Source: Pseudomonadota bacterium
Lineage (GTDB): Bacteria; Pseudomonadota; Gammaproteobacteria; Competibacterales; Competibacteraceae
DNA: 58,447 bases
Reading direction: 5' to 3'
Assembly: GCA_030917925.1 (NCBI GenBank)
Contig: JAUPTV010000109.1
Span: forward strand, 1-58,447
Position 1 is the first letter of the stretch; each line of letters begins with the position of its first letter. Below are positions 1-58,447 of this stretch, one piece after another. Under the pieces are notes generated by a model, which was given only the letters and a program-made list of their open reading frames with translations, was not told the DNA's origin and searched no databases. The position numbers were made by a program, and so were the translations under genes.

Positions 1-2
1 AA

Positions 3-1010
3 CAGACCTTGCTGTATTTGCAAGAGTACGCGCCTGGCGATTATGGCGCATACTTCCAGGGACTCACACTGGGCGAACCGGGCATCTACGGCAACAATAC
101 CTACGCGCAAAACAGCCAGGCGCTCCATGATCTGTTTCAACAGCGCGCTGCCGGTTTGAAGACGTTATTCAGCCAGTTCATTGTGAGCGACGCCAAGCCT
201 GCCGATTTAACCGCGCCGACTGCTGCCGCCACCTTGCCCGGAATCGTAGAGGGATCGTGGACCGGGGCTTGTGGTCTTTATGTCTGGGATGGCTACACGG
301 ATCTGCCGGTATTCAGCTTTAATCCCTACAATTTCCCTGCCGGGAATTTTGGAAGCTGGAACGACACTACTTTCACTCCAAAGACGAGCTGGGATGGGCA
401 AACGCTGACTGCTTATTGTGAAACTGGCTGGCAGCAATGGGGGACATACACGACCATCAATACAGCCACTCAATGCCAAAAACCACCCAGCCTCAATGAT
501 TGGCTTGGAACGCTCCAGTGTACCAACATTAACCCCAAGTCCGTGTCGGCACCCGCATGGAATGGCAGTGTCGGCGCTACGTTTGCTGGACAATGGTACT
601 CGAAAGTGTCAGTGCTTAATAGTTCGTATATTACGTTCGATGTTAATGTCTTTACCAATCCGCCCAGTGCGACGCCTATTTCCGGGCCATTGACACAGAG
701 CAATGGTAATTGGAGTGTAACAGTTGGTAATTTGCATGCCAGTAACTCTACCGTGTGGCAGTACGACTCCCAGGGGTTTGTCGGCGCATTTGCGGTATTG
801 ATCAATGAAACAAACCCGACGATCAAGGGTGATGTCGCCTACGAGGTGCAAATCCAATGCATTGCTGGCGACAAGTTTTGCAAACAACTTAACTCAGCCG
901 ACTACTCGAACAACTCAGCAATTTGCCTTGCGGGTAGGGTGATATATGTAGTGGGAGCCGGTCCGTATGGCAGTCTGGAGTTCGTTCTCCCCGGTGGATG
1001 CTCGCTTTAG
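3..1010 (+). CDS. Secreted-type hypothetical protein, 5' partial
   Basis: The reading frame is open to the left edge, so this is the 3' part of a longer gene; the TTG at 9 need not be the true start. About 335 residues are visible. They are rich in Asn, Thr, Ser, Trp and Tyr, with several Cys near the middle and end (for example around TQCQKPP and IQCIAGDKFCKQ), a composition typical of exported, disulfide-bonded proteins. No transmembrane segment or catalytic motif is apparent and I do not recognise the family. It is followed by a possible hairpin terminator. It resembles the secreted protein at 49485 in composition only. Function unknown. Confidence 0.7.
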   Translation, partial: QTLLYLQEYAPGDYGAYFQGLTLGEPGIYGNNTYAQNSQALHDLFQQRAAGLKTLFSQFIVSDAKPADLTAPTAAATLPGIVEGSWTGACGLYVWDGYTDLPVFSFNPYNFPAGNFGSWNDTTFTPKTSWDGQTLTAYCETGWQQWGTYTTINTATQCQKPPSLNDWLGTLQCTNINPKSVSAPAWNGSVGATFAGQWYSKVSVLNSSYITFDVNVFTNPPSATPISGPLTQSNGNWSVTVGNLHASNSTVWQYDSQGFVGAFAVLINETNPTIKGDVAYEVQIQCIAGDKFCKQLNSADYSNNSAICLAGRVIYVVGAGPYGSLEFVLPGGCSL

Positions 1011-1027
1011 GCGCTTTACAAAGGGCA

Positions 1028-1056
1028 TAGACCGCTTCTTTATCAGAGTGGCGGTC
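1028..1056 (+). terminator. Possible terminator after the first gene
   Basis: A 7-bp inverted repeat (AGACCGC / GCGGTCT) with a long loop lies about 18 bases after the stop codon of the secreted protein. There is no clear T-run, so the call is weak. Confidence 0.3.
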
Positions 1057-1066
1057 TACTTCTGTC

Positions 1067-1264
1067 CTACATCCCCCACACGGTGATCTGCCGACCCTGA
1101 TATTTCTCAACGCGCTGATAAATCTTCTCCTCCCACGACCGGGCGCTGCGATCAAAAATCACCAGATGCCCGGTACTCTCGCCCAACTGATCCAGAACAC
1201 AGCAGCCCCTGCCGCCATCCGGGTCATCATCGACGTGGAATTCGATGGGTTCGATCAGAACGGG
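1067..1264 (-). pseudogene. C-terminal remnant of an ATPase-type protein
   Basis: Reading the minus strand from 1264 down to the TAG at 1067-1069 gives about 65 codons without a start. The translation carries LDQLGESTGHLVIFDRS followed by WEEKIYQRVEKYQGRQITVWGM. From memory this matches the extreme C-terminus of a widespread group of bacterial AAA-ATPase/nuclease-fold proteins, where a GxLVIFDxR...WEEKxx pattern is common. It lies directly behind, and in frame with, the TGA of the metallo-beta-lactamase-fold gene. With no ATPase domain left it is most simply a deletion remnant. Family assignment is moderate; that it is a fragment is more certain. Confidence 0.5.
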
Positions 1265-2197
1265 TCACCCCAGCGCCAGCACATCGCCGTTGCCGACAAA
1301 CAGCGGGGTCTGCGAGCCATTGCGGGCGGTCCCGCGCATCACCGGGATGCCAACCTCCAGCATCTTTTCAACCGCAGTGCGCCCCGTGCAGTGGTTACAG
1401 GCGACCTTTTCGATCCCGTAATCCCGCAGGGCGTTGACCACCAGATCCCGCGCTTCGTCCCAGTCTTCCAGCGGCGAAATATGCAGCCCACCATAGATCG
1501 CGTGAATGTGCTCGCCGCCGATGAAGGTCTGGCGGGCATAGTTCAGCAGATTCAACACCCCGCCGTGACCGCAACCAGTGACCATCGCCATGCCCCGGTC
1601 TTTAAGGTGGGCGTACAGCACGTTTTCGCCATCCACTTTCAGCAGGGTGTGCATGGGGAAATTGACCAGCGCCAAGCCCGGAAACAGCACCAGTGGTTGA
1701 TCGCCCGGCGTCGTGACCACCTTACCGGTATGACCCTGCTGCCGGATCAGGTCGAAACCGGCGGGATGGAAGCCTTCGGGGACATAAATGGTAAGGCCGG
1801 GACAATGCTTGAGCGTCGAACCGATCCCCCAGAAGTGATCGAAATGCTCGTGGCTGATAACCAGTGCTTCGATCTGGCCCTGCTGCAACAACTGGTCAAT
1901 GCCTTCTTCAGCGAAGCGTCGATCCATCCAGGCCGGATTCCAGCCGGTATCAAACAGCACGCGCCGCATCGTGCCATCGGTCGCTTCAGCTTCCAGCAGC
2001 GCCGAAAAACCGGCGGCGTTGTCCGGGTGCAACGCTCCAAATGGCGGCCAGGGAATGGTGTATTGATCGATTTCCGCGCCGCCCGCCATCTTGATGTCGT
2101 CAAAGACCGTAGCGGTGTCAAACCAGCCGGTTTCGGAAATGCAGCGGATTTTCAACCGTTGCAGGACGCCGATATCGAGTAGTGGTGAAGTGGACAT
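1265..2197 (-). CDS. MBL-fold metallohydrolase
   Basis: A 310-residue metallo-beta-lactamase-fold protein. The metal-binding signature SHEHFDH (HxHxDH) lies near residue 115, a further His is in TGCGHGG, and more are near the C-terminus (GGLHISP, CNHCTG). The layout resembles the archaeal-type 7,8-dihydropterin-6-methyl dehydropterin synthase-like MBL group, which hydrolyses or transfers small phosphorylated or ester substrates; the exact substrate cannot be read. It probably binds two metal ions in the cytoplasm, as no signal peptide is seen. The start is well set by an AGGAGGG eight bases upstream. It follows the nifX-like gene by 35 bases on the same strand, so the two are likely co-transcribed. 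Confidence 0.85.
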   Translation of the reverse strand: MSTSPLLDIGVLQRLKIRCISETGWFDTATVFDDIKMAGGAEIDQYTIPWPPFGALHPDNAAGFSALLEAEATDGTMRRVLFDTGWNPAWMDRRFAEEGIDQLLQQGQIEALVISHEHFDHFWGIGSTLKHCPGLTIYVPEGFHPAGFDLIRQQGHTGKVVTTPGDQPLVLFPGLALVNFPMHTLLKVDGENVLYAHLKDRGMAMVTGCGHGGVLNLLNYARQTFIGGEHIHAIYGGLHISPLEDWDEARDLVVNALRDYGIEKVACNHCTGRTAVEKMLEVGIPVMRGTARNGSQTPLFVGNGDVLALG

Positions 2198-2232
2198 GGC
2201 GATAACCCTCCTGCGGGAACCTTGCTGAGTAC

Positions 2233-2610
2233 TCAGGTGTGATGATGATGGTGGTCGTGGTCGTCGGGACCATGATCGCAGGAACCGGGGCCACTGATCA
2301 GCGTTCCTTGCAAATACGCGGCGACTGCTACGTCGGGATCGGTTTCCGGGGTCATCAGTACCGTGATGCCCTTGGCCATCAGCCGCTGGCGCAAACCCGG
2401 TCCCATGCTGGCGGAGATCAGTACCTGTACATCGTCCAGCGGGTGCGGATCGTGCGGCGAGCTTTCATGGAAGGATTGCTCCAGCGGTAATTCCAACAAT
2501 TCCCGACCGGTCGTCTGGCCCTGGTCAACATCGTAAATCCAGAATTTGCGGCACTTGCCAGCATGTTCAGTGATGGTGCGGCGGTTCTGGCTGGTCACAG
2601 CGATTTTCAT
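2233..2610 (-). CDS. NifX/NifB-family iron-molybdenum cluster-binding protein
   Basis: A 125-residue protein beginning MKIAVTSQNRRTITEHAGKC, the usual opening of the dinitrogenase iron-molybdenum cofactor biosynthesis (NifX/NafY/NifB C-terminal) fold, with ISASMGPGLRQRL in the middle. Such proteins bind or carry metal clusters, often outside nitrogen fixation. The C-terminus is a striking His/Asp tail (CDHGPDDHDHHHHHT), a probable metal-binding segment. The frame runs upstream to 2694, but an AAGGAG eight bases before the ATG at 2610 decides the start. It heads the operon with the MBL-fold gene. No nif genes are present, so a role in metal or redox handling is more likely than nitrogenase assembly. 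Its 5' end is duplicated near 15.1 kb. Confidence 0.85.
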   Translation of the reverse strand: MKIAVTSQNRRTITEHAGKCRKFWIYDVDQGQTTGRELLELPLEQSFHESSPHDPHPLDDVQVLISASMGPGLRQRLMAKGITVLMTPETDPDVAVAAYLQGTLISGPGSCDHGPDDHDHHHHHT

Positions 2611-2712
2611 AAAACTGGCTCCTTCGTTTGGAAACGCTTTATGCATTGTCGCTATCCCGTGCCGACGTGCATTGCGGATTCGCATATTCGGCAAGGGCGG
2701 GCGGCGATAGCG

Positions 2713-2717
<5 letters not shown>
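2524..2717 (-). repeat. Segment duplicated at 14986-15176
   Basis: The promoter-proximal region and first 29 codons or so of the nifX-like gene recur, highly similar by eye, in direct sense at 14986-15176. The shared stretch runs from TAACGCTATCGCCGCCCGCC through the start codon to GATTTACGATNTTGAC. Confidence 0.85.
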
Positions 2718-5300
<2,583 letters not shown>

Positions 5301-5325
<25 letters not shown>

Positions 5326-5495
5326 TCATATTGTCTTTCCGGCTGATCAGCGGACACCCCGAACCACCTCTCCTTAGCCAAGGAGGGGAATCCGGAAATC
5401 CGGCGATCATCGGGAAAAGCTATACCGCTTTCGTGGTCTTTGTGTCTTTCGTGGTCGTAGTACCGTTGCATAATTTCAAGGCAAACGATTGATGA
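5301..5495. repeat. Direct repeat of gene end flanking an interspersed repeat
   Basis: Positions 5301-5328 (GCATAATATCAAGGTGAATG...) recur as 5468-5495 (GCATAATTTCAAGGCAAACG...), both followed by TGA-containing sequence. The first contains the stop of the upstream gene. Between them lie the interspersed palindromic element at 5328-5422 and a short TTTCGTGGTC doublet. Confidence 0.65.
5328..5422 (-). repeat. Interspersed palindromic repeat, copy A
   Basis: Matches the reverse complement of 16879-16995 over CATATTGTCTTTCCGGCTG, GATCAGCGGAC, CGAACCACC, CCAAGGAGGGGAATCCGG and CGGGAAAAGC. It lacks the internal GGCGCTAACGCGCC block present in copies B and C. Confidence 0.85.
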
Positions 5496-5560
5496 TCCTG
5501 AATCAGACATGGCGGCGGTTACGAGAACCTGTTCCACTATTTTAAAGGGAGGCGATGCTA

Positions 5561-6301
5561 ATGAATCCTCTGGCCTATTACGACCCGACTGACCCTTATC
5601 CGGAGAGCGATGGTCAACCCATGGCGGAGAATACCGAGCATTACGACTGGCTGGTCAAGATCAAGGAGAATCTGGAAATTCTCTTTGCGGACCGTGAGGA
5701 TGTGTTTGTGGCTGGAGATCTGCTCTGGTACCCGGTGCCGGACCGGCAGCAAGCGGGTCCGATGGCTCCGGACGTGCTGGTGGCGTTCGGACGACCCAAG
5801 GGGCGACGCAGCACTTACTTGCAGTGGGAAGAAGATAACATTGCCCCGCAGGTCGTGTTTGAGGTGTTGTCGCCATCGAATAGCCGACTGGACATGGCGA
5901 ACAAGTGGCGGTTCTACGATCAATATGGCGTCGAGGAATATTACATCTATGATCCACGGCATCATCGCCTGGAAATTTATCAGCGGCGGCAGGGCGAACT
6001 GAAGTCGGTAACGCATCTGAATGGCTGGATCAGTCCGCGACTCGGCATTCGTTTCGTCCTGCGTCCGGATACCCTGGAAATCTATCATCCGGATGGCCAG
6101 CCGTTTCTCAATTCAGCGGAACTAGCCCGGTTAAAGCACGCCGCCGAGGAACGCGCTGCTGAAGAACAGCGGCTCAGGCAAGCTGCCGAGGAACGCGCTG
6201 TCAGGGAATCGGAACTCGCTGTCCGGGAATCGGCCCGGGCTGAACGCCTCGCGGAGCGCTTGCGGGCATTGGGGATCGATCCTGACAATGTGGATGATTG
6301 A
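5561..6301 (+). CDS. Uma2-family (DUF820) nuclease-like protein
   Basis: A 246-residue protein of the Uma2/DUF820 group, a PD-(D/E)XK nuclease-fold family multicopy in cyanobacteria and some gammaproteobacteria. Core motifs are PDVLVAFG, PQVVFEVLSPSNS and KWRFYDQYGVEEYYIYDP; the acidic residues of the fold lie in these blocks. After about residue 175 comes a charged, Ala/Glu/Arg-rich heptad-like tail (ERAAEEQRLRQAAEERAV), probably a coiled coil. Two ATGs are possible (5555, 5561); AAGGGAGG at 5545-5552 is better spaced for 5561. It is not clearly linked to its neighbours and its cellular role is not established. Confidence 0.88.
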   Translation: MNPLAYYDPTDPYPESDGQPMAENTEHYDWLVKIKENLEILFADREDVFVAGDLLWYPVPDRQQAGPMAPDVLVAFGRPKGRRSTYLQWEEDNIAPQVVFEVLSPSNSRLDMANKWRFYDQYGVEEYYIYDPRHHRLEIYQRRQGELKSVTHLNGWISPRLGIRFVLRPDTLEIYHPDGQPFLNSAELARLKHAAEERAAEEQRLRQAAEERAVRESELAVRESARAERLAERLRALGIDPDNVDD

Positions 6302-6346
6302 ACGACCAAGGTTGCAAGTTGTGGGTGGGCTTTCCAGGAAAATGTC

Positions 6347-7171
6347 ATGACGACGGTTATTGATCAATACGCGGTAATGGGGCATCCCGTTGCGCATAGC
6401 CAATCGCCGCGTATTCACACGCTGTTCGCCGCGCAAACCGGCCAAGCGCTGGAATACCGCGCCATTTTGGTGGAACCGGGTGAATTTGCTGCCGCCGCAC
6501 GAGCTTTCTACGCGGCGGGCGGCAAGGGGTTGAACGTGACCGTGCCGTTCAAACAGGACGCCTGGGTATTCGCCGATATCCTCAGCGCCCGGGCGGAACG
6601 GGCCGGGGCAGTGAATACCCTGCGGTTTGGACCGGGCGGCGTCCAGGGTGATAACACCGATGGGCCGGGACTGGTGCGTGATGTGCTGGTGAATCATGGC
6701 GTTTCGCTGGCTGGTCAGCGGATTCTGCTACTCGGCGCGGGCGGTGCAGCCCGAGGGGTATTGCAGCCGTTGCTGGCGGAACGACCGGCGCTGGTGGTCA
6801 TTGCCAACCGTACAGTGGAGAAAGCTTTAGGTTTGGCCGTGCGGTTCAGCGATCTGGGCCGGGTGACGGGATGCAGTTTTGCTGAGTTGGCCGGACGCCA
6901 GTTTGATCTCATCATCAACGCCACGGCTGCGGGTCTGGAGGACGCCGTGCCGCCACTGCCGGAGGGCGTATTGGCAGCGGGGGGCTGGTGCTATGACCTG
7001 ATGTATGGCCGGGAGCCAACCGCTTTCGTGCGCTGGGGGTGGGAGCAGGGCGCGGCGCAGTCCGTCGATGGGCTGGGGATGCTGGTGGAACAGGCGGCGG
7101 AATCGTTCTATTTGTGGCGCGGTGTCTGGCCGGAGACTGCGCCGGTGATTGCGGCGCTCCGGGAAGGTTGA
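6347..7171 (+). CDS. aroE: Shikimate dehydrogenase (NADP+)
   Basis: A 274-residue shikimate dehydrogenase that reduces 3-dehydroshikimate in the chorismate pathway. Substrate-side motifs are SQSPRIH near residue 18, NVTVPFK with the catalytic Lys near 67, and GDNTDGPGL with the catalytic Asp near 104. The cofactor side shows GAGGAARGV near 130 and ANRT near 153, the NADP-binding pattern. Length is normal for AroE. It lies 45 bases after the Uma2-like gene and is followed within about 90 bases by folD in the same direction, so these biosynthetic genes may share a transcript. Confidence 0.97.
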   Translation: MTTVIDQYAVMGHPVAHSQSPRIHTLFAAQTGQALEYRAILVEPGEFAAAARAFYAAGGKGLNVTVPFKQDAWVFADILSARAERAGAVNTLRFGPGGVQGDNTDGPGLVRDVLVNHGVSLAGQRILLLGAGGAARGVLQPLLAERPALVVIANRTVEKALGLAVRFSDLGRVTGCSFAELAGRQFDLIINATAAGLEDAVPPLPEGVLAAGGWCYDLMYGREPTAFVRWGWEQGAAQSVDGLGMLVEQAAESFYLWRGVWPETAPVIAALREG

Positions 7172-7261
7172 AGCGGTTTGGGGAATTCGCGGCCGCTGGT
7201 TGGTTTGAAAAATTATCCGGGTAAAATCGTCGGCCAATTTCCAGTGATGACGAGGACACTC

Positions 7262-8164
7262 ATGGCCAAGGCTGCCATTATTGACGGTAAACAATTCGCC
7301 GCCCGCTTACGCATGGCGATTGCTGCGCAGGTCGTTCAGCTCAAAGCCGAACACGGTTTAACTCCCGGTTTGGCGGTGGTACTGGTCGGTGAAGATCCCG
7401 CCAGCCAGATTTATGTCCGCAACAAGGGCTTGCAGGTTCGGGAAGCCGGCATGAATTCTTTTGAACAGCGCTTGCCAGTGACGACGACTCAGGCAGAATT
7501 GCTGGCGCACATTGCCGACTTGAATCAGGACCCGGCGGTGAATGGCATTCTAGTGCAGTTGCCCCTGCCCAAGCAGATTGACCCGGAGGCAGTGATTGCG
7601 GCGATTGCCGTGAGTAAGGATGTGGATGGTTTTCATCCATTAAATGCCGGGTTGCTGGCGGTGGGCGCGGCGGCGATGGTGCCCTGTACGCCGCTCGGCT
7701 GCTTGATGATGCTTAAGGAGTTTGCGGGGCCACTGGCCGGTCAGCGGGCGGTGGTGCTGGGGCGTTCCAACATTGTGGGCAAGCCGATGGCGGCGCTGCT
7801 GTTGCGGGAACATTGCACCGTGACCCTGGCCCATTCCCGCACCCGCGATCTGGCCGAGGAATGTCGGCAGGCGGATATTCTGATTGCCGCTGTCGGTAAA
7901 GCGCAGATGGTCAAGGGTGACTGGATCAAGCCGGGTGCTACGGTGATTGATGTTGGCATTAACCGCATCCCCACCCCGGACGGCAAGGGGCGACTGGTCG
8001 GGGATGTCGATTTCGATGCAGCCGTAGAAGTGGCTGGGGCGATTACGCCGGTGCCGGGCGGGGTGGGGCCGATGACCATTGCCTGTTTGTTGCTGAACAC
8101 GCTGACAGCGACCTGTCGGCAGCACGGTATCCCTGCGCCGGACGTTCGGCCAGCGGCGGAATAA
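7262..8164 (+). CDS. folD: Bifunctional methylenetetrahydrofolate dehydrogenase/cyclohydrolase
   Basis: FolD, 300 residues, interconverts 5,10-methylene- and 10-formyl-tetrahydrofolate in one-carbon metabolism. Diagnostic motifs are YVRNKG (catalytic Tyr and Lys), [16 protein letters not shown], the Rossmann segment [14 protein letters not shown], and [10 protein letters not shown]. The frame extends to 7178, but GAGGA five bases before the ATG at 7262 and homology of [10 protein letters not shown] to FolD N-termini favour this start. The C-terminal extension [16 protein letters not shown] makes it slightly longer than typical. It converges on the DUF2147 gene. Confidence 0.97.
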
Positions 8165-8212
8165 TTCCCTCACCCTCGACCCCTTCTCCCCACTGGAGAG
8201 GGGAAGTTCAGA

Positions 8213-8656
8213 TCAATCGACCCGTTGCCACTTCTGTTGTTTGCTGAAAAACAACCATTTGCCAGTGACATCCAGGGTCTTGCCGCCATCCGCCAGTTTG
8301 GCTTTGCTGTCGTAAGTGCCGCCATCCGCTGGATTGAAGATTTTGCCATCCGTCCATTCATCGCCCTGTTTCCGCAAATCCCACAGAATTTTCATTCCCA
8401 CCAGTGGTTTACCCTTCAAGTCGCCTTCGCATTTACTGCACGTTTTCTCGTTCGCGCCTTCCAGCAGTTCCATGATCTTGCCGGTCAGTACGCCCATGTC
8501 CTCGGTAATCTGCACAATGCTCTTGGGTTTGCCGGACTGGTCGTCGATGGTGCGCCATTTTCCAACCGGCGAGGCGGGATCAGCGGCATGGGCGGTCGCG
8601 AGCAGTAGCATACCGGACAGAGCGGCGAGGCCAGCCAGTGAGCGGATCATCAGCAT
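8213..8656 (-). CDS. DUF2147-family exported protein
   Basis: A 147-residue protein with a clear Sec signal peptide (LAGLAALSGMLLLATAHA, cleavage after AHA). The mature part follows the DUF2147 pattern: SPVGKWRTIDD, a Lys-rich stretch, a CSKCEGDLKGKPLVGM segment with a CxxC pair, and KIFNPADGGTYDSKAKL near the end. This periplasmic beta-rich family is found with lipid or polyhydroxyalkanoate metabolism in some genomes; its biochemical role is not established. An AAGGAG eight bases upstream supports the first ATG. It sits just downstream of the alcohol dehydrogenase on the same strand. Confidence 0.88.
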   Translation of the reverse strand: MLMIRSLAGLAALSGMLLLATAHAADPASPVGKWRTIDDQSGKPKSIVQITEDMGVLTGKIMELLEGANEKTCSKCEGDLKGKPLVGMKILWDLRKQGDEWTDGKIFNPADGGTYDSKAKLADGGKTLDVTGKWLFFSKQQKWQRVD

Positions 8657-8696
8657 AACGGGTTCTCCTTGCTATTTTTTTGGTAGAGGACAGGGC

Positions 8697-9887
8697 CTAA
8701 AGCCGTTGCTGCAGCACTTCGGTAATTTCCGCATCGCTCAAAACCAGCGGGTTGGTCTTCATGCTGCTGCCACGGGAATGGGCGACGACATGCGGGAAAT
8801 CACTCGCCTGAATGCCGTAGGCGCTCAATCGCGGCAGGTTCAACCGCTCGGTCCATTCGTTCAGCAATGCCAGCAGTGCGGCGTGGCCTTCTTCAGGACT
8901 GGGGAAATGCCGGCCATACAGGAGGTCACCAGCGTGGGCGTATTTGCGCCAGGCCGGGTTATTCAGATCGCGTTCCCGCAGCGCGACCAGATTGATGCGG
9001 GTCGCCGCGCCAACCAGCGTACCGCAGACCACGCCATGCGGAATCGGGAAGAAAGCGCCCAGTGGGGAGGCGAGGCCATGCACTGATCCGAGACCGGTTT
9101 GCGCCAGACAGACGCCGGACAGCAGCGCTGCATAAGCCATCTGGGCGCGGCCAGCGGCGGCGTCTTCGCCATTGGCGTACCAGGCGAACAGGCCATCCCG
9201 CACCGCTTTCAGGCCGCTTTCCGCCAGCGCATCGGTGAAAGGGTTGGCTTTGATCGAGACATAGGACTCCAGTAACTGCGTCAGTGCATCCATGGCATTT
9301 GCAGCGATTTGCGGCGCGGGACAGGAAGCCAGTAAATCGGGATCGAGCAGGGCGTATTCGGGAACCAGTTGGTCGTCGCGGAAGGATTTTTTGCAGCCAT
9401 TGGGGCCACGCACACTCAGCACGGCGTTTTTAGTGGCTTCGCTGCCGGCACCGGCAGTGGTCGGGACGGCGATGAAGGGCAGGGCAGGACCGTGGTAGGG
9501 CTTTTCCGGGCCGACGCCTTCCAGATAATCCATGACCGAATCGCCGACCGGTAACAAGCCAGCAATCGCTTTAGCAGCATCCAACGCACTGCCGCCGCCG
9601 ATACCCGCGACAACGGTGAAACCCTGGTCATGGAATTGGTGAACGGCGTCATCCACATTCTGCGGCGAGGGTTCGTCGGTGATTTGCACCTGCGCCCAGT
9701 GGATGCCCGCCTTTTCCAGTGCGGTCAACAGGGTCGGCCAGTATGGGGATTCCGGGAAGGACCGCTGGCCAGTGACCAGGAGCACCCGGTGGCCGTATCG
9801 AGCGATCAGGTCAGGGAGTTTTTTGATGCCGCCTGCGCCGAATTCAATGCGCGGCAAACGGGCAATGGAGAAGGGAGCAATCATCAT
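8697..9887 (-). CDS. Iron-containing alcohol dehydrogenase
   Basis: A 396-residue group III (iron-dependent) alcohol dehydrogenase. The nucleotide-binding half shows GIGGGSALDAAKAIA near residue 90. The metal-binding half contains NAMDALTQLLESYVS and GSVHGLASPLGAFFPIPHG, which supply the Asp and His ligands. The frame is open to 9983, but the upstream residues are Ser/Phe-rich and unlike the family, whereas MMIAPFSIARLPRIEFGAG is a normal N-terminus, so 9887 is chosen. The ribosome binding site is poor. It presumably oxidises a small alcohol or reduces an aldehyde with NAD(P)H in the cytoplasm; the substrate cannot be stated. Confidence 0.92.
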   Translation of the reverse strand: MMIAPFSIARLPRIEFGAGGIKKLPDLIARYGHRVLLVTGQRSFPESPYWPTLLTALEKAGIHWAQVQITDEPSPQNVDDAVHQFHDQGFTVVAGIGGGSALDAAKAIAGLLPVGDSVMDYLEGVGPEKPYHGPALPFIAVPTTAGAGSEATKNAVLSVRGPNGCKKSFRDDQLVPEYALLDPDLLASCPAPQIAANAMDALTQLLESYVSIKANPFTDALAESGLKAVRDGLFAWYANGEDAAAGRAQMAYAALLSGVCLAQTGLGSVHGLASPLGAFFPIPHGVVCGTLVGAATRINLVALRERDLNNPAWRKYAHAGDLLYGRHFPSPEEGHAALLALLNEWTERLNLPRLSAYGIQASDFPHVVAHSRGSSMKTNPLVLSDAEITEVLQQRL

Positions 9888-9984
9888 ACGCGCCAAATTA
9901 AGGAAATAAGATATTGAAAAAGATGTAAAAGAATAGCAGGCTCCAAGTTCATTCACAAACTGGGTGATCGGGGGATCAACCACG

Positions 9985-10110
9985 ATGAGCCTGCCATTGG
10001 GAAACCCTGATACGACATTTGACAGTTTCTGGCAAGAGTTGCCCGCGAATTATCATGAACTGGCGCTGGAGTTCAAAGCATTTACCCGCTCGCGCAAGAT
10101 CAAGGTTGCT
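9985..10110 (+). pseudogene. IS4-like transposase, N-terminal stub
   Basis: The translation from 9985 (MSLPLGNPDTTFDSFWQELP, then NYHELALEFKAFTRSRKIK) resembles the opening of IS4-family transposases of the FWQxLPxxYHELAxEFKAFxRxRKIK type. The match stops near 10105 and the frame runs on into unrelated sequence to a stop at 10264-10266 inside the IS605 end. No DDE domain survives. The 125 bases between this stub and the IS605 right end are further unrecognised debris. The element was evidently broken by deletion and by later IS605 insertion or rearrangement. Confidence 0.6.
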
Positions 10111-10230
10111 GCCTCCGTGGTGCGTCCCGGACGCAACTGCTCCGGATCGGTAAACGCCCATTTCAGGAGTTGCCAACGCGCCGGAGTACTGGTGCGCCAT
10201 TTGGCGATGAATGATGCAACAGCATCTGTT

Positions 10231-10380
10231 GACATCCTCCCCGCCCTAAAGGGCGAGGATTCCTAGCTCACTTTAGAGCCAGCGTATGATGCCCCATACG
10301 GAGAATGTTTATTGCGGCGTTTACATCACGGTCATGGACTGATCCGCATACACCACACACCCATTCTCTGACCCCAAGAC
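10231..10380 (-). ncRNA. Putative TnpB guide RNA (omega/reRNA)
   Basis: Established for IS605 elements: the guide RNA arises from the 3' end of tnpB and the right end, and carries as guide the bases just outside the element. Here that gives a scaffold overlapping the last codons of tnpB and ending with hairpin CCTCGCCC-TTTA-GGGCGGGG and GGATGTCAA. The guide would begin near CAGATGCTGTTGCATC on the minus strand (about 10233 downward). The 5' boundary is a guess from family precedent. Confidence 0.35.
10239..10258 (-). other. IS605 right-end hairpin
   Basis: Imperfect palindrome CCCCGCCC-TAAA-GGGCGAGG next to the tnpB stop codon. It pairs with a related hairpin at the other end of the element and is the likely TnpA recognition structure. 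Confidence 0.75.
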
Positions 10381-11296
10381 CTTCTCGACCTTTTGGGCCG
10401 CCGATGGCACTGCAACCAGAACAGGTTTGGGTTGAGAGTCTCTCAGAGACTTCTCGGTACACCACCTTCCGCGCAATCGCTTTATAGGAAAGTAGGGTTT
10501 TAAACATAGCCCAACCCGCATCGTTCACGGATTTAGCCAGGTTCGTTTTTGCTAACCGGGCGCTTCCCACATCGCCCACCACAATGAATTCACACTCTTT
10601 AGTGAGCCTATCGGATTCCTTATGCAAAAAGTCTTTGCGCCGATTAGCAATTTTGGCCTGTAAATTCCGTGCTGGCCGCGAACGCTTCTTGCGTTGATGT
10701 TCCGCAATTCGTCGTTGCTGATTCCGATACCAGCGCGGTGCTTCAATCTTGCGACCATCCGAACAGGTCGCCAGCGTTTTCAGCCCAAGATCAATGCCGA
10801 TCTGCTTCGTTCCCGTAGTGGCTTCCATTTCCGGCACTTCAACCACGAAATTGACGTACCAGCGTTTTCGGGAGTCCTGTGCAAAATTTCCAGCTTTAAT
10901 AGTTCCGGGAATATCGCGGCTTTTCCAGAATCTAAACGTATTTCCCGCGTAACTAACTGTATCATCAACCACTTTTATTCCAGACGCCTTAAACGGAATC
11001 CAACCGAGCGACCGTTTTCCACGCCAGCGGAGTTTTCTTTTTTTGCATTGCTTACGGCGGGTTGCATACTCCTCGCAGACCGCCTGAACCGTTTGGGAAT
11101 GGAGTCCTAGTTCTTTACTGCTTCCAGCAGTCAGTTTGTTTAAATCAAACCCGGTCGGCCACCGCTGACCCCATCGCAAAGCGTGTTCCTGAGACTCGTT
11201 ACAGAAATTCCAGACTAAATGACAGGCTCGCGCCAACTTGGTGAGTTGCGGCGCGGCGCTGGAATCCTTGATTCGGTAGCGATAGGTGCGTATCAT
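10268..11296 (-). CDS. tnpB: RNA-guided endonuclease TnpB, IS605 OrfB type
   Basis: A 342-residue TnpB/OrfB. The N-terminal helical HTH_OrfB part is followed by a RuvC-like nuclease. RuvC-I is GIDLGLKTLA with D169; RuvC-III is HDRDVNAA with D322/D324; a zinc finger lies between (C292, C295, C314, C317). At the RuvC-II place, where most TnpBs have an ED pair, this one reads IVVGDVGS (G241-D242); Glu residues at 282 and 285 (REVSERLST) lie where others have VDP. This looks like a subfamily with a shifted or altered catalytic glutamate, not random decay, since the rest is intact. It would cut DNA guided by RNA from its own 3' end, helping keep the element at its donor site. Confidence 0.92.
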   Translation of the reverse strand: MIRTYRYRIKDSSAAPQLTKLARACHLVWNFCNESQEHALRWGQRWPTGFDLNKLTAGSSKELGLHSQTVQAVCEEYATRRKQCKKRKLRWRGKRSLGWIPFKASGIKVVDDTVSYAGNTFRFWKSRDIPGTIKAGNFAQDSRKRWYVNFVVEVPEMEATTGTKQIGIDLGLKTLATCSDGRKIEAPRWYRNQQRRIAEHQRKKRSRPARNLQAKIANRRKDFLHKESDRLTKECEFIVVGDVGSARLAKTNLAKSVNDAGWAMFKTLLSYKAIARKVVYREVSERLSTQTCSGCSAIGGPKGREGLGVREWVCGVCGSVHDRDVNAAINILRMGHHTLALK

Positions 11297-11325
11297 TTGA
11301 CTATGATAGGTATTGGTCTATTGAT

Positions 11326-11733
11326 ATGCAAGATGAACTGAGGCATGGCAGGCACGTTGTTTTTAGACTTCATGTGCATTTGGTCTTTGTTCCAAAATAC
11401 CGGCGAAAAATCTTTGACGCGGACGCGCTTGATCGACTAAAAAACGCTTTTTCTACCGTCTGTGGCGCTTTTGAAGCGACACTGGATGAATTTAATGGCG
11501 AACGGGATCATGTTCATTTACTGGTTCAATACCCGCCAAAAGTCTCCATATCGGCCTTGGTCAATTCGTTAAAAGGTGTTTCTGCACGGCGATTGCGCCA
11601 AGACCGCCCCGATATGGCCCGTCGCTACTGGCACGGCGGATTGTGGTCAGCCAGTTACTTTGCGGCTTCGTGCGGCGGTGCGCCTATCGAAGTATTGCGC
11701 CAGTATATTGAGCAACAACGCGCTCCTGAGTGA
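11326..11733 (+). CDS. tnpA: IS200-like single-strand transposase TnpA (Y1 HUH)
   Basis: A 135-residue Y1 transposase that excises and inserts single-stranded element ends. The HUH motif is H62-V-H64 in RDHVHLLVQYP, and the nucleophile is Tyr127 in LRQYIEQQ. Length is normal for IS200/IS605 TnpA, which acts as a dimer on the terminal hairpins. The ATG at 11326 is 29 bases from the divergent tnpB start, so their promoters overlap. No frameshift or internal stop is seen. Confidence 0.93.
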   Translation: MQDELRHGRHVVFRLHVHLVFVPKYRRKIFDADALDRLKNAFSTVCGAFEATLDEFNGERDHVHLLVQYPPKVSISALVNSLKGVSARRLRQDRPDMARRYWHGGLWSASYFAASCGGAPIEVLRQYIEQQRAPE

Positions 11734-11753
11734 CTGCGCGGTGCGCTCTACAT

Positions 11754-11773
11754 CCCCGCCCTAAAGGACGGGG
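11754..11773 (+). other. IS605 left-end hairpin
   Basis: CCCCGCCC-TAAA-GGACGGGG lies 20 bases after the tnpA stop. It mirrors the right-end hairpin with one mismatch in the stem. It ends about 35 bases before the ald start codon, so the insertion sits almost in that gene's leader. Confidence 0.75.
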
Positions 11774-11808
11774 TCTTTCGCACAAAATCCTGATAAGGAA
11801 GAAAAATC

Positions 11809-12939
<1,131 letters not shown>

Positions 12940-13296
12940 GCCAAGTCTACAATCGGTTAACCCGCCGCTCCGGCGATGAATACTTCAGGAGTCAACACCC
13001 ATGTACATCGCTAACCGGCCCTTGCTGCGCCGCCTCCAGCAGGCGGCGGCGTAACTCAGCGTACCTGACGACTTTCGCATCAGCTCACTGGAGATAACGC
13101 ACATTTAAGGATGTTATTTCCAAAAAATACCCTCGTTCTCTTACAATTAAAATGTTCGCGATCTTAAATATCAGCGGTGACTGATGCTTGAATATTTTTA
13201 GAGTCCCGCCATTAAAACAATAACCCAACCCTTTGTTATTGCGTCATTTGCTGGTTCCGGCGGATGGCGTGGGTATGGGTATTTTTGGAGAAAGTG
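12940..13296. other. Gene-free leader region before the first chemoreceptor
   Basis: About 360 bases with no convincing gene. It holds a possible 17-codon reading frame at 13001-13054 (MYIANRPLLRRLQQAAA) behind CAGGAG at 12986, whose end is a strong stem-loop (CCGCCT-CCAGC-AGGCGG). The second half, 13090-13260, is AT-rich with TTTTTAGAG and TATTTTT runs and likely carries the chemoreceptor promoter. Nothing more can be assigned. Confidence 0.5.
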
Positions 13297-14931
13297 ATGA
13301 ATCTGTTGAGCCAAATGAAAGTTGGTGCCCAGTTAGCCGTGGGCTTTGGCGCTATCGCCATCATCGCGTTAGCGCTGGGACTCACCGGTTACTATGGGGC
13401 AATCCATAGCAATGAGGCAATCAAGGAGGTCGGCCAGGTCCGGCTACCGAGTGTGCAAGCCCTGCTCATTATCAGCGAGGCGCAGACCGCGGTAGACAGC
13501 GCCGAAAATGCGCTGCTTTCCACGGCACTCGATGCTGCCGGGCGCGAGGCGCAGCACCAACGCTTTGTCGCCGCGCAACAACGAGTTGAGCACGCCTGGA
13601 AAATCTACGAACCCCTGCCGCAAACCGTTGAAGAGGCGCCCGTCTGGAAAGAATTCGTGCCCGCCTGGAACCAGTGGTGGAAGGACCATCAGGACTATGT
13701 GAAGCTCGTTCGGGAGTTTGAGACCGTCGGTATCGCCCAGCTGGAGGTAAACCGCACCAGTCAAGTTTATGAGCAGATGAATCATCAGGCCCTGATCGTC
13801 AATGAAGCTTCCTTCAGCACGGCCGAAGCCTTGTTGAACCGGTTGGTAGAAATTAATCAACAGGTCGCAACCGATACTGTCCAAGATGCGGTGAGCGACG
13901 CCCAATTTATGAAAATATTCAATGGCGTAGCTACGGCAACCGGCATTGTGCTAGCCGTATTACTGGGCTGGATCATCACCCGTGGCATCACGGTGCCACT
14001 GCATCAGGGGAGCGCAATTCTGGGCAAAATCGCCGGGGGCGACATGACCCGCCAGGTTCCCGTTGAACTCACGACCCGCCGGGATGAAATCGGGGATCTG
14101 GCGCGCGCCATGGGCACCATGGCCACCCAGTTACGCGAAACCGTGACCCAGGTTACTCACTCAACCACCCAAGTCAGTTCCGCCGCCGCCGAGATTGCCC
14201 AGGGCAGCGCCGACCTTTCACAACGCACCGAAGAACAAGCTTCGGCGCTGGAAGAAACCGCCTCCTCGATGGAAGAGTTGACCAGTACGGTCAAGCAGAG
14301 CGCCGAGAATGCCCAGCAGGCCAATCGACTGGCCGACGCCGCACGCACCCAGGCTGAGCAGGGTGGACAGATCGTGGATCAGGCGATTGTTGCCATGAGC
14401 GGGATCAACGCCAGTAGCCGCAAGATTGCCGACATCATCGGGGTGATTGATGAAATCGCCTTCCAAACCAACCTGCTGGCGTTGAATGCGGCAGTGGAAG
14501 CGGCGCGAGCGGGTGAACAGGGTCGGGGCTTCGCGGTGGTGGCGGGCGAAGTGCGGAAACTGGCACAGCGCAGCGCCGATGCGGCCAAGGAAATCAAGGG
14601 GCTGATTACCGAAAGCGTGGGCAAGGTCCAGGACGGCAGTCGGCTGGTCGAGCAGTCCGGGGAGACCCTGAAGGAGATCGTCACGGCGGTGAAGAAGGTC
14701 AGCGACATCGTTGCCGAAATGGCCTCTGCCGCCCACGAGCAGGCCAGCGGCATTGAACAGATCAACAAGGCGATTCTGCAAATGGATCAGGTCACACAAC
14801 AGAACGCCGCTTTAGTCGAGCAAACCGCTTCCGCCAGCCAGTCGATGGGCGACCAGGCCCATGAACTGCAAGACCTGATGGGCTTTTTCAACCTCGGATC
14901 GGCACAAACGCCAGGGCGTCATTCGTTTTAA
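13297..14931 (+). CDS. Methyl-accepting chemotaxis protein, helical-bundle sensor
   Basis: A 544-residue chemoreceptor. TM1 is at about residues 14-34; a helical periplasmic domain of about 170 residues follows, without Cache motifs and resembling a four-helix-bundle type; TM2 is at about 208-230 ([19 protein letters not shown]); then HAMP and a long cytoplasmic coiled-coil. The hairpin tip reads [19 protein letters not shown] and [17 protein letters not shown], the CheA/CheW contact region. Methylation-type Glu/Gln pairs occur in [18 protein letters not shown]. There is no C-terminal pentapeptide for CheR docking. GGAG six bases before the ATG at 13297 decides the start. Ligand unknown. Confidence 0.93.
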
Positions 14932-14946
14932 GAAGCTGTCCAGAAA

Positions 14947-14976
14947 CCCCTCTCTCAGGGGAGAGGGAAGTTTTTA
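14947..14976 (+). terminator. Terminator-like hairpin after the first chemoreceptor
   Basis: CCCTCTC pairs with GAGAGGG around a short loop and is followed by AAGTTTTT. Outer flanks (AGCTGTCC ... AGACAGGCT) can extend the stem imperfectly. It could be a terminator or another short intergenic palindrome. Confidence 0.5.
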
Positions 14977-14985
14977 GACAGGCTC

Positions 14986-15176
14986 TAACGCTATCGCCGC
15001 CCGCCCTGACCGAATATGCGAATCCGCAATGCACGTTGGCACGGGATAGCGACAATGAATAAAATGTTCCCTAACGAAGGAGAAAATTTGATGAAATCGC
15101 TGTGATCAGCCAGGACCGCCGCACCATCACCGAACATGCTGGCAAGTGCCGCAAATTCTGGATTTACGATATTGAC
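14986..15176 (+). pseudogene. Truncated, frameshifted copy of the nifX-like gene 5' end
   Basis: Near copy of 2524-2717 (minus strand), including the leader, an AAGGAG site and the first 29 or so codons. The start reads ATGAAATCGCTGTGA where the intact gene has ATGAAAATCGCTGTG: loss of one A in the A-run gives a stop at codon five. Homology ends abruptly at GATATTGAC, just before the next gene's ribosome binding site. It cannot make the protein, but could supply a promoter to the second chemoreceptor. Confidence 0.85.
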
Positions 15177-15195
15177 TTAAATTGAGGGGGTTGTG

Positions 15196-16827
15196 ATGAA
15201 GAGTGCCAATGAGTTCCTGATGCGTTTCAGGATAGCCACCCGGATCTGGGCTATGTTGGGTGTGGCGTTTTTGGCGATCTGTTTTGGAACAGTCATTTAC
15301 TTGTACGAGTTCAAGAGCCGCATGGTCATGGATCGGGAGCAGGAACTGCGTAGCCTGGTGGAAGTCGTGGTCGGCGTTGCCAGCCGATTTCATGATTTGG
15401 CGGTGACCGGTACCCTGAGCGAGGCAGATGCGCAAAAGGCAGCGATGGCGACTATCAAGACGCTGCGTTATGAAAAAAATGAGTATTTCTGGATTAACGA
15501 TATGAACGTCAAGATGGTCATGCATCCCACCCGGCCGGAACTGGAGGGACAAGATATGCAGGATCACCAGGATCCCACTGGCAAACGGTTTCTTGTAGAA
15601 ATGGTGCAGGTCGTCAAGCGGGATGGTGCCGGATTTGTACCCTACCTGTGGCTGAAGTCCGGCACCACGCAACCCGCGCCCAAATTATCCTATGTTCAGG
15701 GCTTCAAGCCCTGGGGTTGGGTGATTGGCACTGGGGTTTATATAGATGATATTGAACAGGATTTTTGGCAAGATGCCGTGCGCATGGGCGGGAGTACATT
15801 GGTGTTGCTGATCGTGTTAGGGATCGGCGGGTTGTGGGTCGCAACCAGCATTGTCAATCCACTCAATTATGTCGTCGCCACGGCGGAACGAGTCGCCCAG
15901 GGCGATCTCAGCGTGAACGTGACGGTGCAGGGTCGTGATGAAGTGTCGCGGGTGCTGGCGGCTATGCAGGCCATGGTTGAGCAGTTACGAAACATTGTTG
16001 AAAATGTCATGGAATCGACGGATCAAGTCGGCGCATCCGCCCAGGAAATTGCCCAGGAAAGCGCTGATCTGAGCGAGCGCACCGAACAACAGGCGGCGGC
16101 GCTGGAACAAACCGCCGCCAGTATGGAAGAACTGACTTCGACGGTGAAAAACAGTGCGGATAACGCCGGACAAGCGAATCAGTTAGCCGGCATCGCCCGC
16201 GACCAGGCCGACCAGGGCGGGCAGGTGGTCGAACGAACGGTGGTGGCGATGACCGCGATTCATCAGAGTAGCCGCAAGATCGCCGACATCATCGGCGTCA
16301 TTGACGAAATTGCGTTTCAGACCAATCTGCTGGCGCTCAATGCGGCGGTCGAAGCAGCACGAGCAGGCGAGCAAGGCAGGGGCTTCGCGGTAGTCGCCGG
16401 CGAGGTGCGCAAACTGGCCCAGCGCAGCGCCGATGCTGCCAAGGAAATTAAAGCGCTGATTACCGATAGCGTGGCCAAGGTGCAGGACGGCGGTCGGCTG
16501 GTGGAACAGTCCGGGCAGACCCTGCGTGAGATTGTGGGCGCGGTCAAGAAGGTCAGCGACATTGTTGCCGAGATCGCGGCGGCGACCCGTGAGCAGGCCT
16601 CGGGCATCGAGCAGGTGAACAAGGCGATTTTGCAAATGGATCAGGTCACGCAAAAAAACGCCGGTTTGGTGGCTCAGACTGCCGAGGCCAGTCAGTCTAT
16701 TAATGAGCAGGCTTCCGAACTCCAACGATTGATGGACTTTTTCCGCCAGGGAGAACGTGAGGGAGTCCGGTCGGGATTGAACAGATCGCGCACCGGGAAA
16801 CTGGCCCTGCAAGCCTCGACGGCGTAA
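15196..16827 (+). CDS. Methyl-accepting chemotaxis protein, single-Cache sensor
   Basis: A 543-residue chemoreceptor. TM1 is at about residues 15-38 (MLGVAFLAICFGTVIYLY). The periplasmic part has the sCache_2 pattern: NEYFWINDMNVKMVMHPTRPELEG, LSYVQGFKPWGWVIGTGVYIDDIE. TM2 is at about 198-216, followed by HAMP and a cytoplasmic signalling domain almost identical to the preceding receptor ([19 protein letters not shown]). sCache_2 domains commonly bind small organic acids or related ligands, but none can be named here. GTG at 15193 and ATG at 15196 are both possible; GAGGGGG five bases before the ATG favours it. No CheR-docking pentapeptide is seen. Confidence 0.94.
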   Translation: MKSANEFLMRFRIATRIWAMLGVAFLAICFGTVIYLYEFKSRMVMDREQELRSLVEVVVGVASRFHDLAVTGTLSEADAQKAAMATIKTLRYEKNEYFWINDMNVKMVMHPTRPELEGQDMQDHQDPTGKRFLVEMVQVVKRDGAGFVPYLWLKSGTTQPAPKLSYVQGFKPWGWVIGTGVYIDDIEQDFWQDAVRMGGSTLVLLIVLGIGGLWVATSIVNPLNYVVATAERVAQGDLSVNVTVQGRDEVSRVLAAMQAMVEQLRNIVENVMESTDQVGASAQEIAQESADLSERTEQQAAALEQTAASMEELTSTVKNSADNAGQANQLAGIARDQADQGGQVVERTVVAMTAIHQSSRKIADIIGVIDEIAFQTNLLALNAAVEAARAGEQGRGFAVVAGEVRKLAQRSADAAKEIKALITDSVAKVQDGGRLVEQSGQTLREIVGAVKKVSDIVAEIAAATREQASGIEQVNKAILQMDQVTQKNAGLVAQTAEASQSINEQASELQRLMDFFRQGEREGVRSGLNRSRTGKLALQASTA

Positions 16828-16852
16828 CCCAATCGTAACCGTTCATCCCTCA

Positions 16853-16873
16853 CCTCCCCTATAAAAGGGGAGG
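16853..16873 (+). terminator. Hairpin downstream of the second chemoreceptor
   Basis: Perfect 8-bp stem CCTCCCCT / AGGGGAGG with a five-base loop, 25 bases after the stop codon. Followed by GAATCTT without a proper T-run. Probably part of the local palindromic repeat cluster that may also stop transcription. Confidence 0.4.
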
Positions 16874-16878
16874 GAATC

Positions 16879-16995
16879 TTATCGCTTTTCCCGGTGAAAG
16901 CCGGATTTCCGGATTCCCCTCCTTGGCAAAGGAGGGGTGGCGCGTTAGCGCCGGGGTGGTTCGGGAAGTCCGCTGATCAGCCGGAAAGACAATAT
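16879..16995 (+). repeat. Interspersed palindromic repeat, copy B
   Basis: The fullest copy of the family: CGCTTTTCCCGG, GGATTTCCGGATTCCCCTCC, then palindromes CCCCTCCTTGGCAAAGGAGGGG and GGCGCGTTAGCGCC, then GGGGTGGTTCG, CGCTGATCAGCCGGAAAGAC and AATATGG. Copies A (5328-5422) and C (38938-38989) are in the opposite orientation. Confidence 0.9.
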
Positions 16996-17036
16996 GGAAT
17001 AATGGGTTACCCGGTTTCAGCGTTTTCGATCAAGCG

Positions 17037-18329
17037 CTAAATAATCTTCCGTTGCCGCAAGCGCTTGATGTCCTCGGCAGCGATCCCCAGCAATTCCCGC
17101 ATCACTTCATAGGTTGCGTTGCCCAGCGGCGGCCCCAGGTTGGTAATGCGTCCGGGCGTCGCGGATAGCGTCGGCACCACGTTCGGCACCACGACTTCAC
17201 CTAGGCCCTCTTCTGTAACCCGCGCCAGATTACCCCGCGCCTGAAAATGCTCGTCGGCGAAAATATCGGCGATGCTGTTCAACTTGCCGACTGGCACCTC
17301 GCAATCCAGACAGCGCTGCATCACGTCATCGCGGTCCAGCGCCCCAACCCACTCAATGACCAGCCGATTCACCTCATCGCGCGCCGCCAGCCGCTGGCGC
17401 TGCGGGCCATAGAGCGCCGATGACGCCAGTTCCGGTTGCTTCATCGCCTCGGCCAGTCGCTCGAACATTTTGTCCGTGGTGCAGGCAATGGCGATCCATT
17501 TGTCGTCTTTCGTCCGAAAGTGGCCATGCGGGACGGCGACAAAGCTGCCCGCGCCTTGCCGCTCGCGCACCTTGCCGAACAGGCCGTAGGAAGCGGCGAT
17601 CTCGTCCAGTTGCCGGAATACGGCTTCATAAATGCCAATATCGACGATCTGGCCGCGCCCGGTTTTTTCCCGATGCCGCAACGCCAGCAGAATACCGATG
17701 GCCCCGTAAACGCTGGAAATGTAATCGCTTAACGGCGCAGTACCCGGCACCACCGGCGTTTCACCAGGAAAACCGGCCAGGTAGGACAGTCCACCAAAGG
17801 CATGGGCGATATGCGCGAAGCCGGACCGACGGCGATAAGGACCGGTCTGGCCGTAGCCGGAAACCCGCAGATAAACCAGGCCGGGATTGGCGGCGCTCAA
17901 CTCCTTCCAGCTCAGCCCCCATTCTTCCATGGTCCCCGGTCGAAAGTTTTCAATCAGCACATCGGATTTCTCGATCAGCCGCAGAAACAGTTGCACCCCT
18001 TCTTTCTGGCGCAGGTCAATGGTGACGGATTTCCGATTACGCGCCTCGCTGAGCCAGGCCAGGGTCGCGTCATGACGTTTGGTGGGCGTCCCGAAACGGC
18101 GCATGGGATCGCCAGCGACGGGATGCTCGACCTTGAAGACTTCGGCACCGAACTCGCCCAGCATCGACGCGGCGTAGGGACCGGCCAAGAAAGTGCCCAG
18201 ATCGATAACCCGAATGCCGCTCATCGGTAGTTTGGCGGCTTCAGCTTCCGCATCGTGAGCCGCCGTCCGCAACGGCTCGGCAGATGGAGTATTATTCTCT
18301 GGATAGTTCTGATCGTTCTCGTCCGACAT
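17037..18329 (-). CDS. CaiB/BaiF (family III) CoA-transferase
   Basis: A 430-residue family III CoA-transferase, moving CoA between organic acids. After a 35-residue polar lead it has the family opening GIRVIDLGTFLAGPYAASMLGEFGAEVFKVEHP, then the LIENFRPGTMEEWGLSW block, and the region TAPLSDYISSVYGAIGILLAL that carries the Asp nucleophile. DIGIYEAVFRQ follows, as expected. AGGAG precedes the ATG at 18329. Members act on formate/oxalate, carnitine, succinate/itaconate or aromatic acids; specificity cannot be read. It stands alone on its strand, ending close to repeat copy B. Confidence 0.93.
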   Translation of the reverse strand: MSDENDQNYPENNTPSAEPLRTAAHDAEAEAAKLPMSGIRVIDLGTFLAGPYAASMLGEFGAEVFKVEHPVAGDPMRRFGTPTKRHDATLAWLSEARNRKSVTIDLRQKEGVQLFLRLIEKSDVLIENFRPGTMEEWGLSWKELSAANPGLVYLRVSGYGQTGPYRRRSGFAHIAHAFGGLSYLAGFPGETPVVPGTAPLSDYISSVYGAIGILLALRHREKTGRGQIVDIGIYEAVFRQLDEIAASYGLFGKVRERQGAGSFVAVPHGHFRTKDDKWIAIACTTDKMFERLAEAMKQPELASSALYGPQRQRLAARDEVNRLVIEWVGALDRDDVMQRCLDCEVPVGKLNSIADIFADEHFQARGNLARVTEEGLGEVVVPNVVPTLSATPGRITNLGPPLGNATYEVMRELLGIAAEDIKRLRQRKII

Positions 18330-18376
18330 GTCGGATTCTCCTGATGGTTCGCTACCCTAAAGATAGTTGCCTTCAT

Positions 18377-18410
18377 CACGGAATTCTATGTATGACCCGG
18401 CCGGCATTGA
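18377..18410 (+). repeat. Decayed copy of the ABC-transporter gene start
   Basis: CACGGAATTCTATGTATGACCC...CATTGACC here and CACGGAATTCCATGTATGACCC...CTCTGACT at 19571-19604 are near-identical. The second includes the start codon of the ABC ATPase gene. The pair brackets the PIN toxin-antitoxin module. Confidence 0.7.
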
Positions 18411-18432
18411 CCAACAATCTTGGAAAATTCAT

Positions 18433-18447
18433 TTCGAATATTTCGAA
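18433..18447. promoter_or_regulatory. Possible operator upstream of the PIN module
   Basis: Two TTCGAA palindromes three bases apart (TTCGAATATTTCGAA), about 80 bases before the antitoxin start. The spacing suits a dimeric DNA-binding antitoxin that represses its own operon. This is inferred from position and symmetry. Confidence 0.35.
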
Positions 18448-18525
18448 TAAAGCGGTATAAGCGCAGTCCAAAAGCCATAAACCCTACAAAACCTATCCAG
18501 GCCATCGCTGCACAAGGAAATCATC

Positions 18526-18978
18526 ATGGCGCTTGCATCCCTCAAGAATCCGACCCTTCCTACCCAAGAGGAAGCCCAGCTTGCCGCCGAAAGTAGCCGA
18601 AAACTGGCTGCGATTATCGGTCACGGTGCCGCCGCCCGTTTACGCCTGATTGACGGTAATGATGAGATCACCGTGCCGGTCGGCGCGATCCCGTTGCTGG
18701 CGGATATTCTGGATCAAATGGCGCAAGGTAACGCGGTGTCACTGGTCCCCATCGGGCATACGCTCACCACCCAGCAGGCCGCCGACCTGCTCAACGTCTC
18801 ACGGCCCTATCTGGTAAAACAGCTCGAAACGGGCAAAATCAACTTTACCAAGGTCGGTCGGCACCGCCGCATCAAATACGAGGATCTGCTGGCCTATATG
18901 GAAAAGTCCGATGAACTCAGTCGCCAGGCGGTCGATGAATTGTCCAGACAGGCGCAAGAACTCGGGATGGGCTACTAA
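18526..18978 (+). CDS. Helix-turn-helix (excisionase-like) antitoxin
   Basis: A 150-residue DNA-binding protein. Residues 1-75 carry an Ala-rich helical segment; a MerR/excisionase-like helix-turn-helix follows (LTTQQAADLLNVSRPYLVKQLE, then VGRHRRIKYEDLLAYME). The C-terminus is helical and charged. Directly followed by a PIN-domain gene whose TTG start touches its TAA, the normal arrangement for this antitoxin-toxin pairing. It likely neutralises the toxin and represses the operon. The module is bracketed by a short duplication, suggesting acquisition as a cassette. Confidence 0.88.
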   Translation: MALASLKNPTLPTQEEAQLAAESSRKLAAIIGHGAAARLRLIDGNDEITVPVGAIPLLADILDQMAQGNAVSLVPIGHTLTTQQAADLLNVSRPYLVKQLETGKINFTKVGRHRRIKYEDLLAYMEKSDELSRQAVDELSRQAQELGMGY

Positions 18979-19548
18979 TTGGCCAGCTTTACGGTCGTTT
19001 ATGACGCTTGCGTTTTCTATCCGGCGCCACTTCGCGATTTGCTGATCCGGTTAGCCCGAACACGGCGATTCCGGGCGCGCTGGACTACACAAATTCACGA
19101 AGAGTGGACCCGAAATCTGCTCGCCAATCGAAAGGATCTTACCCGGCAACAACTGGATCGAACCGTGACTGCAATCAACAATGCAGTCGAAGACTGCTTG
19201 ATTACTGGCTACGAACACATCATTGAAGGACTCAAGCTACCTGATCCGAATGATCGACATGTATTGGCAGCCGCGATTCGCGTTGGCGCTGCGGCGATTG
19301 TGACGATGAATTTAAAAGACTTCCCCAATACCGTGTTGAATGAATTCGATATTTTCGCTCAACACCCGGATGACTTTATTCTCGATCTGGCAGATCTGGA
19401 GCCACCTATTCTCGAGTGTGTCGCCAAGGAACAACGGGCAAATCTGCACAATCCATCGCTTTCCACACAGGAGTTTGTAGCGAATATTCGCCGACAGGGA
19501 TTGCCCAGTGTTGCCAACTTCCTTGAAGACCGCATTGATCTGATTTGA
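18979..19548 (+). CDS. PIN-domain ribonuclease toxin
   Basis: A 189-residue PIN-domain protein, probably a metal-dependent RNase toxin. The acidic active-site positions are visible: FTVVYDACV (Asp9), IHEEWTRN (Glu near 41), and LPDPNDRHVLAAA with Asp residues near 90-95, then AIVTMNLKDFP. Translation starts at a TTG directly after the antitoxin stop codon with only a weak ribosome binding site, consistent with coupling and low expression. No frameshift, so the toxin looks intact. The RNA target cannot be predicted. Confidence 0.9.
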   Translation: MASFTVVYDACVFYPAPLRDLLIRLARTRRFRARWTTQIHEEWTRNLLANRKDLTRQQLDRTVTAINNAVEDCLITGYEHIIEGLKLPDPNDRHVLAAAIRVGAAAIVTMNLKDFPNTVLNEFDIFAQHPDDFILDLADLEPPILECVAKEQRANLHNPSLSTQEFVANIRRQGLPSVANFLEDRIDLI

Positions 19549-19585
19549 TCCAGGATTAGCGACCTTACCTCACGGAATTCCATGT

Positions 19586-20518
19586 ATGACCCTGCCAGCT
19601 CTGACTCTGCGTAATTTGTGCAAAACCTACGCTAATGGCTTTGAAGCCCTGCGCGGCATTGATCTTGACGTCGCTGAAGGGGAATTTTTCGCCCTGCTCG
19701 GCCCCAACGGCGCGGGCAAATCCACGACCATCGGCATTATCTGTTCGCTGGTGCGCAAGACCGGCGGCCAGGCGCACATCTTCGGCCATGATCTGGATAC
19801 CGAACTATCCGCCGCCAAGCGCTGCATCGGTCTAGTCCCGCAGGAATTCAACTTCAACCAGTTTGAACCCGTCGCCGAGATCGTGATGAACCAGGCCGGT
19901 TATTACGGCCTCCCCCGCGAATTGGCCCGCCAGCGGGCGGAAATCTATCTGAAACAACTGGGACTGTGGGACAAGCGGCAGCAGATAGCGCGGGAACTGT
20001 CCGGCGGCATGAAGCGGCGGTTGATGATCGCCCGCGCCCTGGTGCATGAACCTAAACTGCTGATTCTTGATGAACCGACGGCGGGAGTGGATATTGAAAT
20101 CCGCCGCTCCATGTGGGAATTCCTGCGCGACATCAATGCGCGTGGCGTGACCATCATCCTCACCACCCACTATCTGGAAGAAGCGGAAAGCCTGTGCCGC
20201 CATATCGCTATCATCAATCAGGGCACCATTATTGAAAATACCGGGATGCAGGAACTGCTCAACCGCCTGCATCTGGAAACCTTCGTGCTGAATCTTCAGT
20301 ATCCGCTGTGGGAAACGCCAGACCTGCCGGGCTATCCTGTGCGCCGACTGAACGATCTGACGCTGGAAGTGGATGTCGCCAGGGAACCGGGTATCAACGC
20401 CTTATTTCAGCAACTGTCCACGCAAGGCATTCTGGTTTCCAGCCTGCGCAACAAGGCAAACCGGCTAGAGGAGCTCTTCCTGAGCCTGGTTGAAAAAAGC
20501 GACGATACGACCCTTTGA
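19586..20518 (+). CDS. ABC transporter ATP-binding protein (YadG-like)
   Basis: A 310-residue ABC ATPase. Walker A is GPNGAGKST near residue 40, the signature LSGGMKRR near 140, Walker B LLILDEPTAGVD near 160, and the switch His in TTHYLEEAE near 193. It pairs with the ABC-2 permease downstream, resembling the YadG-YadH exporter type; such pairs export lipids, polysaccharides or drugs, and this substrate is unknown. The start codon lies within a 34-base sequence whose near copy stands at 18377, before the toxin-antitoxin module. The original promoter is therefore probably separated from the gene. Confidence 0.93.
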   Translation: MTLPALTLRNLCKTYANGFEALRGIDLDVAEGEFFALLGPNGAGKSTTIGIICSLVRKTGGQAHIFGHDLDTELSAAKRCIGLVPQEFNFNQFEPVAEIVMNQAGYYGLPRELARQRAEIYLKQLGLWDKRQQIARELSGGMKRRLMIARALVHEPKLLILDEPTAGVDIEIRRSMWEFLRDINARGVTIILTTHYLEEAESLCRHIAIINQGTIIENTGMQELLNRLHLETFVLNLQYPLWETPDLPGYPVRRLNDLTLEVDVAREPGINALFQQLSTQGILVSSLRNKANRLEELFLSLVEKSDDTTL

Positions 20519-20531
20519 ATCCGGAACGCCC

Positions 20532-21305
20532 ATGCCTTTCCACGCCCAACTGATTGCCCTGCAAACCATCCTGATCAAGGAAACCCTGCGGTTTCTGCGC
20601 ATCTGGATTCAAACCATCCTGCCGCCAGCCGTCACCACAGCCCTGTATTTCATCATTTTCGGCGAACTGATCGGCGCACAACTGGGACCCGTCGAAGGCT
20701 TGAGCTATACCCAGTTCATCGCGCCCGGCCTGATCATGATGGCGGTCATCACCAACGCCTATTCCAACGTCGTGTCCTCATTCTTCAGCGCCAAGTTCCA
20801 GCGCCATATTGAGGAAATGCTGGTCTCGCCACTCCCCAACTTCATCATCGTCCTCGGTTTCGTCGGCGGGGGGCTGGCGCGGGGACTGGTGGTCGGTTTA
20901 GCGGTGATCATCACTTCACTGTTTTTCGCGGACCTGCACTGGCAACATCCGCTCATCACCCTCGCCGTGATCGTTTTGACGGCGGTGCTGTTCGCGCTGG
21001 CCGGACTGATCAATGGCATTTACGCCAAGAGCTTTGATGACATCTCAGTAGTCCCGACTTTTGTCCTGACCCCGTTGATCTATCTGGGCGGCATCTTCTA
21101 CTCGATCCAGATGCTGCCACCGTTCTGGCAGGATGTCTCGCTGCTCAATCCCATTCTCTACATGATCAATGCCTTCCGCTTCGGCATTCTGGGCGTGTCG
21201 GATATTGATATTCGTTTGGCCTTCGCCATTATCGGGCTGTTCATTGCAACGCTGTTTGGCTACAGCCTGTGGTTGCTGCATCGCGGCACAGGTATTCGTA
21301 GCTGA
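20532..21305 (+). CDS. ABC-2 type transporter permease (YadH-like)
   Basis: A 257-residue membrane protein of the ABC-2 permease family with about six hydrophobic segments (around residues 28-48, 62-80, 100-125, 135-160, 168-190, 230-250). The RIWIQTILPPAVTTALYFIIFGELIG start and the VVPTFVLTPLIYLGGIFYSIQMLP block are typical of the YadH/NodJ-like group. It begins 13 bases after the ATPase stop. The frame is open to 20490 inside the ATPase, but MPFHAQLIALQTILIKE at 20532 is the family-like N-terminus. Together they form an inner-membrane exporter. Confidence 0.93.
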   Translation: MPFHAQLIALQTILIKETLRFLRIWIQTILPPAVTTALYFIIFGELIGAQLGPVEGLSYTQFIAPGLIMMAVITNAYSNVVSSFFSAKFQRHIEEMLVSPLPNFIIVLGFVGGGLARGLVVGLAVIITSLFFADLHWQHPLITLAVIVLTAVLFALAGLINGIYAKSFDDISVVPTFVLTPLIYLGGIFYSIQMLPPFWQDVSLLNPILYMINAFRFGILGVSDIDIRLAFAIIGLFIATLFGYSLWLLHRGTGIRS

Positions 21306-21449
21306 ACGGTCCTCCCGGCGGCAAAATCCACAATATGCGCTGATACATCCCGTTTCGCGCATTCCCAACATTTTCTCCTATGCTTGATAAAGGCTCGCCG
21401 GTTCGCCGGTTGCCCTTTTCAGGCTGGCGTCTCGTCCAGCCGCAACTAA

Positions 21450-22463
<1,014 letters not shown>

Positions 22464-22538
22464 TCCCCGCCTCCCGGAACTGACCACCTCATGCCGGCGC
22501 ATGGGGTGGCAGTTCGCGCTTCCGCTCGGAGAATCCCT

Positions 22539-23129
22539 ATGCTGATTCGCCTTATTCATCATCTGGAGGAGGGTTTTATCGCCCTGCTGCTGGCGCTGAT
22601 GACCCTGATTACTTTCAGCCAGGTGGTCGCCCGCTATGTTTTCAGCACCGGTTTCGGCTGGGCGCTGGAACTGACGACCTATCTGTTTGCCTGGCTGGTG
22701 TTGTTCGGCGTGTCCTACGGCATCAAGGTCGGTGCGCATATCGGCATCGACATCCTGGTGCGCCAGCTCCCCCACCACCTGCGCCGCATCGTCGGTCTGC
22801 TGGCGGTGCTGGCCTGCTGCGCCTACTGCATCATCCTGCTGGTCGGTGCCACGGGTTACGTCTACAAAATCTATGAAGTGGGCATCGAAGCCCAGGATTT
22901 GCCCATCCCGCGCTGGATTCCCTTCATCATGCTGCCGCTGGGCCTGTTGCTGGCGCTGTTGCGGCTGTTGCAGATCGCCTGGCTGACTGCAACCGGGCAT
23001 CTGGAAGGTTTGCGGCTGGCGGATGAAGCGCGTGAAGCTATCGAGTTGGCTGAGGGCGTCGAAGTCGTCGAAGTCGCCGAAGTTTTGCATCCTGCGCCTG
23101 GCCAGAATCGCCCGGAGAAAGCCCCATGA
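22539..23129 (+). CDS. dctQ: TRAP transporter small permease, DctQ family
   Basis: A 196-residue four-helix membrane protein, the small subunit of the TRAP carrier. Hydrophobic segments are at about 15-37, 48-68, 88-110 and 128-150. FSQVVARYVFSTGFGWALELTTYLFAWLV is the usual DctQ signature region. The C-terminus is acidic and Val/Glu-rich (EGVEVVEVAEV), longer than average. The frame is open to 22491, but the ATG at 22539 behind CGGAGAA is the better start. Its stop overlaps the dctM start (ATGA). Confidence 0.94.
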   Translation: MLIRLIHHLEEGFIALLLALMTLITFSQVVARYVFSTGFGWALELTTYLFAWLVLFGVSYGIKVGAHIGIDILVRQLPHHLRRIVGLLAVLACCAYCIILLVGATGYVYKIYEVGIEAQDLPIPRWIPFIMLPLGLLLALLRLLQIAWLTATGHLEGLRLADEAREAIELAEGVEVVEVAEVLHPAPGQNRPEKAP

Positions 23130-24403
23130 CCTCGCTCTTTCTGTTCACCGTCCTGTTTCTCCTGCTGTTCATGGGCGTGCCAATTGCGTTCTCCCTCGGC
23201 CTGGCCAGTATTTTGACCATCCTGTTTTTCACCAACGATTCGCTGGCCTCCATGTCGCTCAAGCTATTTGACACCATGGAGCATTACACCCTGCTGGCGA
23301 TTCCGTTCTTTATTCTGGCTTCGGCCTTCCTGACCACTGGCGGCGTTGCCCGACGCCTGATTCGTTTCGCCATTGCCGCTGTCGGTCATCTCAGGGGGGG
23401 CCTGGCTATCGCTTCAGTGCTGGCCTGTATGTTGTTCGCCGCCGTATCCGGGTCATCGCCGGCGACGGTCGCCGCCATTGGCTCAATTGTCATCGGCGCG
23501 ATGGTCAAATCCGGTTACCCACAAACCTATGCGGCGGGCATTATCTGCAACGCTGGCACCCTGGGCATTCTGATTCCGCCGTCTATTGTGATGGTGGTGT
23601 ACGCTGCCGCCACTGAGACATCGGTCGGTCAGTTGTTCATGGCGGGGGTGATTCCCGGTCTGCTGCTGGGCTTCATGCTGATGCTGGCGATCTTCCTCAG
23701 CGCCCACAAAATGAAAATCCCGACTCAACCGCGTGCAACGTTCCGGGAATTGCTGATTGCCGCCCGTGAAGCGGCGTGGGGATTGGGATTGATCGTCGTG
23801 GTCATGGGCGGAATTTACGGCGGCATTTTCACCGCGACCGAAGCGGCGGCGGTGGCGGCGGTTTACGCCTTCATCGTAGCGCTGTTTGTCCATCGGGACA
23901 TGACCTTCCGCGAGGTGCCGCATGTCTTCGCCGAATCCGCCAAGGTCACGGTGATGCTGTTATTCATCATCTCCAACGCCTTTTTGTTCGCCCATGTGCT
24001 GACCACCGAACGCATTCCCCAAATGATGGCGGAAACCATTATCAGTTGGGGGCTGGCCCCCTGGCAGTTCCTGATTGTGGTCAACATCGTGCTGCTGATC
24101 GCCGGGAACTTCATGGAGCCGTCATCCATCCTGCTGATCCTGGCACCGATCTTTTTCCCAATCGCCACGCAGTTAGGCATCGATCCCATCCATCTGGGCA
24201 TCATCATGGTGGTGAACATGGAAATCGGCATGATTACGCCGCCAGTGGGTTTGAACCTGTTCGTGACTGCCGGCGTGACGGGAATGCCCTTGTGGGAGGT
24301 GGTGAAAGCGGCCATGCCGTGGTTAATGGTAATGCTCAGCTTCCTGATCATCATCACCTACGTACCGCAGATCAGCCTGTTTCTGCCACAGTTGTTGTTC
24401 TAA
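23126..24403 (+). CDS. dctM: TRAP transporter large permease, DctM family
   Basis: A 425-residue, roughly 12-helix Na+-coupled carrier, the large TRAP subunit. Characteristic features: MGVPIAFSLGLASI at the N-terminus, FFILASAFLTTGGVARRLI, the AVSGSSPATVAAIGSI loop that forms a substrate site, and GNFMEPSSILLILAPIFFPIA, where the second substrate/ion motif lies. It overlaps dctQ by four bases. With DctP and DctQ it imports C4-dicarboxylates such as succinate, malate or fumarate. A strong hairpin terminator follows the stop. Confidence 0.96.
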   Translation: MTSLFLFTVLFLLLFMGVPIAFSLGLASILTILFFTNDSLASMSLKLFDTMEHYTLLAIPFFILASAFLTTGGVARRLIRFAIAAVGHLRGGLAIASVLACMLFAAVSGSSPATVAAIGSIVIGAMVKSGYPQTYAAGIICNAGTLGILIPPSIVMVVYAAATETSVGQLFMAGVIPGLLLGFMLMLAIFLSAHKMKIPTQPRATFRELLIAAREAAWGLGLIVVVMGGIYGGIFTATEAAAVAAVYAFIVALFVHRDMTFREVPHVFAESAKVTVMLLFIISNAFLFAHVLTTERIPQMMAETIISWGLAPWQFLIVVNIVLLIAGNFMEPSSILLILAPIFFPIATQLGIDPIHLGIIMVVNMEIGMITPPVGLNLFVTAGVTGMPLWEVVKAAMPWLMVMLSFLIIITYVPQISLFLPQLLF

Positions 24404-24422
24404 GTCGGTTGGCTGGAAACAG

Positions 24423-24447
24423 AAAGGGCGGCCCAGGCCGCCCTTTT
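24423..24447. terminator. Bidirectional terminator between dctM and the DUF882 gene
   Basis: Perfect 10-bp stem AAAGGGCGGC / GCCGCCCTTT with loop CCAG, followed by TTTT in one direction and preceded by A residues, so it can serve both convergent genes. Confidence 0.88.
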
Positions 24448-24474
24448 CCATTTCCTGCACGGTAGTCCGTCCCT

Positions 24475-25068
24475 TCAGCTCCAGTACCGAATCGGCCCAC
24501 TGTCGATATGGACGAAGTTGGCGCGGGGATAGTAGCCGACCCCACCCGCGCCCAGTGAGCGCGCAACCCGGCAGAGATCAGCGACCCGCCCGCCCGGAAG
24601 CCGGACATCCATCGCCATGGCCTGCATGTGATAACTGTTGCGCGCCACGCCACGACTCCGTTCGCACAACGCACTATTGGTCATTGGCGAGCGGTAGGCG
24701 CTGATCACATGGACAGGCGCACGCGCCTCCAATTGCAGTTGCAGGGCGTAAAACTGATCGAGAACGTTGACATCAAACGCTCTGACCTGGTTATTGTGAT
24801 GGTCGCGCAATCCCCAACTGACCTCCTTGATCGATTCGCGGATGTAGCCCTCGCGCGGCGTCCAGTAGACCCGGCGGATCGTTTCGCCGGTATTAGGGTT
24901 GTAAAATGACAGGTAGCGTTCGCGACGGATTGCGGCTTGAAGTACTTCCGGCGCTAAAGCTAAAGCGCCAAGTCCGCCTGCCGCCAGTTTCAGAAATCCG
25001 CGTCGGCCCATTGCTGATGGGTCTTCTTCGTTCTGGCTGTTGTTCTCGAGCGCTGCATCGATTCGCAT
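24475..25068 (-). CDS. DUF882/YcbK-like peptidase-fold protein, Tat-exported
   Basis: A 197-residue protein with a twin-arginine signal (GRRGFLKLAAGG near residues 20-32). The mature part follows the DUF882/YcbK layout, a D,D-peptidase M15-like fold: VISAYRSPMTN, the zinc-site region SYHMQAMAMDVRL, and VGYYPRANFVHIDSGPIRYW, with His and Asp in the expected spacing. It likely acts on peptidoglycan in the periplasm, though catalysis of the family is poorly documented. AGGAG seven bases before the ATG at 25068 argues against the earlier ATG at 25086, which lies ahead of that site. It is divergent from ybaK. Confidence 0.9.
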   Translation of the reverse strand: MRIDAALENNSQNEEDPSAMGRRGFLKLAAGGLGALALAPEVLQAAIRRERYLSFYNPNTGETIRRVYWTPREGYIRESIKEVSWGLRDHHNNQVRAFDVNVLDQFYALQLQLEARAPVHVISAYRSPMTNSALCERSRGVARNSYHMQAMAMDVRLPGGRVADLCRVARSLGAGGVGYYPRANFVHIDSGPIRYWS

Positions 25069-25431
25069 CCGTAAACTCCTCCCCATGACTCAAAATAGGC
25101 TTTTTCTGAACTCTAACCAAAGCCGATTTGATTAAGCAAGCATTAGATTTGCAATTTTTTTTTGCTATGATGCAACAAATTAAAAATGTCCCAAATCTTG
25201 CATAAACCTTTTTATTCTGTGTACAACAATAACTTTGCTTATTTCCTAGTGTTTTCGACGGTTTATTTTAATTAAAAAATAATTGATTTTAATTATTATT
25301 TTTTTAAAATAGTGAATGAGCCTGTTTGCTTCATTATTTTTTATACAACTTTGTTGTTTTGATAATATATTTTATCAAAAATACAAAAAACAACATACGC
25401 CAAAAAAACAAAACTTAATTGAGTAAAAAGA
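25069..25431. promoter_or_regulatory. AT-rich divergent control region
   Basis: About 360 bases between divergent genes. From roughly 25130 it is strongly AT-rich (poly-A, poly-T and AATTATT tracts) in an otherwise GC-rich window. It must hold promoters for the DUF882 gene (leftward) and for ybaK-rlmKL (rightward), but no clean -35/-10 pair stands out among the many AT-tracts. No open frame of note was found. The composition suits H-NS/MvaT-type or IHF binding or intrinsic curvature, which is inference. Confidence 0.55.
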
Positions 25432-25926
25432 ATGTCGACCAGAAAAGAAAAGTTCCCGGTGACGCCGGCGACCCGATGGCTCCAGACCCAGGGGATGGCC
25501 TTCGACGGCCACCTTTATCCCTACCAGGAACGCGGTGGCACGGCTCACAGCGCCCAATCGCTGGGCGTAGATGAACACCAGGTCATCAAAACGCTGATCA
25601 TGGAGAATGAACATCGGCAACCCTTGATCGTGCTGATGCATGGCGACCGGCAAGTCTCCACCAAAGAACTGGCCCGGTTGCTGGGCGTCAAGACCATCGC
25701 CCCCTGTGATCCGGCAGTCGCCAGTAAACACAGTGGTTATCTGGTGGGGGGCACGTCGCCGTTTGGCGTCCGTAAGGCCATGCCGGTTTATCTGGAATCC
25801 AGTATCCTCGACTTGCCGCTGATCTACCTGAACGGCGGCAAGCGGGGTTTCCTGATCAGTCTGCCGCCCGCCGAAGTACAGCGATTGCTCCAGCCCACGC
25901 TGGTCAATGTCGCCATTGAGGAATGA
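25432..25926 (+). CDS. ybaK: Cys-tRNA(Pro)/Cys-tRNA(Cys) deacylase
   Basis: A 164-residue YbaK/EbsC-family editing enzyme that hydrolyses Cys-tRNA(Pro) mischarged by ProRS. It starts TPATRWLQTQG, typical of YbaK. The key Lys is in HQVIKTLIM near residue 47, and the conserved GGTSPFGVRKAMPVY block lies near 101-115. It works in the cytoplasm with no signal. Two bases separate its stop from the next start, so it is probably transcribed with rlmKL from the AT-rich region upstream. Confidence 0.95.
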   Translation: MSTRKEKFPVTPATRWLQTQGMAFDGHLYPYQERGGTAHSAQSLGVDEHQVIKTLIMENEHRQPLIVLMHGDRQVSTKELARLLGVKTIAPCDPAVASKHSGYLVGGTSPFGVRKAMPVYLESSILDLPLIYLNGGKRGFLISLPPAEVQRLLQPTLVNVAIEE

Positions 25927-25929
25927 AAC

Positions 25930-28098
25930 TTGAGTGAATCTGATTTTTTCGCCACCGCCCCGGCGGGTATTGAACCGCTGCTGACGGCGGAATTGGCCGT
26001 GCTCGGTGCCCAGCATCTCAAACCGGCGCGTGGCGGCATCCGCTTCCGGGGAACGCTGGAAGTGGCCTATCGCGCCTGTCTCTGGTCACGCACTGCCAGC
26101 CGGGTGCTGTTGCCGCTGGCCGAATTCCCGATGGCTGACGCCGATGCGCTGTACGCGGGTGTCCATCAACTCCCCTGGGAAGAGCATCTCGCCCCGGAGG
26201 GCACACTGAGCGTGGAATTCAACGGCACCGGTTCCGGCATCGACCACAGCCACTTCGGTGCGCTGCGGGTCAAGGACGCCATCGTTGACCGCTTCCGGGC
26301 GCAGTGTGGCCAACGCCCCGATGTGAACCGGCAACAACCGGATGTGCGCATTCACGTCCAGCTTCATAATGGTCAGGCGACGGTCAGCCTGGATTTGTCC
26401 GGCGACAGCCTGCACCGGCGCGGTTATCGGGAAGCGACGGTATCCGCGCCGTTGAAAGAGACGCTGGCCGCCGCGCTGCTGCTGAAATCCGGCTGGCCGG
26501 AGATTGCGGCTGCGGGTGGTCCCCTGATCGATCCGCTGTGTGGTTCCGGGACGCTGGCCATTGAATCCGCCTGGATCGCTGGCGACCGTGCGCCCAGCTT
26601 GTCCCGCCAACACTGGGGATTCAGTGGCTGGCTGGGCCACGTCCCGGCGCTGTGGAAGCGTTTATTAAAGGAGGCGCAGGAACGCTGGAGCGCCGGTCAG
26701 TCGCGTATTCCGCTGATCCTGGCCAGCGACCATGATCCCAAAGCGGTGCGGGCGACGCTGATCAATGCGGGACGGGCGGGTGTTGCTGACCGACTACGGG
26801 TTGAACGGCGGGATCTGGCTAAAGTGGAACCACCGCCGGGTCCACCGGGATTGTTCATTGCCAATCCCCCGTATGGCGAACGCCTGGGCGAGCAGGATGA
26901 ACTGGCGGTGCTGTACCCGCAAATTGGCGACCAGCTCAAAACGCATTTCGCCGGTTGGCGTGCGGCGATCTTCACCGGCAACCCGGATTTGGGCAAGCGT
27001 ATGGGACTGCGGGCGGAAAAGGCACATACCTTCTATAACGGTCCCCTGGAATGCCGGTTGCTGCGCTTCCGGGTGGAACCGGAGTTTTTCGTGCGATCAC
27101 CCCATCACTCCTCCTCCCCGGTTGTCGAGGAAAGCCCAAGTGGCGGCGAGGAACTCGCGGGCGCTGAGGATTTCATCAACCGGTTGCGCAAGAACCTGCG
27201 CCATCTGGGCCGCTGGGCGACGCGGGAAGGCGTGCATTGTTACCGGCTCTATGACGCCGACCTGCCGGAATATGCGGTCGCGATTGACCGCTATGAGCAA
27301 TGGCTGCATGTCCAGGAATACGCCCCGCCGGCCACCATCGATCCCGCCAAAGCCCGGTTGCGGCTGGCGCAGGTCATGGCGGCGCTGCCGGAGGTGCTGG
27401 AACTGCCTCGGGAAAATATCTTCCTCAAAGTCCGGCAACGGCAGCGCGGCGTCAATCAGTATCAGAAGCAAGCTTACCAGGGCCGGTTCCATGAAGTGCG
27501 TGAAGGATCGGCGCGGTTCCTGGTCAATTTCACCGACTATCTCGATACGGGGCTGTTTCTCGATCACCGTATCACCCGGCAACGGCTGGGGGAACTGGCG
27601 AAGGGCCGGCGCTTTCTGAACCTGTTTGGCTACACCGGCGCGGCCACGGTTTATGCGGCGCTGGGCGGCGCGGTCAGCACCACCACGGTTGATCTGTCGG
27701 CGACCTATCTGGACTGGGCGCGGCGCAATCTGGAATTGAACGGATTGCAAGGTCCGTGGCGGCGCTTCATCCAAGCTGACTGCCGGAAGTGGCTGGCCGA
27801 GGCGCAGGAACGCTATGACCTGATTTTTCTCGACCCGCCCACCTTTTCCAACTCTCAGCGGATGGATGGCGATTTTGATGTGCAGCGGGATCATGGGGAC
27901 TTGCTGCAAGACGCCCTGCGCCTGCTGGCTCCCAATGGCATACTGATTTTCTCCACGAATTCCCGCCGCTTCCGGCTGGATCGGGAGGCACTGGCGGCAT
28001 GGCGGATTGAGGACTGGAGTCGGCCAACCTTGCCGCTGGATTTTACCCGCCATCCGAAAATTCATCAGTGCTACCAGTTACAGAACCAAGGCGATTGA
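25930..28098 (+). CDS. rlmL: 23S rRNA guanine methyltransferase RlmKL (fused)
   Basis: A 722-residue bifunctional enzyme methylating 23S rRNA G2445 (N2, RlmL half) and G2069 (N7, RlmK half). Order: N-terminal ferredoxin-like/THUMP region (1-165), RlmL domain with DPLCGSGTLAIESAW and the NPPYGERLG motif, then the RlmK domain with FLNLFGYTGAATVYAA, the Asp in TVDLSATYLDWA and LDPPTFSNSQ. The start is a TTG four bases after ybaK; no better ATG lies near. Length matches the family. A Ser/Pro/Glu linker (SSSPVVEESPSGGEE) joins the halves. Confidence 0.96.
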   Translation: MSESDFFATAPAGIEPLLTAELAVLGAQHLKPARGGIRFRGTLEVAYRACLWSRTASRVLLPLAEFPMADADALYAGVHQLPWEEHLAPEGTLSVEFNGTGSGIDHSHFGALRVKDAIVDRFRAQCGQRPDVNRQQPDVRIHVQLHNGQATVSLDLSGDSLHRRGYREATVSAPLKETLAAALLLKSGWPEIAAAGGPLIDPLCGSGTLAIESAWIAGDRAPSLSRQHWGFSGWLGHVPALWKRLLKEAQERWSAGQSRIPLILASDHDPKAVRATLINAGRAGVADRLRVERRDLAKVEPPPGPPGLFIANPPYGERLGEQDELAVLYPQIGDQLKTHFAGWRAAIFTGNPDLGKRMGLRAEKAHTFYNGPLECRLLRFRVEPEFFVRSPHHSSSPVVEESPSGGEELAGAEDFINRLRKNLRHLGRWATREGVHCYRLYDADLPEYAVAIDRYEQWLHVQEYAPPATIDPAKARLRLAQVMAALPEVLELPRENIFLKVRQRQRGVNQYQKQAYQGRFHEVREGSARFLVNFTDYLDTGLFLDHRITRQRLGELAKGRRFLNLFGYTGAATVYAALGGAVSTTTVDLSATYLDWARRNLELNGLQGPWRRFIQADCRKWLAEAQERYDLIFLDPPTFSNSQRMDGDFDVQRDHGDLLQDALRLLAPNGILIFSTNSRRFRLDREALAAWRIEDWSRPTLPLDFTRHPKIHQCYQLQNQGD

Positions 28099-29220
<1,122 letters not shown>

Positions 29221-29277
29221 TTAGTGGGATTTGCCTGCATCACGTTAACGTACTCAACCTGAAGGAGAACGACTGCC

Positions 29278-30831
29278 ATGCCATCTGCCCGCCGCAAACT
29301 GCCGATTGGCATTCAAACCTTCGCGCAAATCGTCAGCGAGGATTACTACTATGTGGACAAAACCCCACTCGCTTACCGTCTGATCGAACACGGCAAGTAC
29401 TATTTTTTGTCTCGCCCACGCCGGTTTGGCAAGAGCCTGTTCCTCGACACCTTAAAAGAACTGTTTGAGGGTCACGAATCCCTGTTCCGGGGGTTGTATA
29501 TCCATGACCGATGGGACTGGAAGACCGTCTATCCGGTCATCCGCTTCAGCTTCGGCGGCGGAGTATTGAAATCCCTGCAAGACCTGCGTGAGACCCTGCA
29601 TCGCCAATTGGATGACCAGGAACGGCGACATGATCTGCCCGCCCGTTATCCCGATCTGCGCAGTCGTTTTCAAGACCTCATCGCTCGCCGCTATGAGCAA
29701 ACCGGTCAGCGGGTCGTGGTGCTGGTGGATGAATACGACAAACCGATTCTCGATAATCTGACCGACCGCGAGACGGCTTTGGTCATGCGGGAAGGCTTGA
29801 AGGATATTTATAGCGTCATCAAGGATTCCGATGCTTACATTCATTTTGCCTTCCTCACTGGCGTCTCAAAATTCAGCAAGGTCAGTCTCTTTTCCGGGCT
29901 GAACAATCTGAACGACATCACCGTCGATGCGAACTATTCGGCGATCTGTGGCTATACCGAAACGGACGTGGACACCGTATTCTCCCCGGAATTAGAGGGG
30001 CTGGATCGGGCCGCGATTCGTCGCTGGTATAACGGCTATAACTGGACCGGCGAGTCGGTCTATAACCCGTTCGATCTGCTGCTGCTCTTTGACAAGCGCC
30101 AGTTCCGTCCCTGGTGGTTTGAGACCGGAACGCCATCATTTCTGATCAACCTGATGGCCGAACGCGGCTTCTTTACGCCGAACCTCGCCCGATTACGCAC
30201 CGGCATGGAACTGCTCTCCACCTTTGACGTGGAACGCATCGCCACCGAAGCCCTGTTGTTCCAGACCGGTTATCTCACGATCCAGAAAGTCGATGAACCG
30301 ATCCTGGGCCATTGGATTTACACCCTCGGCTATCCCAACCACGAAGTCGAATCCAGCCTCAACGCCAGCCTGCTGTCCGTCTACACCGACGACCCCAGCC
30401 AAAGTTTCGCCCATCGCCTGCACTTGCTGGATCTGTTGCTGGCCCATGATCTGGCGGGATTGAAAGACCTGTTTCAGGCGTTTTTCGCCACGATTCCGCA
30501 CCAGTGGTACGACAATAACCCGATTAGCCGCTATGAAGGCTATTACGCCAGCGTGTTCTACAGCTATTTCGCCGCACTGGGACTCGACATCATTCTGGAA
30601 GACGCGACGAATCAGGGCCGCATTGACATGACGGTGAAGTTCAATGGGCGGATTTACCTGTTTGAGTTCAAGGTCGTGGAATTGACGCCGGAGGGCCGGG
30701 CGTTACAGCAGATCAAGGACAAGGACTATGCCGGGAAGTATCGCGCTCTGGGTCAGCCCATTCACCTGATTGGCGTCGAATTCAGTCGCGCCAGCCGGAA
30801 TGTGGTTGGGTTTGAAATTGAAGAGGCATAG
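29278..30831 (+). CDS. AAA-ATPase-like/PD-(D/E)XK nuclease protein (DUF1703), copy 1
   Basis: A 517-residue protein of the AAA-ATPase_like (PF09820) plus PDDEXK_9 (PF08011, DUF1703) type. The N-terminus (RRKLPIGIQTFAQIVSEDYYYVDKT) is typical. RPRRFGKSLFLDTL near residue 50 is the Walker-A-like loop and VVLVDEYDKPI near 150 the Walker-B-like strand. Near the C-terminus GRIDMTVKF and YLFEFKV give the Asp...Glu-x-Lys nuclease core. These multicopy genes are of unknown function; links to mobile elements or defence are speculation. It is closely similar to the gene at 51972-53522, almost identical near the C-terminus. AAGGAG precedes the ATG. Confidence 0.92.
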   Translation: MPSARRKLPIGIQTFAQIVSEDYYYVDKTPLAYRLIEHGKYYFLSRPRRFGKSLFLDTLKELFEGHESLFRGLYIHDRWDWKTVYPVIRFSFGGGVLKSLQDLRETLHRQLDDQERRHDLPARYPDLRSRFQDLIARRYEQTGQRVVVLVDEYDKPILDNLTDRETALVMREGLKDIYSVIKDSDAYIHFAFLTGVSKFSKVSLFSGLNNLNDITVDANYSAICGYTETDVDTVFSPELEGLDRAAIRRWYNGYNWTGESVYNPFDLLLLFDKRQFRPWWFETGTPSFLINLMAERGFFTPNLARLRTGMELLSTFDVERIATEALLFQTGYLTIQKVDEPILGHWIYTLGYPNHEVESSLNASLLSVYTDDPSQSFAHRLHLLDLLLAHDLAGLKDLFQAFFATIPHQWYDNNPISRYEGYYASVFYSYFAALGLDIILEDATNQGRIDMTVKFNGRIYLFEFKVVELTPEGRALQQIKDKDYAGKYRALGQPIHLIGVEFSRASRNVVGFEIEEA

Positions 30832-30837
30832 CAATAA

Positions 30838-30864
30838 AAAAAGGCGACCGTAGTCGCCCTTCAT
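30838..30864. terminator. Bidirectional terminator between the DUF1703 gene and ppdK
   Basis: AAAAAAAGGCGAC-CGTA-GTCGCCCTT: 6-bp GC stem with a four-base loop, A-run on one side and a short T-run on the other, between convergent genes. Confidence 0.75.
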
Positions 30865-30916
30865 ATTGATCAACGAGCAACGCTGTTCAAAACAACGTCG
30901 CCCGTTTATCCATGGC

Positions 30917-33670
30917 TTACGGCTTGAATTCGCCTTCCAGCAACTTGGCGTGCGCCGCCGCCAACCGGGCAATCGGCACCCGGGGCGATGAGCAGGACAC
31001 ATAAGTCAGGTTCGCGTAATGGCAGAAGCGCATCGAAGCCGGATGGCCGCCCTGCTCGCCGCAAATGCCGACCTTGAGATCGCTACGGCTCTTGCGGCCA
31101 TTGTTGACCGCCAGTTCCATCAACTGGCCAACGCCCTTGGTGTCCAGCGCCTCAAACGGATTGTCCTTGAGAATAGCCGACTCGTTGTAGAACGGCAGGA
31201 ACTTGTTCTCGGCATCTTCGCGGGAGAACGAGAAGGTGGCCTGGGTCAGGTCGTTGGTGCCAAACGAGAAGAATTCAGCCACTTCCGCGATGTCGCTGGC
31301 GCGCAGGCAAGCCCGCACCACTTCCATCATGGTGCCGAACTCGAAATGCACCTTGACCGCATACTTGGCCTCAACTTCCGGCAACACCTCGTCGACCAGC
31401 GCCTTCACCCGCTTCAATTCTTCGCGGGTGCAAACCTGCGGCACCATGATTTCCGGATGGACGTTGACCTTCTCCTGGATACATTCCGCCGCCGCTTCCA
31501 GAATGGCGCGGATCTGCATCTTGTAAATCTCGGGATAGGTCAGGCCCAGGCGGACGCCGCGATGACCGAGCATCGGGTTGATTTCATGCAGGGCGCGCGC
31601 CTTCTGCAGGATTTCTTCCTTCTTGGCCAGCACGTCAGCGACCAAATGGCTGTCATTCAGAATGCCCAGTTGCTCGACGGCCTTCGGATTCACCTGGCTG
31701 AGGATCTGGCTGATCGCCTCCAGACCCTGCGCGGTCTGGCGCAGATGGCGCAGATGCTCAATGTCGTCAATCAGGGTCTGTTCGGACGGCAGGAACTCGT
31801 GAATCGGCGGATCGAGCAGGCGGACCGTGACCGGCCGCGGTGCCATCACCCGGAAGATTTCCTTGAAGTCGCTGCGCTGCATCGGCAGTAATTTGCTCAA
31901 AGCGGCTTCGCGATCCTCGGTGGTCTCGGCCAGGATCATCTCCAGCACCAGCGGCAACCGTTCTTTCGCATTGAACATCCGCTCGGTGCGGCACAGGCCA
32001 ATGCCCATCGCGCCGTAGTTGGAGGCGCGCTGCGCAGCTTCCGGGGTATCCGCATTCGCCATCACCTTGAGGGTGGCGATTTCGTCGGCCCAACTGAGCA
32101 GGGTGCGCAATTCCGGGGTAAATTCCGGTTCAACCGTCGGCACATCGCCGAAGTACACCGCGCCGGTGCCGCCATCAATCGTCAGGACATCGCCTTCATG
32201 CAGCACCTTGTCACCGATAATGGCCTGGCGGGCATGGACGTTGACGTGAATGGCTTCCGCGCCAACGACGCAGGGCTTGCCCATGCCACGCGCCACAACC
32301 GCCGCGTGCGAGGTCTTGCCGCCACGACTGGTCAGAATGCCAACTGCCGCGAAGAAGCCGTGAATATCTTCCGGCTTGGTCTCTTCACGCACTAGAATGA
32401 TTTTCTCATTAGCGCCACGCCCACGTTTTACCGCAGTGTCGGCGTCAAACACGATCTTGCCCGATGAAGCGCCGGGCGATGCGCCCATCCCGACCGCCGC
32501 TGGCGCGACCTTATGCTTGGGGTCCAGTTGCGGGAACATCATTTGTTCCAGCGATTCCGGGTCAATCCGCAACAACGCCCGTTCGCGGGTGATCAAGCCC
32601 TCATTGGCCATTTCCACCGAACTGCGCACCATGCCCTGGGCGTTCATCTTGCCATTGCGGGTTTGCAGGCAATACAGCACACCCTTTTCAATGGTGTACT
32701 CGTAGTCCTGCACCTCGTGATAATGGCCTTCCAGCTTGTTGCGCAGTTCAACGAGTTGCGCGTACAGCCCAGGCATTTCGTCTTTCATCTCCGCGACCGG
32801 CTTCGGGGTGCGGATACCGGCGACGACGTCTTCACCCTGGGCATTCACCAGGTATTCGCCGTACATGACGTTTTCGCCGGTGCCGGGATCACGGGTGAAG
32901 CCCACGCCAGTGGAGCAATCGTTGCCCATATTGCCGAACACCATGGTCACGATATTGACCGCAGTGCCGCTGGCCTGGTCCGGGGTGATCTTGAATTCGC
33001 GGCGGTAATCGACCGCACGCTGCCCCATCCACGAGCCGAATACGGCCTTGATCGCCAGTTCCAGTTGCTCATAGGGGTCTTGCGGGAACGCCCGCCCGGT
33101 CTGTTCCTGAACCACTTGCAGGAACAACTGGCCGATGTCGCGCAGATCGTCAGCGCTCAGGCCCAGGTCGATCTTGACGCCGGCGCGGCGCTTGATCGCT
33201 TCAAAATGCTCATCGAAGAAATGGTCATCCACGTTCAGCGCGATCTTGCCGAACAACTGGATGAAGCGGCGATAAGCGTCATAGCCGAAGCGCGCGTTGC
33301 CGGTCAGCTTGATCAGCCCGGCCAGGGTCTTCTCATTCAGGCCCAGGTTCAGAATGGTGTCCATCATGCCCGGCATGGACATGGAAGAACCGGAACGCAC
33401 CGAGACCAGCAACGGATTTTCCGCGCCGCCGAATTGCTTACCGGTTTCCTGCTCCAGCCAGGCCATGTGCGCCCGCACGTCGTCCATCACCCCGTCAGGC
33501 AGACGGTTATTGGCGATGTAGTCCAGACAGGCTTCGGTGCTGATCACAAAGCCCGGCGGCACCCGCAGGCCGATCTGCGTCATCTCGCAGAGGTTGGCGC
33601 CTTTGCCGCCGAGGAGCATCTTGTTCTTGCCATCTCCCTCGGTGTACTTGTAGATATACTTTTTACTCAT
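30917..33670 (-). CDS. ppdK: Pyruvate, phosphate dikinase
   Basis: A 917-residue PPDK, reversibly converting pyruvate, ATP and phosphate to PEP, AMP and pyrophosphate. N-terminal ATP-grasp part: YKYTEGDGKNKMLLGGKGANLCEM, SVRSGSSMSMPGMMDTILNLG. The central swivelling domain carries the phospho-His near 455 in GGKTSHAAVVARGMGK, with the neighbouring Thr used for regulation in other organisms. The C-terminal PEP domain has FGTNDLTQATF and the catalytic Cys in GICGEQGGHP. Slightly longer than the usual 870-880 residues. It can serve gluconeogenesis or pyrophosphate-linked glycolysis. No regulatory ppdK kinase gene is adjacent. Confidence 0.97.
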   Translation of the reverse strand: MSKKYIYKYTEGDGKNKMLLGGKGANLCEMTQIGLRVPPGFVISTEACLDYIANNRLPDGVMDDVRAHMAWLEQETGKQFGGAENPLLVSVRSGSSMSMPGMMDTILNLGLNEKTLAGLIKLTGNARFGYDAYRRFIQLFGKIALNVDDHFFDEHFEAIKRRAGVKIDLGLSADDLRDIGQLFLQVVQEQTGRAFPQDPYEQLELAIKAVFGSWMGQRAVDYRREFKITPDQASGTAVNIVTMVFGNMGNDCSTGVGFTRDPGTGENVMYGEYLVNAQGEDVVAGIRTPKPVAEMKDEMPGLYAQLVELRNKLEGHYHEVQDYEYTIEKGVLYCLQTRNGKMNAQGMVRSSVEMANEGLITRERALLRIDPESLEQMMFPQLDPKHKVAPAAVGMGASPGASSGKIVFDADTAVKRGRGANEKIILVREETKPEDIHGFFAAVGILTSRGGKTSHAAVVARGMGKPCVVGAEAIHVNVHARQAIIGDKVLHEGDVLTIDGGTGAVYFGDVPTVEPEFTPELRTLLSWADEIATLKVMANADTPEAAQRASNYGAMGIGLCRTERMFNAKERLPLVLEMILAETTEDREAALSKLLPMQRSDFKEIFRVMAPRPVTVRLLDPPIHEFLPSEQTLIDDIEHLRHLRQTAQGLEAISQILSQVNPKAVEQLGILNDSHLVADVLAKKEEILQKARALHEINPMLGHRGVRLGLTYPEIYKMQIRAILEAAAECIQEKVNVHPEIMVPQVCTREELKRVKALVDEVLPEVEAKYAVKVHFEFGTMMEVVRACLRASDIAEVAEFFSFGTNDLTQATFSFSREDAENKFLPFYNESAILKDNPFEALDTKGVGQLMELAVNNGRKSRSDLKVGICGEQGGHPASMRFCHYANLTYVSCSSPRVPIARLAAAHAKLLEGEFKP

Positions 33671-33958
33671 GATCCTACCTTCAACGTTGATCTGGTTTAA
33701 ATTTTGGCATGAATACCGGCCCCATCCGACTTGGCGGGCATGGCCGCCATGGAACGCCGAATGGTTACGTCATCGCCAGCGGGAACGGCTCAGCCAGCGC
33801 AAACGATCCGTATGCGGGCTAAGCATAGTCACGGATTCCAACAAATGCCAAGGCCAATCCGTAAAAGAAGCTTTAATGTTGACTTGCTGACCACTTGCCG
33901 GGAAACTAACTGTTTACGTTGCGCCGCTGATCATGCCACTTAGTTCCTCGTGAATCCG

Positions 33959-34804
33959 ATGTCTTCAACCGTTTCCCCTGTAGCGATGCACGGGTCTAAT
34001 CATGCCGCACTGGTATCGGTGCGTGGCTTGTCCTTCCACCGCGGCGACCGGATGATCTTCAATGATCTGCATCTGGAAATTCCACGCGGCCAGGTCACGG
34101 CCATTATGGGACCGAGCGGCACCGGCAAAACCACCCTGCTGCGCCTGATTGGCGGGCAACTCCGCCCTGACGCGGGTCGCATTGAAGTCGATGGCCGCTG
34201 TGTTCATGAACTCAGTCGCCAGGAACTTTATCAACTGCGCCAGCGCATGGGCGTTCTGTTTCAGAGCGGTGCCTTGTTCACCGATTTAAGCGTCTTCGAA
34301 AACGTCGCCTTTCCCCTGCGTGAACACACCCGCTTGCCGGAACGGCTAATTCGTATCCTGGCGCTGATGAAACTGGAGGCCGTCGGACTGCGTGGTGCCC
34401 GTGACCTGATGCCCGCGGAACTGTCCGGCGGTATGGCCCGTCGGGTCGCGCTGGCCCGCGCTATTGCGCTCGATCCGATGATGATCCTTTACGACGAGCC
34501 ATTCGCCGGTCAGGACCCGATTTCCATGGGGGTGCTGGCCAAATTGATCCGCACCCTCAATGACGCACTGGGTCTGACCAGCGTGATTATCTCCCACGAT
34601 GTCAAGGAAACGACCGCGATTGCAGACTATCTCTATCTGATTTCCGAAGGCCGGGTCGTGGAACACGGGACGCCAGAGGAACTGCATCGCTCCCCGTCGC
34701 CCTGGGTCGATCAATTCATGCATGCCCGGCCGGATGGCCCAATGTCGTTCCACTACGTCGCCCCGCCCTACGCCGACGATCTATTGTCGGGAACGCCGCA
34801 ATGA
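33959..34804 (+). CDS. mlaF: Phospholipid ABC transporter ATPase MlaF
   Basis: A 281-residue ABC ATPase for the Mla phospholipid transport system. Walker [10 protein letters not shown], the family insert [25 protein letters not shown], signature [14 protein letters not shown], Walker [14 protein letters not shown] and switch His in ISHDVKE. The C-terminal tail [17 protein letters not shown] is typical of MlaF, where it helps bind MlaB. GTG at 33950 is also possible; neither start has a good ribosome binding site. First gene of mlaFEDCB, which keeps outer-membrane lipid asymmetry; its stop overlaps mlaE (ATGA). Confidence 0.95.
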
Positions 34805-35586
34805 CCGCGCTACTCACCGGACTGGGCCGCTGGTTGCTGGACTGGCTGACCCGCATGGGCCGGGCTAACCTGTTTTTACTGGGACTACTCAGCGCGTTGA
34901 GCTTCCTATTCAAGCGTCCCGGCCTGTTGGTCAAACAGCTTTATGCCGTCGGCGTCCTGTCGCTGCCCATCATTCTGGTCTCCGGCCTGTTCGTCGGCAT
35001 GGTGCTGGGCCTGCAAGGCTACGCCAATCTGGTGGATTTCGGCGCAACGTCGTCACTGGGAACGGTGGTCGCATTATCGCTGATCCGCGAACTGGGGCCG
35101 GTGTTGACTGCGCTGTTATACGCTGGACGGGCCGGTTCCGCGCTGACCGCAGAAATTGGTCTGATGAAAGCCACTGAACAGTTGGCCAGCTTGCAAATGA
35201 TGGCGGTTGATCCCTTTCCCCGAGTGCTGGCTCCGCGCTTTCTGGCCGGTTGCCTCGCCGTCCCCCTGCTGACGGCGATTTTCACCGCAGTCGGCATTCT
35301 GGGTGGCTATTTTGTCGCGGTGATTCAACTGGGTGTCGACGGCGGCGCATTCTGGGCGCAGATGCAGGCCAAAGTTTTGTTATTTGAAGATATTATCAAC
35401 GGGGTGCTCATTAAAAGCTTCGTCTTTGGCCTGCTGGTCAACTGGGTCGCCCTGTTCGAGGGTTATGAGGCTCTGCCCACTTCGGAAGGCGTCAGCCTCG
35501 CCACGACTCGCACGGTCGTCGTGTCCTCGCTGGCGGTGTTGGGCTGGGATTTCCTGTTAACGGCGCTGATGTTTGGAGCCTGGTGA
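34801..35586 (+). CDS. mlaE: Phospholipid ABC transporter permease MlaE
   Basis: A 261-residue MlaE/Ttg2B permease with about five hydrophobic segments. The conserved blocks [55 protein letters not shown] and [18 protein letters not shown] match the family, including the RELGPV motif contacted by the ATPase. It overlaps mlaF and is followed after one base by mlaD. It forms the inner-membrane core of the complex that passes phospholipid between membranes. Confidence 0.96.
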
Positions 35587-35587
35587 G

Positions 35588-36061
35588 ATGCGGCAAAAAA
35601 ATCTGGAATTGATGGTAGGTCTGTTCGTGATGCTAGGACTGGCGGCATTTGTGGTGCTGGCGGTGAAGGTCAGTGATCTCACCCGCATCGGCGAAAACGA
35701 TGGCTATCGCATTACCGCCCGCTTTGAAAATATCGGGGGCCTCAAGGTCAAAGCACCGGTCGCGCTAGGCGGGGTGCGTGTTGGCCGGGTTGTCGGCATT
35801 GATCTGGACCCCCAAAGCTATGAGGCGGTGGTCACGATGGCGATTGATCCCCGCCACAACCGCCTGCCGACCGATTCCAGCGCCAGCATCCTGACTTCCG
35901 GCTTGCTGGGTGAACAATATGTTGGGCTGGAACCGGGCGGCATGGACAGCTATCTGAGTCAGGGCGGCGTGATCCGGTTGACCCAGTCCGCGCTGGTGCT
36001 GGAGAAATTGATCGGCCGGGTGCTCACCAGTGTGGCGTCAGGCGACGCGCCCAAGCCATAA
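35588..36061 (+). CDS. mlaD: MCE-domain lipid transport protein MlaD
   Basis: A 157-residue protein with one N-terminal anchor (residues 7-27) and a single MCE domain: VSDLTRIGENDGYRITARFENIGGLKVKAPVALGGVRVGRV, then LLGEQYVGLEPGG. MlaD hexamers form a periplasmic ring through which lipids pass to MlaC. Length is normal. The ATG at 35588 overlaps no other good start; the upstream in-frame residues belong to the mlaE end. Confidence 0.95.
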   Translation: MRQKNLELMVGLFVMLGLAAFVVLAVKVSDLTRIGENDGYRITARFENIGGLKVKAPVALGGVRVGRVVGIDLDPQSYEAVVTMAIDPRHNRLPTDSSASILTSGLLGEQYVGLEPGGMDSYLSQGGVIRLTQSALVLEKLIGRVLTSVASGDAPKP

Positions 36062-36082
36062 ACGAAAAGGTTTGAAATTCCC

Positions 36083-36687
36083 ATGAAAAAAATTATCGCA
36101 TTGAGCTTATTACTGCTGGCATTAAGCAGCAGCGTCATTGGCGCAGAGGTCAAATCTCCCCAGGAGGTGGTGCAAAACACCTCGGCGCAGATGCTCGACG
36201 CACTGCGCAAAAACAGTGCAACGCTTCGGCAGGATTCCAGCCGGATTTATGAACTGGTCGAAAAGATCGTGTTGCCGAATTTCGATTTTGAGGTGATGTC
36301 GCGCTGGGTATTGGGCCGCGCCTGGCAGCAGGCCACGCCCGATCAGCGCCGCCGCTTTGCCGACGAATTCCGCACCTTGCTGGTGCGCACCTACGCCAAG
36401 GCGTTGCTGGAATATTCTGATAACGAGGTGCGGGTGCCGCCACAGCCACCCTCCAGTGGTCAACAGGCGACGATTCGCACCGAAGTTCAGCCCAAGACCG
36501 GTCAGCCCATTCAAATCAACTACAGCATGAATCAGGGCAAAGAGGGCTGGAAGGTTTACGACGTGACGGTGGATGGCGTCAGCCTGGTGACCAACTATCG
36601 CAGCACCTTTGCCAGCCAGATTCGCGATAACGGACTGGATGCGGTGATCACGGATCTCCAGCAACGCAACGCCCAGGGCGGCCGCTG

Positions 36688-36688
<1 letters not shown>
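36083..36688 (+). CDS. mlaC: Periplasmic phospholipid-binding protein MlaC
   Basis: A 201-residue protein with a Sec signal (IALSLLLLALSSSVIGA). The mature MlaC/Ttg2D fold shows SPQEVVQNTSAQMLDALR, VLPNFDFEVMSRWVLGRAW, FRTLLVRTYAKALLEY and GWKVYDVTVDGVSLVTNYRSTFA. It ferries phospholipids across the periplasm between the MlaFEDB complex and the outer membrane. Its last base is the first of mlaB (TGATG), showing tight coupling. Confidence 0.96.
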
Positions 36689-38282
<1,594 letters not shown>

Positions 38283-38288
38283 CGCGCC

Positions 38289-38921
38289 ATGGCCGCATTG
38301 CTGACCATTGCCCTGTCCAAGGGCCGCATTTTCCAGGAAACCCTGCCCCTGCTGGCGGCGGCGGGCATTGTTCCCGCTGACGATCCCGAAACCAGTCGCA
38401 AGCTGATCCTCGACACGAATCAGCCCGATGTGAAACTGGTCATTATCCGCGCCACGGATGTACCGACTTATGTCCAGTACGGGGCGGCGGATGTGGGCGT
38501 CGCCGGCAAGGACGTGCTGCTGGAGCATGGCGGTGAGGGTTTATACGAACCGCTGGATTTGCAGATCGCCAAATGTCGGCTGATGGTCGCCGGGCGGCCC
38601 GATCAGCCACCCCGGCAAAGCCGATCCCGCATCGCTACCAAGTACGTCAATGTCACCCGTCAATGGTTTGCCGATCAGGGTCGGCAGGTGGAAGTGATCA
38701 AGCTGTACGGTTCGATGGAACTGGCCCCACTGGTAGGGCTGGCGGATTACATCGTTGATGTGGTGGATACCGGCAATACGCTAAAAGCCAATGGCCTGGC
38801 ACCGCTGGAGCATATTGCCGACATCAGTTCACGGTTGATTATCAACAAGGCGGCGATGAAAATGAAACATACCCGCATTAAGGCGATCATGGAACGGATG
38901 GCCGCTGCGGTCGGAGCCTGA
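38289..38921 (+). CDS. hisG: ATP phosphoribosyltransferase, short form
   Basis: A 210-residue HisG catalysing the first step of histidine synthesis (ATP plus PRPP). Motifs: [35 protein letters not shown] and [19 protein letters not shown], the PRPP site. At this length it lacks the C-terminal regulatory domain of the long form, so a separate HisZ subunit is expected elsewhere in the genome for activity and feedback by histidine. It starts six bases after murA. A palindromic repeat copy lies between it and hisD. Confidence 0.96.
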
Positions 38922-38937
38922 TCATGCAGGAAGCAGT

Positions 38938-38989
38938 CAAACCACCCCGGCGCTAACGCGCCACCCCTCCTTAGCCAAGGAGGGGAATT
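38938..38989 (-). repeat. Interspersed palindromic repeat, copy C
   Basis: TCAAACCACCCCGGCGCTAACG...GCCAAGGAGGGGAAT, matching the core of copy B in reverse. It sits between hisG and hisD, inside what should be one transcript, and can fold into two hairpins. Confidence 0.88.
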
Positions 38990-39043
38990 CATGCCAGATT
39001 AATCGCTGAAACTTCAAAAGCTTTGCTTCCCGGAGTGTTGCTC

Positions 39044-40348
39044 ATGCCTGACATTCAACGCCTGACGACTGCTGACGCCGATTTCTGGCCGCGCCTGGAA
39101 GCGCTGACCGCCTGGGAAGGCGTTGCTGATGAAGTCGTCACCGCCACTGTGCGCGAAATCCTCATGGAGGTTCGCCAGCGCGGCGATGATGCCCTGCTGG
39201 AATACACCTATCGTTTCGACCGACTGGACGCCGCCTGCGCTGGTGATCTGGAAATTCCCGCTGACCGGTTGCAAGCAGCATTGGCTGCCCTCCCCGCCGC
39301 TCAACATGTGGCGCTGGTGACTGCCGCCGCCCGGATTCGTGCTTATGCCGAACGGCAGCGGCAGGAATCCTGGACCTTCACTGAAGCCGATGGCACGGTG
39401 CTCGGCCAGCAGGTGACGCCGCTGGATCGGGTTGGATTGTATGTGCCGGGCGGCAAGGCGGCTTATCCCTCCTCCGTGCTGATGAACGCGATTCCCGCCA
39501 AAGTCGCCGGGGTGCCGGAGGTGGTGATGGTGGTCCCCGCACCGGCGGGTGAACTGAATGAACTGGTGCTGGCCGCCGCTGCGGTGGCGGATGTGGATCG
39601 GGTGTTCACTATTGGCGGAGCGCAGGCGATTGCGGCGCTGGCCTATGGCACGTCCACCGTGCCTCGGGTGGATAAAATTGTCGGACCGGGCAATGTGTAT
39701 GTCGCCGCCGCCAAGCGCCAGGTTTTCGGCACGGTCGGCATTGACATGATCGCTGGCCCTTCGGAAATTCTGGTGGTTTGCGACGGACTGACCAATCCCG
39801 ACTGGATCGCTATGGATCTGTTTTCCCAGGCGGAACACGACGAGGATGCTCAGCCGATTCTGATCAGCCCGGATGCAGCGTTCCTGGAGCGGGTTCTGGC
39901 CCGTATCAAGCAGTTATTGCCCGGCATGGAACGGCAGGACATTATCAAGGCGTCGCTCAATCAACGGGCAGCGCTGATTCAGGTGCGGGACTGGGACGAA
40001 GCGGCGCAGGTGGTGAATTTTATTGCCCCGGAGCATCTGGAATTGTCGGTGGAGCAACCCGAGGAATTCTTGCCGCTGATTCGCCATGCTGGCGCTATTT
40101 TCATGGGTCGCCATACTCCGGAGGCGCTGGGCGATTATTGCGCCGGTCCCAATCATGTCCTGCCGACTTCCCGAACCGCCCGGTTTTCCTCGCCACTGGG
40201 CGTCTACGATTTTCAGAAGCGCTCCAGCGTGATTTACTGCTCACCTGCTGGCGCAACTACTCTAGGCCGCACGGCGTCGATTCTGGCGCGGGGTGAGGGT
40301 TTGACCGCTCATGCCCGGTCAGCGGAGTTAAGGATTTCTACTGATTAA
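39044..40348 (+). CDS. hisD: Histidinol dehydrogenase
   Basis: A 434-residue zinc enzyme that oxidises L-histidinol to histidine in two NAD-dependent steps. Diagnostic segments: [63 protein letters not shown] (Zn ligands Gln/His) and [17 protein letters not shown]. The ATG at 39044 is chosen over the upstream TTG at 39023 because the family starts near MPDIQRL. The usual next gene hisC is absent; hisD instead converges on tamB with only 19 bases between them. Confidence 0.96.
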
Positions 40349-40367
40349 ATAAGGTGTTGGGTTGAAT

Positions 40368-43300
40368 TTATCGCTCCAACGTGTAAGTCAAATCAGCGCC
40401 GGTTCCGGTAGTGCTGGTGTTGGATTCAAATACCAGCCGTTTAGTGAGCCGGTATTTGATATTAAAAGTGTTGGCGTTATCCAGCAGGCCCATCCCATAA
40501 CCCACATACAAATCCGGCGACAGGTATTTGCCCAGCGCCAGGGCCGAGCCGTTACCATCAGCGCCAGGGTTAAATTCCAGTGTATCCAGCCCAAAGGCGT
40601 CGCCCAGACCCTTGGTGATCGCGCCGCCACCAAAGCCCAAAGCATTTGCGGCTTTGAACAGCATCGCCGATTCTGCGCCGCTACCCTGTGGCCCCCGGCC
40701 CAGCAGCAAGTAGGACAGGATGCTGGCATCCGGCATTTTCGGCTGTGAAACTAGCACCAACTGCGGCTGTTTCAGCGTCCCGCGAACCTGTGCGCCCACC
40801 ATGGCATCATCGCCAAGATCACTGTCACTGAGCTGCCGGGCCACCCGTAAATCCAGACCGGGATTGTCCAGAGGGCTATTGCTGAACAGGACCTGGCCGC
40901 GCTGAATTTCGATTTCTTCACCATAAATCTTGTAGTTGCCCGCTACGACCTCGACTGAGCCACTGCCGCGCGGGGCCAGTTGCGGGGTTTCTTCGACCAG
41001 CACATTGCCCTTGAGTTTGCCTTGAAACGCCGGGGTTTCCAGCCGCACGTCATCGCCCAGAATCACCCGCACTTTGGCGAAAATAGCGATGCCCTGGGGC
41101 TTGGCTGGCGGCGTTTCGCCATTCCGGCTATTGACGATCACCACATCCCCAGAGGGCTTGATCGCACCGGGCCGGTCGCCGCTGGGCCGCAGGAATGCGC
41201 GGGGAATCGTCACCTGACCGTCGATCCGCACCTGTTGTTGATCAAAGCTGATGTTCAGATCAGGACTCAGTTGGATCTGCAAATCAGCGGTATCCAGCGC
41301 CTGAAAATCCTGGCCCTTGATATTCAGCTTCACCCGTGGCTTGAGCGGGTCTACCTCGCCGGTGATCTGCATCTGGCCCGGTTTGGACCGGACCGAGCCG
41401 GTGACCTGCAACGGTCCCTGTCCCTCGCTGACTGCCGCGATTTGCAAGCCTTCCAGCCGGATGCCCGCTTCAGGAATCGCCGCTCCGGCGTTCTCCAGTC
41501 GAATCGCGCCGCGCAGCGCCAGTTTGGTCAGATTGCCGGTCACGTTGACATCGGCCCGCATTTGCCCGGTCACGTTTTGCACTTGCGGCGCGAACAGTGA
41601 CACTACGCCCAGATCGGTAATGGCCGCGTTGACCTTGCCATTCAGTCGGGGCGTACCGAGCAAATCCTGCACCTGCATGGTCGCCTGTAATTGCCCGGTT
41701 TGGGCGAGATCGATCTGCGCCTGCCCGGTCGCGGTGCGCCCATCGGTGTTGACCTGGAGACTGCCGCCCTTGAGCGTGAAGCGCAACGGCTGACCTTCCG
41801 CGACCATTTTCAATGTGCCGGGAGCGAGGTTCAGATTGAGTTTGGCCTGCATTGCACCGCCCGGTTTGCCGGTTGCGGTCGCTTCGGCATTAACGCTGGT
41901 CGCCACATCCATGCCCGGTGGCAGGAAGGCTTTGAAGCGCTCTGGGGTGAGATTAGTCAGTTGCAACCGGCCGTTGAGACCTTTCTGGCCATCCCATTGC
42001 CCCTGCACACACAGGCGAGTCGGGGCGCTGGTCAGGCAAGCGTTGTCCAGTCGGGCCTGTTGCGCGGAAGCCTGCACGGCAATGGGTTGATCCAGCGTCC
42101 AGGCACCCGCTACGGTATCGCGGGCGCTCAACTGCGTGAGACGACCCTGCCAGTTCAATTCCGGCAGTTTTAACTGACCGACCAGCGCCAGCGCAAAGCG
42201 GCCCGGTTCGCCGATCAACTCCGCCTTGAGATCATGCGCAGCCGGCGTTCCAGCGCCATCCAGTTTGATGGTCTTCCAACGTTGCCCGCCCAGCACCAGC
42301 CCTTCACCTGCGACGTTCAGCAGTGAACGCTCATTGCCGCCGACATCAATTCGCGCCTCGCCTTTCAGTTGCTGAATTTGCGTATCGCCCTGCCGCAGGT
42401 CGCGCACGGTGAAATTGGCGGCGACTTGCGGACGCTCGCGGGGACCGCTCAAGGTCCCGGTACTGGCCACTGCCCCGCTAATGCCGGGAACCAGCGTTTG
42501 CAATTGCGGCGCGTTCAGTGTCCAACGCAAATCCCAACGTTGCGCCAGTGCACCTTCTGCTTCGACCCGCGCCGCACCCGCGTTCACCCGCAACGCCTTG
42601 ATGGTTAAATCCTGATTATGAACGGCAAGATTAGCATTACCGCGCACCGCCTGACCGCTCAACGTACCGGCTAATTCCTCCAGTAACAGATTGGCCCGGA
42701 GCTGATCGCCGTCCAGACCGCCCTCACTCTTCAAGCGCAGATTCAACTTGCCCGGAATATCCTTCCACTGCACGCCGGGATTCAGCCCTTCACCGCTCAC
42801 CGCCGCCTGCCAGCGCACCGTTGGCAACCAGGCTGCGTCCGCTTTCCCCTGCACGATGCCTTCCAGGGTCTGCGCCTTAAACTGCACATCACGCACCGCC
42901 TGGTCGGAACCCTGACCATTCAGCGTCCAGCGGCCTTTGGGAATGTCCGGCCCCTGCACGTCAGCGGCCAGTTGGAACCGGTAATCGGTCGGGATTCCCT
43001 CAGCGTTGACCTCACCCTGGGCGCTTTCCACCTGCGGCGCGCCGGTCAATGGCCAGACCAGCGAGCGCCATTGTCCGGCGACTTTGAAGCGCAGTTCCTG
43101 AAATTGCAGTTCCCCTTTGGCATCCAGCGCCAGCGGATGCTGTTTTGCAGTCAATTTCAGCACGTCCAGTTGTAACCCGTGTTCATCGCCCGCAGCGGTC
43201 AAGCGCAAGGTCGCCGGACCCAGTTCCGGCAAAGTCGTATTGATTTCACCCTGCCCCTTGAAGCGGGCCAGTACGCCCTGGGCGTCAACCTGAGCGGTAA

Positions 43301-44141
43301 GCGGCTGACCCGCCAGTTCCGCAACGAAGGGCTTGAGATCGCCCACCTTCAGTTTGGCCTGGGCGGACCAGACGGGTTTGGTGAACAGTTCGCGGACATC
43401 GCCGGTCAATTCCAGCGCCGCCGCGCCGCTGACCTGCTGAGTCACGGTCAACTGTTCATGCAATGCGCCGCGAATCTCGCCCTGGCCGTGGAAATCGCCG
43501 TAATTGGGCGTGGGCAACCGCCAGGTCAACTGGAGTTGCAGCGGGTAAGCACCGACCGGGTTGACTTGCCCGTTCAGCCGGACATCGCCCAGTGGCGAGC
43601 GAACGTCCAGCACTTCGATTTTTAAACCCTCCGCTGCGGTATGCGCTTGCAAATTCACGAAATCGATGAGGATCGGCTCCATCCCATCAGGATGAATGCG
43701 CAGATTGCGGCCTTGCAGATCAAGTACCTGAAAGGCCAGCGGTAGTTGAATCTCCGGCAGGGTGAACGGTTCGGTTGAAGGTGTGCTGGCCTCCCCCGGC
43801 GGCAGGCGCACATCCAGACCTTCGATATGTAACCGGCTAATATCGAAGGTGGCGTTGAACAGGGTGCGGGGTTGCCAATCCAATTCGGCTCTGGCGAGGG
43901 TGATTTGCAAGGGGCCGTCGGTATAGCGAAGCTGTTCGATCTGGATCGGGCCGATCAGCCGGCCTTCGATTTGCCCGTAACTGAGTTCCCCTGGCAAGAC
44001 CCGCTGCGCCAGCATCAGCAGGCTATTGAGGCCGGTGGGTGTGAATGCCGTGAAGCTGGCGGTCAGCAGGATGATCAGCACCAGCACCAGGGTTAGCGAC
44101 AACAGCCAAAACAGGATTCGACGCAAGCGGTTTACCATCAC
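40368..44141 (-). CDS. tamB: Translocation and assembly module protein TamB
   Basis: A 1257-residue AsmA-like protein. The N-terminal anchor (residues 6-30, ILFWLLSLTLVLVLIILLTASF) is followed by a very long beta-strand-rich body of repeating Leu/Gly/Gln units, consistent with a periplasm-spanning hydrophobic groove. The C-terminal DUF490 domain includes RGSGSVEVVAGNYKIYGEEIEIQRGQVLF and PDASILSYLLLGRGPQ, ending in strands like YKIKYRLTKRLVFESNT. With TamA it helps assemble some outer-membrane proteins and probably transports phospholipid. Its start overlaps the tamA stop by four bases. Confidence 0.96.
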   Translation of the reverse strand: MMVNRLRRILFWLLSLTLVLVLIILLTASFTAFTPTGLNSLLMLAQRVLPGELSYGQIEGRLIGPIQIEQLRYTDGPLQITLARAELDWQPRTLFNATFDISRLHIEGLDVRLPPGEASTPSTEPFTLPEIQLPLAFQVLDLQGRNLRIHPDGMEPILIDFVNLQAHTAAEGLKIEVLDVRSPLGDVRLNGQVNPVGAYPLQLQLTWRLPTPNYGDFHGQGEIRGALHEQLTVTQQVSGAAALELTGDVRELFTKPVWSAQAKLKVGDLKPFVAELAGQPLTAQVDAQGVLARFKGQGEINTTLPELGPATLRLTAAGDEHGLQLDVLKLTAKQHPLALDAKGELQFQELRFKVAGQWRSLVWPLTGAPQVESAQGEVNAEGIPTDYRFQLAADVQGPDIPKGRWTLNGQGSDQAVRDVQFKAQTLEGIVQGKADAAWLPTVRWQAAVSGEGLNPGVQWKDIPGKLNLRLKSEGGLDGDQLRANLLLEELAGTLSGQAVRGNANLAVHNQDLTIKALRVNAGAARVEAEGALAQRWDLRWTLNAPQLQTLVPGISGAVASTGTLSGPRERPQVAANFTVRDLRQGDTQIQQLKGEARIDVGGNERSLLNVAGEGLVLGGQRWKTIKLDGAGTPAAHDLKAELIGEPGRFALALVGQLKLPELNWQGRLTQLSARDTVAGAWTLDQPIAVQASAQQARLDNACLTSAPTRLCVQGQWDGQKGLNGRLQLTNLTPERFKAFLPPGMDVATSVNAEATATGKPGGAMQAKLNLNLAPGTLKMVAEGQPLRFTLKGGSLQVNTDGRTATGQAQIDLAQTGQLQATMQVQDLLGTPRLNGKVNAAITDLGVVSLFAPQVQNVTGQMRADVNVTGNLTKLALRGAIRLENAGAAIPEAGIRLEGLQIAAVSEGQGPLQVTGSVRSKPGQMQITGEVDPLKPRVKLNIKGQDFQALDTADLQIQLSPDLNISFDQQQVRIDGQVTIPRAFLRPSGDRPGAIKPSGDVVIVNSRNGETPPAKPQGIAIFAKVRVILGDDVRLETPAFQGKLKGNVLVEETPQLAPRGSGSVEVVAGNYKIYGEEIEIQRGQVLFSNSPLDNPGLDLRVARQLSDSDLGDDAMVGAQVRGTLKQPQLVLVSQPKMPDASILSYLLLGRGPQGSGAESAMLFKAANALGFGGGAITKGLGDAFGLDTLEFNPGADGNGSALALGKYLSPDLYVGYGMGLLDNANTFNIKYRLTKRLVFESNTSTTGTGADLTYTLER

Positions 44142-45943
44142 AGGTCAGGTCCAATGCTGAGCGAAAAACGGAAGGTATCACCAGGCGGGCGATCCAGGCC
44201 AGATGCGAAGTCAACCCGCACCGGTCCGACTGGCGAACGCCAGCGCACGCCCAGCCCCGCGCCGGTTTTCAGTTCCGGCGACAGGCCATCAAAGGCGTCG
44301 CCGCTATCGACAAACGCCGCCACGCTCCAGTCGCCCCAGACCCGATGCTCATATTCCAGGCTACCCACTAGCAGATTTTTCCCGCCAATCACCTTATCTT
44401 CGTCGTCGGTGGGACCAATGCTGTTATAGGCATAGCCGCGCACACTGGCATCGCCGCCCGCGAAAAAGCGCAACGAGGTGGGCAGGTCAGCGAATTCGTC
44501 GGTCATCAGTGTCGTTCCGAAGTCGCCCCTGGCGATGAAGCGATGATCGTCATTCAGGGCGTACACGCCTTTTAAATTGATCGTTCCTTGCAGAAAGTTA
44601 ATATCGGACAGCAGCGCCGTCGTCGCACCGCGCAGGCCAAAGCCGAACATCAGGCCACGCTTGGGATAGATGCGGTCATCGGCGTCGATCCAGGTCCAGT
44701 TCAGGCCGGGAATCAGCAGCAGTGAATTGGCCGTTGAGTCACTACTGGTCTGGTATTGCTCGTTCTGGAAATTCAGATTGTAGTTTTTCAACCACTTGCC
44801 GTCCTGCATCTGCCAACTGCCGCCGAGCGTCCAGGTTTCATAGTCCAGATCGTTGTAGTTCTGCTGGACGTAACCGGCGAAAATCGCGTACTCATCGGTG
44901 GTTGGGTCTTCGCCCGGAATCATATATTTAGCGCCCGCCAGGGACTTGATCTGGGAAAGCTGCAATTCAGCGGTGTAATGGTGGCCCCACGGATTGATCC
45001 AGCGTTGCTCTACTTTCAACTTGCCCCGTGCACCGGTGTCGGTGCCGTAGCCCAGACCGGCGCTGTAACGATGTTTCCGGTTCGGCTCCAGTTCAACTTC
45101 GACGGGCGCGATATCGGTCTCGGCAAGGGGGGGCGCGTTGACCTCGACTTGACTGAAATAGGTGCTGCCGCCGAGATCGCCCTGCAATTTCAGCAGTTGC
45201 CGGGCATCGTAGGGATCGCCGGGTTTAAACCGGGGATAGCGATTCAACAATTCCGGGGCCAGGAAGTTCTGCTTGAAGGTCACGTCGCCGAAGCGGTAAC
45301 GCGGGCCGGTGTCATAATGCAGTTGAATCGTCGCGGTATAAGCTTGCAGATCGACGCGAATGGCCCGTTCAGTGAATTGGGCTTCGAAATAGCCGCGTTC
45401 CGTGGCCAGCGATTCCAGACTAGCCTTGATCTGCTCATATTGGGGCTGATTCAGAGTTTCGCCTTTTTTCAACGGCAAATGATCCAACAGTTTCTGAAAA
45501 ACCGGGTCCTGCCGCCCTTCTCCCAATACTCGCACGTCCATCAGCGCAATTGGCAAGGGCCGACCAGCTTGCACCCGGTAACGCGCTTCCCAACCGCTCG
45601 CCGTGGATTCCAGCGAGGCTGCAATCGTCGGTTCGTAATAGCCAAACGGCTCCAGGCCCTGGCGGATTTCCTGTTCAGCCCTGGCATGGAGCCAGCGCAG
45701 GCGGATGTCTTCCGGCGCGGCTTTACCGGCGAAGCGGTTAATATCCAGGAGCGCTAGTACGTTATTGCGTAATAAATCGTCTAATCCTTCAACGGTTACC
45801 GTGAGCGTACCGTTGCCGTTGGCCGGTGGTTCCGGAACGGCATCTTGGGCCGGGAGCATTCCGCTGACCAATAACAGGCTGCATAGTAGCAGCCCGGTCA
45901 GGAGTAATCGCCAGGGGGGGATCGTGCGCGTTGTTGAAGTCAT
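44138..45943 (-). CDS. tamA: Outer-membrane translocation and assembly protein TamA
   Basis: A 601-residue Omp85-superfamily protein with a signal peptide (LLLTGLLLCSLLLVSGMLPAQ), about three POTRA domains (residues 45-265) and a C-terminal 16-strand barrel. Marks include the POTRA segments, HRYSAGLGYGTDTGARGKLKVEQRW at barrel entry and the lid-region FFAGGDASVRGYAYNSIGP, where VRGY is the Omp85 motif. The last residues FRFSLSIGPDL fit a terminal beta strand. It works in the outer membrane with TamB, encoded directly downstream and overlapping. Confidence 0.96.
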   Translation of the reverse strand: MTSTTRTIPPWRLLLTGLLLCSLLLVSGMLPAQDAVPEPPANGNGTLTVTVEGLDDLLRNNVLALLDINRFAGKAAPEDIRLRWLHARAEQEIRQGLEPFGYYEPTIAASLESTASGWEARYRVQAGRPLPIALMDVRVLGEGRQDPVFQKLLDHLPLKKGETLNQPQYEQIKASLESLATERGYFEAQFTERAIRVDLQAYTATIQLHYDTGPRYRFGDVTFKQNFLAPELLNRYPRFKPGDPYDARQLLKLQGDLGGSTYFSQVEVNAPPLAETDIAPVEVELEPNRKHRYSAGLGYGTDTGARGKLKVEQRWINPWGHHYTAELQLSQIKSLAGAKYMIPGEDPTTDEYAIFAGYVQQNYNDLDYETWTLGGSWQMQDGKWLKNYNLNFQNEQYQTSSDSTANSLLLIPGLNWTWIDADDRIYPKRGLMFGFGLRGATTALLSDINFLQGTINLKGVYALNDDHRFIARGDFGTTLMTDEFADLPTSLRFFAGGDASVRGYAYNSIGPTDDEDKVIGGKNLLVGSLEYEHRVWGDWSVAAFVDSGDAFDGLSPELKTGAGLGVRWRSPVGPVRVDFASGLDRPPGDTFRFSLSIGPDL

Positions 45944-46067
45944 TGGCTAAAGGAGAGCGGCGTCGGAAATCAGCGTCAGTCGCTGGGTGGCGTTTATAAT
46001 CGTTTACCATAATTGGCGAAGTCGGGAAACGGCAGCGCCGCAATTTTTTTCTGACCGGGAGCGGATA

Positions 46068-46970
46068 ATGACGCCAAACCTTGATGATTCTACCCTTGAA
46101 TCCTTCGTCGGCAACACCCCACTGGCGCGGTTGCAGCGGTTGCCGGGGCGCACGACCAACCGGATTTTCGGCAAGCTGGAGGGCAATAATCCAGCGGGTT
46201 CGGTCAAGGATCGTCCGGCCCTGAGCATGATTCAACACGCCGAAGCACGGGGCGTCATCCGGCCCGGTGATACCCTGATTGAAGCCACCAGTGGGAATAC
46301 CGGCATTGCCCTGGCGATGATCGCCGCGATCAAGGGCTACCGGATGGCGCTGATTATGCCGGCTAATCAGAGCGAGGAACGCCGGGCGGCGATGCGTGCT
46401 TATGGCGCGGAATTGATTCTGGTCAGCAAAGAGGACGGCATGGAAGGTGCCCGTGATCTGGCGGCGCAAATGGAGCGGGAAGGCCGGGGCCGGGTTCTCG
46501 ACCAGTTCGCCAACCCCGATAATCCTCTGGCGCATTACCAGACCACCGGGCCGGAAATCTGGCGGGATACGCAAGGTCAAATCACGCACTTTGTCAGCGC
46601 CATGGGCACTACCGGCACCATCATGGGCGTATCGCGCTATCTGAAAGAGCAGAATCCTGCGGTGCAGATTATCGGCGTCCAGCCGACCGAGGGTTCATCC
46701 ATCGCCGGTATTCGTCGCTGGCCCGTCGAATATCTGCCGAAAATCTATGATTCGGCGCGGGTGGATCAGGTGATCGACATCAGCCAGACCGAGGCAGAAG
46801 TAACGACTCGCCGACTGGCGCGTGAAGAAGGGATTTGTTGCGGCGTATCGGCGGGCGGGGCAGTGGCGGCAGCGCTACAGGTGTCCGCATCCGTCGAGAA
46901 CGCGGTGATCGTGACCATCATCTGCGACCGGGGCGACCGCTATCTGTCCACTGGGCTGTTTGCGGATTGA
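46068..46970 (+). CDS. cysM: Cysteine synthase B (O-acetylserine sulfhydrylase)
   Basis: A 300-residue PLP enzyme forming cysteine from O-acetylserine and sulfide or thiosulfate. FGKLEGNNPAGSVKDRPAL contains the PLP Lys, EATSGNTGIALAM the substrate loop, and SAMGTTGTIMGVSRYL the PLP-phosphate loop. GIRRWPVEYLPKIYD is the CysM rather than CysK signature. The frame is open to 45987, but the ATG at 46068, eight bases after a purine-rich GGGAGCGG, gives the normal N-terminus. A Fic-domain gene follows on the same strand. Confidence 0.96.
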   Translation: MTPNLDDSTLESFVGNTPLARLQRLPGRTTNRIFGKLEGNNPAGSVKDRPALSMIQHAEARGVIRPGDTLIEATSGNTGIALAMIAAIKGYRMALIMPANQSEERRAAMRAYGAELILVSKEDGMEGARDLAAQMEREGRGRVLDQFANPDNPLAHYQTTGPEIWRDTQGQITHFVSAMGTTGTIMGVSRYLKEQNPAVQIIGVQPTEGSSIAGIRRWPVEYLPKIYDSARVDQVIDISQTEAEVTTRRLAREEGICCGVSAGGAVAAALQVSASVENAVIVTIICDRGDRYLSTGLFAD

Positions 46971-47038
46971 TGCAGATCATCAATTTTGCGGGAATGCCCC
47001 CGAAAATAACCGTTTTTCGGACTGAATCAGCAAAAATC

Positions 47039-48565
47039 ATGACGTCGGTCGGGTATCAATGGCTGGCCCGCGCTTTCAACGTCGCGCCGGTACAGCACTT
47101 TCCAATACAGAGCGACATCGGCAGCGCCCGCTCGACGCTCCGGGAAGGCGATCTGCGCCGGGAAATTTACCCGGAAACGTACCGGCCAACAGCGACCTTG
47201 AGCGCTCATCTCACATTCGCTTTCAAGTACGAGGGCGTACATCTGGAGCTTCTCACCCGGTTATTTCGGCTGCCGGAGGTGCGCCAGGCGCTGGAACAGT
47301 GGATTGTGCAGGAACCGACCGGCGCTTATGCCCGCCGCGCCGGGTTTCTGTATGAATGGCTGATGCCGGATCGGTTAAAGGTTCCCGATGTGACGCGGGG
47401 GAATTACGTTAATGCGCTGGACCCCGAGCAATATGTGGTCGGGACGGCGATCAACCAGCCGCGCTGGCGGGTACGCGATAACTTGCCGGGAACCCGCAAT
47501 TATTGCCCGATGATTCGGCGCATCGAGGCGGTCAGGGCGGCTGAGGCATTTGACCTGCCCGCCCGGTTGGCCGAACTGGAAAGCGATTTTGGCATGGATT
47601 TGATCATGCGCAGCGCGGTTTGGCTGACCGTCAAGGAAAGTCGCGCCAGTTTTCTGATTGAGCATGAGCAGGACCAGGAAGACCGTATTCGCCGGTTTGC
47701 CGTGGTGATGGAAGCTGAATGTGGGCGACATGACGACCCATTGGCTCCCGAAACGCTAACGCTCCTGCAACGGGGGATTCTCGGCGCAACCGCTCTGCGT
47801 TATGGGATTCGCCGGTCACCCGTGTATGTGGGACATGCGATCCGCTATCAGCCGGTCGTGGACTATATCGCCCCGCATTGGGATCAGGTGGGCGCACTGC
47901 TGGGGGGGCTGGCCGGTTTTCTGGAGCGAACTCGGGGCGGTTCGCCTATCGTCCGGGCGGCAACTGCCGCTTTCGGCTTTGTTTACATCCATCCGATGGT
48001 CGATGGCAATGGGCGCATCTCCCGGTTTCTGATTAACGACATCCTGCGTCGGGATGGCGCAACAGCGCCACCGATCATCCTGCCGGTGTCCGCGACGATG
48101 GCGAACAGTGCGCGTGACCGGGCGGCTTATGACCAGGCGCTGGAGCAGTTCTCCCGGCCACTGATGCGTCATTACGCCGATCAATACCATTTTGGGGAAA
48201 CCGTCATGGCCGAAGACGGGGTGGAATATAACCTGCACTTCGCCGGTTACGACGATGCCCTGCCGACCTGGCGTTACCCGGACTTTACCGCCCAAGCGGT
48301 CTATCTGGCCGGGGTCATCGACGCGACGCTGACCGGGGAAATGCGCAACGAAGCGGGTTTTCTGCGGGCTAACGACCGCGCTCGGAAGGCGATCAAGGCG
48401 GTTCTGGAAGCCCCGGATCATGAGTTGGATGCGATGATTCGCAGCATCCGGGAAAATGGGAATACGCTGTCCAACCATTTGCGCAAGCGCTATCCCCGAT
48501 TGGCTGAATCGCCTGAATTGGGCGAACGCATTGTTCAGGCGGTAGCAGAAGCCTTTACGGGTTAG
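47039..48565 (+). CDS. Fic-domain protein (probable AMPylase/nucleotidyl transferase)
   Basis: A 508-residue Fic protein, of a family that transfers AMP or another nucleotide to target hydroxyls. The catalytic motif HPMVDGNGRISRFL begins at His318, with the invariant His, Asp/Gly/Asn and Arg. Upstream, ASFLIEHE fits the (S/T)xxxE inhibitory-helix pattern, suggesting self-inhibition. N-terminal GYQWLARAFN...VQHFPIQSDIG resembles large Fic proteins. The frame continues upstream to an ATG at 46970 overlapping the cysM stop, so the true start is either 47039 or 46970; neither has a clear ribosome binding site. Target unknown. Confidence 0.9.
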   Translation: MTSVGYQWLARAFNVAPVQHFPIQSDIGSARSTLREGDLRREIYPETYRPTATLSAHLTFAFKYEGVHLELLTRLFRLPEVRQALEQWIVQEPTGAYARRAGFLYEWLMPDRLKVPDVTRGNYVNALDPEQYVVGTAINQPRWRVRDNLPGTRNYCPMIRRIEAVRAAEAFDLPARLAELESDFGMDLIMRSAVWLTVKESRASFLIEHEQDQEDRIRRFAVVMEAECGRHDDPLAPETLTLLQRGILGATALRYGIRRSPVYVGHAIRYQPVVDYIAPHWDQVGALLGGLAGFLERTRGGSPIVRAATAAFGFVYIHPMVDGNGRISRFLINDILRRDGATAPPIILPVSATMANSARDRAAYDQALEQFSRPLMRHYADQYHFGETVMAEDGVEYNLHFAGYDDALPTWRYPDFTAQAVYLAGVIDATLTGEMRNEAGFLRANDRARKAIKAVLEAPDHELDAMIRSIRENGNTLSNHLRKRYPRLAESPELGERIVQAVAEAFTG

Positions 48566-48666
48566 TAGCGAAAGCATTAGATCCGGGTCGGAGCTAGCCC
48601 GGTTGAATTGAGCAAATAATCGGAAAATCAAGTTAGTGGAGCCGCACCAATTAACCCGGAGGGAAT

Positions 48667-48933
48667 ATGCAAACCATTTTGGCTCATTTGACGGTCAGCG
48701 TGTCAGAGTTGCAACAGAATTTTATGGCGATTCTGGAGCAGGCGGACAACACGCCGGTTGCGGTGCTGAATCACGATCATCCCGAAGCCTATGTGCTGCC
48801 CGCCGCGTATTACGAACAATTGATCGCGTGTCTGGAGGATTTGGAAGACGCCGGGCTGGTCCGTGAGCGTGCGCAAGGTCCGTTTGTCGAGGTCCGTCTG
48901 GATGACTTACTAAGCTGCGCTTCCACGAGTTAA
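48667..48933 (+). CDS. StbD/RelB-type antitoxin with altered C-terminus
   Basis: An 88-residue Phd/RelB-like protein: TVSVSELQQNFMAILEQADNTPVAVLNHDHPEAYVLPAAYYEQL is the N-terminal DNA-binding part, and VRERAQGPFVEVRLDD the toxin-binding tail. Related antitoxins usually end soon after a VxLDDL motif with a stop overlapping the toxin start. Here reading continues as LLSCASTS into what would be toxin sequence, because of a local indel at about 48905-48912. GGAGGG seven bases upstream supports the ATG. It probably still binds DNA; its partner is damaged. Confidence 0.85.
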   Translation: MQTILAHLTVSVSELQQNFMAILEQADNTPVAVLNHDHPEAYVLPAAYYEQLIACLEDLEDAGLVRERAQGPFVEVRLDDLLSCASTS

Positions 48934-49223
48934 CGCTGGCGGAATGGCGCAAACTGGATAGTACAGTGCGTGAACCGTTCAAGAAAAAGCTGGCGAAACG
49001 TTTGGAATACCCACGGGTTCCGTCTGCGGCGCTGTCCGGCATGGCCGATTGCTACAAGATCAAACTGCGCTGGGTCGGTTATCGGCTGGTCTATCGCGTT
49101 GATGAAGACATGGTGTTTGTGACAGTGATTGCGGTGGGTCGCCGCGACCGAAGCCAAGTGTATGACGCGGCTAAAGCGCGATGGACCCAGCCCCTCCATG
49201 ATGAATCAGGCGAATCCCAATAA
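48906..49223 (+). pseudogene. RelE/StbE-type toxin lacking its normal start
   Basis: In-frame translation from 48906 reads LTKLRFHELTLAEWRKLDS, then KKKLAKRLE, KIKLRWVGYRLVYRVDEDMVFVTVIAVGRRDRSQVYDAA: a full RelE/StbE fold. A normal copy would begin M-T-Y-K-L-R-F-H; here ATGACTTAC at 48902 is followed by an extra T, giving TAA at codon four. The only in-frame later start is GTG at 48966, which would drop the first 20 or so residues. The catalytic Arg/Tyr region is otherwise undamaged. I read this as a toxin silenced by a single-base frameshift, or one made only at low level from a non-standard start. Confidence 0.8.
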
Positions 49224-49351
49224 TGTCCACCCGCCGGATCGAAACCTGGCTGCCGATTGTGGAACTGAGCGAGAACAGTGTACGGGAGCGCCGATTGACT
49301 ATCGGCATGGGCGGCAGTCTGAAACGCGAGGGAGGATGGTGTTCATTTTAG
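49223..49351 (+). pseudogene. N-terminal stub of a DUF1156-type DNA methylase
   Basis: An ATG overlapping the toxin TAA opens MSTRRIETWLPIVELSENSVRER and runs only 42 codons. The first 23 residues resemble the start of DUF1156-family adenine-specific DNA methylases (R-x-I-E-x-WLPxxEx...S-x-RER). From about 49300 the sequence switches to a copy of the DUF1703 promoter region (see 53520-53583), in which the frame ends. A deletion or recombination joined the two. From memory of the family; a search would settle it. Confidence 0.5.
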
Positions 49352-49373
49352 CACGCGCTGAGTTCGATATTTT
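49306..49373 (-). repeat. Copy of the DUF1703 gene leader, without the gene
   Basis: CATGGGCGGCAGTCTGAAACGC...GTTCATTTTAGCACGCG and GAGTTCGATATTTTT match 53520-53583, the leader of the minus-strand DUF1703 gene including its ATG. It keeps the extended -10 box. If active, it would send transcription leftward, antisense to the toxin-antitoxin remnant. Confidence 0.8.
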
Positions 49374-49484
49374 TTGATACAAAGTTAGTAAGAAGTTGGG
49401 CTATTGGGTTATAGTCACATTGTCCTCTACATAAAAGAGGCATCTCATCAATCCCCATAACCGCGCACGCCCGAGGAAAAGCCT

Positions 49485-51773
49485 ATGTCACTTTTTCAGT
49501 TTACCCACCCATCACGATTTATCTTATTGATTTTATTTTTTATTTTTAGCACTTCTGCTAAGACAGAGACCTTCACAGTCAGTGCTCTTAACAGTAGCCC
49601 TGATTCACTGCGGCGGACACAGGTAGTTAATCCCACCGATTTACAAAGTAATGAAATAACTCCTGGTGGTATGCTTTATATTCAGCCTGTTTGGCCTGAG
49701 TTACCATCAAACCAGAGTATAGGTTTCTACAATTATGATGTTGATTTAACAATTAACGAAGATCCGGGTGAAAATAGTAGTTATTTTTGGGCTAACCAAT
49801 TCCATTTTCTTGATGGTGATGGTGGATGGATAGGTTTACAAACTAATGGTTTTATGCAAGGGCGTTGGATAGGAAAAATGGCTTTATTTTCAATTTGGCA
49901 AGCTTTAGAAGCTGACCCAGGGCCAGACTCAATCTGTGAATCTCTTGATGACGGAAAAGTTTTCAGTTGCTTTATGCCTTACCAATGGCAGAAGGGCCAT
50001 ACTTATAAACTTAGAGTCTGGGTTCTGGATACTGATTCAAGTGGTAACGAGTGGTGGGGGGCTTGGATTGGAGATGAATTGACAAACAAAAGCGTTTATT
50101 TAGGAAAAATTCTAGTACCCGCATCGTGGCAATGGCTAGATTGGTCAATAGCGTGGGTTTCGTATTATGGTTTCGTGAGTTCTTGCCAGGATATTCCATA
50201 TGCACATGCAACATTCAGCAGTTTTAATGCCAATGTCAATGTTGATGTTGTTGAATATAATCCTGTAGATTTCATCTTGTCTTATGCAGAAGATAATTGT
50301 ATTAGTCAAGAAGGAGAACCAGTAGTTATTTCAACACAGCCAATCGAGGTATCTTTTGTAACCGGAGGTAAGAAATTATCAATTAGTAAACCGGGTTCTG
50401 GCTATGGAATTGTCATCAGCAATCCGGACGGAATCGATTGCGGTGCAACATGTACTATGAACTTCAATAGCAATATCCAAGTCACCCTGACCGCTATCCC
50501 AGCCAGCGGCTCGACCTTCGCCGGTTGGAGTGGCGATTGCTCGCCAGCACCTGCGGGTACCTGTTCAGTCACCATGAGCGCCGCCAAGAATGTCACCGCC
50601 ACTTTTAACACGACGACGCCCAATACCTACGCACTCACCGTGAGCAAAGCGGGGACGGGTAGTGGTACGGTCACCGGCGCAGGTAACTATGCTGCTGGCG
50701 CAACGGTCACGCTAACCGCCACCCCGAACACTGGCAGCATCTTCGCCGGCTGGAGTCCTAGTCCGTGTGCGGCCAACTTCGCCATGCCGGCCAACAACCT
50801 GACCTGCCAAGGGACTTTTAATGTGGTTACGGTCGCCTCCAGCCCTTCGTTGGTGCTGAATGGCGATTACAACGGTGACGGGAAGGCGGATCTGCTCTGG
50901 CGCAATAGCACGACTGGCGAAGTCTACGGGATGTTGCTGGATGGAACATTCATCAGCCAACAAGGTGGAGTTTACCAAGAGCCAAACACAGCTTGGCAGA
51001 TCATCCATAATGGCGATTTCGACGGTAACGGCAAGGATGACCTGTTGTGGTGGAACAATCAGACGGGGCAAGTCTACCTGATGCTGATGAACGGTCTGAG
51101 CATGGTGGAAGGCGCGATAGTTTACCAGGAGCCGAACACCGCTTGGCAAATCGTGGCAGCCGGCGATCTGAATGGAGATGGCCAGGCTGATCTGGTGTGG
51201 TGGAATCACCAGACCGGGCAAGTCTATGGGATGTTGATGAATGGGGCGGCGCGGATTCAGGAAGCGCTGATCTATCAGGAACCGAACACCGGTTGGCGGA
51301 TTCTGGCGGCTCGTGACTTTACCGGAGATCAGAAAGCGGACCTGCTCTGGCGCAATACTACGACGGGCCAGGTCTACCTGATGTCCATGAATGGATTGAA
51401 TATTGCCGATGGGGCGATGATCCACCAGGAGCCGAATCTGGCTTGGTCGATTGTTGCAGTGGGGGATCTGAGTGGTGATGGCAAAGCCGACCTGGTATGG
51501 CGGAACAGCCAAACCGGGCAGGTGTACGGAATGCTGATGAACGGTTCAGTCATTAGTACGCAGGGGGTGATGTACACCGAGCCTAATACCGCCTGGCAGA
51601 TTGTCGGCAGTGGCGATTATAACGGCGATGGCCGGACCGACCTGCTGTGGCGCAACAGCGCCACGGGTCAGATTTACCAGATGCTGATGAATGGCCTCTC
51701 AGTGGTCGGCGGTGCGGTCATTTACCAGGAAGCGAATCCCGATTGGGGGATTGCTGCGAATGTTAAGGAATAA
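49485..51773 (+). CDS. Secreted protein with InlB-like and FG-GAP/VCBS repeats
   Basis: A 762-residue exported protein. A signal peptide covers residues 10-28 (FILLILFFIFSTSA). Residues 30-300 are an unrecognised Trp/Asn/Ser-rich domain from notably AT-rich DNA. Two bacterial-repeat (divergent InlB B-type) domains follow at about 325-445 (SGSTFAGWSGDC, TGSIFAGWSPSPC). Six FG-GAP/VCBS-like repeats fill 455-760, each with a calcium-loop-like NGDGxADLLW and WRNxxTGQVYxMLMNG. Such propellers bind ligands or calcium outside the cell. It is likely a surface or matrix protein; the base-composition break suggests domain accretion. Confidence 0.85.
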   Translation: MSLFQFTHPSRFILLILFFIFSTSAKTETFTVSALNSSPDSLRRTQVVNPTDLQSNEITPGGMLYIQPVWPELPSNQSIGFYNYDVDLTINEDPGENSSYFWANQFHFLDGDGGWIGLQTNGFMQGRWIGKMALFSIWQALEADPGPDSICESLDDGKVFSCFMPYQWQKGHTYKLRVWVLDTDSSGNEWWGAWIGDELTNKSVYLGKILVPASWQWLDWSIAWVSYYGFVSSCQDIPYAHATFSSFNANVNVDVVEYNPVDFILSYAEDNCISQEGEPVVISTQPIEVSFVTGGKKLSISKPGSGYGIVISNPDGIDCGATCTMNFNSNIQVTLTAIPASGSTFAGWSGDCSPAPAGTCSVTMSAAKNVTATFNTTTPNTYALTVSKAGTGSGTVTGAGNYAAGATVTLTATPNTGSIFAGWSPSPCAANFAMPANNLTCQGTFNVVTVASSPSLVLNGDYNGDGKADLLWRNSTTGEVYGMLLDGTFISQQGGVYQEPNTAWQIIHNGDFDGNGKDDLLWWNNQTGQVYLMLMNGLSMVEGAIVYQEPNTAWQIVAAGDLNGDGQADLVWWNHQTGQVYGMLMNGAARIQEALIYQEPNTGWRILAARDFTGDQKADLLWRNTTTGQVYLMSMNGLNIADGAMIHQEPNLAWSIVAVGDLSGDGKADLVWRNSQTGQVYGMLMNGSVISTQGVMYTEPNTAWQIVGSGDYNGDGRTDLLWRNSATGQIYQMLMNGLSVVGGAVIYQEANPDWGIAANVKE
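50860..51765 (+). repeat. Six tandem FG-GAP-like coding repeats
   Basis: Period about 150 bases (49-51 codons), each with GATTACAACGGTGACGG-like and ACGGGGCAAGTCTACCTGAT-like blocks. The third to sixth are more alike than the first, suggesting recent unit duplication or gene conversion. Confidence 0.8.
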
Positions 51774-51905
51774 TCGCCCCTTACCCCTTGTCAGTGGTTC
51801 CCAAACTTCTGGCCTGTAACACTGGCGATTTTGAGAATGAATGGGCGGTAAGATCACCGCGCTGGCCACCGCTGGTTGCCAGTTATCTGAAAGTAATAAA
51901 CGACA

Positions 51906-51941
51906 AGGGTTGGATAGCCGTCTTCCCGGTTATCCAACCCT
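51906..51941 (-). terminator. Hairpin downstream of DUF1703 copy 2
   Basis: Perfect 11-bp inverted repeat AGGGTTGGATA / TATCCAACCCT with a 14-base loop, 30 bases after the minus-strand stop. In the leftward direction it is followed by TGTCG without a T-run, so a processing or rho-assisted signal is also possible. Confidence 0.6.
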
Positions 51942-51971
51942 CGGTTTCGTCTGTGACTCTGGGCCGTCGCT

Positions 51972-53522
51972 TCAAGCCTCCTCCACTTCAAACCGGACCA
52001 CATTGCGTTCCACACGGCTGAATTCCACGCCGATCTGAACAATCGGCTGGCCCAGCGCCCGATATTTCTCCGCATAGCCCCGATCCTTGATCTGCTGCAA
52101 CGCCCGCCCGTCCGGGACCAGTTCTACCACCTTGAACTCAAACAGATAAATCCGGCCCTGGAATTTCACCGTCATGTCAATCCGCCCCTGATTCGTGGCG
52201 TCTTCCAGAATAATGTCCAGCCCCAACGCGGCGAAATAGCTGTAAAACACGCTGGCGTAATAGCCTTCGTAGCGACTGATCGGATTGTTGTCGTACCACT
52301 GATGCGGGATGGTGGCGAAGAACGCCCGGAACAGGTCTTTCATCTCCGCCAAGTCGTGGGCTTCGAGCAGGCGGTACAACGTTTTCCGGTTTTGCACTTG
52401 GGCCTGGGGGTTGGCGGTCCAGGCCCGCAACAGGCTGTGGTAGGTGCTTTGATAGACCTCGTGATTGGGAAAGCGCAGGCGGTAGAAATAGTTACCGCCC
52501 AGGCATTCTTCCCCGGCGATAGTCAGATAGCCCGTTTGAAAGAGCAGTGCCTCGGTGGGCATGTCATCGACATCAAACGTAGATAACAACTCGGCGTCCG
52601 ATTCCAGTTGGCCCAAGGTCGGTAACCAGGTTTCACGCTCGGTGAGCACGCGGATCAGAATCGTCGGCGTGCCGGTTTCAATCCTCCACGGGCGGATTTG
52701 GCGTTTGTCGAACAGCAGCAACAGGTCAAAGGGGTTATAGACGGCTTCCCCGGTCCAATGGTAGCCGTTGTACCAACGACGAATTTCATCTCGATCCAGC
52801 CCCGGTAATTCGGGGGCAAATACCGTGTCCACATCCGTTTCGGTGTAGCCGCAAATGGCCGAATAGCGGGCATCAACGGTAATATCCACCAGATTATTCA
52901 GCCCGGAGAACAGGCTCACCTTGCTGAATTTGGAAACGCCGGTTAGAAAGACCAGGCGCAGGTAGGCATCGGCGTTTTTGAGTACCGAGTAGATATTTTT
53001 TAACCCCTCGCGCATCGCCAGCGCCGTCTCGCGGTCGGTCAGATTGTCCAGAATCGGCTTGTCGTACTCATCGACCAGCACCACCACCGGCTGACCGGTT
53101 TGCTCATAGGCCCCTTGAATCAACTGCTCAAAACGCCCCGACAGGCTGGTATGGGTACAGGTAACCTGTAAGCGCCGTTGCTGATCGTCCAGGATTTCCC
53201 CGATCTTTTCGTCCAGTTCCGCACGGCTTTTGAGGACACCCCCGCCAAAGCTGATCCGGATCACCGGATGGTGGATCGACCACTCCCAGCGGTCATGAAT
53301 ATACAGATCACGGAATAAGGGTTCGTTGCTTTCAAACAGTTCCTTCAGCGTGTCGAGGAACAGGCTTTTGCCGAACCGGCGCGGCCGGGAGAGGAAGTAG
53401 TAGCCGCCTTCCTGCGTGAGCCACCAGGCCAGCCGCGTTTTGTCGACGTAGTAGTAATCATCGGAACGAATTTTGGCGAAGGTCTGAATACCAATCGGGA
53501 GTTTACGGCGGGCGTTAGACAT
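51972..53522 (-). CDS. AAA-ATPase-like/PD-(D/E)XK nuclease protein (DUF1703), copy 2
   Basis: A 516-residue paralogue of the gene at 29278. Same order: RRKLPIGIQTFAKIRSDDYYYVDKT, Walker-A-like RPRRFGKSLFLDTL, Walker-B-like VVVLVDEYDKPI, then GRIDMTVKF and YLFEFKV of the nuclease core. The segment FFATIPHQWYDNNPISRYEG and what follows is nearly unchanged between copies, whereas residues about 95-135 and 290-400 diverge, pointing to functional constraint or gene conversion at the C-terminus. Its leader is duplicated without the gene at 49306. Function unknown; both copies look intact. Confidence 0.92.
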   Translation of the reverse strand: MSNARRKLPIGIQTFAKIRSDDYYYVDKTRLAWWLTQEGGYYFLSRPRRFGKSLFLDTLKELFESNEPLFRDLYIHDRWEWSIHHPVIRISFGGGVLKSRAELDEKIGEILDDQQRRLQVTCTHTSLSGRFEQLIQGAYEQTGQPVVVLVDEYDKPILDNLTDRETALAMREGLKNIYSVLKNADAYLRLVFLTGVSKFSKVSLFSGLNNLVDITVDARYSAICGYTETDVDTVFAPELPGLDRDEIRRWYNGYHWTGEAVYNPFDLLLLFDKRQIRPWRIETGTPTILIRVLTERETWLPTLGQLESDAELLSTFDVDDMPTEALLFQTGYLTIAGEECLGGNYFYRLRFPNHEVYQSTYHSLLRAWTANPQAQVQNRKTLYRLLEAHDLAEMKDLFRAFFATIPHQWYDNNPISRYEGYYASVFYSYFAALGLDIILEDATNQGRIDMTVKFQGRIYLFEFKVVELVPDGRALQQIKDRGYAEKYRALGQPIVQIGVEFSRVERNVVRFEVEEA

Positions 53523-53554
53523 GGGCGGCAGTCCGAAACGAGAGGATAGGGTTC

Positions 53555-53563
53555 ATTTTAGCA
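53555..53563 (-). promoter_or_regulatory. Extended -10 promoter box for DUF1703 copy 2
   Basis: On the minus strand the leader reads GCGTGCTAAAATGAAC: TGC directly before TAAAAT is an extended -10 element, 33 bases before the start codon. The same sequence is kept exactly in the leader copy at 49345-49353. No clear -35 box is present. Confidence 0.45.
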
Positions 53564-53666
53564 CGCGCCGAGTTCAATATTTTTCTTGGGTTTCCGCCTA
53601 TTTTTGCTGGAGGCAACGGATGCTCCTATACTGGTCGCTCTGCTGAATAACCTGCCGGAAGATCCT

Positions 53667-55013
53667 GTGACTAAAATCAAAACACCCGCCGAACCCTTCA
53701 CCCTCCAGATTGACAACCTGACCCATGAAGGCCAGGGCGTGGCGCGGCGGGACGGCAAGGCCGTCTTTGTGGAAGGCGCGTTGCCGGGCGAGGAGGTTCG
53801 CTGCGCCTATACCACTCGCCGGAGTCGCCGCGATGAGGCGCGCACGCTGGAAGTCCTGCAAGCGTCGCCGGAACGGGTAGAGCCGCGTTGCGCACACTTC
53901 AGCGTCTGCGGCGGTTGTACCCTGCAACATCTGCTACCGTCTGCACAACTGGCCGTCAAGCAGCGCTGGTTGCTGGATAGTCTCACCCATATTGGTAAAG
54001 TGCAGCCGGCGCAGGTGCTGGAACCCATGACCGGGCCATTGTGGGGTTATCGGCGGCGGGCGCGGCTCGGTGTGAAGTATGTGACCAAAAAGGGCCGGGT
54101 GCTGGTCGGCTTCCGGGAACGGCACAGTCCTTATATCGCCGATTTACGCCGTTGCGAAGTGCTGGATGAACGGGTCGGCGGGGTGCTGGAGGAACTGGCG
54201 CTACTGATCGATGGGTTGTCTATCCGCGACCGGTTGCCGCAGATTGAGGTGGCTGGCGGCGACGACGTCATCGGGCTGAATTTCCGGGTGCTGACCCCGC
54301 CTAGCGAGGCGGATTTGGCCGAACTGCAAGCCTTCGGGGCGCGGCATGGGTTCGCGTTGTATCTGCAATCGGGTGGGCCGGATAGTGTGCAGTTGCTCAC
54401 CCCCTCGCCGCCGACCTCGGTTCCAGCGGGGGAGCGGGGCATTTTGCGTTATAGCTTGCCGGACTTTGGTCTGGAACTGGAATTTCAGCCCTGGCATTTC
54501 ATTCAGGTCAACGCTGCGATCAACCGGCAACTGATTAGCCGGGCCGGTGAATTTCTGGAATTGGGACCGGACAGTCGCGTATTGGACCTGTTTTGCGGAC
54601 TGGGCAATTTCACCCTGGCGTTGGCGCGGCAGGCGCGGGAAGTGGTCGGGGTCGAAGGCGACGCCAGTCTGATTGAATGGGCGAAGCGCAATGCCGCGCT
54701 CAACGGCATCGCTAACGCGCAATTCCATGCCGCTGATCTGGCGAAGGATCTGAACGGTCAGTCGTGGATGCAAGGGCGCTATGACCGGGTTTTGCTGGAC
54801 CCACCTCGGTCAGGGGCGTTGGACATGATGCCGCAGATCGCCGCGCTGGGGGCGCAACGGGTGGTCTATGTGTCCTGCCATCCGGCGACGCTGGCCCGCG
54901 ATGTGGGTGAACTGGTTCATCAATTCGGCTACCGACTGGACCGCGCCGGAGTGATGGATATGTTCCCGCATACCGCCCATGTTGAATCCCTGGCCGTGCT
55001 GGTTCGGGACTGA
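53667..55013 (+). CDS. rlmD: 23S rRNA (uracil-1939-C5)-methyltransferase RlmD
   Basis: A 448-residue SAM-dependent methyltransferase of the TrmA/RlmD family. A TRAM domain (residues 10-65, QIDNLTHEGQGVARRDGKAVFVEGALPGE) is followed by the iron-sulfur Cys cluster C-x5-C-x2-C in CAHFSVCGGC plus Cys in LRRCEVL. The Rossmann part shows LDLFCGLGNFTLALA, LLDPPRSGA, and the catalytic Cys in YVSCHPATLARD. The frame begins at a TTG (53586), but GTG at 53667 gives the normal N-terminus; the start is therefore uncertain by 27 codons. It diverges from DUF1703 copy 2. Confidence 0.95.
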   Translation: MTKIKTPAEPFTLQIDNLTHEGQGVARRDGKAVFVEGALPGEEVRCAYTTRRSRRDEARTLEVLQASPERVEPRCAHFSVCGGCTLQHLLPSAQLAVKQRWLLDSLTHIGKVQPAQVLEPMTGPLWGYRRRARLGVKYVTKKGRVLVGFRERHSPYIADLRRCEVLDERVGGVLEELALLIDGLSIRDRLPQIEVAGGDDVIGLNFRVLTPPSEADLAELQAFGARHGFALYLQSGGPDSVQLLTPSPPTSVPAGERGILRYSLPDFGLELEFQPWHFIQVNAAINRQLISRAGEFLELGPDSRVLDLFCGLGNFTLALARQAREVVGVEGDASLIEWAKRNAALNGIANAQFHAADLAKDLNGQSWMQGRYDRVLLDPPRSGALDMMPQIAALGAQRVVYVSCHPATLARDVGELVHQFGYRLDRAGVMDMFPHTAHVESLAVLVRD

Positions 55014-55039
55014 TTGACTGCCGCCCAAGAGAATCTCTC

Positions 55040-55666
55040 ATGCCCCTCGAACTCTGGCTGGCCTTTGTCGCCGCCTCTGCCGTGCTGCTGATTATTCCCG
55101 GCCCCACGATCCTGACCGTGGTTAGTTACTCGCTGGCGCATGGTCGCCGGGCCAATGTTCCCCTGGTCGCGGCAGTGGCGCTCGGCGATTCCACAGCGCT
55201 GATCCTGTCGCTGGTTGGACTTGGCGCACTCCTGGCGGCGTCGGCGTTCTGGTTCACGGTCATCAAGTGGATCGGCGGCCTGTATCTCCTTTACCTCGGC
55301 ATCCGGTTGTTCCGCACCGACGCCACTTCCGCCCGGCCTGTTTCCGCTGTTGCGCCTCAGTCGTACTGGCGGCTGTTTGCCAATACCTACCTGGTCACCG
55401 CGCTCAATCCCAAGGGGATGGTGTTCTTCGTCGCCTTCCTGCCGCAGTTCATCAGCCCTCACGCCGACGTGACGGGACAACTCTGGGTGCTGGCCATGAC
55501 GTTTGTGGCTCTGGCGACGCTCAATGCCACGCTCTATGCCGTGTTCGCCACGGCGGCGCAGCGGTTTCTGGCTTCTCCCCAGGGGCAACAGCGATTTCAC
55601 CGAGTGGGCGGTTCACTGCTGGCGGGGGCTGGGGTGTGGGCGCTTCTGGCCAGGCATCCCGCATGA
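55040..55666 (+). CDS. LysE/RhtB-family amino acid exporter
   Basis: A 208-residue membrane protein with about six hydrophobic segments. The N-terminal LIIPGPTILTVVSYSLAHGRR matches the LysE/RhtB signature (PGP-x5-V...G-R), and WIGGLYLLYLGIRLFR and ANTYLVTALNPKGMVFFVAFLPQF are also typical. It exports amino acids or related metabolites such as homoserine lactone, threonine or leucine; the substrate cannot be told. It lies 26 bases after rlmD, perhaps on the same transcript, and is followed by a hairpin. Confidence 0.93.
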   Translation: MPLELWLAFVAASAVLLIIPGPTILTVVSYSLAHGRRANVPLVAAVALGDSTALILSLVGLGALLAASAFWFTVIKWIGGLYLLYLGIRLFRTDATSARPVSAVAPQSYWRLFANTYLVTALNPKGMVFFVAFLPQFISPHADVTGQLWVLAMTFVALATLNATLYAVFATAAQRFLASPQGQQRFHRVGGSLLAGAGVWALLARHPA

Positions 55667-55738
55667 ATGGATAAAAATCGTTGTGCTGGCTGGTCCTGTT
55701 GTTCTGATCACAGGAAAATTTACACGAGGGGAATGGTT

Positions 55739-55763
55739 GCCCGGTAGAACCACCGGGCTTTCT
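55739..55763 (+). terminator. Hairpin terminator after the LysE gene
   Basis: GCCCGGT-AGAACC-ACCGGGC followed by TTTCT: a perfect 7-bp GC-rich stem with a short T-stretch, about 70 bases after the stop codon. Confidence 0.7.
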
Positions 55764-55884
55764 GGCGCGGTTTCCGAAGTTGATGGAAATCAAAGTGGTA
55801 CAGAAGGGCAAAGCGTTTTTTTCAGACGCTCCCGATGTTGGCGATTTGATAGCGCTTGGAGTGTGTTAAACAGACCTCGCGCTT

Positions 55885-56640
55885 TCAAAAATTCTTGAAC
55901 AGCGAACGGGTCATTAGCGCCGCGACGGCGATGCAACCGAATCCGGCTAACCAGCCTATGTCGATGAAATCACCGGTTGCGTACTGCTCGTTCACCACTA
56001 GATAGGTGTAAATTACATTAGCCGCGTAGTAAAAAACCAGGCCGATAAGCACCAGCCACCAGGGACGTGCAACTTCACCGCCCGCCAGGAGCGAGGCAAC
56101 CAGAACCGTACCGCCCAGCAACAGCGGATCCCCCATGGTGTAGATAAGCGTCACGGTAAAGGGGATGAAAGCATCATCGGTGAATTTACTAAGATTAAAA
56201 GTAATCGAAAGCGCCAACGCGGCTAAAAAGAAACAGCCTGCGCTGATGCGCCCCCATAATGGTGCATCAATGTGCAGACTTTTCTTGAAAATAAAAAGCG
56301 CAGACAAGACAAAAGGCGTCATGAGCAGATAGCCAATATCCGAATACCATGGATAAGGCGTTTCCTGCCCGGCATAGATCAATGGATACAAAGCAAACAA
56401 CATTGCTCCAATTCCCCAACACAAAACACCGATACCTAACAGACTCCATACTTTATACATCGCATCGTCCTTAGGAAAAACGAGGCTGGTTAAATAACAA
56501 AAAAAGGCGGCGGCAACGGGCGTAATAATTTGCGCCAACAGCGAATAGTTGAAGATAGTTCCCTGGTCAACGCCTAATAGCGGAAACAGGGCAATGGGGG
56601 CGCACACGATGATCCAGAAAATTGTTATCGCATTAGTCAT
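55885..56640 (-). CDS. Multi-pass membrane protein, sensor-module-like
   Basis: A 251-residue protein with about eight hydrophobic helices and almost no soluble part. YPWYSDIGYLLMTPFVLSALFIF, YTMGDPLLLGG, and YTYLVVNEQYATGDFIDIGWLAGF echo the 7-8TM input module that precedes GGDEF/EAL domains in many diguanylate cyclases. No output domain follows: it ends at TRSLFKNF. It starts ten bases after the DUF4388 gene on the same strand, so that protein may supply a partner. The module resemblance is from memory of sequence pattern, and its function is unknown. Confidence 0.75.
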   Translation of the reverse strand: MTNAITIFWIIVCAPIALFPLLGVDQGTIFNYSLLAQIITPVAAAFFCYLTSLVFPKDDAMYKVWSLLGIGVLCWGIGAMLFALYPLIYAGQETPYPWYSDIGYLLMTPFVLSALFIFKKSLHIDAPLWGRISAGCFFLAALALSITFNLSKFTDDAFIPFTVTLIYTMGDPLLLGGTVLVASLLAGGEVARPWWLVLIGLVFYYAANVIYTYLVVNEQYATGDFIDIGWLAGFGCIAVAALMTRSLFKNF

Positions 56641-56650
56641 AATGGAACTC

Positions 56651-57508
56651 CTAATCCAGCAGTTGTTGCAAGAGACGAGTCTCTTCGGGGGTTAGAGACG
56701 TTAAAGATTTTTTATAACAGGCATGGCCCATTGCGGTTGAAGCCGCCCTGGCAATCATCTCGCTGAGCAGTTTTGCCCAAGTCCGATAGGGTGCCGTACC
56801 GTAAATTCGATCATAAGCGCCATAAATTCGATCATAATTCCTATGCTTGGGGAGATTGGGCCATTGCGTATCCATCTCCTGAGATAAACAGTCCTGATAG
56901 AGTTCAGCAACACGCTTTCCAAGCATTTTTTGCAAGTTATTAATAACAAGACTTTGAATTTTTAATAACATAACACTCAGGCTTTGGCCATAATCACCGA
57001 TGATTCTACCACTGCTCATCAGATAAAAAAAACTCCTCCAAAAATCGGTTAGTGGAACACCTTTCTGTGCCTGGTCAATAGTCGTACTAACGCCACTACG
57101 GATGTTATTGTAAATCACCTGCCCGGTCTTCATGGAATCTGATTCATCCTGGAAACCTGCTTTGCTTTTCTCCAGAAAGAGATCGTTGATAAAGGGACAA
57201 CTGTCTGGCATTGGTGGACAGGACTCAGTAATGAACTGACTGATCATGTTAGAATATTCCCAGGGAGTGACTATGTAATTACGATGAGAAGCCAACTCGA
57301 TTTCTCCCTTACAAATCCAGAGCATCTTTAACAATGCATCGCTTTTGTCAAGATCTCCACAAACGACATCAATAAGCTGTCCTTCTGCAAACTGGAACAG
57401 GGCTAACAATGATCCAGCTTGCAGGCGGCAGTCTCCGCAAAACTTGCGATTTCTTAACAAACCCATGATCTGAATAATAAACAAGTCCTGAAACCGTAAC
57501 ATGTTCAC
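56651..57508 (-). CDS. DUF4388 (PATAN-like) domain protein
   Basis: A 285-residue protein. The first 85 residues (FQDLFIIQIMGLLRNRKFCGDCRLQAGSLLALFQFAEGQLIDVVCGDLDKSDALLKMLWICKGEIEL) follow the DUF4388/PATAN pattern: a Gly-rich strand, FAEGQLIDV, and a helix ending in a G-x-I/F-x strand, usually found in response regulators and gliding or two-component systems. The rest is helical and unrecognised, with a seven-residue tandem repeat (YDRIYGAYDRIYG). It is a likely cytoplasmic signalling partner of the membrane protein encoded directly downstream. No receiver or kinase domain is present. Confidence 0.7.
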   Translation of the reverse strand: MNMLRFQDLFIIQIMGLLRNRKFCGDCRLQAGSLLALFQFAEGQLIDVVCGDLDKSDALLKMLWICKGEIELASHRNYIVTPWEYSNMISQFITESCPPMPDSCPFINDLFLEKSKAGFQDESDSMKTGQVIYNNIRSGVSTTIDQAQKGVPLTDFWRSFFYLMSSGRIIGDYGQSLSVMLLKIQSLVINNLQKMLGKRVAELYQDCLSQEMDTQWPNLPKHRNYDRIYGAYDRIYGTAPYRTWAKLLSEMIARAASTAMGHACYKKSLTSLTPEETRLLQQLLD

Positions 57509-57722
57509 TCCTGGTCACCGATTAACGGGTCTTATGAATGAAATAATATCGACATGCAGCACTTCTTTCAATAACCCAAACCATTTTCAGGCAGTGCTCC
57601 ACTCAATGCAGATATGGTATTTAAAACAGTTTCACTTTAGGGACTATTGTGCAAAATATCCCACTGGACTTCTCCAGCGGCATGTATTCAGAAATGAGCC
57701 ATTAGAATACCCATGTTCAATG

Positions 57723-58298
57723 TTAATAATCCGGCTCGTTTCCAGCCTTCCATTTAACATTGCAACCCACGCTCGGTTTCTGTTCCGGCAAAACCGGTTG
57801 ACCCGCCAACAGGGCATCGGCAGCCGCCCGCAGATTATTCCCAGTCACGGGGAAAGGATTGCCTGGCCGACTGTCATCGAACTGGCCGCGATAGACCAGT
57901 TTTCGCTCAGCATCGTACAGGAAAAAATCCGGGGTACAGGCCGCATGATAAGCCTTGGCGGTCGCCTGACTGGCGTCGTACAGATACGGAAACGGGTAAG
58001 CGAAAGCTAGGGCCTCTTCAGCCATTTTCGCGGGGCGATCATCGGGATAACGGATAGCATCATTAGCGTTGATGGCCACTATGGCCAGCCCTTTCGGCTG
58101 ATAGTCGTGGGCGAACTGAATCAGCCCCTGACGGAGGTGCTTGACGAACGGGCAGTGATTGCAAACAAACATCACCAACAGCGCCGGGGCGTCCCGGAAA
58201 TCACCAAGAGCGTGCGTTTTGCCGGTTGCGGGTTCCGGCAGGCTGAAATTCGGGGCCAGGGCACCGAGCGGCAGCATGATTGAGGTCGTTTGAGCCAT
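57723..58298 (-). CDS. Thioredoxin-fold (AhpC/Redoxin-type) protein
   Basis: A 191-residue protein with a thioredoxin fold: PLGALAPNFSLPEPATGKTHAL at the N-terminus, then LLVMFVCNHCPFVKHL with a CxxC pair (CNHC), typical of the group annotated as thioredoxin-family or TlpA/AhpC-TSA-like. GLAIVAINANDAIRYPDD and TPDFFLYDAERKLVYRGQFDDSRPGN are conserved with these proteins. GGAGA nine bases before the ATG at 58298 decides the start over several upstream in-frame codons. It probably acts in cytoplasmic thiol redox; no signal peptide is seen. Confidence 0.92.
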   Translation of the reverse strand: MAQTTSIMLPLGALAPNFSLPEPATGKTHALGDFRDAPALLVMFVCNHCPFVKHLRQGLIQFAHDYQPKGLAIVAINANDAIRYPDDRPAKMAEEALAFAYPFPYLYDASQATAKAYHAACTPDFFLYDAERKLVYRGQFDDSRPGNPFPVTGNNLRAAADALLAGQPVLPEQKPSVGCNVKWKAGNEPDY

Positions 58299-58432
58299 GT
58301 ACAGAGTCTCCATCATTCGGGATGAATGGAATGATAGACGAACCAAGCCAGCGCATGATGGTCAATCCCCGCTAACCCCATGGTTTTTTCAGTCACTTTC
58401 TTCTATTTGCACAACGCTCCGGGAGAATCCCC

Positions 58433-58447
58433 ATGCCACAATTGAAA
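58433..58447 (+). CDS. Start of a gene cut by the right edge
   Basis: An ATG behind GGGAG (58421-58425) with spacing of seven opens five codons, M-P-Q-L-K, before the window ends. The ribosome binding site and lack of competing frames make a real start plausible, but the gene cannot be identified. Confidence 0.4.

Follow-up and report, generated by a model that had tools for sequence, protein, structure and literature searches.

We analysed a 58,447-nt contig from a Competibacteraceae genome (JAUPTV010000109.1, assembly GCA_030917925.1), referred to here as the window, for which a preliminary description had reported a TnpB at 10268–11296 with an unusual active site and an apparent guide-RNA end. 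The open reading frame was recovered as described (minus strand, 342 aa), with D169, G241–D242, E282, E285, D322 and D324 all at the residue numbers given and the proposed zinc finger located to cysteines 292, 295, 314 and 317. Its product scored 225 bits against the NF040570 guided_TnpB profile (cut-off 100) and contains the Pfam domains OrfB_IS605 and Cas12f1-like_TNB. PADLOC matched Cas12f models to the same gene; since a complete insertion sequence encloses the gene, we read these matches as reflecting common RuvC/TNB domains. The insertion sequence extends beyond the coordinates first considered, to 10229–11792, and includes a Y1 transposase gene; its left end (11792) lies beside tnpA and its right end (10229) beside tnpB (Table 1).

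Table 1. Coordinates of the IS605-type element, its predicted guide RNA and the active-site codons of TnpB in the window
Feature	Position	Strand	Basis or remark
Complete IS605-type insertion sequence, 1,564 bp	10229..11792	-	Nine copies with unrelated flanks; empty site of L008
tnpB, Ealt-type RNA-guided endonuclease (predicted)	10268..11296	-	342 aa; NF040570; Pfam OrfB_IS605 and Cas12f1-like_TNB
tnpA, Y1 (HUH) transposase, 135 aa	11326..11733	+	Y1_Tnp 145.8 bits; transpos_IS200 151 bits; divergent from tnpB
TTAT, predicted target site/TAM at left end	11793..11796	-	TTAT or TTAC in 9/9 copies
Left-end hairpin CCCCGTCC TTTA GGGCGGGG	11754..11773	-	Read directly; also in relatives
Right-end hairpin, last stem of predicted omega RNA	10238..10259	-	100% of cells paired in nine copies; two pairs changed on both sides
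Upstream stems of predicted omega RNA, overlapping the tnpB 3' end	10263..10368	-	Fold z = -5.8; two both-side pairs in each of two stems
Predicted 20-nt guide CAGATGCTGTTGCATCATTC	10209..10228	-	First bases past TCAA; vary between copies
D169 codon, RuvC-I, D-L-G motif	10790..10792	-	Pairs with ISDra2 D191
G241 codon, canonical RuvC-II glutamate position	10574..10576	-	Pairs with ISDra2 E278; G in 24/24 Ealt
E285 codon, alternative RuvC-II glutamate	10442..10444	-	Motif; clade-invariant; after strand 279–284 (model)
D324 codon, RuvC-III	10325..10327	-	Pairs with ISDra2 D361

The ends of the element were defined by comparison of nine copies from Competibacteraceae genomes, all of which begin with C directly after TTAY and end with GGATGTCAA, with unrelated sequence outside; the right boundary falls directly after TCAA (10229). 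The hairpin and boundary motif that had been noted at the right end were both present, and the nine copies fixed the end itself. For one copy (L008), joining the flanks after TTAC and before GGG gave a continuous reading frame, and a further genome (G027) holds the same locus uninterrupted (89% identical, 203/203 bases); the gene interrupted by L008 appeared response-regulator-like by eye. Subterminal hairpins, a fixed left tetranucleotide and no target duplication (nine copies; one empty site) identify the element as a member of the IS200/IS605 group. A search for the window copy's own empty site found none, the right flank giving short or partial matches in relatives, so the window boundary rests on the sister copies. 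In TnpA, both the HUH motif (HVH, residues 62–64) and the catalytic tyrosine (Y127) of Y1 transposases are intact, and the same genome carries a second complete copy of the element on contig C180 (88% protein identity) with a different guide. These observations bear on whether the copy in the window is an IS pseudogene in decay, as might be suspected from the partial and internally deleted copies that are common in Competibacteraceae, some of them at contig ends. With full-length open reading frames, a dN/dS of about 0.1 (see below), an intact TnpA, intact ends and the second complete copy, we regard this as extremely improbable.

Two observations concern the surroundings of the insertion. The start codon of a gene at 11809–12939, alanine dehydrogenase-like by eye, lies about 16 bp from the left end of the element, and the insertion probably separates this gene from its own promoter. 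On the other side, stretches of 30–140 bases from the right flank (9964–10228) recur in many genomes of the family and gave no Pfam/NCBIfam match; this flank resembles the remains of a different mobile element.

Because the element boundary falls exactly after TCAA, we placed the predicted guide start at 10228 (CAGATGCTG..., CAGATGCTGTTGCATC), in agreement with the start that had been proposed before the nine-copy boundary was available. The last 150 nt before the element end folded much more stably than shuffled sequences (z = -5.8) and contained four stems that were 99.2% paired across the nine copies, with six pairs changed on both sides, as compared with a mean of 3.4 in shuffled controls and 0–1 in slid controls. 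Two of the compensated pairs lie in the last tnpB codons (CGTATG..CATACG versus CGATTG..CAATCG) and alter the encoded amino acids, so RNA structure constrains the coding end of tnpB. Such an overlap between the omega RNA and the tnpB 3' end is as expected for a TnpB guide RNA, and the predicted hairpins are typical. Rfam returned no match at the gathering threshold; at relaxed settings, HgcC matched across the predicted omega RNA (10216–10344, minus strand; 27.8 bits, cut-off 50) and sot0042, which represents omega RNAs associated with tnpB in haloarchaea (PMC12558985), matched at two places under its cut-off. We treat these sub-threshold matches as suggestive hints, among them that HgcC may be related to TnpB guide RNAs. 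A search of the genome itself for TTAY followed by the guide seed gave no exact match, and the matches with 2–3 mismatches resembled background. Two other copies, L010 and L012 (1,352 and 1,181 bp), which have no tnpA homologue nearby, share a GC-rich palindromic insert of 23–29 nt, GCCTGCCCCCGCGTAGGCGGG, within their final omega RNA hairpin.

The catalytic centre of ISDra2 TnpB is formed by D191, E278 and D361 (PMC10097598). Alignment to this protein paired D169 with D191, G241 with E278 and D324 with D361, confirming that the canonical RuvC-II glutamate is absent. Of the two aspartates previously assigned to RuvC-III, D324 is retained because it aligns with D361; D322 is not conserved in relatives (L011 has G and L019 has L at this position) and was dropped. 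Two kinds of TnpB, Ecan and Ealt, were distinguished together with search patterns by Yoon et al. 2023, the glutamate lying approximately 50 residues ahead of the zinc finger in Ecan and six ahead of it in Ealt proteins (PMC10711439). E285 is located six residues ahead of C292 (E-x6-C-x2-C), which is the published Ealt position. The pattern E-x6-C-x2-C-x(12-18)-C-x2-C-x(4-8)-D is matched by E285, C292, C295, 18 intervening residues, C314, C317 and an aspartate; D169-L170-G171 matches D-[not P]-G at RuvC-I, and G241 stands where a canonical glutamate would be missing in Ealt proteins. The window protein thus carries the complete motif D-[not P]-G...E-x6-C-x2-C-x18-C-x2-C-x(4-8)-D used to define Ealt TnpBs (PMC10711439). 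It does not fall among Ecan proteins, which have glutamate at the ISDra2 E278 position (here G241), or among Fanzors and pro-Fanzors, which combine D-P-G with the Ealt site (here D-L-G), or among TldRs, in which the RuvC triad is lost (here D169, E285 and D324 are kept and are invariant in full-length relatives). Judged from its sequence, the G241 TnpB is neither a case of decay nor a new active site, its predicted catalytic glutamate occupying the second known position. The rearrangement is one already described, clade-wide in Ealt TnpBs and Fanzors, and is not peculiar to this protein.

We then considered the two positions across an alignment of relatives and other TnpBs of the sampled genomes. 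G241 and E285 occurred together in 24 aligned sequences, and those with E241 had R, P, A, Q, S, V or a gap at position 285 and never E, although these counts are non-independent, many of the sequences being related. In a tree confined to the sampled sequences, all 20 of the Ealt rows that were long enough fell on one side of a single branch (support 100/99), which accounts for this non-independence. Canonical TnpBs with E at 241 coexist in the same genome (L003, L004). Comparison of the window tnpB with seven equal-length homologues gave dN/dS values of 0.08–0.12, pointing to strong purifying selection (about 0.1). Taken with an alternative triad that does not vary, such values speak against a protein that is dead or in decay.

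The preliminary description had left open an active nuclease with a rearranged site or a cleavage-dead TnpB; the first is the likelier, with E285 as the relocated residue, and the second is disfavoured. A protein limited to RNA-guided DNA binding, either as a TldR-like repressor or as a silent competitor, would be compatible with the missing canonical glutamate, and TnpB-derived RNA-guided transcription factors do exist (TldR, PMC13418256). However, loss of the glutamate at 241 was always paired with E285, the sole exception being the degenerate L118; D169 and D324 are invariant in full-length relatives; the 241/285 feature is common to the whole clade; and the Y1 transposase and both transposon ends are kept, with copies at different sites. 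We therefore consider a cleavage-dead TnpB very unlikely. L118 itself (G320:C97:5231-6094; 365 aa) has V at 241, G at 285, a damaged zinc finger and a very long branch (2.49), and may be either decayed or misaligned, or a true cleavage-dead TnpB.

An AlphaFold2 model computed from a 12-row alignment is moderately reliable only (mean pLDDT 75.5, pTM 0.49). In this model E285 directly follows strand 279–284, ahead of the zinc finger, whereas E282 lies within that strand and position 241 ends strand 235–242. The modelled placement of E285 agrees with a published description that puts the glutamate in the loop linking the fifth strand to the TNB domain (PMC11423790). The best fold match was ISDra2 TnpB (Z 20.4, rmsd 6.6, 313 aligned), followed by mimivirus Fanzor2 (Z 19.6, rmsd 7.3, 322 aligned). 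It had been suggested that E282 or E285 takes over from the missing glutamate, and only E285 withstood the comparison. That E282 provides the catalytic carboxylate, alone or with E285, might be argued from its frequency in the clade, where it was nearly invariant in one comparison; yet L016 has V at this position and L116, L130 and L139 have I or M, the residue is inside a strand in the model, and it is off the published Ealt spacing, leaving this assignment highly improbable. Since E282 varies and several relatives have N in place of D242, neither residue is the replacement.

Among known systems, the closest is the D-Phi-G Ealt TnpB clade (Yoon et al. 2023, PMC10711439), with which the window protein shares D-L-G at RuvC-I, a glutamate placed six residues ahead of the zinc finger's first cysteine, the absence of a canonical-site glutamate, a CCCC zinc finger and the RuvC-III aspartate; comparison of these defining features found no difference. 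By these features and the tree, we assign the protein to this already described kind. Fanzor1, Fanzor2 and pro-Fanzors have the alternative glutamate at identical spacing, and mimivirus Fanzor2 is close in fold as noted, but they carry the D-P-G fingerprint and are associated with IS607 or eukaryotic transposons; pro-Fanzors are IS607-linked, whereas this TnpB is coupled to a Y1 transposase in an IS605-type element. ISDra2 TnpB (Ecan) resembles the window protein in architecture, right-end RNA, IS200/IS605 context, the D191/D361 equivalents and fold; it differs in having E278 where G241 stands here and a proline at the alternative place occupied here by E285, and the TTAY left flank also sets the window element apart. 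TldR nuclease-dead TnpBs are likewise TnpB-derived with an altered canonical catalytic residue, but the present element keeps an alternative triad with all three residues, as well as its transposase and its two ends.

The element anatomy and boundaries, the covariation of the RNA stems, the residue exchange, the single clade and the purifying selection were observed. The best explanation, to which we assign a probability of roughly 0.88, is an intact IS605-type element encoding a predicted RNA-guided nuclease of the D-Phi-G Ealt clade, in which E285 replaces the glutamate lost at 241. D169, E285 and D324 would then form a metal-binding RuvC site. Processing of a transcript across the tnpB 3' end and the right end would yield an omega RNA with a guide that starts at 10228 and is copied from the right flank; TnpB and the omega RNA would form an RNP, and the loaded TnpB would cleave DNA in which a TTAY TAM precedes the guide sequence. 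Its presumed target is the empty donor site left after excision by the Y1 transposase, and cutting of that site would promote retention of the element, a role described as likely for TnpB in general (PMC10278001).

In the Fanzor SpuFz1, magnesium is coordinated by E541 together with D383, N385 and D606, and dsDNA is cleaved without robust collateral activity (PMC10432273); E541 would correspond to the Ealt residue, going by the general statement on Fanzors in PMC10711439, and this favours a catalytic role for E285. By analogy, it is possible, if rather doubtful, that Ealt TnpBs with a Y1 transposase cut guided dsDNA and do not show the collateral cutting of ssDNA that characterises canonical TnpBs. 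If so, the protein, at 342 aa, would represent a hypercompact Fanzor-like cutter from bacteria, in keeping with the single-stranded mobility of its element. The literature searched did not report an experimental study of any Y1-linked Ealt TnpB, and the present one, being small (342 aa) and having precisely placed ends, a clear target motif and a known guide start position, is suited to asking whether the relocated glutamate alters collateral cleavage. More generally, absence of the canonical RuvC-II glutamate does not equate to a dead TnpB, and the position six residues before the zinc finger needs checking first.

In the fetched loci of three distant Ealt groups (G111, G144 and G247), no transposase resembling this TnpA was found near the gene, and linkage to a Y1 transposase is therefore not universal in Ealt TnpBs. 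G247, a single gammaproteobacterial genome, contains ten full-length relatives, and the three examined (L116, L130 and L139) were all Ealt.
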